IMG/VR virus record: IMGVR_UViG_3300044910_000145
Location: 1 to 37,149 of that record
Direction: 5' to 3' (one strand)
Length of the DNA stretch: 37,149 nt
Origin: a virus
Below the pieces are notes generated by a model that made no database searches, was not told the origin of the DNA, and saw nothing but the letters and a program-made list of their open reading frames with translations. A program made the translations under genes and the position numbers. Below, one piece after another: positions 1 to 37,149 of this stretch (position 1 is its first letter; each line of letters begins with the position of its first letter).

Positions 1-3
1 AGT

Positions 4-32
4 TTGCCTTTTAGTTGATTGTAAGATAAAAT
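4..32 (+). promoter_or_regulatory. possible promoter upstream of the major tail protein gene
   Basis: TTGCCT (4-9), a 17-base spacer and TAAAAT (27-32) resemble a sigma70-type promoter. Transcription would begin near base 39 and leave a leader of about 75 bases with an A/T-alternating stretch before the Shine-Dalgarno sequence. The -35 box matches only four of six positions and the left context is missing, so this is a weak call. Confidence 0.3.
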
Positions 33-114
33 TATACCAAGAGGAAAAGAGCCTAGCCAGCTTAATTTAAAGTAAGTCAATATATATATATTTATTTAAC
101 AGGAGGTTTTACCA

Positions 115-795
115 ATGGCAACATTTAATAACGCAAGAAATATTCTTGTTGGAGCTTCTCCACTGTTCTTGTCAGTAAAGGATTCAACTGTTTCAGGTTA
201 CACTGAAAACATGGAACCAAATGAGACAGCAGGAGTAGCGTTTGTTGATGGAGCATCTTACACAGATACCCTCAACACAGCAGCAGCAGGACTTAATCCT
301 AAGTTCCGCAACGTAGGTTTTACAAATAACGGTCTTCAGATTACTTACAACCCATCATACGGTTCAGTTACAGTAGATCAGCTTCTTGATACAGCAAAGC
401 TTTTCAAGGAGTCAATGGAAGTTATGATTGCAACAGAAATGTCTGAAGGTACACTTGAAAACATTCTTGCTGTATTCGGTCAGGGTCAATCAACTCTAGA
501 TAGAGGAGATGACATCGACACTCTAGGTCTTGAAGCAGGTGCTCTTGGCGTACAGCCAACAGAGCGTCAGCTGATTGCAGTTGGCGCAGCACCAACTGTT
601 TCTGAGTCAGGTGCTAACATCACAAGAACAGAGCGAGTATACTACGGACGCAGAGTACTTTCAGTACAACAGTCACAGTTCTCACTTGCTCGTAACGCAG
701 CAACAACATTCCCAGTAACATTCCGTTTGCTTCCAGACGGTAACAAGGGTGGCTCTGAATACGGACTAATTATTGACCGTGTCGTCACAGCATAA
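115..795 (+). CDS. probable major tail protein (tail tube subunit)
   Basis: A 226-residue soluble protein without membrane segments, starting at ATG 115 behind a perfect AGGAGG (101-106). It is Ala/Thr/Gly-rich with alternating beta-type segments and a basic C-terminal part, as expected for a tail tube protomer. The call rests mainly on position: it lies directly before the G/GT tail chaperone pair and the tape measure gene, where siphovirus-type genomes carry the major tail gene. The strong Shine-Dalgarno and the private terminator right after it fit a product needed in hundreds of copies. I do not recognise a diagnostic motif; another tail or neck structural protein is possible. Confidence 0.7.
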   Translation: MATFNNARNILVGASPLFLSVKDSTVSGYTENMEPNETAGVAFVDGASYTDTLNTAAAGLNPKFRNVGFTNNGLQITYNPSYGSVTVDQLLDTAKLFKESMEVMIATEMSEGTLENILAVFGQGQSTLDRGDDIDTLGLEAGALGVQPTERQLIAVGAAPTVSESGANITRTERVYYGRRVLSVQQSQFSLARNAATTFPVTFRLLPDGNKGGSEYGLIIDRVVTA

Positions 796-812
796 TTAAT
801 TTATTAATTAAT

Positions 813-842
813 AAAACCCCCCTAAGAAATTAGGGGGGTTTT
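813..842 (+). terminator. strong intrinsic terminator after the major tail protein gene
   Basis: A perfect 13-bp stem pairs 813-825 with 830-842 around a GAAA tetraloop (826-829). The core is six C opposite six G, flanked by an A-tract on the left and a T-tract on the right. The symmetric A/T flanks could let it work in both directions. It separates the major tail gene from the chaperone/tape-measure genes and probably lowers read-through into them. Confidence 0.93.
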
Positions 843-846
843 AGCA

Positions 847-875
847 TTGTATTGGTATTTCTGATATGATACAAT
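847..875 (+). promoter_or_regulatory. extended -10 promoter for the tail chaperone/tape measure unit
   Basis: TTGTAT (847-852), 17-base spacer, TACAAT (870-875) with TGA immediately before the -10 box, giving an extended -10 (TGn). It begins five bases after the terminator and would start RNA near 882, ahead of the AGGAGG at 893-898. The same TGn plus TAnANT/TATACT architecture recurs at several other places in the window. Confidence 0.65.
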
Positions 876-905
876 AATTAAGACGAGATCCTAGGAGGAT
901 TTAAA

Positions 906-1238
906 TTGGCAACAACAGTATATGATGTAGAAGAGATTCAACTACAAAATGGCGCAACAGTAAAGCTGAAGCCTTTAACTATTAAAGAGCTTAGAAAGTT
1001 TATGGCCGCTATCAGTAAGACAGCAGAAGTAACTACAGAAGACGAAACACTAACCATCCTAATCGATGCTTGTGCAGTAGCACTAGAAAAGCAGCTTCCA
1101 GAATTGGTAGCAGATAGAGACGCATTTGAGGACGTATTAGATGTACCAACAATTAATCGTATCCTTGAAGTTTGCGGTGGCATTAAGATGGATGATCCAA
1201 ATTTGCTAGCAGCAGCGGTTCTAGCTGGTCAGAACTAG
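906..1238 (+). CDS. tail assembly chaperone, short form (G-like)
   Basis: A 110-residue acidic, helical protein beginning at TTG 906; AGGAGG at 893-898 lies seven bases before the TTG, and no in-frame ATG offers a better start. Its N-terminal part (an ion-of-charge 'VKLKPLTIKELRKF'-type segment) resembles phage tail assembly chaperones that bind the tape measure during tail assembly. Its place just before the tape measure gene, and an open -1 frame that overlaps only its last codons, are the hallmarks of the lambda G/GT arrangement. The G form is inferred to be the major product, with a minority of ribosomes shifting to make the longer form. Confidence 0.82.
   Translation: MATTVYDVEEIQLQNGATVKLKPLTIKELRKFMAAISKTAEVTTEDETLTILIDACAVALEKQLPELVADRDAFEDVLDVPTINRILEVCGGIKMDDPNLLAAAVLAGQN
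1199..1205 (+). promoter_or_regulatory. slippery heptamer for programmed -1 frameshift
   Basis: AAATTTG fits the X XXY YYZ rule with AAT and TTG as zero-frame codons. It is the only canonical heptamer I found in the 43-base interval in which the two frames can be joined. A weak stem downstream (GTTCT 1218-1222 with AGAAC 1231-1235) could stimulate the shift, although it starts 12 bases after the heptamer, a little far. Confidence 0.72.
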
Positions 1239-1567
1239 ATCTAGCTGCATTAGAAGGAGAAGTATTTCTAATAGGAAACTATAAGAATTACGAGGAATTG
1301 GAAGATAGTCTTTCAATGCCAGAATTGATTCAGACTTTTAAATCTATGCAAAAGACTGAATCAGAGAAAAGAAAATTTTTGGCCGCAATACAAGGCGTAG
1401 AACTTGATAGCGCTGAAGAACAACAGCAAGGCAAGAGTTTTGAAGATGTAAGACGAAAGGCTCTTGGAATAACTGCAGATCCATCTGACATTGTTTCACT
1501 ACAAGGTCAGTTTGCATCAGAAGCAGGGTTTGGTATCGGAGCGGGACTCGGATACAAAAAGGAGTAA
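1205..1567 (+). CDS. tail assembly chaperone, -1 frameshift extension (GT-like)
   Basis: This frame has no good start of its own; it is open from 1196 (after a TGA at 1193-1195) to the TAA at 1565-1567. It can be joined to the preceding reading frame only between 1196 and the 0-frame stop at 1236-1238. The heptamer AAATTTG (1199-1205), read A AAT TTG in frame 0, sits in that interval and permits a -1 slip. The fused product would have 100 residues of the short form plus 120 of this frame, about 220 in all, close to typical GT sizes. An internal TTG at 1298 could give a free C-terminal piece, but it lacks a convincing ribosome site. Confidence 0.8.
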   Translation, partial: ASSSGSSWSELDLAALEGEVFLIGNYKNYEELEDSLSMPELIQTFKSMQKTESEKRKFLAAIQGVELDSAEEQQQGKSFEDVRRKALGITADPSDIVSLQGQFASEAGFGIGAGLGYKKE

Positions 1568-1570
1568 GAG

Positions 1571-4500
1571 TTGGCAGATCAAAATATAGTAACCAACATA
1601 ACTGCGACGGCTAATTTTTCTAGCCTAACAGCGCAGTTACAAGCGGTTACTTCGCAACTCTTAAAACTCCAAGCTACAACAATTGGTTTAAACAAAAACC
1701 TAACTAGCCAGGTTGGAGTCATGAATCGTCAGTTTGACGAAACCATGCGCTCCACTGGCCAGTTTTCTAGACACTTCGTAACATTAACATCAGACGTATC
1801 TAAGTTTGGACAAAATTTAGATAGCGGAAGAATGAAGCTCGGCCAGTATTTTAGAACATGGCAAGGGCATACACAAAAAACCAGCTCTTTAGTTAGAGAC
1901 CTTGCTAAGCAGCAGGTAATGCTTGAGAATTCAATTATTCAGCCTCTTGGTAAAAATGCACAAGGCTTAATGCAATATAACGTAATGGTTCAATCTGGAC
2001 TAGACGTTACAAAAAATAAATCAGCTCTTCTAAGACAAGAGCTTGCCATCATGAACAAGGTAATGATGGATGGATCAAATCAGCTTATTAACTGGGGTAA
2101 GAATACACAGTGGGCTGGTCGTCAGTTAACAGTAGGATTAACTGTACCTTTAGCAGCATTCGGTATGGCTGCAGCAAAAGCATTTAGGGAAGCAGATCAA
2201 GAGTTAACTCGTTTAACAAAGGTTTATGGAGGATTAACTGCAACATCCAGCGCTGATCTTCTTCAGGTTCGTAAAGATGTTATGGCGGTATCAAGAGAAT
2301 TAGCTTCTGGGCTAGGAGCAAACTTTACAGAGACTATTGCGCTTGCCGCAGATATTGCTGCTACTGGTAAAGAGGGTGCAGACCTAATTGACTCAACAAG
2401 ACAAACAACAAGACTTGCAATTCTTGGTGAAGTAGATAGACAAGAGGCCATGAAGGCTACACTTGCAATTCAAACAGCATTTGGTCAAAATACAATGGAG
2501 CTTGCCGAATCCATTGACTTCTTAAACGCAGTTGAAAACCAGACATCTACAACTCTAGATGATTTAGTAACTGCTATTCCAAAAGCAGGTCCCGTAGTTA
2601 AAGCCCTTGGAGGAGACGTACAGGATCTTGCACTTTATTTAACTGCTATGCGTGAAGGTGGAATTAATGCATCAGAGGGTGCTAACGCATTAAAGTCTGC
2701 ACTAGCATCTGTCATCAACCCTACCAAGGTTGCAAAAGAAATGTTCATGGGCTTCGGCATAGATCTGTCTGGCATTGTAAATAAAAATGCTGGAAATCTA
2801 ACTGGAACAATTATGGCACTCAAGGACTCACTTGACTCACTGGAGCCGCTACAAAGGGCAAGAGCAATTGAACAGCTATTCGGCAAGTTCCAATTTGCTA
2901 GAATTAATGCATTGTTTGAAAACCTAGGAAAAGAAGGAAGTCAGACTCTTCAAGTTCTAGATCTTATGAAAGCAAGCACACAAGATTTGGCAGCAATTTC
3001 AGCACGAGAATTAACAGCACTTACAGAATCTGCATCTGGTAAATACAGAAGAGCACTTGAATCTGTAAAGGCAGAACTTGCAGTAGTAGGAGAGCAATTC
3101 TTAAAGGTAGGAGCATTTGTATTAAATGCTATAGACGGAATTTTAAAGTTTATTGGAAATTTACCAGGACCAATTAAAGCAATCCTAGGATTTATTGGCG
3201 GGCTTACAGCAATTGCTGGTCCTATAATCATGCTTACTGGTGTGCTTGCAAACTTCTTTGGGTATATCATCAAGGGAATATTAGCCCTTAAAAACATTGG
3301 TAAGGGTGGAACTGGCTTTAAATTATTAACACCAGAATTGATGGCAGCATCTGCTGCAGCTAAAACAGTAGAGCAATCATTCTATAGTGATACAAAGGCT
3401 GCTGCAACATTCTCAGATGCAGTCATGACACTTGCAGCTTCATTCGATAAGCTAAAGCAAAGCGCAATGAGCTCAACTATTGCTACATCAAATAGTATGT
3501 CTACAGTTGCTGGAAATCCAGTAATTGGTGTTGGCGGAAGAATAGTAGATAAGAATAACCCTCTTATAGGAAAACCATATTCTAGAGACATGTCTCATAT
3601 GATTCCAACTGGATCAAAGACGCCACAACAAAGAGCAGACGAAACAATATTTTCCACAGTTCCTGGGCCAAAGCCAGTAAATCAAAGAATTTCAAATGCT
3701 CCACAAGTTTACATGGACACGGACCTTGCAAAAATTCCAGGAGTCACATCTGTTAATGGAGTTTCAACTGGTGTAGTTGCGGCAGAAGCGGCCAAGTGGC
3801 ATTCAATGACCGCAGCAATTGCAATGCAATCTAAAGAAGAATTAGCATTACTGAAGACGGAAGTAGCAGCAACAGGAACAGTAACTGCTTCTCTTACAGA
3901 TTCATATCAAGCACTTTTGCCACAAATGACAAAGATAACTACTCTTGCAGCACAAGAAACATCTTTAATCGTTGATCAATTAAAGGCTGGCAAGATTACA
4001 GTAGAAAACGCTAGAGCAAAGATATTTGCATTAAATGCTCAAGTTGAAGCAATGATGGCACAAACAGCTCAAGGAGTTGCAACTGCACAAGCAAGAACAT
4101 TAAGCTTGACTACAGTTCCATTGACAACACAGCCAGTTGTAAGCGCAGCTGGAAAGTCAAATATGAAAGAGCTGTTCCACAAAACAGAAACTTCTAAGCT
4201 TATAGATTCAATTGCTCGTGGCCTAGGTGTTAGAACTTCTGGTGCTGGATATAGCATACACACAACAAAGCCTAGATTTAATACTGGTGGAATTGTATAT
4301 GACCCATCAAAGCATGGCTCAATAGTCCCAGGCCCATCAAATATTGATTATGACATGGTGCCAGCAAGACTTCCAGAGGGCAGCTATATATTAAATCAAG
4401 AAGCTTCACGTAATAACCCTGATTTAGTTAGAATGGCATCAAATAAATATAACCGTGGCGGCAAAGTTATAGATGCAATTCTTACACCTAGAGAGACTTA

Positions 4501-7500
4501 TTTTGATCCAGAGTTTACAGCAGCCAATAAGCCTTTACTAGATAAAGCTAATAGCGGTTCAAGAGTTCAGCTAAGAAATAATGGTGGAATTCTTGGCGGA
4601 TTAGTAAGGGTTGGTAGAAGAGGATATGGTAATGACATATTCCCAGACAAACAATACTCTTTAGCAGAACTCAGAAAAGCTGAAGAATACATAAAATCTC
4701 TTACAGGAAGAGATTACGAAGATAGAAGAAGACCAGGGCTAATTTTAAATAATGCTACAGCTCTTCTAGATAATGTTCCTGGAATGACTCCAGAAAAAGC
4801 AATTGCTGAAGCAGTTAAAGTTGATGGTATAGCAAGGCTAGATAGAATTGTGCGTGGAGATGCATCTAAGGGATATGCTGCAATTCACAATGCATATCTA
4901 AAAGAACACTATCCAGACCTGATACTTGATGAGAAAAAGCCTAAGAGACAAAACGTAAATGCTAGGAATAGAAGCCTACTAGCAAAAATGCTAGAGGTAA
5001 GACTGTTTACATCTGGATCCACCCAATCTTTTGCGGATAGAGCGCATATCAATCCAATTAATTTATCTACTGGACATGCTGGATATTTTGGAGAAGCTGG
5101 TCACGATAGATTTAATTCAGTAGGAAATAATATCAGAAGAAGAACTGGTGCCCCTGATCGATCACCAGTTTTTGCTGATGAGGCAGTAGCACACGCAGAT
5201 GACATAGCCAAATCATTTGGGTTTACAGATGCAAAAGAATTTAAAAAGAATCTTCCATTTATAAGAGACTATATTAGAACTGGGGTATGGAAAGGTCCAG
5301 GTCCAGTACCACTTGGTGTTGTTAAGTATGTAAGAGGCAACATACAAGTAGCTACAAACAAAGTAGTTCCTAGAAGAGCAGATGGCAGATTTGCTCCACA
5401 GGCTGCTAGAGCCGTAAAGCCACTAATGGCTATGGTTGCTGGTGCACGTAGAAATGCTGGAGGAATAATTGGTGGCTTAGTAAAGCCAGGTAAACGAAAT
5501 TATGGCAAACTGTTCCTTGGAATGCCAAGAAGATTTAAGGATGTAGAAGCACAAAGAAAAGCTAGACTTAGCATGGAAGAGATTGATGCTGGGCTAAAGG
5601 CTAGCCGATTTGCAGCAATGCCTCCAACAGATTTTGGCAAGTTGATATCTCCATCAACAGGAAGAAGCTTCCCTGTTCCAGGTATTGGAGGATTGTATGA
5701 AAAAGCAGACGGGACTAAAGTATTTGTTAAGCCAGTAATGGATGAAACTGCAGCCCTTGCAGAGCAACGTGCAACTGTTATTGCAAGAGACGCTCATAAT
5801 TTAACTGCTCCAAGACAAGAAATTAGAACCATGATGGACCCTACAGATCCATCTGGTAAAAGAAAGTTGCTTGTATTAGAATCTCCTTATGACGAAGCTT
5901 TTTCAAAAAAGTCGGGAGTATTTTCAAGAGAAGATTATTTCAAGCAATTGGTTGCAGCTAATTTAAGAGGCGATAGAGATTTAAGTAGAGATAATCTTTC
6001 TGGTAGCACACTGGCTGATGTAGGAACAGCTGGAGTATTTAAGATGGCCTCTGGTAAAAGAGCTTACGAAGAAGAAATGATTTCAATGAAAGAGCAAGCA
6101 CGTATAAACTTGCTTGGAGTAAAGGGTGGAGCTAAGAGATTCTTTGCAGAGTCTACATTGGCAATTCCAAAGGGCATGACACCTAAACAATATCACAAGG
6201 CAATGATCGACGAAATTGATGACGTGCTTCCAAAACTAAAGTCTACAATATCTAGCTTTAAAGATTTAACTCCAGATGAGGCTAAAGTTTATGCCGCAAT
6301 GATTAAGAGACTAGAGGATGGAAGAAGAGTTAATTGGGAAGAGTTCCATGGAATTCATTCCTCAGTTAAAATTGCACAAGCTAAGGCATTAACCCCAGCA
6401 GCATTAAAGAAGCTAAAGGATGAGGCTGAATTAAGAATACGTCAAAGAGGCCATGCTGTATCTTTAAGTGATAATTCTTTCAAGACGCCTTTAAATGGGT
6501 TTAACGGAGGCGGAGTTATTGGTAACGTCCTAAAGGGACTAGCCATGAAAAGAATTGGCGCAGGGTTTGGTCCAACTGGAGCTCCTAAGCCTAGCATGTA
6601 TGAGTCTGCACCATGGGGAGTAAACTCTCTATCAATCAAGATGGCAGAGACACTATTTGCTGGAACTGGATTAAGAAAGAATACTCAAAAATTACTTTAC
6701 GATAAGTTTGCGGCGGCAATGGCTAAAGAAAAGCCATTCGGATATGTTAAAGGTCCAGACGGCTCTTTAAGAAATGCCCTTGAGCCAGACTCATTAGACT
6801 CTGTCATAAGAATGGCTGCAAATAATCTAATGTCTGACAGAAAAGCTTTCATGCAACTATCTCCAATCGATAGGGATATTCTAAAAAAGAAATATGTAAA
6901 TTTTGATTCTAAAAAAGATACCCCTATAACAGATGATCTTAAGAAAAAGATATTTGGTATTGATGGTAAAAGAGAAATGGGTGGACCAGTATCTCCAGGA
7001 CAAAGTTATTTGGTTGGAGAAAAAGGTCCTGAAATATTTAGCCCACAACAAAGTGGTAAGATATTACCAGGATTTATGCTAGGTGGTATAGTAAAATCTA
7101 GTAAAATAGGCTACGGAGAAAAGGTTACAGATGTTAGCCAAGTCACATCTAAAGAGCATGCAAATCGTCTTCTAAAATCAGGAAATCCAGGACAAAGAGC
7201 AATAGGACAGGCTTACTTAAACAATCTTAAGATAGCGCCAGTGCCAGTTGCTGCTGCACCCATCAAGCCTGGTCCGTTGTCCGTTGGAACAACTTCATTT
7301 GTTGGAAACAAAGGGGTAGTAACAAACGTTCCTACACTTCAAGGATCACTTCCATATGCGCCTGGAATAGGTATGTTTAACCCAATGCTTAATAAGCCGA
7401 TGGAATTATTAAAGTCGGCTTCAAAGCAAATAGAAATGTCATTGTATGCTTTAGGAATGAGCGTTAAAAAAGATGCTCTTATGGTAGGCAAAACATTAAA

Positions 7501-10500
7501 ATTCTCTGGAGACCAGATTGTAATTGGTGCAAGATTGATGCAGGATCAAATAAAGACATCAATTAATACTATGTCAACTGGTTTTAAATCTGTTGGGACC
7601 ATAGTAAGCAATGTTGTAAAGCAGACTGCTACTCAAATAGGAAATTCAGCAAAAGAAGCGGCTACAAGATTAAATGCACTGAGACAATCTTTGTTTAGTC
7701 CTCAGATAATTGCGCCAAGACCACCAGGTGCACTAGTAAACCCAGACAGAACATTTTTACAGAATTCAAGGCAGTCGTTTGCTGCAAACGCAAAGTATAG
7801 TACAACAGCAATGCTTAACCCTATTCAATACGGCAGATCAGTTTTAAATAAGCCAATAGATCCAAACAAGCAACCTGGAATGATGGGCGGAATGGTTGGC
7901 TCCATGGGTGGAATGATGGTTGGAGGAGCAATTGGAGAAAGATTAGGCGGACAAACTGGAATGATGATTGGCTCCATGGGCGGAATGATGGCAGGACAAG
8001 CAGCTGTAACAAAAGCAGGTGCAGCATTTGCTGGTCTATCAGCATCTATGGGAGGAGCTGGTTTTGGTGCAACTGCAGTTGCAGCAGCAGGATTAATTGC
8101 ACCAATCGCAGCCGTAACTGCAGCGGTAGCCGCTGGTGTTATTGCATGGAAGCACTATAAGCGTGGGCAAGAACTTAATATATCCACATTTGGAATGACA
8201 GCAGAAGCTGCTAAAAAGGCAAACCTTAGATTTACAGACTTTGGTTCAAAGATTAAAGACACAATACAAGACTCAAAGGACATGGCCGCTGCAAATAAAA
8301 TGATTTATCAAAGTATGAAGGATGGTGGCACACCATTCCAAATGACAATTGCAGAGTACAAAAAACTGAAAAAAGAAGTTAAAGAAACCTTTAGCGAGCA
8401 GATTGCAGCTTTAAATAGACAGCCGTCAAATAAGGTTCCAGATGCAGTACGTAGAATTAAAGAGCAGCTTATAGCTGCGGGAATGTCTGCGGATGAAGCT
8501 ACTAAAAAGATATTTACTATGCTTCAGCTTTCAAATAAAAAAGATCAGTCTATAACTGCAACAATGGGCAACAACAGCTTTAAGAAAATATTAGATCCTC
8601 AAACTGCCGCAGTTTCTGCAGTAGAAAGTTTTGGAAGAGACACTAAGGATCAAGGAAACAAGGAAAAGGCGGCTTCATTAAATACAGCTTTAATGGCAAC
8701 CGAAACTGGTATAAATGATTTAATAGCTAAAAGAGAAAGACTAGTTGCAAAGGATACTACTGGCAAGATCAAATCTTTGAGTTATTCAGAAGCTGAAAAA
8801 ATGATGCTTGATCAAATAAATCAATCAAAAGAAGCTGGTAAGGTAATTACTCAAGGAACAATTGACGAAATGGCAAAGACAAATCCAGAAGTCAGAAAGA
8901 TGATTAATGAGTCTGATACAGTCGTAAGCGTATGGCAAAAAATTAGACTAGAGGCTCAAGGTTTTAATGGGGACCTTTCTCTTTTAAATGCAGCTCAAAC
9001 AAAATTTATTGCGGACGCTTTTGCAGCAATATCCAAGGTTGTAGTCCAAACAAATAGAAATGGTCTTTTAAAAGAGCAGTACGCAAACCTTGAAAAACTA
9101 GATAAGCAAATTAAGAGCTATACCAAAGCACTTAAGGGACAGTCAGTTGCAGAACAAATATCTGATAGAGATAGAGTAAAGGCTTTAAATAAGCAGATAG
9201 ATGCTATTAATAAGCTTGCCGAAGCAAGAAAGAAAGCTTTAGCAGCACAGCAAGCAGATGCTGATCTAGGAAGACAAATTGAAAAAACTAGACTTGAAAT
9301 GCAAAATGCTGCTGCAGTTGGAGACACAGCAAAAGAGCAAAGCCTAAGAATTGATCTAGAGTCATTAACTTCACAACAGCAAACAGAAGCTCAGATGAGA
9401 GCTATAGATAAAGCTGCCGAAGCAGGCATGGCTCCTTTAAAGGCTGCGATAGAGGCTATATCTAATAAGCAAGAAAAGCTTTCTGACTCAGCAGCACTTG
9501 CAGGAGAAAGTCTTGATAAGTTAAAGGCTAAATATGATAAGCAAGATGCTGCAATTAAAAAAGTAAATGATTCCATGACTGCACTTTATGCTAATGCATC
9601 AGCAGCTGGAAAGAGTATTGAAGATTATGTAAAGACAGTAACTGGAGCAGAAGAAGCGGCGGGGCTTGTTGCTGCATCAGAAGCAGCCACTGGCGTAAAA
9701 ATGCCAAGATATACACAGGGTCCAGACGGAAAACCAGTTCCTGTTTCACCAGAACAAAATGCCTTGGCTATTTTGGCAAAATCTACTGGCCCAGCAAATG
9801 CTGCTTTAGCATCCGCAATTGGTGGCGGAGCAACTCTTCAAGATGTTGTTAATGCTATTAGTGGAGATTTTAGAAAAAATTCAACAGGTGAAAAGGCTCC
9901 AAAAAATACTGATAGAGTGGGAGGCCCTACGGGAAATCAGGTAACAACAAACCCTAAAACTGGAGACAAGGAAGTTCTAAAACCAGGAATTTTTGAAACA
10001 AGCCTATTAAGCTTTAAGAATAACGGAAGAGGGCTGTCTGCTGGATCAATTGTTAAAGTTGGTCCTAAAGGAGACATACCTGCAGTTATAACAGATGACA
10101 TAACTAAACCTAAAAAGAGTGGCGAATTAAAAATTGTAGCTGTAGATCTAGCTCAAATGAGAGCGCAGTTTACAGTTCATAAAGCGCAGGGCGGTGTAAT
10201 CCGTGGACCAGGAAGCAATACATCTGATTCTATTCCAGCCATGCTTTCAGACGGAGAGTTTGTTGTAAATGCAAAATCAGCAATGTCATTTGGCTATGGA
10301 AACCTAGAAAGTATAAATAGAATGGCAGCAGGCGGAAGAGCATCAAGATTTAACTTTAATAGAGAGATGTTTGATGTTAGAAGCGCAGGATCATCTTCAT
10401 CATCTTATGTAGTAAATCAAACTATATACGCATCAGACGGAATGGATGTAGAAGCGTTGTCAAATATGATTGTTCGTAAGGCAGAAGTTGTTATTGGACA

Positions 10501-10549
10501 AAAGGCTAAGCTTAATGTTAAAATGGTAGGACAGGGGAAAAATATATAA
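1571..10549 (+). CDS. giant tape measure protein with inserted domains
   Basis: 2992 residues, far above the 700-1700 common for the family; TTG start at 1571 with AAGGAG just upstream (1558-1563). Residues ~170-520 look like the TP901-type tape measure core, followed by a hydrophobic segment (~534-577) expected to enter the host membrane. From ~905 to ~1840 the chain alternates Gly-Gly-hydrophobic motifs (near 905, 1005, 1297, 1644, 1804, 1838) with globular inserts; one (~1365-1600) carries kinase-like residues K1387, E1398, D1470, N1475 and D1483. Residues ~2104-2195 are a Met/Gly-rich glycine-zipper region, ~2500-2675 are coiled coil, and ~2874-2935 hold a second Gly-Pro-Gly / GEFVVN motif frequent in tape measures. 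Role: sets tail length and fills the tube; the inserts may be ejected into the cell. The family assignment is firm, the insert functions are not. Confidence 0.93.
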   Translation: MADQNIVTNITATANFSSLTAQLQAVTSQLLKLQATTIGLNKNLTSQVGVMNRQFDETMRSTGQFSRHFVTLTSDVSKFGQNLDSGRMKLGQYFRTWQGHTQKTSSLVRDLAKQQVMLENSIIQPLGKNAQGLMQYNVMVQSGLDVTKNKSALLRQELAIMNKVMMDGSNQLINWGKNTQWAGRQLTVGLTVPLAAFGMAAAKAFREADQELTRLTKVYGGLTATSSADLLQVRKDVMAVSRELASGLGANFTETIALAADIAATGKEGADLIDSTRQTTRLAILGEVDRQEAMKATLAIQTAFGQNTMELAESIDFLNAVENQTSTTLDDLVTAIPKAGPVVKALGGDVQDLALYLTAMREGGINASEGANALKSALASVINPTKVAKEMFMGFGIDLSGIVNKNAGNLTGTIMALKDSLDSLEPLQRARAIEQLFGKFQFARINALFENLGKEGSQTLQVLDLMKASTQDLAAISARELTALTESASGKYRRALESVKAELAVVGEQFLKVGAFVLNAIDGILKFIGNLPGPIKAILGFIGGLTAIAGPIIMLTGVLANFFGYIIKGILALKNIGKGGTGFKLLTPELMAASAAAKTVEQSFYSDTKAAATFSDAVMTLAASFDKLKQSAMSSTIATSNSMSTVAGNPVIGVGGRIVDKNNPLIGKPYSRDMSHMIPTGSKTPQQRADETIFSTVPGPKPVNQRISNAPQVYMDTDLAKIPGVTSVNGVSTGVVAAEAAKWHSMTAAIAMQSKEELALLKTEVAATGTVTASLTDSYQALLPQMTKITTLAAQETSLIVDQLKAGKITVENARAKIFALNAQVEAMMAQTAQGVATAQARTLSLTTVPLTTQPVVSAAGKSNMKELFHKTETSKLIDSIARGLGVRTSGAGYSIHTTKPRFNTGGIVYDPSKHGSIVPGPSNIDYDMVPARLPEGSYILNQEASRNNPDLVRMASNKYNRGGKVIDAILTPRETYFDPEFTAANKPLLDKANSGSRVQLRNNGGILGGLVRVGRRGYGNDIFPDKQYSLAELRKAEEYIKSLTGRDYEDRRRPGLILNNATALLDNVPGMTPEKAIAEAVKVDGIARLDRIVRGDASKGYAAIHNAYLKEHYPDLILDEKKPKRQNVNARNRSLLAKMLEVRLFTSGSTQSFADRAHINPINLSTGHAGYFGEAGHDRFNSVGNNIRRRTGAPDRSPVFADEAVAHADDIAKSFGFTDAKEFKKNLPFIRDYIRTGVWKGPGPVPLGVVKYVRGNIQVATNKVVPRRADGRFAPQAARAVKPLMAMVAGARRNAGGIIGGLVKPGKRNYGKLFLGMPRRFKDVEAQRKARLSMEEIDAGLKASRFAAMPPTDFGKLISPSTGRSFPVPGIGGLYEKADGTKVFVKPVMDETAALAEQRATVIARDAHNLTAPRQEIRTMMDPTDPSGKRKLLVLESPYDEAFSKKSGVFSREDYFKQLVAANLRGDRDLSRDNLSGSTLADVGTAGVFKMASGKRAYEEEMISMKEQARINLLGVKGGAKRFFAESTLAIPKGMTPKQYHKAMIDEIDDVLPKLKSTISSFKDLTPDEAKVYAAMIKRLEDGRRVNWEEFHGIHSSVKIAQAKALTPAALKKLKDEAELRIRQRGHAVSLSDNSFKTPLNGFNGGGVIGNVLKGLAMKRIGAGFGPTGAPKPSMYESAPWGVNSLSIKMAETLFAGTGLRKNTQKLLYDKFAAAMAKEKPFGYVKGPDGSLRNALEPDSLDSVIRMAANNLMSDRKAFMQLSPIDRDILKKKYVNFDSKKDTPITDDLKKKIFGIDGKREMGGPVSPGQSYLVGEKGPEIFSPQQSGKILPGFMLGGIVKSSKIGYGEKVTDVSQVTSKEHANRLLKSGNPGQRAIGQAYLNNLKIAPVPVAAAPIKPGPLSVGTTSFVGNKGVVTNVPTLQGSLPYAPGIGMFNPMLNKPMELLKSASKQIEMSLYALGMSVKKDALMVGKTLKFSGDQIVIGARLMQDQIKTSINTMSTGFKSVGTIVSNVVKQTATQIGNSAKEAATRLNALRQSLFSPQIIAPRPPGALVNPDRTFLQNSRQSFAANAKYSTTAMLNPIQYGRSVLNKPIDPNKQPGMMGGMVGSMGGMMVGGAIGERLGGQTGMMIGSMGGMMAGQAAVTKAGAAFAGLSASMGGAGFGATAVAAAGLIAPIAAVTAAVAAGVIAWKHYKRGQELNISTFGMTAEAAKKANLRFTDFGSKIKDTIQDSKDMAAANKMIYQSMKDGGTPFQMTIAEYKKLKKEVKETFSEQIAALNRQPSNKVPDAVRRIKEQLIAAGMSADEATKKIFTMLQLSNKKDQSITATMGNNSFKKILDPQTAAVSAVESFGRDTKDQGNKEKAASLNTALMATETGINDLIAKRERLVAKDTTGKIKSLSYSEAEKMMLDQINQSKEAGKVITQGTIDEMAKTNPEVRKMINESDTVVSVWQKIRLEAQGFNGDLSLLNAAQTKFIADAFAAISKVVVQTNRNGLLKEQYANLEKLDKQIKSYTKALKGQSVAEQISDRDRVKALNKQIDAINKLAEARKKALAAQQADADLGRQIEKTRLEMQNAAAVGDTAKEQSLRIDLESLTSQQQTEAQMRAIDKAAEAGMAPLKAAIEAISNKQEKLSDSAALAGESLDKLKAKYDKQDAAIKKVNDSMTALYANASAAGKSIEDYVKTVTGAEEAAGLVAASEAATGVKMPRYTQGPDGKPVPVSPEQNALAILAKSTGPANAALASAIGGGATLQDVVNAISGDFRKNSTGEKAPKNTDRVGGPTGNQVTTNPKTGDKEVLKPGIFETSLLSFKNNGRGLSAGSIVKVGPKGDIPAVITDDITKPKKSGELKIVAVDLAQMRAQFTVHKAQGGVIRGPGSNTSDSIPAMLSDGEFVVNAKSAMSFGYGNLESINRMAAGGRASRFNFNREMFDVRSAGSSSSSYVVNQTIYASDGMDVEALSNMIVRKAEVVIGQKAKLNVKMVGQGKNI
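7892..7991 (+). repeat. 28-base imperfect direct repeat in the glycine-zipper region
   Basis: Two near-identical 28-base units (7892-7919 and 7964-7991) lie 72 bases, or 24 codons, apart inside the tape measure gene. They encode the repeated peptide M-[VI]-G-S-M-G-G-M-M and differ at only two bases. They probably reflect in-frame duplication of a membrane-active Gly/Met segment. Confidence 0.7.
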
Positions 10550-10998
10550 TGCCAGCTTTAATTTTACCAGTAGGTGCAGCCTTGTTTATACAAGACTCTA
10601 ATAACGCCTGGCAAAAATTAACTGAGCATAATAGGTCCCCTATATCTATAGATACACAAAGGTTTGAGCAAACCTCTAGGATGGCCAATGGAAGCCTTAG
10701 AAAGCTGTTTATAGCCGATAAGAAGAACGTGTCTACCTCATGGAGCATGGTTCCATCATACTCTACAATGACCGTGGATGGCTTCTGGGGAGCAGAAGAT
10801 TTAAGAACCTTTTATTTAAGCGCTAAAGGTCAGGGCACATTTAATGTAAGAATTGCATATAACGCCACAAGAACAGAAGAGTTCCTTGCATCATTTACAT
10901 CATGCTCATTTAATATGATAAAAAGAAATGTAAAGGAAAAGGCGGCAGATCCAGCACAGGCATTTTGGGATGTAACTATTTCACTGGAAGAAGTATAA
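10549..10998 (+). CDS. distal tail / minor tail protein
   Basis: A 149-residue protein whose ATG shares one base with the tape measure stop (TAATG), so translation is probably coupled. It contains beta-rich segments and a central aromatic stretch (W-GAEDLRTFYLSAKG), with no membrane segment or signal peptide. Position between the tape measure and the large hub-like gene is where distal tail (Dit-type) or tail-completion proteins lie, and the size is small for Dit. A tail-tube-like fold is an alternative. No catalytic motif is seen. Confidence 0.6.
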   Translation: MPALILPVGAALFIQDSNNAWQKLTEHNRSPISIDTQRFEQTSRMANGSLRKLFIADKKNVSTSWSMVPSYSTMTVDGFWGAEDLRTFYLSAKGQGTFNVRIAYNATRTEEFLASFTSCSFNMIKRNVKEKAADPAQAFWDVTISLEEV

Positions 10999-13900
10999 TG
11001 CAAACTGTAAGCCAAACAACACTAGATAAAATAAATCAATCAGTATCATATTCAATGTCTGGCGGATGCTGGCTGGAATACAATATGAATGACTTAATAA
11101 GAGATGTAAAGATAGAATCTCCAGTAGAAACTGTTACAAAAATAGATCCAGTTACTGGTAAATCATATCAGCCATTTAAGAAGCTATTCCCATTAACAAG
11201 TATAATAGATCCAAGAAGACCTTCATACGCTGGCATTAATTATTTTATATTGAATCCAAATGTTGTATCTCAGATACCAAAATATAATGTGTCCGCTGAT
11301 CTTCCAGTTAGAACATATTTTTCAAGCACAAAGACTCAGTATAAATTCTGGCTTTCCCCACAAGCATCAAACAACACTTTATCTAATTGTAATTTTACAG
11401 TAGAATATCCTGCAGATAAAACTGCAGTAGCAAATACAATAGTTGTTAAGTTTGAGACTTCATACTCTAAGCCGTCTACATGGTCTATAAAAATACAAGA
11501 TTATGCTGGAGTAGAATCTACAATATCTACAAACGGAGTTGTTCCTGACAATGGAGTATTTCAGATTTACTATAATGGATCATCATGGTCTACAACAAAA
11601 TTTGCTCAGCCTTCAGCCCCAGTAAATATTAAAAAAATAATTGTGACAGTAAATACAATAAGCGTAGCTAACTCTTTCCTTGGAGTTATAGAAGTTGGAG
11701 CTAGGTACATACAAGACGTTTCAGATAGAATAGTTGGCTTTCAAGTATCAAAGATGTCATCGGATGATACATCTGGAATTGTTCCAGTAGGATCAGTTAC
11801 TTCAAATGCACTATCTATTTCCCTAGAAGGGTTTGACAAAAAGGGAGTTGAGTATGATAAATCAATGCCTTTTAATAAATCTAATATTAATCTGTATAAA
11901 AATGTTAAAGTAACACCATTTAATAAAATAGATAGTGATGTTATACAGCAAGGAGTTTTTTACATAGATTCATTTATGATATCTGAATTTGGCGATATTG
12001 ATATCCAAGCTTTAGACGGTGCAAAATTCTTGCAAGAGATCCTTGCTCCAGATATCGTAATACAAAATGCACCATCACAAGCTATTATTAGAAGGCTGTT
12101 AGACAGCGTAGGGTTTACAGCATACAACTTTAATACATATGGTAAGGGCGATGCTAATAAGCCAGACTCAGCAACAATAGTTCCACTTTACTGGTTTACA
12201 GAAGATACAAAAACTGTGTGGGAGCACATACAAGATTTATGTAGAGACACCCAGATGATAGCTACATTCGACAATAATGATATTCTGCAATTGTATCCAA
12301 GAGATTATTTGTTTGATAAAGATAGGGCAAGCGGGTTTAAGTTTAGAAGCGAAAAGAAAGGTGTTAACCTTCCTAATATAATTTCTTTTACAAAAGAAAC
12401 AGTGCCATCTGTAAAAGCAGTTAAGGTTATTTATACCCCAATCATTAGCACTAACTACTCTGGATCATCGGATAATCTTTATGTGTCTCCTCCTTCCGCC
12501 ATAGGAGCAGCAGCACTTCAGTCTACTTTGTTAGCAACAGCTCCTGCAGAAACGGGAGCAGATAAAGGTGTAGTCTCCCTTGCCCCAATTAGCGTCTATA
12601 GTGATTTAGCAGATACAACTTTTTATAACAAGTCTGGATATTTTTTAATAAATAATGAAATTGTTCAATATGACGCAATTGAATTTCAATACGAGCCGCT
12701 TGCAGCAAGAAATACCGTAGTAAAAAAATGGATAACTTCTGATTCAGATATTGCTAAATACCTGGGAGAAAGTGTAATCGGATCGTTTAAATCTACATTA
12801 AGATATAGAATTAAGGAAAGAAATTCTTTTAATTCTACTGGTAAAGGCATAGGGGTCGGAGAAGAGCATACTGTCGATGTAGATAAGCTAAAGTCAGAAT
12901 GGCAAGGACACAAGGTAAACATTTCTGCAAAAACAAATGTATCAGACAACTCTATATTTTCACTAAAGCAAACAGATGGATCTGGTAAATTAATATCCAG
13001 ATCACTTCTTAACATAATTGCCCCACCTTCCTCTAAAGAATATTACGTTGCATCTGCATCGTCTCCAGATTTAAAGCTAGCTGATCAAACATACTTTTCC
13101 GTAGGAACAGCACTATTTTTTAAATTGGCTAAGGATAAAAATGGAAGAGTTACTGGAGAGCAATCAGTTTCTGCTGGACTTGGTATAGGTCTTTCAGCTA
13201 ACAACTTAAACGGTTATATTTTAAAGATGTCTACATCTCAGAATGTTGCTAACAAAGGATTAAACTCAAGAGACGTACAGCTTGTAAAACTAGTAGATGG
13301 TAAAGAAACTCCAGTTACTGATACTCAAAAAAGCGAAGATAATTCTATTACTGGCGTTTCGGGCGGTGAGTTTTATAGAGTAGACGTAAAGGTTTCTAGA
13401 GCAAAGGCTGGGTCACTAGTATTTAAAATTAAATTTAATAATGAAGTAATAACAGCAACCGATACAGCACCTATAGCCATAGCGAATAAAATTTCTCTAA
13501 TTGGCATAAAAGGCGATTCCTCATTTGACTACGCATACTTCTCTGCTTTAACTAAAGAAGATTTTGCAGAGTCTAGTGCCACAGATAAGTATGGGTCCTA
13601 TGTTGCAGCTTCTAATTCTTTAAAGAATATTTTTGGAGACTTCGTACTAGGAGAATCCGTTTCTACACTGACTGCCCCATGGATAAAAGAGTTTGGCCCA
13701 GTAGCGAGAGAGATTAAAAAGATATCTACTAAATATGCCACGAGACCTGGAATGGTAAAATTCCCTCAAATAATATTAAACCCAAACGTAACCTTACTTG
13801 GATACGATGCAAACTCTTTTGGCATAGACGCCTACATACTAAATAACACTGGTGCTTTTGTAGATCTTGCAGACGGAGGAGAAAAAAGCTTTATCGTGGT

Positions 13901-14264
13901 TGGAGAAAGCATCGCACCTCTCGACCCCTTTGAGTATATAGATCCAGAACTGTCTTCAACTAAAAATGATGAGCAGGTAGCATTTGAATCTACATGGATA
14001 CAAAAAGAGTCAGAGGCAAAAAATCTTTCGGACTGGATGAAAACACAATGGTCAAAGCAACAAACAGTTCTTACCCTTGATATTTTCCCTAATCCAATTG
14101 TTGAAATTGGAGATGTGGTTGAAATATCCTATCCAAGTAACCTAGTGTATTCTACAGAAGATGCTGGTAAAACAGCTGGCAAATATATCATCTTAGATAT
14201 ACAGCAAGGCTATAGCTCTGATTCATCTACAAAAATAACCTGTAGGTCGATTTATGTTCAATGA
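10998..14264 (+). CDS. large tail hub-like minor tail protein
   Basis: 1088 residues from ATG 10998, which overlaps the previous stop as TAATG; an ATG 33 bases upstream in frame is less likely because it lies inside the preceding gene. Residues ~148-248 look like a beta-sandwich, ~250-455 resemble the hub (gp27/Tal N-terminal type) region with the motif W-EHIQDLCRDTQMIATFD, ~700-850 look like a LamG-type jelly roll, and the end (~1040-1088) is again hub-like. It probably closes the tail tip and may touch cell-surface sugar. I see no peptidase or lysozyme motif, so it is not evidently a tail lysin. Confidence 0.72.
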   Translation: MQTVSQTTLDKINQSVSYSMSGGCWLEYNMNDLIRDVKIESPVETVTKIDPVTGKSYQPFKKLFPLTSIIDPRRPSYAGINYFILNPNVVSQIPKYNVSADLPVRTYFSSTKTQYKFWLSPQASNNTLSNCNFTVEYPADKTAVANTIVVKFETSYSKPSTWSIKIQDYAGVESTISTNGVVPDNGVFQIYYNGSSWSTTKFAQPSAPVNIKKIIVTVNTISVANSFLGVIEVGARYIQDVSDRIVGFQVSKMSSDDTSGIVPVGSVTSNALSISLEGFDKKGVEYDKSMPFNKSNINLYKNVKVTPFNKIDSDVIQQGVFYIDSFMISEFGDIDIQALDGAKFLQEILAPDIVIQNAPSQAIIRRLLDSVGFTAYNFNTYGKGDANKPDSATIVPLYWFTEDTKTVWEHIQDLCRDTQMIATFDNNDILQLYPRDYLFDKDRASGFKFRSEKKGVNLPNIISFTKETVPSVKAVKVIYTPIISTNYSGSSDNLYVSPPSAIGAAALQSTLLATAPAETGADKGVVSLAPISVYSDLADTTFYNKSGYFLINNEIVQYDAIEFQYEPLAARNTVVKKWITSDSDIAKYLGESVIGSFKSTLRYRIKERNSFNSTGKGIGVGEEHTVDVDKLKSEWQGHKVNISAKTNVSDNSIFSLKQTDGSGKLISRSLLNIIAPPSSKEYYVASASSPDLKLADQTYFSVGTALFFKLAKDKNGRVTGEQSVSAGLGIGLSANNLNGYILKMSTSQNVANKGLNSRDVQLVKLVDGKETPVTDTQKSEDNSITGVSGGEFYRVDVKVSRAKAGSLVFKIKFNNEVITATDTAPIAIANKISLIGIKGDSSFDYAYFSALTKEDFAESSATDKYGSYVAASNSLKNIFGDFVLGESVSTLTAPWIKEFGPVAREIKKISTKYATRPGMVKFPQIILNPNVTLLGYDANSFGIDAYILNNTGAFVDLADGGEKSFIVVGESIAPLDPFEYIDPELSSTKNDEQVAFESTWIQKESEAKNLSDWMKTQWSKQQTVLTLDIFPNPIVEIGDVVEISYPSNLVYSTEDAGKTAGKYIILDIQQGYSSDSSTKITCRSIYVQ

Positions 14265-14275
14265 AATGGTAGAAT
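14247..14275 (+). promoter_or_regulatory. leaderless promoter for the tail-fibre genes
   Basis: TCGATT (14247-14252), 17-base spacer, TAGAAT (14270-14275), preceded by TGG (extended -10). Six bases separate the -10 from ATG 14282, so the RNA should begin at the start codon. No Shine-Dalgarno precedes that gene, which supports leaderless expression. The -35 is weak (three of six). Confidence 0.55.
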
Positions 14276-14281
14276 CTTTAT

Positions 14282-14680
14282 ATGGCTAAAAAGAATATAA
14301 AAGTAGGTCAATCACAGGTAGCGGGTGGCGTAAAGGTACAGCTTCCTTTAGACTCACCTTTAATTGGCGTACTTAAAACAGACCAATACGATGTGGTAAA
14401 TCTTTATACAAACAAGGTGGACAAAACCTTTATTCCTTCCGATCCAGATGAAGAGCAGGAAGAAGAAGTTGAAGATGAAGTCACAGATCCAGAATTATTA
14501 ATAGTACCAAACTTGGAAGATATAGTTTTGATAGGTGCCACTGGCAAAAGATATTCATCTGGACAAACAGTCACAGATCCAGAAATATATTATGACTCAA
14601 ATAACAATAGAATGCTCAAGGTCACATTTGAAGTAAAAAATAGCGTAGGGGACATAGTAAAAGGGGCTGTAGTTATATGA
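14282..14680 (+). CDS. small acidic tail-associated protein, unrecognised
   Basis: 132 residues, start ATG 14282 without a Shine-Dalgarno and apparently leaderless. Its middle (residues ~57-72) is a run rich in Glu and Asp that divides a basic N-terminal third from a beta-type C-terminal domain; the latter carries the repeated VTDPE motif (twice). No known enzyme motif. The context, between the hub-like protein and fibre genes, suggests a tail-tip or fibre-attachment component or an assembly factor; the acidic linker could be a flexible tether. Confidence 0.55.
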   Translation: MAKKNIKVGQSQVAGGVKVQLPLDSPLIGVLKTDQYDVVNLYTNKVDKTFIPSDPDEEQEEEVEDEVTDPELLIVPNLEDIVLIGATGKRYSSGQTVTDPEIYYDSNNNRMLKVTFEVKNSVGDIVKGAVVI

Positions 14681-15564
14681 TAACAAAATTTGGCAAAAGA
14701 TTTATTACATCTTATTTAGCAAATGGATTTAATTCTAATCAAAAAGATATCGCAATAGGTATTGGATCAGCAGCAGAAAACGCAAACGACACAGACTTAC
14801 AGTTTGAGTTTTATAGGTCTGGAGTATTTTTAGGAAGCTCAGATATACAAACAAATACCGCAACTGGAGAAACAACATATTCTATAGTTTATAAAACAAC
14901 TCTGCCTTCAGACGTAGAAGGAATAATTTCTGAGATCGGAATTTTCCCCACTGGATCTTTGCAAAACACAGACTACTCTTCAAGATACATATCTTCATTT
15001 GAAAATGTTTCTTCATGGACTGATAGTGATGGAAATCAGCCAACAACAGTTTCAACCCCAACTCCAAAAATAGGATCTTCTTTTTTTTCTGTGTCTGCTG
15101 CTAGCAGTGGGAGTAAATCGTATAGTATAGATACTATATTTGATATTTCTGGGTATGGAGTGGACGATAGCATCAGCATTGCTTTTTATCAATCAGATTT
15201 AAATCTAGACTATGTGTTTGTAAAATTTTATAGTTCACCAACTATATACAAGGAAGTAAGGTTTCCTGGATCATTGTCTATAGGTCACAAAATATTAAAT
15301 ACAAAGCTATCAAGTCTTTTTAATTCTTCCTTTTCTTCCGTCGACCCCACAGACTTTGCAAACATATCTAAGATAGAGGTGGGCATAAAGTCAAAATCTT
15401 CTGGCGCTTCAAACGTGCTTTTAGATGGACTTAGACTAAACGATGATGATAGATATAACACTCAGTATGGTTTAATTAGCAGATCCGTTTTATCTACACC
15501 GATAGTGAAGGTTCTTGGAACAGAGATGGATATAGAATACAAAATTGATTTAGGGTTCTTATAA
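14677..15564 (+). CDS. tail tip / fibre-base protein with jelly-roll-like centre
   Basis: 295 residues, ATGA overlap with the preceding gene. The N-terminal ~95 residues (KFGKRFITSYLANG, then IAIGIGS and ISEIGIFP) resemble baseplate/tail-fibre base proteins that join a fibre to the tail tip. Residues ~105-250 form a Ser-rich beta-sandwich with the closing motif NVLLDGLRLND typical of carbohydrate-binding jelly rolls. The C-terminal 40 residues return to the N-terminal style, so the sandwich looks like an insertion. Structural role, no catalytic residues seen; family assignment is by pattern only. Confidence 0.6.
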   Translation: MITKFGKRFITSYLANGFNSNQKDIAIGIGSAAENANDTDLQFEFYRSGVFLGSSDIQTNTATGETTYSIVYKTTLPSDVEGIISEIGIFPTGSLQNTDYSSRYISSFENVSSWTDSDGNQPTTVSTPTPKIGSSFFSVSAASSGSKSYSIDTIFDISGYGVDDSISIAFYQSDLNLDYVFVKFYSSPTIYKEVRFPGSLSIGHKILNTKLSSLFNSSFSSVDPTDFANISKIEVGIKSKSSGASNVLLDGLRLNDDDRYNTQYGLISRSVLSTPIVKVLGTEMDIEYKIDLGFL

Positions 15565-18128
15565 TGTCTTTTAGATGGCTTAATGTTATAGACGGTGGAG
15601 GAGCCCCAATACCAGCCGATCAAGAAGGCACTGCAGTAGATGCTGCAAAAAATGCAAGTACAAAATCTGCAGACTCATTTATTGTTCAAAAAACTGGTCT
15701 TAATGTTGTAGCCAATGGCGTATACCAATTTGCGTTTTCTTATTTATATGAAGATCCAGACAATCCTTCACTCACAATAACTGGCCCAAGATCTCCAAAC
15801 TTTACATTTACTCTTCAGGCTCCAGATCTAACAAGACCAGTTACAAATTTAGTTGTAACTCCTGGACTATTATCTTACGGAGTTAAGTGGGATTTGATAG
15901 ATAAAGCATTACCTGATAACAAGTGGCTTATAGATATACAGATATACGAAAGTTTAACTGGAGCATTCGCGGGTGAAGAATATTTAGTTTGGAATGGAAA
16001 TGGCAACTCTGCAACTATACTAGTTTCAAATACAGCAAACAGATGGATACGTGTAGACACAAGAGATCAAGATTATCACAAGAAGAGTGTAGTCTTTGGT
16101 CCATTTAAAGCAACAGATCCAATTGTTGTTGATATTACTGGTCCAGATAATGTTTCTTCTGTAACTACATCTGGAGGACTAGACACCACTGGAATTGTAG
16201 GATTTAACGGGTACGCAAACATCTCATGGCCAGCAATTACTGGCGGTGGAATTCGTGGTTATCGAATAAGATTTAGGCCAATAACAACTCCTGCTTCAAG
16301 TTATTCATATGCAGACTCTCCTGGAACTGGAACTTCTTACAGGCTTGCAGGACTAGGGGCTGGACTAACTTATGAAATAGCAGTTGCAACTTATGATGAA
16401 TACAACAATACATCTTCTAGCTATGTTGCTGGATCAAATGTTACCGTTGGCGGAACGCCTTATATTGCAAGCACAGTAGATGTTTCTGGGTTTTTTAGAG
16501 CGAAGGCAAATCCTACTGATGCGGATTCAACTGCATTTAAATTTGGATTTGGAATAGAAACTGGCAAACGAGGATTATTATTTAATGCAAGTAACTATTG
16601 GCATATAGATTCTAACCAATCTGCTTTATTTAAAGTTGGTGGACCAACTTCAAACTACCTTTTGTGGGATGGGGCCAAGCTAACTGTAGACGGAGATATT
16701 AACGCAAAAGGTGGAACATTTAGCGGGAACATATTTATGTCAACAACTGGAGCTTCTATATATAGTGGAACAATAGATACTGCAACTGGAAATCTAACTG
16801 GCAATGGATTTGCTTTAAACTCAACTGGACTTAAGGTTGCAAACGGAACTAACTCTGTAACTCTATCTGCTGCAACAGGAACAATAACAGCAAATGCTGG
16901 ATCAATTTCTGGATGGAATTTAAGTGGAACAACTTTATCAAAAAACAATATAATCCTAGATAGCACTGGACAAATACAAGTTGGATCAACTGCAGCAAAT
17001 AGCGTTTACCTAAAGTCATCTGGCGATTATGTAATGTGGGCTGGAAACAACACCCCTGATGCAAATGCAAAATTTAGAGTTCATAGAGACGGAACACTGT
17101 ATGCAGTAGGCGCAGTTTTTGGAGCTGGAACAAACATTTCTGGATATGCAACTTCTGCACAATTAACTGCAGTTGATACAAAGGCTACTACTGCAGCTAG
17201 CTCAGCTGCTACCGCAGCATCGTCTGCACAGACTGCTGCAACAAATGCAGCAACTGCAAAAACAGCAGCCGATGCAGCAAAAGCTATTGCTGACGCAGCA
17301 TTGCCATCAACAAGTTTTAATAGAGACGCTATTGTAAATAGCATTAACAGCACAACAACTACAACTACAATTAATGGAGGAAAAATAACTACGGGAACAA
17401 TATCTGCAAATGCAGTTGTTTCTGATTTTATTTCTGCATTTACTATCAACGCAGATAAAATTACCACAGGAAGTATCAGTGGAATACGTGGAACCTTTAC
17501 ATCTGGTCGTGTAGGAGGATTTGATCTGGGTAACGGAGACCTTACTGGCAGATTACCAGATCTTCCTAGAATTTTGCTAGGAAGCAAAGTATTGATTGGA
17601 TGGAACGGTGGATCAGATTATACAATATCAGCAGGAAACCCATACACCGACACTGGGCAATCATTTTTTATTAACACACAGACAAACGTATTTAGATTTG
17701 CAGCAGACTCTGCATCTAGAGCATATGCAGCGGAAATTAGAAATGATGTTAGAGCAAGAGACTTTAGATACATTAGAGCTCTTGTGAATGATAGCTCATC
17801 AAGAAGGTTTAAGGAAAATATTACATATGCTCCTAAATCCTACTATGATAAAATTCTTAATATTACCCCAGCATTTTACACATATATTAATAATCACCCA
17901 GAAACTGATTCTGCTTTATGGGGAACACATGCATTCGGCCCAATTGCAGAAGATCTAGAAGATGCTGGCCTAGGCTTATTTGTTCAAAGAAATTTAAATG
18001 GGGAACCTACTGCCCTTCAAAACGAACACAAGCTAGCATTGCTTTTAATACCAATAATTAGAGAACTCAAAGAAACCATACAGACTATGGATCAAAGAAT
18101 ACTGGAACTGGAGAATAAAAATGTTTAA
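15564..18128 (+). CDS. tail fibre with C-terminal S74 intramolecular chaperone
   Basis: 854 residues, TAATG overlap with the previous stop. Two fibronectin-III-like beta domains (~90-300), then repetitive beta segments with the phrase GGKITTGTIS (~300-700), an Ala-rich trimeric coiled-coil stretch (~529-583), and a C-terminal Peptidase_S74 domain from ~735. The S74 signature SSRRFKEN is present: S745 and K750 match the Ser-Lys dyad that cuts the chaperone off after the fibre trimer folds. The final residues form a heptad coil (ETIQTMDQRILELEN). It is the likely receptor-binding fibre. Confidence 0.9.
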   Translation: MSFRWLNVIDGGGAPIPADQEGTAVDAAKNASTKSADSFIVQKTGLNVVANGVYQFAFSYLYEDPDNPSLTITGPRSPNFTFTLQAPDLTRPVTNLVVTPGLLSYGVKWDLIDKALPDNKWLIDIQIYESLTGAFAGEEYLVWNGNGNSATILVSNTANRWIRVDTRDQDYHKKSVVFGPFKATDPIVVDITGPDNVSSVTTSGGLDTTGIVGFNGYANISWPAITGGGIRGYRIRFRPITTPASSYSYADSPGTGTSYRLAGLGAGLTYEIAVATYDEYNNTSSSYVAGSNVTVGGTPYIASTVDVSGFFRAKANPTDADSTAFKFGFGIETGKRGLLFNASNYWHIDSNQSALFKVGGPTSNYLLWDGAKLTVDGDINAKGGTFSGNIFMSTTGASIYSGTIDTATGNLTGNGFALNSTGLKVANGTNSVTLSAATGTITANAGSISGWNLSGTTLSKNNIILDSTGQIQVGSTAANSVYLKSSGDYVMWAGNNTPDANAKFRVHRDGTLYAVGAVFGAGTNISGYATSAQLTAVDTKATTAASSAATAASSAQTAATNAATAKTAADAAKAIADAALPSTSFNRDAIVNSINSTTTTTTINGGKITTGTISANAVVSDFISAFTINADKITTGSISGIRGTFTSGRVGGFDLGNGDLTGRLPDLPRILLGSKVLIGWNGGSDYTISAGNPYTDTGQSFFINTQTNVFRFAADSASRAYAAEIRNDVRARDFRYIRALVNDSSSRRFKENITYAPKSYYDKILNITPAFYTYINNHPETDSALWGTHAFGPIAEDLEDAGLGLFVQRNLNGEPTALQNEHKLALLLIPIIRELKETIQTMDQRILELENKNV

Positions 18129-18324
18129 GTTTTTTTGTTCAATATGTATAGACGATAAAGAGCTTTATGCAGAATCATTAGATAAAGATAACGCATATGC
18201 AACTTGCCCAGACTGTGGCACATCGCTAAAAGAAGGCTTTTCAAGACACAACGATATTACTGAAGACGAAATGACTACAGAATCATATATTTCTAAGAAT
18301 GGGCTAGACACAAATACACCATAA
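18121..18324 (+). CDS. small zinc-ribbon protein
   Basis: 67 residues; the ATG lies eight bases before the end of the fibre gene. C6-x2-C9 and C29-x2-C32 form a complete four-cysteine zinc ribbon, followed by an acidic, probably disordered tail. Function unknown; one of several short Cys-rich proteins scattered through the window. It is translated with the fibre operon, but nothing in the sequence suggests it is structural. Confidence 0.65.
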   Translation: MFKFFCSICIDDKELYAESLDKDNAYATCPDCGTSLKEGFSRHNDITEDEMTTESYISKNGLDTNTP

Positions 18325-18333
18325 TGGTATACT
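18305..18333 (+). promoter_or_regulatory. extended -10 promoter at the end of the zinc-ribbon gene
   Basis: TAGACA (18305-18310, five of six to consensus), 17-base spacer, TATACT (18328-18333) with TGG before it. RNA would start near 18340, just ahead of an AAGGAG Shine-Dalgarno (18345-18350) for the next short gene. Confidence 0.65.
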
Positions 18334-18355
18334 GTAAATCTATCAAGGAGATATA

Positions 18356-18502
18356 ATGGAAAAAGCAGAATTGGTAATAACAGCACTACAGCAACGTATT
18401 GGAGAGCTTGTCTCACAATATGAGACGCACATTGCAATTCTTCGTGCAGAAATAACACAGCTTCAGAAAGCACAAGTGGCTGAGGAGCCAGAGGAGAAAT
18501 AA
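18356..18502 (+). CDS. 48-residue coiled-coil peptide
   Basis: ATG 18356 behind AAGGAG (18345-18350) and an extended -10 promoter; TAA at 18500-18502. The peptide has a continuous heptad-like helix (LVITALQQRIGELVSQYETH and on) and ends in a Glu-rich tail. No Cys, no hydrophobic membrane run, so not a holin of the usual kind. It shares the transcript with the lectin-like gene one base downstream. Perhaps a fibre-assembly or oligomerisation helper; function unknown. Confidence 0.7.
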   Translation: MEKAELVITALQQRIGELVSQYETHIAILRAEITQLQKAQVAEEPEEK

Positions 18503-18503
18503 A

Positions 18504-18926
18504 ATGGCAGAACAGCTAAAACCAATGCAGGTAAATCCAGGCGACCCTATTACATCAGAGTTGCTGGCCAGCATTGTTGCCAATATTAATATTATTAATA
18601 CAATGGCAAATAGTACTACATCTGGTGCAGGCGGATCAGATGGAGGAGCAAATCCAGTATCTGGCCAAGTAATTGAGTCTGGTAGATTAAAGGTCCCATG
18701 CAATACTGCTGGAACTGGCAAAAAGACAGTTACTTTTACAAAGACTTTTGCAGCAAGGCCTAATGTTATGCTTACACTTTGGCAAGCAAGTTCTGCCAAC
18801 TTTTTAAAGCATAAGTACTTGCCAGTTGTAACAACAGCCAGTGCGACAGAATTTACAATCCAAATGCTACCTGTTGGTGCAACAGCAAATGGTGAAATCT
18901 ACGTTCAATGGGTTGCGGTGTCCTAG
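18504..18926 (+). CDS. lectin-like beta protein of the fibre module
   Basis: 140 residues, start ATG 18504 with GAGGAG in the end of the previous gene. The N-terminal part (residues ~1-35) is helical, followed by a Gly/Ser linker and a C-terminal beta domain containing the phrase VTFTKTFAARPNVMLTLW, which resembles the F-x3-F...P-V pattern of H-type lectin domains found in phage fibre tips. It could be a host-surface binding decoration or fibre tip protein. The homology is judged by pattern and needs a profile search. Confidence 0.55.
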   Translation: MAEQLKPMQVNPGDPITSELLASIVANINIINTMANSTTSGAGGSDGGANPVSGQVIESGRLKVPCNTAGTGKKTVTFTKTFAARPNVMLTLWQASSANFLKHKYLPVVTTASATEFTIQMLPVGATANGEIYVQWVAVS

Positions 18927-18936
18927 CTAAACTCTA

Positions 18937-18964
18937 TTGACAATATAAATCATAATGCTACAAT
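18937..18964 (+). promoter_or_regulatory. strong promoter opening the replication region
   Basis: Perfect TTGACA (18937-18942), 16-base spacer, TACAAT (18959-18964), extended by TGC. RNA would start near 18971, seven bases before a perfect hairpin. It lies in the gap between the last tail-module gene and the first gene of the replication region, so it is probably the main promoter of that region. Confidence 0.8.
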
Positions 18965-18977
18965 TCAATGTAGCGTA

Positions 18978-19001
18978 TAGGCCATGAACACTCATGGCCT
19001 A
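18978..19001 (+). promoter_or_regulatory. 5' leader hairpin
   Basis: A perfect 10-bp stem (18978-18987 with 18992-19001) closes on the loop ACAC (18988-18991). It lies at about +8 of the predicted transcript and 18 bases before ATG 19020, and no T-run follows it. A 5' stem that protects the messenger from degradation, or a protein-binding operator, is more likely than a terminator. Confidence 0.7.
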
Positions 19002-19019
19002 ATAGCATTAAGGTAAATA

Positions 19020-19820
19020 ATGACAAACGATTTAAAGTGGATGCTGTCTTCGGACCAGCAGTTCCCTTATCAAGATGACAAGATGATCGAGCTTTGGTTT
19101 AAAGTAATGAAGTGGTTTAAGCCAGACGTCGTTGACTACCTTGGTGACACAGATGATCAAGCATGTTATAGCAAGTATACAGAAGGTCGTTCAGCAGAGT
19201 TTATGCAGCTTCATAAAAATGACAGTAGAGATTTAATTGTTCCTATGATGCGCCATGAAGCAAAAGGAGCCAGAGATTTTTATGCTAAGACAAGAGAGAT
19301 GCTACCTAACGCTCAGTTATTTTCTGCTTTAGGCAATCACGATATACGCATCTTTAATTATGTTGATGCCAAGCTTCCAGATTATATTAACGAAGTAACA
19401 CCAGAAGCATTGTGGTCTTTAGACTCACTTGGGTATGAATACATTTATTATGATGAGCTTCCTAAGCGCCGCTTTGGAGACATACATGTACACCACGGAC
19501 TCTCAATTGCGGCAACTGGGTCTGCAAGAAAAGACATGGAAGATATGCAGGTATCTTTGATTAGAGGTCACTCACACAGAATTGCTTCACATATGGTTAC
19601 ATATGAGTTAAGAAATAATGGTGCAGGAGAAACTCTTCGTGGATATGAAATTGGTCACATGTGTGATGAAAAGGGTCCAGGAATGAAGTACACTCAACAT
19701 CACGATTGGCAAAAGGGGTTTGCGGTAGCACACATCGTAAATGATTATCCTCATATTCAAATGATCCATGTTTCACCAGATTACTCATGCGTTGTGGATG
19801 GAAAGTTCTTTCAAGTATGA
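19020..19820 (+). CDS. calcineurin-like metallophosphoesterase
   Basis: 266 residues; ATG 19020 with AAGG six bases upstream. Metallophosphoesterase motifs appear in order: S-S-D12-x-Q (motif I, usually D-x-H), YLGDTDD (motif II), ALGNHD (motif III), HVHHG and RGHSHR (the late His motifs). These bind two metal ions in phosphodiesterases and DNA/nucleotide phosphatases. The length is typical of phage members. As first gene behind the leader promoter, it probably acts in nucleotide or nucleic-acid processing early in infection; the substrate is not readable from sequence. Confidence 0.82.
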   Translation: MTNDLKWMLSSDQQFPYQDDKMIELWFKVMKWFKPDVVDYLGDTDDQACYSKYTEGRSAEFMQLHKNDSRDLIVPMMRHEAKGARDFYAKTREMLPNAQLFSALGNHDIRIFNYVDAKLPDYINEVTPEALWSLDSLGYEYIYYDELPKRRFGDIHVHHGLSIAATGSARKDMEDMQVSLIRGHSHRIASHMVTYELRNNGAGETLRGYEIGHMCDEKGPGMKYTQHHDWQKGFAVAHIVNDYPHIQMIHVSPDYSCVVDGKFFQV

Positions 19821-20005
19821 TAACATGCAATAAATGTAATGGAAGAGTTTTTATAGATAGAGTATTTTCTCAGAAACTACATATGGAATTGTTTTGCATC
19901 ATGTGCGGCAAGCGCTGGATGATGAATAAAAATACAAACAAGTTGGGCAAATGGCTGGAAAAGATAGAGGAAGATCAATTAAAACGATACGGTATTTCTT
20001 CTTAA
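19817..20005 (+). CDS. small zinc-ribbon protein
   Basis: 62 residues from ATG 19817, which overlaps the phosphoesterase stop (ATGA); an upstream in-frame ATG lies within that gene and is less likely. C4-x2-C7 and C27-x2-C30 make a compact zinc ribbon, followed by a basic/acidic helical tail. Function unknown; resembles nucleic-acid-binding ribbons. The next gene begins 55 bases before its end. Confidence 0.6.
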   Translation: MITCNKCNGRVFIDRVFSQKLHMELFCIMCGKRWMMNKNTNKLGKWLEKIEEDQLKRYGISS

Positions 20006-20433
20006 ACGGGAAAATACATAAGGTCATTAGCTCATCAAGAGCCAAAGACCAAGTAATTGCGTGGTGCTATCCAGATGCAAAAAGAGTTTTGTATCCTTAT
20101 TCAGAAGTTAATAAACATATGGGCAATGCATACAGCGTTGTACAAGTTGCAGAAATGTTAAATAAGCATAGAGTAACAATACAGGATTATATATTAGAGG
20201 AAAAGATTAAGACCCCTCAAAAAATATATCCAATAGGAAGCCTTTCTAAAGAAGGCTGGTCTAAGTATATGTTTAGCGAAGAAGATATATTAGATTTACA
20301 TCAATATATTTTAGATTCTGGCCATTCTAATAATATGCCATCAAAGGCAGAATTATTGGCTCTTCTCAAACACAGCTTTGTATTGTATACTAAGACAAGT
20401 AGCGGGTTCGTACCAGTTTGGAAGGCGGATTAA
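19951..20433 (+). CDS. helix-turn-helix DNA-binding protein
   Basis: 160 residues; ATG 19951 lies inside the previous gene, giving an unusually long 55-base overlap, yet the protein is coherent from the start. Residues ~61-85 (YSVVQVAEMLNKHRVTIQDY) match a MerR/excisionase-type helix-turn-helix. The C-terminal half is helical. Being near the head of the early unit, it may be a regulator or an origin-binding protein. A later start is possible, since no clear ribosome site precedes 19951. Confidence 0.65.
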   Translation: MAGKDRGRSIKTIRYFFLNGKIHKVISSSRAKDQVIAWCYPDAKRVLYPYSEVNKHMGNAYSVVQVAEMLNKHRVTIQDYILEEKIKTPQKIYPIGSLSKEGWSKYMFSEEDILDLHQYILDSGHSNNMPSKAELLALLKHSFVLYTKTSSGFVPVWKAD

Positions 20434-20543
20434 TGGCAAGCAACAGAACTATTTTTTGTCCTATATGTAAAAAAGACATAGAGGTAAGATCTGGTTTTGC
20501 ACACTTTACATTGAATAGACATATTAAGGAGCACAACAAATGA
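20433..20543 (+). CDS. 36-residue C2H2-like zinc-finger peptide
   Basis: ATG 20433 overlaps the previous TAA (TAATG) and the stop TGA (20541-20543) overlaps the next ATG at 20540. The peptide carries C9-x2-C12 and, in its terminal helix, H30-x3-H34, the ligand pattern of a C2H2 finger, with the intervening loop slightly longer than the classic one. Basic composition suggests nucleic-acid binding. The coupled overlaps on both sides support it as a real gene despite its size. Confidence 0.65.
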   Translation: MASNRTIFCPICKKDIEVRSGFAHFTLNRHIKEHNK

Positions 20544-20743
20544 CAACAAGAGTCAAGGTGGATCTTTCTTTTACCAGAAATCTAGGTAACTACGAGAGCA
20601 TTAAAATTGGCGTAGGGGTTGAAGATGATGTTAGGCAGGGAGAGACAGTCGATGCTGCCACAGAAAGAGTCTACGCATTTGTTGAAGGAAAGCTAATTCA
20701 AAAAACTGCTGAGGTAGAAGAAGAGCTTAAGAATGGCAAATAA
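20540..20743 (+). CDS. small conserved-type phage protein, function unknown
   Basis: 67 residues, start overlapping the previous stop. One alpha/beta unit: a beta strand with NLGNYESIKIGVGV, then a helical acidic tail. Small phage proteins with an LGNYES-like phrase occur widely near replication genes, but I know no function for them. It ends 11 bases into the next gene. Confidence 0.6.
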   Translation: MTTRVKVDLSFTRNLGNYESIKIGVGVEDDVRQGETVDAATERVYAFVEGKLIQKTAEVEEELKNGK

Positions 20744-21053
20744 TAAAGAGCCATATGTTCTGATGAGTCTTTACCAAAACCTTTATACTGAAAAGTATAA
20801 GAAGCCTGCAACCATAAATAAGTTTAGAGAAAAGTGGGCAATGCAAGATGTTATTGATAGCGTTGGAATGGATAAGGCAATAGATTTAATGAATTATTAT
20901 TTTTCTTTAGAAAAGTTTGGTCATCCACTTCAGTTCTTCTACTACAACTTTGACAAAATGGAACAGACCAGAATTGAATTGCAAAAAGATATCGAGACAC
21001 GTCGTTTATTGAGAGAGAATACCAAGAAGATGGTGGAGGAAGGCGGACTATGA
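20733..21053 (+). CDS. possible helicase loader / replication accessory protein
   Basis: 106 residues, all-helical and rich in charged and aromatic residues (MNYYFSLEKFGHPLQFFYYNF), with no ATPase motif. It ends four bases into the DnaB-like helicase gene (ATGA), the usual place for non-ATPase helicase loaders in phages. The assignment to loader is by context only; the protein could also be a DNA-binding accessory factor. Confidence 0.5.
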   Translation: MANNKEPYVLMSLYQNLYTEKYKKPATINKFREKWAMQDVIDSVGMDKAIDLMNYYFSLEKFGHPLQFFYYNFDKMEQTRIELQKDIETRRLLRENTKKMVEEGGL

Positions 21054-22297
21054 ATACCGAAGCAACATTAATTTCTGCTATCTGTAAGAATAAAGACATC
21101 AGCGTTGTTATGGCTGAAAATGTAGATGAGCTATTTACTTCACACGGAGATGTTTGGGAAGGCTTAAAGTCATATTACAGTAAGTTTAAGGGTATACCAG
21201 AGGTAGGAATCCTACAAGAAAAGTTTAAAGACTTCGAGCCAGACCTAAATGTAACAGCTGAAACTGCATACTATTTAGATAATCTTAAGAATGAATTTTT
21301 ATCTAGCAAGCTAAAGAGCATTTTAATTCGCGGTGGATCAATGCTAAAAGAAGATGTTGCTTCCAGAGTTATTAACGAATTGCAGTCACAGCTTGCTAGC
21401 TTAAATAAATATACTAATAATGTCCGTGACTTAGATGTGACAGATGCTGATAACGCAATTAAGCATTTAGAGGCCCTGAAGGTCCGTACAGCCGAGATGG
21501 GTGGATCTCCAGGTATTAAGACTGGCTTTCAGTCAATCGACCTTGCATACCCCACTGGAATGGCTCCAGGGCACCTTATAGTCGCTATTGGCTGGCCAGG
21601 AAAGGGTAAGACATGGTTCACCTCTTATTTAGCCTGTAAGGCCTGGGAGCAGGGATTTAAGCCCATGATCGTTTCTCTTGAAATGACACCAGAAAATATG
21701 CGTGACAGAATTTATACCATGCTTGGTTCTGGTTTGTTTAAGGCCAGCGACTTTGCAAAGGGAGACATTAATATTGATGATTTTAGAAGTTGGTCAAATA
21801 AAAAGTTTGCGGACAAGAATAAGTTTATTTTAGTTTCCAATGAAGGTTCTGGCAATGTAACTCCTAATGCTATTCAGGCAAAGATTGATCAGCATAAGCC
21901 AGACATTGTTATTTTGGATTACCACCAGTTGTTTACAGATAACAATAATTCAAAAGCTCCTACTGAGCGTAATATGAATATCTCTCGTGAGTTTAAAAAC
22001 TTAGCGGTTAGAAATAATATTCCTATTATTGATATTACTGCTGCAACTGCAGATGATATTACAGATCAAGACAACCCGCCAATGATGAGCCAAGTTGCGT
22101 GGTCAAAGGCAATTGAATACGATGCTGATATGGCTATGGCTATTCATAAGTACAAGGGTACGGATATGATTGAGGTTGTATCTAGAAAGAATAGACACGG
22201 CCACGACTTTGGAGTATTTTTAGACTGGGATATCAACAGGGGTATCGTTAAGGAGATTTACGAAAACCCATTTGAAAATGACGCACAAAAGAATTAA
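21050..22297 (+). CDS. dnaB: DnaB-like replicative helicase
   Basis: 415 residues. The N-terminal ~120 residues form the short helical domain seen in phage DnaB proteins; the RecA-like motor follows with Walker A GWPGKGKT (181-188), Walker B DIVILD (285-290), and a later region with SRKNRHG typical of the C-terminal DnaB motifs. It unwinds the fork 5' to 3' as a hexamer ahead of the phage polymerase. Flanked by the possible loader and the primase, so the whole primosome is encoded together. Confidence 0.93.
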   Translation: MNTEATLISAICKNKDISVVMAENVDELFTSHGDVWEGLKSYYSKFKGIPEVGILQEKFKDFEPDLNVTAETAYYLDNLKNEFLSSKLKSILIRGGSMLKEDVASRVINELQSQLASLNKYTNNVRDLDVTDADNAIKHLEALKVRTAEMGGSPGIKTGFQSIDLAYPTGMAPGHLIVAIGWPGKGKTWFTSYLACKAWEQGFKPMIVSLEMTPENMRDRIYTMLGSGLFKASDFAKGDINIDDFRSWSNKKFADKNKFILVSNEGSGNVTPNAIQAKIDQHKPDIVILDYHQLFTDNNNSKAPTERNMNISREFKNLAVRNNIPIIDITAATADDITDQDNPPMMSQVAWSKAIEYDADMAMAIHKYKGTDMIEVVSRKNRHGHDFGVFLDWDINRGIVKEIYENPFENDAQKN

Positions 22298-22580
22298 AAG
22301 ATTTCAGATTGAAGTTGAGTTTTATGACAACGCACAACTCATAAGCCTAAAACCACAATATGAAAATCTTCTTATACAGGACATGCGTGGAAAAGGCTAC
22401 GTAAGAGTTTTAGATATAGACCCAGCATTTTCAATTGAATTTACTGGTGAAACATGGAGGTTCCTAATGACACTTCATGGCGTATATGTAGGAAAGAGGA
22501 AGGCATGGCAATCAGAGGGTATAACTCAAAGCAAATTGATACCACGGAATATGCCCCAAGTCATATCAAATCAATCCTAA
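22278..22580 (+). CDS. small protein between helicase and primase, unrecognised
   Basis: 100 residues from ATG 22278 (a TTG six bases earlier is a possible start). It begins inside the helicase gene and its last 76 bases overlap the primase. Residues ~8-80 form an alpha/beta domain (IEVEFYDNAQLISLKPQ... FTGETWRFLMTLHGVYVGKRKAW). The tail, inside the overlap, is probably unstructured. No motif recognised; position suggests a replication accessory role. Confidence 0.55.
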   Translation: MTHKRIKRFQIEVEFYDNAQLISLKPQYENLLIQDMRGKGYVRVLDIDPAFSIEFTGETWRFLMTLHGVYVGKRKAWQSEGITQSKLIPRNMPQVISNQS

Positions 22581-23500
22581 AAGAAATTGGATTGAACATT
22601 GTTGGTGAGACAGGTAATGACTTCCTATGCTACTGCCCATTTCATTCCAACAGACATACATCTAGCTTTAGCGTAAGTCAAACATCTGGTGCATTTATTT
22701 GCTTTAATCCAGCATGCGGAGAAACTGGAACACTAATTGAATTAATTAAAAGAACTATGCACAAGAACGATTTTCAATCACTAAGGTTAATTGCAAATAA
22801 AGAAACAGAAGCACTTAATAATTTTGACGAGATGATGGAAGATATGCTTTCTGACAAGCCAGTGTTTCAAGAATTTTCTCAAGAGACACTAGATAGACTT
22901 CATTCAGATCTCGGATCCAGTGCTATTGCTAGAAGCTACCTTGAGTCTAGAGGAATTAACATAGACTCTATGAAACATTTTAATCTTGGATATTCTTCAT
23001 CAATGAATATGGTAGTCACTCCTGTTCATAGCCCAGATGCAATCCCTATTGGTATAGTTGGAAGATCTATTGAGGGAAAGACTTTTAAAAATAGTACCAA
23101 CTTGCCAAAGAGCAAAACACTTTTTAATATTCATAGGGCTAAAAAAATTGGCCAGCAGGTAATAGTATGTGAATCTAATTTTGATGCAATAAGAATTCAT
23201 CAGGCTGGATTTCCTAACGTTGTTGCTACGCTAGGAGGATTTCTCTCAAATGAACAGCAGTCTTTGTTAAATAGATACTTTAACAAGATAATTATAATGA
23301 CAGATGCAGATGAGGCTGGAAGAGAACTAGGAAGGTCTATCTCATCTAAGTTACGTAATAAAGATATTTCTTGGGCCTCATTTGGGTATAAAGAAATTTA
23401 TCCTAATAAAGCCAAAGATGCTGGCGATTTAACTGAAGAAGAAATAAAAGCATGCGTAAAAAATTCAGTATCAGATATTGAATATCGTTCTTGGATATGA
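22505..23500 (+). CDS. dnaG: DnaG-like DNA primase
   Basis: 331 residues from ATG 22505, preceded by GAGGAAGG; an upstream in-frame ATG would add an unlikely N-terminus inside the previous gene. A CHC2-type zinc finger uses C44, H47, C66 and C71. The TOPRIM catalytic centre has E223 (VCESNFD) and the D267-A-D269 pair. It makes RNA primers for the phage polymerase. At about half the length of a bacterial DnaG, it lacks the C-terminal helicase-interaction domain, so contact with the helicase must be made otherwise. Confidence 0.92.
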   Translation: MAIRGYNSKQIDTTEYAPSHIKSILKEIGLNIVGETGNDFLCYCPFHSNRHTSSFSVSQTSGAFICFNPACGETGTLIELIKRTMHKNDFQSLRLIANKETEALNNFDEMMEDMLSDKPVFQEFSQETLDRLHSDLGSSAIARSYLESRGINIDSMKHFNLGYSSSMNMVVTPVHSPDAIPIGIVGRSIEGKTFKNSTNLPKSKTLFNIHRAKKIGQQVIVCESNFDAIRIHQAGFPNVVATLGGFLSNEQQSLLNRYFNKIIIMTDADEAGRELGRSISSKLRNKDISWASFGYKEIYPNKAKDAGDLTEEEIKACVKNSVSDIEYRSWI

Positions 23501-23506
23501 TATACT
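23478..23506 (+). promoter_or_regulatory. extended -10 promoter for the single-strand binding protein gene
   Basis: TTGAAT (23478-23483), 17-base spacer, TATACT (23501-23506) preceded by TGA. It overlaps the end of the primase gene. RNA would start near 23513 and then meet a short hairpin (GATGG 23516-23520 with CCATC 23528-23532), reminiscent of the leader hairpin at 18978. Confidence 0.72.
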
Positions 23507-23555
23507 AAACAGACAGATGGATCTATACCATCAACTATAAGAAAAGAGGATACAA

Positions 23556-24233
23556 GTGGGTATTGTAAAAGGACTAAAAGGATTAAATCAAGTAATGGAT
23601 AAGCCTTCGTATAGCGAAAGCGATGGAACAAAAGCACGTTGGGCAAAGCTAGAGGATGCAGAGAGCGTAAAGGTTCGTTTCTTGCAAGAGCTTGACCCAG
23701 ACTCACCTACATATGACGAGTCAAAAGGTTTGGGATTTATTGCCGTAGAGCACACTAACCCTAAAGATTACAAGCGCAAGGCACTTTGCTCAATGGAAGA
23801 TCAAGGCAAATGCTACGGTTGCGAACAACACCGCAAAGATTATAAGGCGGGCTGGAAGGGCCGTTCACGACTTTACATGAATGTTTTAATCGATGACGGA
23901 AAAGAAGAGCCTTACGTAGCTATTCTTTCTCAGGGTTCAAGTGGAAAGACTATTACTCCAACCCTAATTGAGTATGCTGGAGAAATGGGCTCAATTACAA
24001 ATCTTATGTGGCGCATTAAGCGTACTGGAACTAAGACAGACACAAGCTACACGATCATCCCTTTAGCTAAGGATGAAACACCATTCGACTCGTCAGCACT
24101 TGAGTTGTATGATCTAGAAACAACTGCAATCCGCGACCTGCCATACACCGAGCAAGAAGCGTTTTTTAACGGAGAAAGCGGAAGCCAAGAATCTTCGTCT
24201 ACTTCAGACTCAGACAGCAGCCTAGTCTGGTAA
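23556..24233 (+). CDS. ssb: single-stranded DNA-binding protein (phage type)
   Basis: 225 residues starting at GTG 23556 with AGAGGA upstream. The central part carries cysteines C-x8-C-x2-C plus H (ALCSMEDQGKCYGCEQH), recalling the zinc site of T4 gp32-type proteins. The C-terminal ~35 residues are Ser/Asp/Glu-rich and end in LVW, an acidic tail with an aromatic tip as in SSB proteins that recruit partners. Own promoter before it and terminator after it fit a highly expressed early protein. Family chosen on composition and position between primase and polymerase. Confidence 0.8.
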   Translation: MGIVKGLKGLNQVMDKPSYSESDGTKARWAKLEDAESVKVRFLQELDPDSPTYDESKGLGFIAVEHTNPKDYKRKALCSMEDQGKCYGCEQHRKDYKAGWKGRSRLYMNVLIDDGKEEPYVAILSQGSSGKTITPTLIEYAGEMGSITNLMWRIKRTGTKTDTSYTIIPLAKDETPFDSSALELYDLETTAIRDLPYTEQEAFFNGESGSQESSSTSDSDSSLVW

Positions 24234-24244
24234 CTATTTATTGT

Positions 24245-24270
24245 CAGGGGCAGTCTATTGACTGCCCCTG
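24245..24270 (+). terminator. intrinsic terminator after the SSB gene
   Basis: A perfect 11-bp GC-rich stem (24245-24255 with 24260-24270) has the loop TATT and is followed by a moderate T-rich stretch (CATTATTT). It isolates the SSB transcript. Its right arm overlaps the -35 box of the next promoter. Confidence 0.85.
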
Positions 24271-24286
24271 CATTATTTAGTAAAAT
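24258..24286 (+). promoter_or_regulatory. leaderless promoter for the polymerase operon
   Basis: TTGACT (24258-24263), 17-base spacer, TAAAAT (24281-24286); six bases then ATG 24293. The -35 box lies within the terminator stem, so terminator and promoter are physically nested. No Shine-Dalgarno precedes the ATG, so the message is predicted leaderless. Confidence 0.7.
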
Positions 24287-24292
24287 AGCAAT

Positions 24293-24499
24293 ATGATTTC
24301 TTACGAAATACCAGACCCGTTTGAAACTTTTGTATATAACAAGTACAAAAATTATGTAGGCTCTATCTACGATTTCTTTGCTAAAGAATGGCATATGAAA
24401 TGTGGTTGTTGCAAAGAAGATCTTTACGCACCAAATAAAAAAACATTGACAAAGATTAGACTTTATCATACTAGAAATGAATGTTGTGGCGGATACTAA
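24293..24499 (+). CDS. small Cys/His zinc-binding protein (leaderless)
   Basis: 68 residues starting at ATG 24293, predicted to be the first base of its RNA. Candidate zinc ligands are C37, C40 (in CGCC), H59 and C64/C65. The N-terminal third is aromatic-rich (FETFVYNKYKNYVGSIYDFF). It overlaps the polymerase ATG (TAATG), so coupling could make it a leader cistron for the polymerase. Function unknown. Confidence 0.68.
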   Translation: MISYEIPDPFETFVYNKYKNYVGSIYDFFAKEWHMKCGCCKEDLYAPNKKTLTKIRLYHTRNECCGGY

Positions 24500-27400
24500 T
24501 GAGTTTTACACACCTACATGTTCACTCCTATTATTCATTAATGGATGGACTAAATTCACCTAAAGAATTATGTCAAGCAGCGTTAGATGCTGGGCAGACT
24601 GCGATTGCAATCACAGACCATGGTACTCTCTCGTCACACAGAGATATGCAGATTGCCGCAAAGGAAATTGGCATTAAGCCGATTCTTGGTGTTGAGGCGT
24701 ACATTTCTCCAACCGATAGATTTGATAGATCTTCCAAGACAGATAAATCTATTCAAGCCTATAACCATATTATTTTGCTAGCGAAAAATAAAAAGGGGTT
24801 GGAGAATATTAATATACTTCAGGAGCTCGCTTGGAATGAAGGATTTTATCATAAGCCACGTATTGACAGAGAGGTTCTAAAAGAATATGCTGAAGGTGTT
24901 ATCGTTTTGTCTGGATGCCTCAACGGCCTTATTAGCAAAGCTATTGAGCGTGGAGAATTCTCAGAAGCAAAACTTGTACTCAAAGACTTTAAACAAACTT
25001 TTAATGAAGATTTTTATATTGAGGTTCAATCTCACAACCCGCCAGAAATAAACGCCAAGCTCTTAGAGTTGGCAGATGAATTAAAAATTAAGGCGGTGGC
25101 AACAGGAGATGCCCACTTTGCTAAAGAAGAAGATAGGGTGTTAGAAGAAGCGCTACTTATCCTTTCTACATCTCCAAAGATTGATAAGGAATCAGACTTT
25201 GAAATGTCTCGTAACATTAAAGACATGATGGAAAGATTTAATTATCTATATCCAGACCGCAGAATTTCTTTTCAGGATTACAACCTTTTCATTCAGTCTA
25301 GAGAAGAGATTGAATCAGACTTTAATGCTGCTGGAATTTCTCGCACAGACATATATGAAAACACAATGGAGATTGCAGATAAGATTGAAGACTACGACTT
25401 CCATCAAGGACTTGATCTGCTTCCAGTTCCAAAAACAGATGCAGACGACAAGCTTCGTGAGATGGCATATTCTGGAATAGATAAGCTTGGATTCTCAAAT
25501 AATCAGGCATATATTGATAGAGTAGAAGAAGAGCTTTCGGTTATTGCATCTAAGAGTTTTGCATCGTATTTTTTAGTGATTGCAGACATGATTGATTGGG
25601 CTAAGACAAACGATATCCGTGTGGGTCCAGGCCGTGGCTCTGCTGCAGGATCTTTAGTTTGTTACGCATTAGGAATAACTGATGTAGATCCAATTAAATA
25701 TGACCTTTTGTTTTTTAGATTTATTAATCCAGAGCGTAATGACTTTCCAGATATCGATACAGACTTTGAAGATCGTCGTCGTAAAGAGGTAAAGGAATAC
25801 CTTAAGAAAAAATTTAAACACGTTGCTTCTATTTCAACTTACACTTATTTTAAAGATAAAGGTGTAATCCGAGATGCAGCACGAATTTTTATGGTTCCAC
25901 TGCAAGAAGTTAATCGTGCAATGAAATCAATTGACACCTTTGAAGACTTTGTTTCTTCACCAAACACAAAAGAGTTTAGAGCCAAGTACCCAGAAGTTGT
26001 TTGGCTTGCAGATAGATTGCGTGGAAGAATTAGATCTGTTGGAGTGCATGCAGCTGGAGTTGTTGTAGCTAAAGATGACCTTAGAAAGTTTGCTCCCGTT
26101 GAATCAAGAGAAGATGCACAGGATAAAGTTTCAGGAAGAATTCCTGTAGTTGCCTATGATATGGATACTGTTGCAGATATTGGTCTTATCAAGCTAGATG
26201 CTTTGGGACTAAAAACTCTATCCGTTATTTCAGATACACTTAAATCAATAAAATCTAGAACTGGCAAGGATATAGTGCTGTCTGATTTAACTCTTGATGA
26301 TCCAGAAGTTTACAAGATGCTTAGCGAAGGATTTACTAAGGGAGTATTCCAAGCTGAAGCAACGCCATACACTAACCTTCTTATTAAGATGGGGACAGAC
26401 AAGTTTGAAGATCTAGTTGCATCTAATGCACTAGTAAGGCCAGGTGCCATGAATACTGTAGGGGCTGCCTATATCAAGCGTAAGCAAGGCAATGAAGCAG
26501 TAGATTATATGCATACAATCATGAAGCCTTTTACCGAGAATACTTATGGTGTTATTATATATCAAGAGCAAGTTATGCAGGCATGCGTACACTTAGGTGG
26601 AATGACTTGGGCAGAGGCTGATAAGGTCCGCAAGATTATTGGAAAGAAGAAAGATGCAAAAGAGTTTGACCAGTTCAAAGATAGGTTTGTTACTGGGGCT
26701 TCAGAACACATTACTAAGAAAAAAGCAGAAGCGCTATGGCACGATTTTGAAGCGCATGCTGGTTATTCTTTTAACCGTTCCCATGCTGTTGCTTACTCTA
26801 TGCTTAGTTATTATACTGCTTGGCTTAAGTTTTATTACCCACTTGAGTTTATGTTTTCGATTCTTAAAAACGAAAACGATAAGGATGCTAGGACGGAATA
26901 TTTAATTGAGTCGAAGAGACTTGGATTAAAAGTTTTATTGCCGCACATAAATGAATCAGAGCTTTATTTTTCTCTTCAAGACAACGCTATACGCTTTGGG
27001 CTTTCTGAAGTTAAATTTATATCAGATAATATTTCAAATAAGATTATTGATCATAGGCCTTATAAGAGCTATGAACACTTTATTTCAATTGCTTCTGCTA
27101 AAGGCAGTGGTATAAATAGCAGAGCAATAAGTTCACTAAATGCAATTGGAGCAGCAGCATTTAAAGATAACTTAAGAAACGGAAATGAAAAAGATAACTA
27201 CTATGAGTATCTGGGCATACCTACATTTAACTTAGAGGGGATCCCACCAAGAGTAAAGGCTCAGGCTAGACCGATTGAAGAGTTTGACGACCTTGGTTCA
27301 TTTGTTATGTTTGGAATGGTAAAGGGTATCAAGCGTGGTACTGGATGGGCACGAGTAGAAATTGTCGATGAGACTGGATCTATTGGTCTATTCCACAATG

Positions 27401-27768
27401 AGCAGACTCAAATTGAAGTTGGCCAGATGTACTTTATCCTAGTAGGAGATAATAGAATTGCTAGGTACATTAAGGTTTCAGATATTGACCCATCTTCAAA
27501 TGACATGTTCGTAGATTATCTTTATAGAAAAGAGTATGACTTAGAAGATGATGAGTATATCGTTGTAAACTTTACTCCATATACAACAAAAGCTGGCAAG
27601 ACTATGAGCCACATAGTTCTATCAGATAAAAATAAAACTTTAACAAGAGCAATTGCTTTCCCAACAATGTATAAAATGACCTTAGCAAAAATGCGTGAGG
27701 GAATGAAATGTAAGGTGGTTCTATCAAAATTAGATGATGGAACGTTAAACGTAAAGGAAATAAAATGA
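24499..27768 (+). CDS. dnaE: DNA polymerase III alpha subunit (DnaE-type)
   Basis: 1089 residues from ATG 24499. The N-terminal PHP domain is complete: H7/H9, D40-H41, E66, SGC and D204-A-H206, so it may be an active metal-dependent proofreading nuclease. The polymerase core has GPGRGSAAGSL (~376) and catalytic FPDIDTDF with D418 and D420, plus D567 in KLDALGLKTL. Helix-hairpin-helix and OB-fold segments follow to the C-terminus. Slightly shorter than bacterial DnaE. It makes the phage replicative polymerase; no clamp or separate epsilon exonuclease gene is seen in the window. Confidence 0.97.
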   Translation: MSFTHLHVHSYYSLMDGLNSPKELCQAALDAGQTAIAITDHGTLSSHRDMQIAAKEIGIKPILGVEAYISPTDRFDRSSKTDKSIQAYNHIILLAKNKKGLENINILQELAWNEGFYHKPRIDREVLKEYAEGVIVLSGCLNGLISKAIERGEFSEAKLVLKDFKQTFNEDFYIEVQSHNPPEINAKLLELADELKIKAVATGDAHFAKEEDRVLEEALLILSTSPKIDKESDFEMSRNIKDMMERFNYLYPDRRISFQDYNLFIQSREEIESDFNAAGISRTDIYENTMEIADKIEDYDFHQGLDLLPVPKTDADDKLREMAYSGIDKLGFSNNQAYIDRVEEELSVIASKSFASYFLVIADMIDWAKTNDIRVGPGRGSAAGSLVCYALGITDVDPIKYDLLFFRFINPERNDFPDIDTDFEDRRRKEVKEYLKKKFKHVASISTYTYFKDKGVIRDAARIFMVPLQEVNRAMKSIDTFEDFVSSPNTKEFRAKYPEVVWLADRLRGRIRSVGVHAAGVVVAKDDLRKFAPVESREDAQDKVSGRIPVVAYDMDTVADIGLIKLDALGLKTLSVISDTLKSIKSRTGKDIVLSDLTLDDPEVYKMLSEGFTKGVFQAEATPYTNLLIKMGTDKFEDLVASNALVRPGAMNTVGAAYIKRKQGNEAVDYMHTIMKPFTENTYGVIIYQEQVMQACVHLGGMTWAEADKVRKIIGKKKDAKEFDQFKDRFVTGASEHITKKKAEALWHDFEAHAGYSFNRSHAVAYSMLSYYTAWLKFYYPLEFMFSILKNENDKDARTEYLIESKRLGLKVLLPHINESELYFSLQDNAIRFGLSEVKFISDNISNKIIDHRPYKSYEHFISIASAKGSGINSRAISSLNAIGAAAFKDNLRNGNEKDNYYEYLGIPTFNLEGIPPRVKAQARPIEEFDDLGSFVMFGMVKGIKRGTGWARVEIVDETGSIGLFHNEQTQIEVGQMYFILVGDNRIARYIKVSDIDPSSNDMFVDYLYRKEYDLEDDEYIVVNFTPYTTKAGKTMSHIVLSDKNKTLTRAIAFPTMYKMTLAKMREGMKCKVVLSKLDDGTLNVKEIK

Positions 27769-27962
27769 CAGAAGCAAAAATTGAAGATGTATTTGCACAG
27801 CTAAATGTTTCAAGAATTCTTGTAGCAGCACTTGAAACACTAGGAGAGATATCTATTCCAATAATGACAGTAGTAAACGCAGAAAATGAAGACAAAGAAT
27901 TGCAAGTTGATTATGACGAAAAAAATCAATCATTCACATTTAAGTTAAAAATAAAAGATTAA
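27765..27962 (+). CDS. small acidic protein after the polymerase
   Basis: 65 residues, ATGA overlap with the polymerase. A helix, a hydrophobic strand (ISIPIMTVVNA) and a charged beta tail. No motif recognised. The coupling suggests a partner of the polymerase or simply a passenger of the operon. Confidence 0.6.
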   Translation: MTEAKIEDVFAQLNVSRILVAALETLGEISIPIMTVVNAENEDKELQVDYDEKNQSFTFKLKIKD

Positions 27963-27967
27963 AAGTA

Positions 27968-27996
27968 TTCACAAAGCTTTATTTTAATGCTATACT
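27968..27996 (+). promoter_or_regulatory. extended -10 promoter for recA
   Basis: TTCACA (27968-27973, five of six), 17-base spacer, TATACT (27991-27996) with TGC before it. RNA starts near 28003 and carries a short leader to ATG 28020. Closest to the promoter at 23478 in its -10. Confidence 0.72.
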
Positions 27997-28019
27997 ATTA
28001 GAGAGAAGAAAGATTAAAT

Positions 28020-29024
28020 ATGACTATTTCATTAGAAGATATAATGGCAAAGCTAGACCCAAAGACCCGTGCAAGAGTTCAATCGGCTCAAAATGTAAAA
28101 GTACACAAGCAATTGACACCAAGCATCGGTCTAAACGTAGCACTAAAAGGTGGTCTTGGGTACGGTAGACAGGTCCTTGTATGGGGAAACAAGTCTGCTG
28201 GTAAATCTTCTTTCTGTCTCCAGATGATAGCTTTAGCACAACAAGAAGGCAAAACATGCGCTTGGATTGATGCAGAGGCATCCTACGATCAAAAATGGGC
28301 AGAGCAGCTTGGAGTAGATTCATCTTCTCTTATTTATTCTCAAGCTAAGACTGTTAATGATATGGTAGACGTTGGCGTTAAATTAATGGAAGCAGGAGTG
28401 GATGTTATTGTTGTAGATTCTATCTCAGCCTTACTTCCTGGAATATATTTTGAAAAAGACGGAAATGAAATGAAAGATTTGCAAGACACAAAGCAAATCG
28501 GAGCAGAAGCAAAGGATATGACTCATGCAGTCAAAATGTTAAACTATGCAAACAAAAATACACTATTGGTTCTCATCTCACAGCAAAGAAATCAGTTTGG
28601 ATCTATGCATGCCTCCCACATTCCGACAGGAGGAATGGCAGTTAAGTTCTTCTCTTCCACAGTCATTAAGTTATGGTCTTCGGAAGCTGAAGCTAATGCT
28701 ATTAAAGCTGGTGTTGCGGTTGGTGACAAAATCATTGAACAAAGAGTTGGCAGGCCAGTCAATTGGATTATTGATTACAACAAGCTCGGCCCCCCTAATC
28801 TTTCAGGACAATACGACTTCTATTACCAAGGAGAAACATTAGGAGTTGATCGCATAGGAGAGACTTTAGACGTTGCAGAAATGTATGGTCTAGTAGAAAA
28901 AGGCGGAGCATGGTATACAATTAATGGTGAGCGTTTTCAAGGAAGAGCAAAGGCTGTTGCATACTTAAGAGCAAATCCAGAAGTATCTGGGAAGCTTATT
29001 CAGGAAATAAATGCCAAATCTTAA
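28020..29024 (+). CDS. recA: RecA-like recombinase
   Basis: 334 residues, about the length of bacterial RecA. Walker A is G56-NKSAG-KSS (56-64), Walker B is in DVIVVDSISALLP, and the DNA-binding loop region QQRNQFGSMH and a RecA-like C-terminal domain follow. It forms filaments on single-stranded DNA for strand exchange and recombination-dependent replication. The N-terminal helix is shorter than in host RecA. It has its own promoter; the next gene starts 14 bases before its end. Confidence 0.95.
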   Translation: MTISLEDIMAKLDPKTRARVQSAQNVKVHKQLTPSIGLNVALKGGLGYGRQVLVWGNKSAGKSSFCLQMIALAQQEGKTCAWIDAEASYDQKWAEQLGVDSSSLIYSQAKTVNDMVDVGVKLMEAGVDVIVVDSISALLPGIYFEKDGNEMKDLQDTKQIGAEAKDMTHAVKMLNYANKNTLLVLISQQRNQFGSMHASHIPTGGMAVKFFSSTVIKLWSSEAEANAIKAGVAVGDKIIEQRVGRPVNWIIDYNKLGPPNLSGQYDFYYQGETLGVDRIGETLDVAEMYGLVEKGGAWYTINGERFQGRAKAVAYLRANPEVSGKLIQEINAKS

Positions 29025-29199
29025 TGAGTTTTTTAGCAAGCCAAAGTTAGTTAAAAAAAACAATTTAGAATCAATACACGGATCTAAGCCCTGTTTTAAA
29101 TGTGATAAGAATGCAGACGAAGCATTCTGGGATCCAGAGCTCATGGTGCTTGCTTGGGAGTGTCCAGATGGTCATTCAAATGAAATAAAGGTGGGCTAA
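29011..29199 (+). CDS. small zinc-ribbon-like protein
   Basis: 62 residues, start inside the last 14 bases of recA. C28-x2-C31, C51 and H55 form a zinc-ribbon-like set, with W40 and W49 nearby. Basic N-terminus. Function unknown, position in the recombination cluster suggests nucleic-acid binding. Confidence 0.6.
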   Translation: MPNLNEFFSKPKLVKKNNLESIHGSKPCFKCDKNADEAFWDPELMVLAWECPDGHSNEIKVG

Positions 29200-29501
29200 T
29201 GTCAGAAAGAGCGGAAGTAAAAAGAGATAAGGCTAAGGCTCAAAAAAATAGTGGCAGGGGAGACTACCAAAAGGGTGATGCTCAATGGAATTACTTTTTA
29301 GTAGATTACAAAGAAGCTTCGAAGTCATTTACGTTAAACAAAGAGGTGTGGTCTAAGATATGTACAGATACATTTAAGGTGAATAGAGACATGCACCCAG
29401 CTTTAAAAATAATCATAGGTGAAGAATCCAAGGTCAGACTTGGTATAATAGAGTGGTCAGTGCTAGAAGAGTTAATTAAATTTAAAGAGGATAATACATG
29501 A
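29199..29501 (+). CDS. small basic nuclease-like protein
   Basis: 100 residues, start overlaps the previous stop. A basic N-terminal segment (KRDKAKAQKNSGRGDYQKGD) is followed by strand FLVDYKEASKSF: the G-D and D-Y-K elements in this order recall the core of PD-(D/E)XK nucleases of the Holliday-junction-cleaving type, though the second acid is Asp and the domain is small. The neighbourhood (RecA upstream; Cas4-like nuclease and RuvC-like resolvase downstream) fits. A non-catalytic DNA-binding protein is equally possible. Confidence 0.5.
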   Translation: MSERAEVKRDKAKAQKNSGRGDYQKGDAQWNYFLVDYKEASKSFTLNKEVWSKICTDTFKVNRDMHPALKIIIGEESKVRLGIIEWSVLEELIKFKEDNT

Positions 29502-30451
29502 AAAAAATTGAAGTGATTCCGCAAGTATATGTATTTAAAGATTTATTTTCTAAAGAAGATTTATCTAGATTACTGCATGCAATAGAAAACACAAAAAATA
29601 TTGTTGACAATAGCAATAAGATTACTCCCATGGATTCTATGCTATATAATGTACACGGAGAACCAGATTATGTAATAGATCCAGATAGTCCACTAGATCC
29701 CTGGGTAACCTGGTATACATTTGGAGAAAAGACTGCGTTTTCTAATAAAGAAACTCCAAGCAAGGTAAGTAATGAAGACTATAAATTTCTATATGAATTT
29801 AAGGAAAAGCTTTTTATAAAAATAGAAGAGTGCTTTGAAGAGTATAAAAAAAATTGGGTTGGATCAGGATCATGGCCAGACTATGTAGATGATTGGTCAT
29901 TAGGTGGAAGACTGAACTATGGAAGGATTGAAATACTACAGCATTACTACACACCAGGACAAAAGTTTTCAATAACATTTCATACTGATTCGCATGAACA
30001 TAGAGAGCAAGAGCCAGGAGATAAACATGTTGCAACAGTAACTTTTTATATCAATGATGACTACGAGGGTGGAGAGATAGAGTTTTTAAATGAAAATGAT
30101 AATAGCTTAGTAACTTATAAGCCTAAGATGGGTGATCTTACGATCTTTCCTTCAGGTCTACCATTCTGGCATTCTGCAAAATCTGTAATTTCTGGGAGTA
30201 GGAAGCTTTTCCTTAGACTATTTATACTATGGTCACATGACGGTACAGATGAATGGAAGGCAGGTTTATTAGAGCATGGCGAAGAAAAATGGAAAGAAAT
30301 AAATAGGAATCGAATACAAGAAAGAATATCTAACGGAGAAATGGACAGACAAGTTTTGTATAGCCATGAAACACCAAAAGACTTAAGCTACGGAACTTCT
30401 ATTTTTGTAGAAGAAGAAAAAAGAACATATGTGGATGGGAGACAGATATGA
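29498..30451 (+). CDS. 2-oxoglutarate/Fe(II)-dependent oxygenase
   Basis: 317 residues, ATGA overlap with the previous gene. The double-stranded beta-helix core is clear: Fe ligands H162-x-D164 (FHTDSHEH) and H225 (PFWHSAKSV), with 2-oxoglutarate-binding R235 (GSRKLF), preceded by the strands HVATVTFYINDDYEGGEIEF. This is the prolyl-4-hydroxylase-type layout. It hydroxylates an unknown protein or other substrate at the cost of 2-oxoglutarate and O2. It lies in the middle of the recombination genes, so a modification of replication proteins or nucleic acid is conceivable. Confidence 0.88.
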   Translation: MKKIEVIPQVYVFKDLFSKEDLSRLLHAIENTKNIVDNSNKITPMDSMLYNVHGEPDYVIDPDSPLDPWVTWYTFGEKTAFSNKETPSKVSNEDYKFLYEFKEKLFIKIEECFEEYKKNWVGSGSWPDYVDDWSLGGRLNYGRIEILQHYYTPGQKFSITFHTDSHEHREQEPGDKHVATVTFYINDDYEGGEIEFLNENDNSLVTYKPKMGDLTIFPSGLPFWHSAKSVISGSRKLFLRLFILWSHDGTDEWKAGLLEHGEEKWKEINRNRIQERISNGEMDRQVLYSHETPKDLSYGTSIFVEEEKRTYVDGRQI

Positions 30452-30792
30452 TAAAGACTGAAGATAAAAATACACTGCAACTTATAAGCGATATTACAGA
30501 GTTTAACGACTTGCATGAGTTTATGCAGGATGAGCACTTGGATAAAGCCTTGGCCATAGTAGTAAAACTTCTTATGAATCCAGATGTTCCATCTGCCAAA
30601 GCCCCTCATTTAATTATGGAGCTTCAGGCTATGTCTACAAAGTTCGCAGTCCTTGCCTCTGTTTATTCCACAATTGCAAAAGACAAAGCTGGTACCGCAA
30701 ACAATAACAAGAAAAATATTTACTATTCAGTAAAGGAGTCCATAGACAAACTTGTAGATGCACTTAAGTATGTCGTTAGGTATAACTCGTAA
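30448..30792 (+). CDS. all-helical protein of unknown function
   Basis: 114 residues, ATGA overlap with the oxygenase gene. Entirely helical by appearance, acidic in the N-terminal half and basic towards the C-terminus (KDKAGTANNNKKNIYYSVKESIDKL as pattern of Lys/Asn). The next ATG directly abuts its TAA. Could be a recombination accessory protein for the following nuclease; no motif confirms it. Confidence 0.55.
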   Translation: MIKTEDKNTLQLISDITEFNDLHEFMQDEHLDKALAIVVKLLMNPDVPSAKAPHLIMELQAMSTKFAVLASVYSTIAKDKAGTANNNKKNIYYSVKESIDKLVDALKYVVRYNS

Positions 30793-31581
30793 ATGGCTAG
30801 AGATATTGTAAAGAATCTTAAGTTCAAAAAGCATACTGGTCATTTTTTTGATCCAGAAAAATTTGCACAGCTTCTTGATGAATCATATAGGAATACTAAG
30901 CGTCCAGATGGTGATACTACTAAAAAGTCTTTTAGCCCAAGCTTACTGGGTTACGGTCACGGAACATGCCCAAGATATTGGTATATGGCATTTACTGGTG
31001 CAGTTTTCATTGATGATAATGACGCAGTCGCTGTAGCAAACATGGCACAGGGCACACAGGCACATGAAAGATTGCAAAATCTAATTAAGAGCATGCCTGA
31101 GTGGCGGGCAGAAGAAGAAGAGATAATTAACGAGTATCCTCCAATCCGTGGATTTATAGACTTGATTATGGAGTATGATGGCGAGACCGTTATAGGTGAA
31201 ATTAAAACAGCTAAGCAAGAGGTATGGGATACAAGACAAGCAGAAATGAAGTCTTCTCCTAATCATATGTTGCAGCTACTTACATATATGAAATTAAAGA
31301 ATGCCAAAGAAGGCTTCTTCTTGTATGAAAATAAAAATACCCAAGAGGTATTAATAATACCAATTTCTATGAATGATAAGAATAAAAAGATTATTGAGGA
31401 TGCTTTTCAGTGGATGAGAGATGTATGGGATAATTTCCAAAATGGATCTCTTCCCACTAGACCAGAAGGCGCAACTAAGTACAAGCTTCCTTGCACATAT
31501 TGTCCTGTTAAAAAAGAATGCTGGGCAAAAGGATCAGACACTGGAGAAATAACAATAGATCTAATGAAGGTAGTAAAGTAA
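30793..31581 (+). CDS. Cas4/AddB-like PD-(D/E)XK Fe-S exonuclease
   Basis: 262 residues, ATG follows the previous TAA without a gap. The nuclease core has D123 (RGFIDLIMEYDGE), E136-I-K138 (IGEIKTA) and the following QLLTYM motif. Four cysteines, C59 (in CPRYWY), C234, C237 and C243 (CTYCPVKKEC), match the C...C-x2-C-x5-C iron-sulphur clamp of Cas4 and AddB nucleases. It probably resects DNA ends to supply single strands for RecA. No CRISPR array or other cas gene is near, so recombination, not immunity, is the likely role. Confidence 0.9.
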   Translation: MARDIVKNLKFKKHTGHFFDPEKFAQLLDESYRNTKRPDGDTTKKSFSPSLLGYGHGTCPRYWYMAFTGAVFIDDNDAVAVANMAQGTQAHERLQNLIKSMPEWRAEEEEIINEYPPIRGFIDLIMEYDGETVIGEIKTAKQEVWDTRQAEMKSSPNHMLQLLTYMKLKNAKEGFFLYENKNTQEVLIIPISMNDKNKKIIEDAFQWMRDVWDNFQNGSLPTRPEGATKYKLPCTYCPVKKECWAKGSDTGEITIDLMKVVK

Positions 31582-31859
31582 TGGTGTGTTTAAATTCAGA
31601 ATGTAAAAAAGAATTTATTGCAAAAACTCATAATCAAAAATACTGTTCAGATGAATGCTGTAGGGTCTCAACTAACAAAAGAATAATGGAAAAATATTAC
31701 GAAAAAAAAGCAATTAAAAATGGTGCGCCTAGAAAGTGCAAGGGCTGCAGTGGCTTTTTAAGTAGATATAATGACCAGCCTTACTGTGCTAAATGTATAA
31801 AGTCTAAGAACTCAAAGTTTAAAAAAGATTTGATGGGTATTATAGATGACATTGGCTAG
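31581..31859 (+). CDS. double zinc-finger protein
   Basis: 92 residues from ATG 31581 (TAATG with the preceding gene); upstream starts would overlap it. Two cysteine sets are present: C3-x4-C8...C22-x3-C26 and, later, CKGC...YCAKC (C-x2-C-x13-C-x2-C), joined by a basic helix (NKRIMEKYYEKKA). Most likely a nucleic-acid-binding protein. It overlaps the resolvase start by 14 bases. Confidence 0.65.
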   Translation: MVCLNSECKKEFIAKTHNQKYCSDECCRVSTNKRIMEKYYEKKAIKNGAPRKCKGCSGFLSRYNDQPYCAKCIKSKNSKFKKDLMGIIDDIG

Positions 31860-32412
31860 TCTTGTAAAAACAAAAGCAAGCAGAGTTTTAGGCATAGACG
31901 CTTCTACAAATTCCGTTGCATTTTGCCTTATGGAAAATGATACCCCTCTCAAATGGGGGAAGTTTAACTTAGTTGGAAACGATATTTATGAAAAAATATT
32001 AGATGCAAAAGTTAAAACATCTGCGATGCTAGATGAGCTCAAAGCTGACTATATTGTAGTAGAGGGCGCAGTTCTTGTTAGATCACCAGATGCTGTAATA
32101 AAACTATCTTATGTTTATGGTGTAGTTATTGCAGAGCTTATGTCTACTGGAGCCAGCGTGGTAACAGTTTCGCCAACAGCTTGGCAAGCTTATATAGGAA
32201 ATAAAAATCCTACAAAAGAAGAGAAAGCGGCAATACGATTAAAGAGCCCAGGCTATGCAGACTCATGGTATAAAAATCAATTAAGGAATATGCGTAAGCA
32301 AAGAACTGCTGATTATTTTAACAAGAAGTACTCAATATCTTTGGAAGACTTTGACGTAGCAGATGCCTTTGGAATAGCCCATTATTCAAATCAGGTGCTT
32401 ACAAAAAGATGA
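31846..32412 (+). CDS. RuvC-like Holliday junction resolvase
   Basis: 188 residues. RNase-H fold with the four RuvC acidic residues: D18 (VLGIDAS), E73 (IVVEGA), D170 and D173 (DFDVADAFGIA). Size and motif order match phage RuvC-type resolvases, which cut branched DNA before packaging. It ends the replication/recombination region, with the HTH mini-gene and terminase following. Confidence 0.87.
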   Translation: MTLASLVKTKASRVLGIDASTNSVAFCLMENDTPLKWGKFNLVGNDIYEKILDAKVKTSAMLDELKADYIVVEGAVLVRSPDAVIKLSYVYGVVIAELMSTGASVVTVSPTAWQAYIGNKNPTKEEKAAIRLKSPGYADSWYKNQLRNMRKQRTADYFNKKYSISLEDFDVADAFGIAHYSNQVLTKR

Positions 32413-32555
32413 AGTTGTATCAAAATAAAGACTGGCTATACAATAGATACATAGTTCAGAAGAAAACAGTGGTAGACATAGCAAACGAGTGCTCAGTTTC
32501 GCATATGACTATTCAAAGGTATTTAGACAAATTTAAGCTAAAAATTAAAAGATAA
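32409..32555 (+). CDS. 48-residue helix-turn-helix protein
   Basis: ATG 32409 overlaps the resolvase TGA; TAA at 32553-32555. The sequence is almost only a helix-turn-helix: VVDIANECSVSHMTIQRYLD with a basic tail KLKIKR. It resembles the DNA-recognition unit of small regulators or the N-terminal part of terminase small subunits. It lies directly before the terminase promoter, whose -35 box begins at 32556, so autoregulation or regulation of packaging genes is a fair inference. Confidence 0.68.
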   Translation: MKLYQNKDWLYNRYIVQKKTVVDIANECSVSHMTIQRYLDKFKLKIKR

Positions 32556-32584
32556 TTGACTTTTTAGTTGACTAGAAGTATAAT
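32556..32584 (+). promoter_or_regulatory. leaderless promoter for the terminase genes
   Basis: TTGACT (32556-32561), 17-base spacer, perfect TATAAT (32579-32584), then six bases and ATG 32591. A second TTGACT (32568-32573) lies in the spacer and could be part of an operator. No Shine-Dalgarno precedes the ATG. Confidence 0.78.
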
Positions 32585-32590
32585 TATTAT

Positions 32591-33130
32591 ATGAGTGAAA
32601 TAGAGCCAGCAGTGCATTTTGATAAGATGAATAGGGTAGTCTCTGAGCTATTAAAAGGAAATTCTGCTACACAAATAGCCACCATAACTGGGTTTACAAG
32701 AAAAGAAGTCCTTGAGTATGTAGATGAATGGAAGTCTATTGTCCATAATGATACAAATGTTAGAGATAGAGCCAAAGAGGCTTTGCTTGGGGCAGATCAA
32801 CATTACGATATGCTAATTAAAGAAGCGTGGAAAACAGTAGAAGATGCTGACACACAGGGTCAGCTTAATGTTAAGTCTGGAACACTCAAGCTTATAGCAG
32901 ACATAGAGACAAAAAGAATTGCCATGCTTCAGTCTATCGGGGTTTTAGAAAATAGCGAAATTGCATCTCAAATATTAGAAACAGAAAGAAAGCAGGAGAT
33001 GCTTGTTGGGATATTGAAAGAGGTAACTTCTGGATGCAACCACTGCAAGATAGAGGTGGCGAAAAGATTATCTCAAATAACTGGTGTTGTACAGTCTATT
33101 AATATAATTGAAGAGTCAGATGTCGTTTGA
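32591..33130 (+). CDS. terS: terminase small subunit
   Basis: 179 residues, start ATG 32591, predicted leaderless. Residues ~12-50 hold a helix-turn-helix (SATQIATITGFTRKEVLEYVDEW), followed by a helical oligomerisation region and a C-terminal segment with C-x2-C (SGCNHCKI). Directly upstream of and overlapping the large subunit, as terminase small subunits do; it recognises the packaging site and recruits the large subunit. Sequence alone is not distinctive, so the call leans on gene order. Confidence 0.75.
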   Translation: MSEIEPAVHFDKMNRVVSELLKGNSATQIATITGFTRKEVLEYVDEWKSIVHNDTNVRDRAKEALLGADQHYDMLIKEAWKTVEDADTQGQLNVKSGTLKLIADIETKRIAMLQSIGVLENSEIASQILETERKQEMLVGILKEVTSGCNHCKIEVAKRLSQITGVVQSINIIEESDVV

Positions 33131-34925
33131 TTTTTCAGACCTAATAGAGATACTAGACGGAGAAGAGTTTGAAGAGCGTCCAGTGGACCTTCAAACTTTT
33201 GTAACAAGCCCAGACTATCTTGGCTTGCCTCCACTATCTGAAAACCAGTACACTCTTATAGAAAGAAGTTCTCAGATATATAAAGAGTCTACCTTAATAA
33301 AACTTTATGGCGAAGAGCTGGGCAAAAAGATATTTAAACAAACCTGCGTTGAAGTTATTGCACAGCTAGGAAAAGGATCTGGTAAAGATTACTCTTCAAC
33401 AATTGCAGTTGCATATATAGTTTATCTTTTGTTATGCTTAAAAGATCCAGCAGCATACTATGGAAAGCCGCCAAGAGATGCAATAGATATTTTAAATATT
33501 GCTATCAACTCTCAGCAGGCAAATAATGTTTTTTTTAAAGGTTTTAAAATGAGAATTGAAGTTTCTCCGTGGTTTGCTGGTAAATATACTGATAAAGCAT
33601 CAGAAATTAAGTTTGATAAATCTATTACAGTTCATTCTGGCCACTCAGAAAGAGAGGCTTGGGAAGGATATAACGTATTAGTTGTTATCTTAGATGAAAT
33701 TTCTGGTTTTGCAACAGAAAATACCAGCGGACACGATCAAGCAAAGACTGCAGATGCTATATATGATATGTATAGAGCATCTGTTGATTCACGTTTCCCA
33801 GATGTAGGTAAGGTAATTTTGCTATCTTTTCCCCGATTTAAAAATGATCCAATCCAAAAATTTTATGAATCGGTTATAGCCGAAAAAGAAACTATTATGA
33901 GAACAGAGCTATTAAAGCTAGACCAGTATCTTCCAGACGGAACTCCTGGAAATGAGTTTGAGGTTTCATGGGAAGAAGACCACATAGTTTCTTATGTTTA
34001 TCCAAGAGTATTTGCTTTAAAAAGACCTACATGGGAAGTAAATCCAACAAAAAAGATAACAGATTTTACCGTTGCTTTTCATAAAAATCCACAGGATGCA
34101 CTAGGAAGATTTGCATGCATGCCATCTGATGCAGTAGATGCATTCTTTAAGTCAAGAGAAAAAATTGAGAAGGCATTCAGCAAGGCTAATATAGCGGTAG
34201 ACTCATTTGGAAGATTAGAGGAGTGGTTTAAGCCAGAAGAAGGAAAAGATTACTTTATACATGTAGACCTGGCTCAAAAGCACGACCACTGTGCAGTAGC
34301 AATGGGGCATGTAAATAAATGGGTTGACATAAAGGTAACAGATACATATAACCAGCCAGCACCTATTGTAGAGATAGATGCTGTTAGATTTTGGACGCCT
34401 ACTCCAGATAAGTCTGTAGACTTCACAGAAGTAAAAGACTATATACTTTCCCTAAAAACTAGGGGATTTAACATAAAGGTCTGTACATTTGACAGATGGA
34501 ATTCTCACGATATGATGCAGCAACTAAAAACATATGGAATTAATACAGAGATACTTTCAGTTGCAAAAAAACATTATGATGACATGGCTATGGTTGTATT
34601 AGAAGAAAGATTATCTGGTCCACACATACCATTATTAATTGATGAATTGCTTCAGCTTAGAATTATGAGAGATAAGGTTGATCACCCCAGAAAAGGCTCT
34701 AAAGATTTAGCCGATGCTGTATGTGGGGCTGTATATAATGCTATAAGCAGAAGTAGAATAAAGAGGGATGAAGAGATAAAGATTCATGATTACGAATCAA
34801 TGAGTTACGACAATGACTTTGCTAACAAAAATGACGGTGAAGTTGAGTATGTTCAGAACATGATTCGTGCACCAAGAATGCCAGAAAGTTTAGCTAGATC
34901 TATAGAAAACATGGAGATAATATGA
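33120..34925 (+). CDS. terL: terminase large subunit
   Basis: 601 residues from ATG 33120 (a TTG 12 bases upstream is the alternative). Packaging ATPase: Walker A GKGSGKD (84-90) and Walker B VVILDE with D192-E193. RNase-H-type nuclease: D383 (FIHVDLAQKHDH), D458 (CTFDRWNS) and D529/D532 (KDLADAV). It cuts concatemeric genome DNA and pumps it into the procapsid. Portal and capsid genes do not follow directly; tRNAs and cargo genes come first. Confidence 0.95.
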   Translation: MSFDFSDLIEILDGEEFEERPVDLQTFVTSPDYLGLPPLSENQYTLIERSSQIYKESTLIKLYGEELGKKIFKQTCVEVIAQLGKGSGKDYSSTIAVAYIVYLLLCLKDPAAYYGKPPRDAIDILNIAINSQQANNVFFKGFKMRIEVSPWFAGKYTDKASEIKFDKSITVHSGHSEREAWEGYNVLVVILDEISGFATENTSGHDQAKTADAIYDMYRASVDSRFPDVGKVILLSFPRFKNDPIQKFYESVIAEKETIMRTELLKLDQYLPDGTPGNEFEVSWEEDHIVSYVYPRVFALKRPTWEVNPTKKITDFTVAFHKNPQDALGRFACMPSDAVDAFFKSREKIEKAFSKANIAVDSFGRLEEWFKPEEGKDYFIHVDLAQKHDHCAVAMGHVNKWVDIKVTDTYNQPAPIVEIDAVRFWTPTPDKSVDFTEVKDYILSLKTRGFNIKVCTFDRWNSHDMMQQLKTYGINTEILSVAKKHYDDMAMVVLEERLSGPHIPLLIDELLQLRIMRDKVDHPRKGSKDLADAVCGAVYNAISRSRIKRDEEIKIHDYESMSYDNDFANKNDGEVEYVQNMIRAPRMPESLARSIENMEII

Positions 34926-35158
34926 GCGAGTATCAAGAAAGAGCCAAGGGGTGCAAGTGCTGCACAAAGCACGTTCCTTTGCCAACTACACTAAAAAATT
35001 ACAATAATAATATTTTGTGTCCAACTACATACTATAATGTAATTGAGTATAAAAGAATATGGGACTCTTATGGCTCTAGGCCAGCTGGTAGCATTAGGAA
35101 ACATTTTTCTGAATATGTTCAGCAGATAGTAGAGTCTTCTATTGACACTCAGCACTAA
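34922..35158 (+). CDS. small Cys-rich protein after terminase
   Basis: 78 residues, ATGA overlap with terL. N-terminal GCKCCTKHVPLP (C11, C13, C14, H17) and a further C ahead of PTTYY suggest metal binding; the rest is helical and basic. Similar short zinc proteins after terL are common in actinophages, with unknown role. Its 3' end carries the tRNA promoter. Confidence 0.6.
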   Translation: MSEYQERAKGCKCCTKHVPLPTTLKNYNNNILCPTTYYNVIEYKRIWDSYGSRPAGSIRKHFSEYVQQIVESSIDTQH

Positions 35159-35169
35159 TATAGTACAAT
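35142..35169 (+). promoter_or_regulatory. tRNA promoter
   Basis: Perfect TTGACA (35142-35147), 16-base spacer, TACAAT (35164-35169). RNA would start near 35176, right at the mature tRNA 5' end. Same boxes as the promoter at 18937. Confidence 0.75.
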
Positions 35170-35178
35170 TAAGCATAG

Positions 35179-35252
35179 GTGCCAATAGCTTAGTTGGTTA
35201 AAGCCCCGAACTCATAATTCGGTAATCGTAGGTTCAAGTCCTACTTGGCACA
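35179..35252 (+). tRNA. tRNA with CAT anticodon, probably Ile2 (reads AUA)
   Basis: Complete cloverleaf: 7-bp acceptor (GTGCCAA with TTGGCAC), 4-bp D stem, anticodon stem CCGAA/TTCGG with loop CTCATAA (anticodon 35213-35215), perfect T stem with loop TTCAAGT; discriminator A, no CCA encoded. CAT could mean Met, fMet or the lysidine-modified Ile tRNA. The T-arm phrase GGTTCAAGTCC resembles tRNA-Ile2 more than elongator Met, and AUA codons are frequent in this phage. The assignment to Ile2 is inference. Confidence 0.93.
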
Positions 35253-35274
35253 CAATGTTTTAAAGGAGAAAAAG

Positions 35275-35997
35275 ATGAAAAAAGTAGTAATAGGAGACTC
35301 TCATACCTCCAAGCTAAGCTATAATCTTCCAGACATGCATATTAAAAATAATCAAATGCATGATCACATATTATCTAAAACATTTCTAGTTCAATATTTA
35401 ACCAATAAAGATGGTGGTCAGCAAAAAATACATGATGAACTTACATATTATATAGAAAATGATATTAACATTACATTTTCAAGCCATCCAGGAAGATCAG
35501 CATATAATTTTAACTATGAAAAACATGAATATCTTAAAGACTTTAACAACTCTGAATCTTTGGTAATGCCTTGGCTAGGCTACATAGATGTAAAAAATTA
35601 TTTACCACAATCAGATAAATATAAGGGCGCAGACGAAGTTGCAGAGCATTATGTAAATAGCACTATCAAAAAGTTTGACAAAGCAAATATAGTTTTTATA
35701 GAGCCTATACCACAATTCATAACAATAGTAACTGCTAACTGGGGTAATTTTGCTGATGACCCAGCCATAGAGTTTGAGCAAAGACATGAGCAGCACCTTT
35801 TATTTGTAGAAGCGCTGCAAAAGTATTCAAGAAAAAATAACTTACCAGATCCTATAAATATTCGTGAGGTACTTGGGTGCGATATGATTGACAGCACTAT
35901 GCAGTATAAAAAGCCACTAAAGCTTTTACTTAACGATCATCTAATTGTTGACAAATATAGGCCAATATTACAATTTATTTTAGGCTATAAGGTCTAA
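35275..35997 (+). CDS. SGNH/GDSL-hydrolase-like protein
   Basis: 240 residues from ATG 35275 behind AAAGGAG (35262-35268); an earlier in-frame TTG lies within the tRNA and is rejected. The N-terminus MKKVVIGDSHTSK has the GDS block I with the nucleophile candidate S9. Near the C-terminus NDHL (H222) may be the catalytic His block, but the usual D-x-x-H spacing is absent. Blocks II and III are not clear. A sugar- or lipid-esterase role, or a non-catalytic SGNH fold, are both possible. It lies between two tRNA genes as cargo. Confidence 0.6.
   Translation: MKKVVIGDSHTSKLSYNLPDMHIKNNQMHDHILSKTFLVQYLTNKDGGQQKIHDELTYYIENDINITFSSHPGRSAYNFNYEKHEYLKDFNNSESLVMPWLGYIDVKNYLPQSDKYKGADEVAEHYVNSTIKKFDKANIVFIEPIPQFITIVTANWGNFADDPAIEFEQRHEQHLLFVEALQKYSRKNNLPDPINIREVLGCDMIDSTMQYKKPLKLLLNDHLIVDKYRPILQFILGYKV
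35948..35974 (+). promoter_or_regulatory. possible weak promoter before tRNA-Arg
   Basis: TTGACA (35948-35953), 15-base spacer, TACAAT (35969-35974), inside the end of the SGNH-like gene. The short spacer makes it doubtful, yet both boxes are good and the tRNA starts 30 bases further on. Confidence 0.35.
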
Positions 35998-36003
35998 AGT
36001 AAT

Positions 36004-36076
36004 GCCCTTGTAGCTCAGTGGATAGAGCAGCAGGTTTCTACCCTGCGTGTCGGAGGTTCGATTCCTTTCAGGGGTA
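36004..36076 (+). tRNA. tRNA-Arg (TCT)
   Basis: Cloverleaf with 7-bp acceptor (GCCCTTG with CAGGGGT, containing two G-U type pairs), perfect D stem GCTC/GAGC, perfect anticodon stem GCAGG/CCTGC with loop TTTCTAC (anticodon 36037-36039, TCT), and a T arm GGAGG TTCGATT CCTTT with two G-U pairs. Discriminator A, no CCA. It reads AGA/AGG, and AGA is the dominant Arg codon in the window. The G-U pairs suggest drift from a host tRNA. Confidence 0.9.
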
Positions 36077-36105
36077 CTAAATAAATTATGACAAGGAGAA
36101 TTAAA

Positions 36106-36804
36106 ATGTTAAATGTAGATGACGCAAAAGGCGTTGTTGTAGTTGCTGGAGCTAGCTATGGGTCTGGTAGGCAGACAGCCATTAGGTTTGCAGAAGAAGG
36201 ATTTAATGTAATTGCATTAGCAAGAACTGAATCTGCAATAAAAGATTTTCCCGATGAATATAAGGATAAAATAATTCCTTACAAGATAGACTTGTCAAAT
36301 AAGGAAGAGATAATGGAGTTTGGAAACTATGTTTCTGAAATGAATATATCTATACTTGTAAACGTTGCTGGAGGGGGAATAGAGTTTGTTCCAGTGGATC
36401 AGTCAAGAAGTAATAGTCTGGAAGAGTGTTTTGACATAAATGTATTTTATGTGTTTAATATGTCAAAAATATTAATACCAATATTTAAGAAAAATAAAAA
36501 GGGGCACATAATAAATATAACTTCTACAGCGGCAGATAACATTTTTCCAGGAAGCAATACATACTCTGCAGCTAAGAAAGCTAATTCTGTAATAACAGAG
36601 TCATTAAGATTTGAGTTACACCAAGACAACATCCGAGTAACAGAAATTGCACCAGGAACAATAAATGGTAGGCAATACAGAGAAGTTGCATTGTCTAGCT
36701 CAGATGTAGCTGAGGCAGTATTTTGGGTTTCTCAGCTACCAGAAACAGTTAATATAAATAAAATAAGTATGGCTCATACAAGAAGTATAGATAGGCCATG
36801 GTAA
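36106..36804 (+). CDS. short-chain dehydrogenase/reductase (SDR)
   Basis: 232 residues. ATG 36106 is chosen because AAGGAG (36093-36098) lies seven bases before it; an ATG at 36088 precedes that site. Classical SDR motifs: nucleotide-binding GASYGSG, NVAGGG, the catalytic Ser in NITSTAAD, and Y-x3-K in YSAAKKA. So it is a complete NAD(P)H-dependent oxidoreductase, slightly short at the C-terminus. Substrate unknown; it may modify a metabolite, sugar or lipid. Cargo gene, probably acquired from a bacterium. Confidence 0.88.
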   Translation: MLNVDDAKGVVVVAGASYGSGRQTAIRFAEEGFNVIALARTESAIKDFPDEYKDKIIPYKIDLSNKEEIMEFGNYVSEMNISILVNVAGGGIEFVPVDQSRSNSLEECFDINVFYVFNMSKILIPIFKKNKKGHIINITSTAADNIFPGSNTYSAAKKANSVITESLRFELHQDNIRVTEIAPGTINGRQYREVALSSSDVAEAVFWVSQLPETVNINKISMAHTRSIDRPW

Positions 36805-36814
36805 AGGGAGAAAA

Positions 36815-37149
36815 ATGTTTGAATATTATGTAAAAAAGGTAAGCAAGATTGTTGATGGAGACACAATAGATGTCGATATCGATCTTGGGTTTGATATTTC
36901 ATTTAGTTCAAGAGTTCGTCTGGCAGGCATAGATACTCCAGAAAGCAGAACGTCTGACAAGTTTGAGAAAGCCCTTGGTCTTGAGTCTAAGTCATACCTA
37001 AAGAATGCAATTGAATCTGCAAAAACAGTTGTAATTAAAACAGAAAAAATGGATTCTTCAGAAAAATATGGTCGAATTTTAGGATGGGTATTCCTAGACG
37101 GATCAAGTATATCAATTAATCAAAAAATGATAGATGATGGATATGCCTG
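36815..37149 (+). CDS. thermonuclease-like (SNase) protein, cut by the window end
   Basis: First 111 residues visible, ATG 36815 with AAGGGAG upstream. Staphylococcal-nuclease-type motifs are present: KIVDGDT (Asp ligand), RLAGIDTPE with the key Arg and Glu, and KYGR with the second catalytic Arg. No signal peptide, so it probably acts in the cell, perhaps breaking down host DNA or RNA. The C-terminus lies beyond the window. Confidence 0.87.
   Translation, partial: MFEYYVKKVSKIVDGDTIDVDIDLGFDISFSSRVRLAGIDTPESRTSDKFEKALGLESKSYLKNAIESAKTVVIKTEKMDSSEKYGRILGWVFLDGSSISINQKMIDDGYA

Follow-up and report, generated by a model that had tools for sequence, protein, structure and literature searches.

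The window analysed here is the whole of an IMG/VR virus record of 37149 bases. Its longest listed ORF, at positions 1571..10549 on the + strand (2992 aa, with a TTG start as listed), encodes a tape measure protein (TMP); the product matches PhageMin_Tail (PF10145) in Pfam at 7e-26, over the cut-off, and the tape measure family phrog_10030 among the PHROGs at 3.3e-121. As expected of a TMP gene, this very long gene is followed by tail genes; between 10549 and 18128 three of the five ORFs scanned match tail-protein PHROGs, and beyond the tail genes come genes for helicase, primase, DNA polymerase, recombinase and terminase. A metallo-phosphoesterase gene (19020-19820, match 3e-54) lies shortly after the tail genes. 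Directly 5′ of the TMP gene are two small ORFs (906-1238 and 1298-1567), in a position described as a frequent site of a tail-assembly chaperone frameshift pair (PMC7911831). Within the TMP, residues 1-640 (1571..3490, +) form a conserved N-terminal region, and there are two strongly hydrophobic stretches, one at residues 535-573 and the other, a possible membrane segment, at residues 2163-2194 (8057..8152, +).

A module with a predicted kinase fold occupies about residues 1330-1625 of the TMP (5558..6445, +), as supported by homologue alignment, an AlphaFold2 model, Foldseek and VIA-align. The preliminary description had placed a kinase-like domain inside the TMP at residues ~1365-1600; the placement held, and the extent proved too narrow. 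The five residues it had singled out were found exactly where it put them when checked against the sequence, with codons at nt 5729 (K1387), 5762 (E1398), 5978 (D1470), 5993 (N1475) and 6017 (D1483). The putative N-lobe nucleotide-binding part, assigned from its position, comprises G1364, S1366, the motif GIGGLY and the strand-3 lysine K1387 (5660..5731, +); it is followed by the helix-C glutamate E1398 (5762..5764, +) and, as placed by the model and the alignment, by the catalytic loop and metal site, with R1466, D1468, D1470-x4-N1475 and D1483-x-G1485 (5966..6025, +). The interval from D1470 to D1483 is 13 residues versus 23 in Escherichia coli HipA; this very short spacing, already noted in the preliminary description, counts against the kinase reading.

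When the TMP was shuffled 1000 times, 30.4% of the shuffled sequences contained a loose K...E...D-x4-N...D-x-G pattern one or more times; the bare kinase motif is no more than chance expectation, and the case for a kinase rests on conservation and fold. Relatives were collected from viral contigs in several searches (23 loci, 79 loci from 87 relatives, 80 kept of 343 and 80 kept of 143), the loci of which often share contigs. After identical sequences had been collapsed and partial domains (under about 231 profile positions) dropped, there were 120 distinct kinase-domain sequences including that of the window, with a minimum pairwise identity of 36% and a median of 52%. K1387, D1468, D1470, N1475, D1483 and G1485 were the same in all 120. 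E1398 was present in 118 of the 120, a count slightly favoured by the search in which 80 of 343 were kept, which used a pattern containing this residue; the other two sequences (L017 and L018) have Q. The score of L018 is shared by L019-L021. The D, N and D residues were part of no search pattern, and the alignment of homologues that the preliminary description had suggested shows that they do not vary freely. An earlier set of 55 sequences gave the same picture. The core residues are not alone in their invariance, as 46 of 296 positions were invariant in an alignment of 52 sequences; by simple arithmetic, the chance that K, D, N, D and G would all fall among the invariant columns is about 1 in 10,000, and it thus seems unlikely that these five are invariant by luck. 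Nei-Gojobori values of dN/dS for the domain ranged from 0.056 to 0.212 across 45 pairs, many of which had a dS greater than 1. We conclude from these comparisons that the domain is under purifying selection, with an unvarying putative active site.

The AlphaFold2 model of the module, built from the 52-sequence alignment, had a pLDDT of 91.0 and a pTM of 0.87. Its N-lobe contains strands at model positions 28-32, 45-48 and 54-60, the last of which carries K1387 (model position 58); E1398 (69) lies in the helix at 63-78, which is followed by strands at 88-93 and 103-110. A helix at 124-137 precedes D1470 (141) and N1475 (146), after which there are two very short strands, D1483 (154) and then helices. 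The order of elements in the model is that of a kinase, with a minimal catalytic-loop hairpin, and the strand-3 lysine, helix-C glutamate, D-x4-N and metal aspartate are each predicted to lie in the right secondary-structure place. When the model was compared with the PDB by VIA-align, the best match was to a CotH spore-coat kinase (5jd9, Z 12.3, rmsd 3.8, 215 residues aligned; 215-219 residues of the module in the CotH matches), followed by CtkA (3akk, Z 11.2), type II phosphatidylinositol 4-kinases alpha and beta (PI4K-II, Z 10.4 over 212 residues), a Golgi casein kinase (4kqb, Z 9.6) and HipA (3tpb, Z 9.2). There were 65 chains among 1000 at Z of 8 or above, and the best 50 rows are what we take to be kinases or kinase-like folds throughout. 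Identity in the CotH and PI4K-II rows was only 8-13%, and these proteins also differ from the TMP module in having another context and in that the module lacks a Pfam match to them. Foldseek against the PDB gave no match at E <= 0.001; CtkA ranked first (E 1.3e-3) and HipA third (E 2.5e-3), with TM of 0.35-0.38, and JNK second with a TM of 0.22. A two-lobed kinase core is thus predicted by the model and by VIA-align, Foldseek against the PDB being weak by itself. The structure prediction and fold comparison that had been recommended therefore yielded a kinase-like core, and the likeness to HipA and PI4-kinases proposed at the time was recovered by VIA-align and not by Foldseek at that threshold.

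Foldseek against predicted viral structures gave six matches that passed 0.001, all to large proteins of phages or a haloarchaeal tailed virus: an uncharacterised protein (2.2e-5), an ADP-ribosyltransferase of Mycobacterium phage Onyinye (2.4e-5), another protein annotated as an ADP-ribosyltransferase (1.1e-4), a portal protein (1.3e-4), a protein annotated as a PI3/4-kinase (1.6e-4) and a Haloarcula tailed-virus protein (1.7e-4). Given these matches, other large proteins of tailed viruses probably contain kinase-like folds as well.

Searches by sequence placed the module in no known family. The kinase domain had no match at E 0.001 or better in Pfam, PHROGs, NCBIfam or the PDB sequences; the best PHROG, phrog_34901, was reached at 0.0085 by 2 of 10 members and is of unknown function. 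A weak Pfam name that recurred, NanE (best 0.0064, 5 of 15 members), was rejected, being under the cut-off and in conflict with the model. Neither the domain nor its relatives matched HipA_C (PF07804) in Pfam, there was no Pfam match to the PI3/PI4 kinase family PF00454, and both families were absent from two related phage records as well; the CotH family was likewise missing among the Pfam matches, so that CotH is a match in fold only. The TMP module shares with HipA kinases the core order of K, helix-C E, D-x4-N and metal D, and differs from them in the missing PF07804 match, the shorter D-to-D interval and its embedding in a virion protein. As to a HipB-like partner, the PHROG scan of neighbouring ORFs put the name of a regulator on none of them, several being of unknown function; the domain itself is internal to the TMP. 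With hhalign, a single HipA sequence gave a probability of 0.2%, and a profile of ten HipA sequences gave a P of 0.55, which is not significant, with a best alignment that fell, unprompted, in catalytic register at conserved HipA core positions (K1387 with K181, E1398 with E203, D1470 with D309, N1475 with N314). The divergent subset A3 gave a P of 0.56 and aligned over the catalytic-loop segment alone; the 120-sequence profile gave an E of 0.073, with 7 of 200 column-shuffled controls scoring at least as high, in an alignment that covers the N-lobe only and ends before the catalytic loop. The profile likeness to HipA is therefore suggestive only. As modelled, the module is kinase-like, near HipA, PI4K and CotH in fold and a member of none of them.

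The module was sought beyond uncultured viruses. In named phages, tblastn with the kinase domain of the window gave no match at E 0.01 (at a limit of E 10 there were two, with E of 3 and 9), and a search with a distant member of the family gave none; plasmids gave none up to E 1. Pattern-based scans of GTDB genome contigs produced 51 pattern matches with the kinase domain and 84 with the TMP N-terminus, none of them a relative. Among viral contigs, the TMP N-terminus was present in 215 of 219 kinase-positive ORFs, always with the kinase downstream of it, and the other four were cut by a contig end or started shortly before the domain; with later loci added, the count was 292 of 298 of the kinase-positive ORFs fetched. 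In one locus (L168, 6764-7930) the kinase ORF has only 80 residues ahead of the domain, even though the locus extends further upstream, which may reflect a frameshift, a split gene or an assembly error. As it is without a significant library match and absent from the named phages, plasmids and GTDB contigs searched, we concluded that the kinase module forms a family not charted so far, which occurred here in uncultured phages and, with few exceptions, within TMPs. Relatives of the TMP N-terminus do occur in named phages, and because most of these 326 records are from Streptomyces (127) and Gordonia (105) phages, the sequences suggest an actinobacterial host.

The region of the TMP around the kinase has a modular appearance. 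A Gly-rich linker, GGILGGLVRVGRRGYG (residues 1005-1020; 4583..4630, +), is followed by a helical module of unknown function, module A (residues about 1020-1293; 4628..5449, +), with invariant RAH and GxAxHDxFN motifs, and then by a second linker similar to the first, GGIIGGLVKPGKRNYG (residues 1297-1312; 5459..5506, +), just before the kinase. Downstream of the kinase is module C (residues about 1648-1798; 6512..6964, +), and the TMP linker recurs towards the C-terminus at 10244..10264 (+), as LSDGEFV in IPAMLSDGEFVVNA. Module A accompanied the kinase in 68 of 69 ORFs, a link inflated by the small number of distinct sequences and the enrichment of the set for kinases; its model was poor (pLDDT 68, 11 sequences), gave no VIA-align match above Z 4.0 and is uninformative about the fold. 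In a different branch, the kinase is flanked on either side by TMP linker copies (PAxLxPGEAVIP in L087); by a strict linker pattern, 21 of 117 distinct sequences have a copy within 150 aa upstream of the kinase, 10 have one downstream and 7 have both. The kinase starts in different TMPs mostly at about residue 740-820, 990-1080 or 1260-1410.

Comparison with close relatives indicated that the kinase comes and goes. The TMPs of L185 and L186 are 93% identical to that of the window over the N-terminal 643 aa, yet have no kinase, and that of L191, 84% identical in the N-terminus, also has none; all three keep module C. The match of the window to L185 and L186 ends at residue 1020, the end of the first linker. 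In L185 (3001 aa) residues 1-1020 of the window are matched at 85%, about 260 unmatched aa then replace residues 1020-1648 (module A and the kinase), and the match resumes at 60%. Among the best 80 of 587 N-terminal relatives, 48 have a stop-bounded TMP ORF, 23 with the kinase and 25 without, and the kinase is visible in 18 of the 32 cut ORFs. A tree of 43 N-termini, in which L185 falls inside the starred set of four that contains the window, requires at least four gains or losses of the kinase, forced by starred branches; it was a quick tree with SH-aLRT support only, limited to stop-bounded ORFs of at least 1500 aa and with identical N-termini left out. The kinase-bearing ORF of L050 (7985-14980; at least 4066 aa, cut by the locus end) has the TMP N-terminus and, downstream of the kinase, a CHAP peptidase (2.9e-6 in Pfam) and LysM (8.8e-12). 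Among nine middle or variable regions scanned, Pfam matches were found in L050 only, and the NCBIfam names were all under their cut-offs. A constant part with exchangeable modules, a trait of polymorphic toxin-like effectors, is thus present here. In the sequences compared, the kinase is an exchangeable module, varied in position and missing from close relatives, which provides the best indirect support for a role as cargo. The preliminary description had not noticed this exchange; its interpretation is supported as regards a kinase-like fold with a nearly invariant active site inside a TMP, whereas ejection into the host as an effector is still a proposal.

Tape measure proteins are usually seen as rulers and formers of the DNA channel, and sometimes as cutters of the cell wall. 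We propose, as a reading that we consider rather probable, that the module is a phosphotransferase with a kinase fold, from a new HipA-, PI4K-II- and CotH-like family, carried as exchangeable cargo in the TMPs of a group of uncultured siphophages, ejected with them, refolded and active in the host. The module would be stretched or unfolded in the tail tube along with the rest of the TMP, would leave with it when the tail tip opens, and would refold inside the infected cell, where ATP is available; there, very early in infection, it might phosphorylate a target of the host and so, for instance, weaken its defence or alter its physiology. In phage JBD30 a density about 20 Å wide inside the tail tube has been attributed to a trimer of TMPs, and the TMP is proposed to be expelled, to enter the membrane and to refold into a DNA channel (PMC11445458); the lambda TMP adjoins an inner-membrane complex during injection (PMC13190303). 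As the in-tube density of JBD30 is only about 20 Å wide, a folded kinase should not fit the tube. If the TMP were trimeric as in JBD30, each virion would hold about three kinase copies, which would favour a catalytic role over a stoichiometric one. The kinase also lies N-terminal to the hydrophobic stretch at residues 2163-2194, a weak point of the idea that it would reach the cytoplasm, and the searches brought up no substrate, partner gene or cultured member. More broadly, though we think it less likely than not, we also entertain the idea that the TMPs of this phage group are a general scaffold for effector delivery, so that the siphophage ruler would inject enzymes with or ahead of the DNA. 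Between a constant N-terminal ruler and mostly constant C-terminal parts, the middle of the TMP would then hold a series of exchangeable modules set among linker repeats; these would include several effectors, the kinase being one, and each would pass through the tail in unfolded form and fold again inside the host.

Other explanations lead away from ejected protein-kinase cargo. The fold leaves the reaction unfixed, and since lipid kinases (PI4K-II) and further atypical kinases are among its closest structural matches, the module might carry out AMPylation or act on a lipid or small molecule instead of a protein; nothing specific speaks against this, other than that K/E/D/N/D is the phosphotransfer arrangement, and we judge it rather unlikely. 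Slightly less likely in our estimation is that the kinase acts in the producing cell, late in infection or during tail assembly, with tail proteins or its own TMP as possible substrates, and is afterwards a passenger in the virion or clipped off. Such a role would have plentiful ATP, late synthesis of the TMP and the chance to fold before packing into the tube, but no result of the analysis favours it directly; the module is swapped or lost among close relatives that keep the N- and C-terminal parts of the TMP, which is not readily compatible with a function in assembly.

It seems very unlikely that the module is a pseudokinase without activity, or a spacer, that serves to lengthen or stabilise the TMP. 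The module does add about 300 aa, and longer TMPs generally go with longer tails (PMC11126660), but a spacer needs no K/D/N/D, and these active-site residues are found in 120 of 120 sequences down to 36% identity. We give hardly any credence to a chance motif in a helical tape measure with no domain at all; the frequency of the pattern in shuffled sequences would allow it, whereas the strand-rich N-lobe of the fold model, the invariance and the modular gain and loss all argue against it. The ejected phosphotransferase remains the reading that we prefer.

Some features of this arrangement have precedents. The TMPs of TM4 (a peptidoglycan hydrolase motif), T5 and phiIPLA35 (a muramidase) likewise bear an extra enzyme domain (as cited in PMC6116005 and PMC13277306); those enzymes act on peptidoglycan, whereas the module in the window has a kinase fold and would depend on ATP. 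Contractile injection systems (CIS) have effectors related to TMPs, such as Tme and Sle1, which also combine a TMP-like body with a functional domain that can be swapped in the Sle1 group (PMC11126660, PMC13277306), but their particles are bacterial, tail-like and without viral DNA. The Tme domain is an endonuclease and Sle1 has no recognised enzyme motif; the word 'kinase' does not occur in the available text of the Sle1 paper (PMC13277306). Polyvalent proteins and MuF- or portal-fused effectors include host-modifying enzymes, kinases among them, that are thought to be injected; they are not tape measures, a term used 0 times in the main text of the two reports (PMC5512222, PMC9503650). Both muralytic TMP domains and the effector domains of TMP-related CIS proteins are thus already known, and what is new here is a kinase in a TMP and its modularity; the preliminary description knew of no earlier account, which agrees with the open-licence PMC literature, in which we found no such case. 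If our proposal is true, a conserved kinase module that comes and goes between close relatives would turn the tape measure into a vehicle that brings in signalling enzymes at infection, and the module would offer a concrete way to test whether a tail tube can carry a globular enzyme in unfolded form that then becomes active in the host. It also adds a kinase-like family without a match in Pfam, PHROGs or NCBIfam.

Near the other end of the window, at 36088-36804, a gene matches a FabG-like 3-oxoacyl-ACP reductase at 1.1e-41 and is possibly an auxiliary metabolic gene; a tRNA-Arg at 36004-36077 adjoins it.
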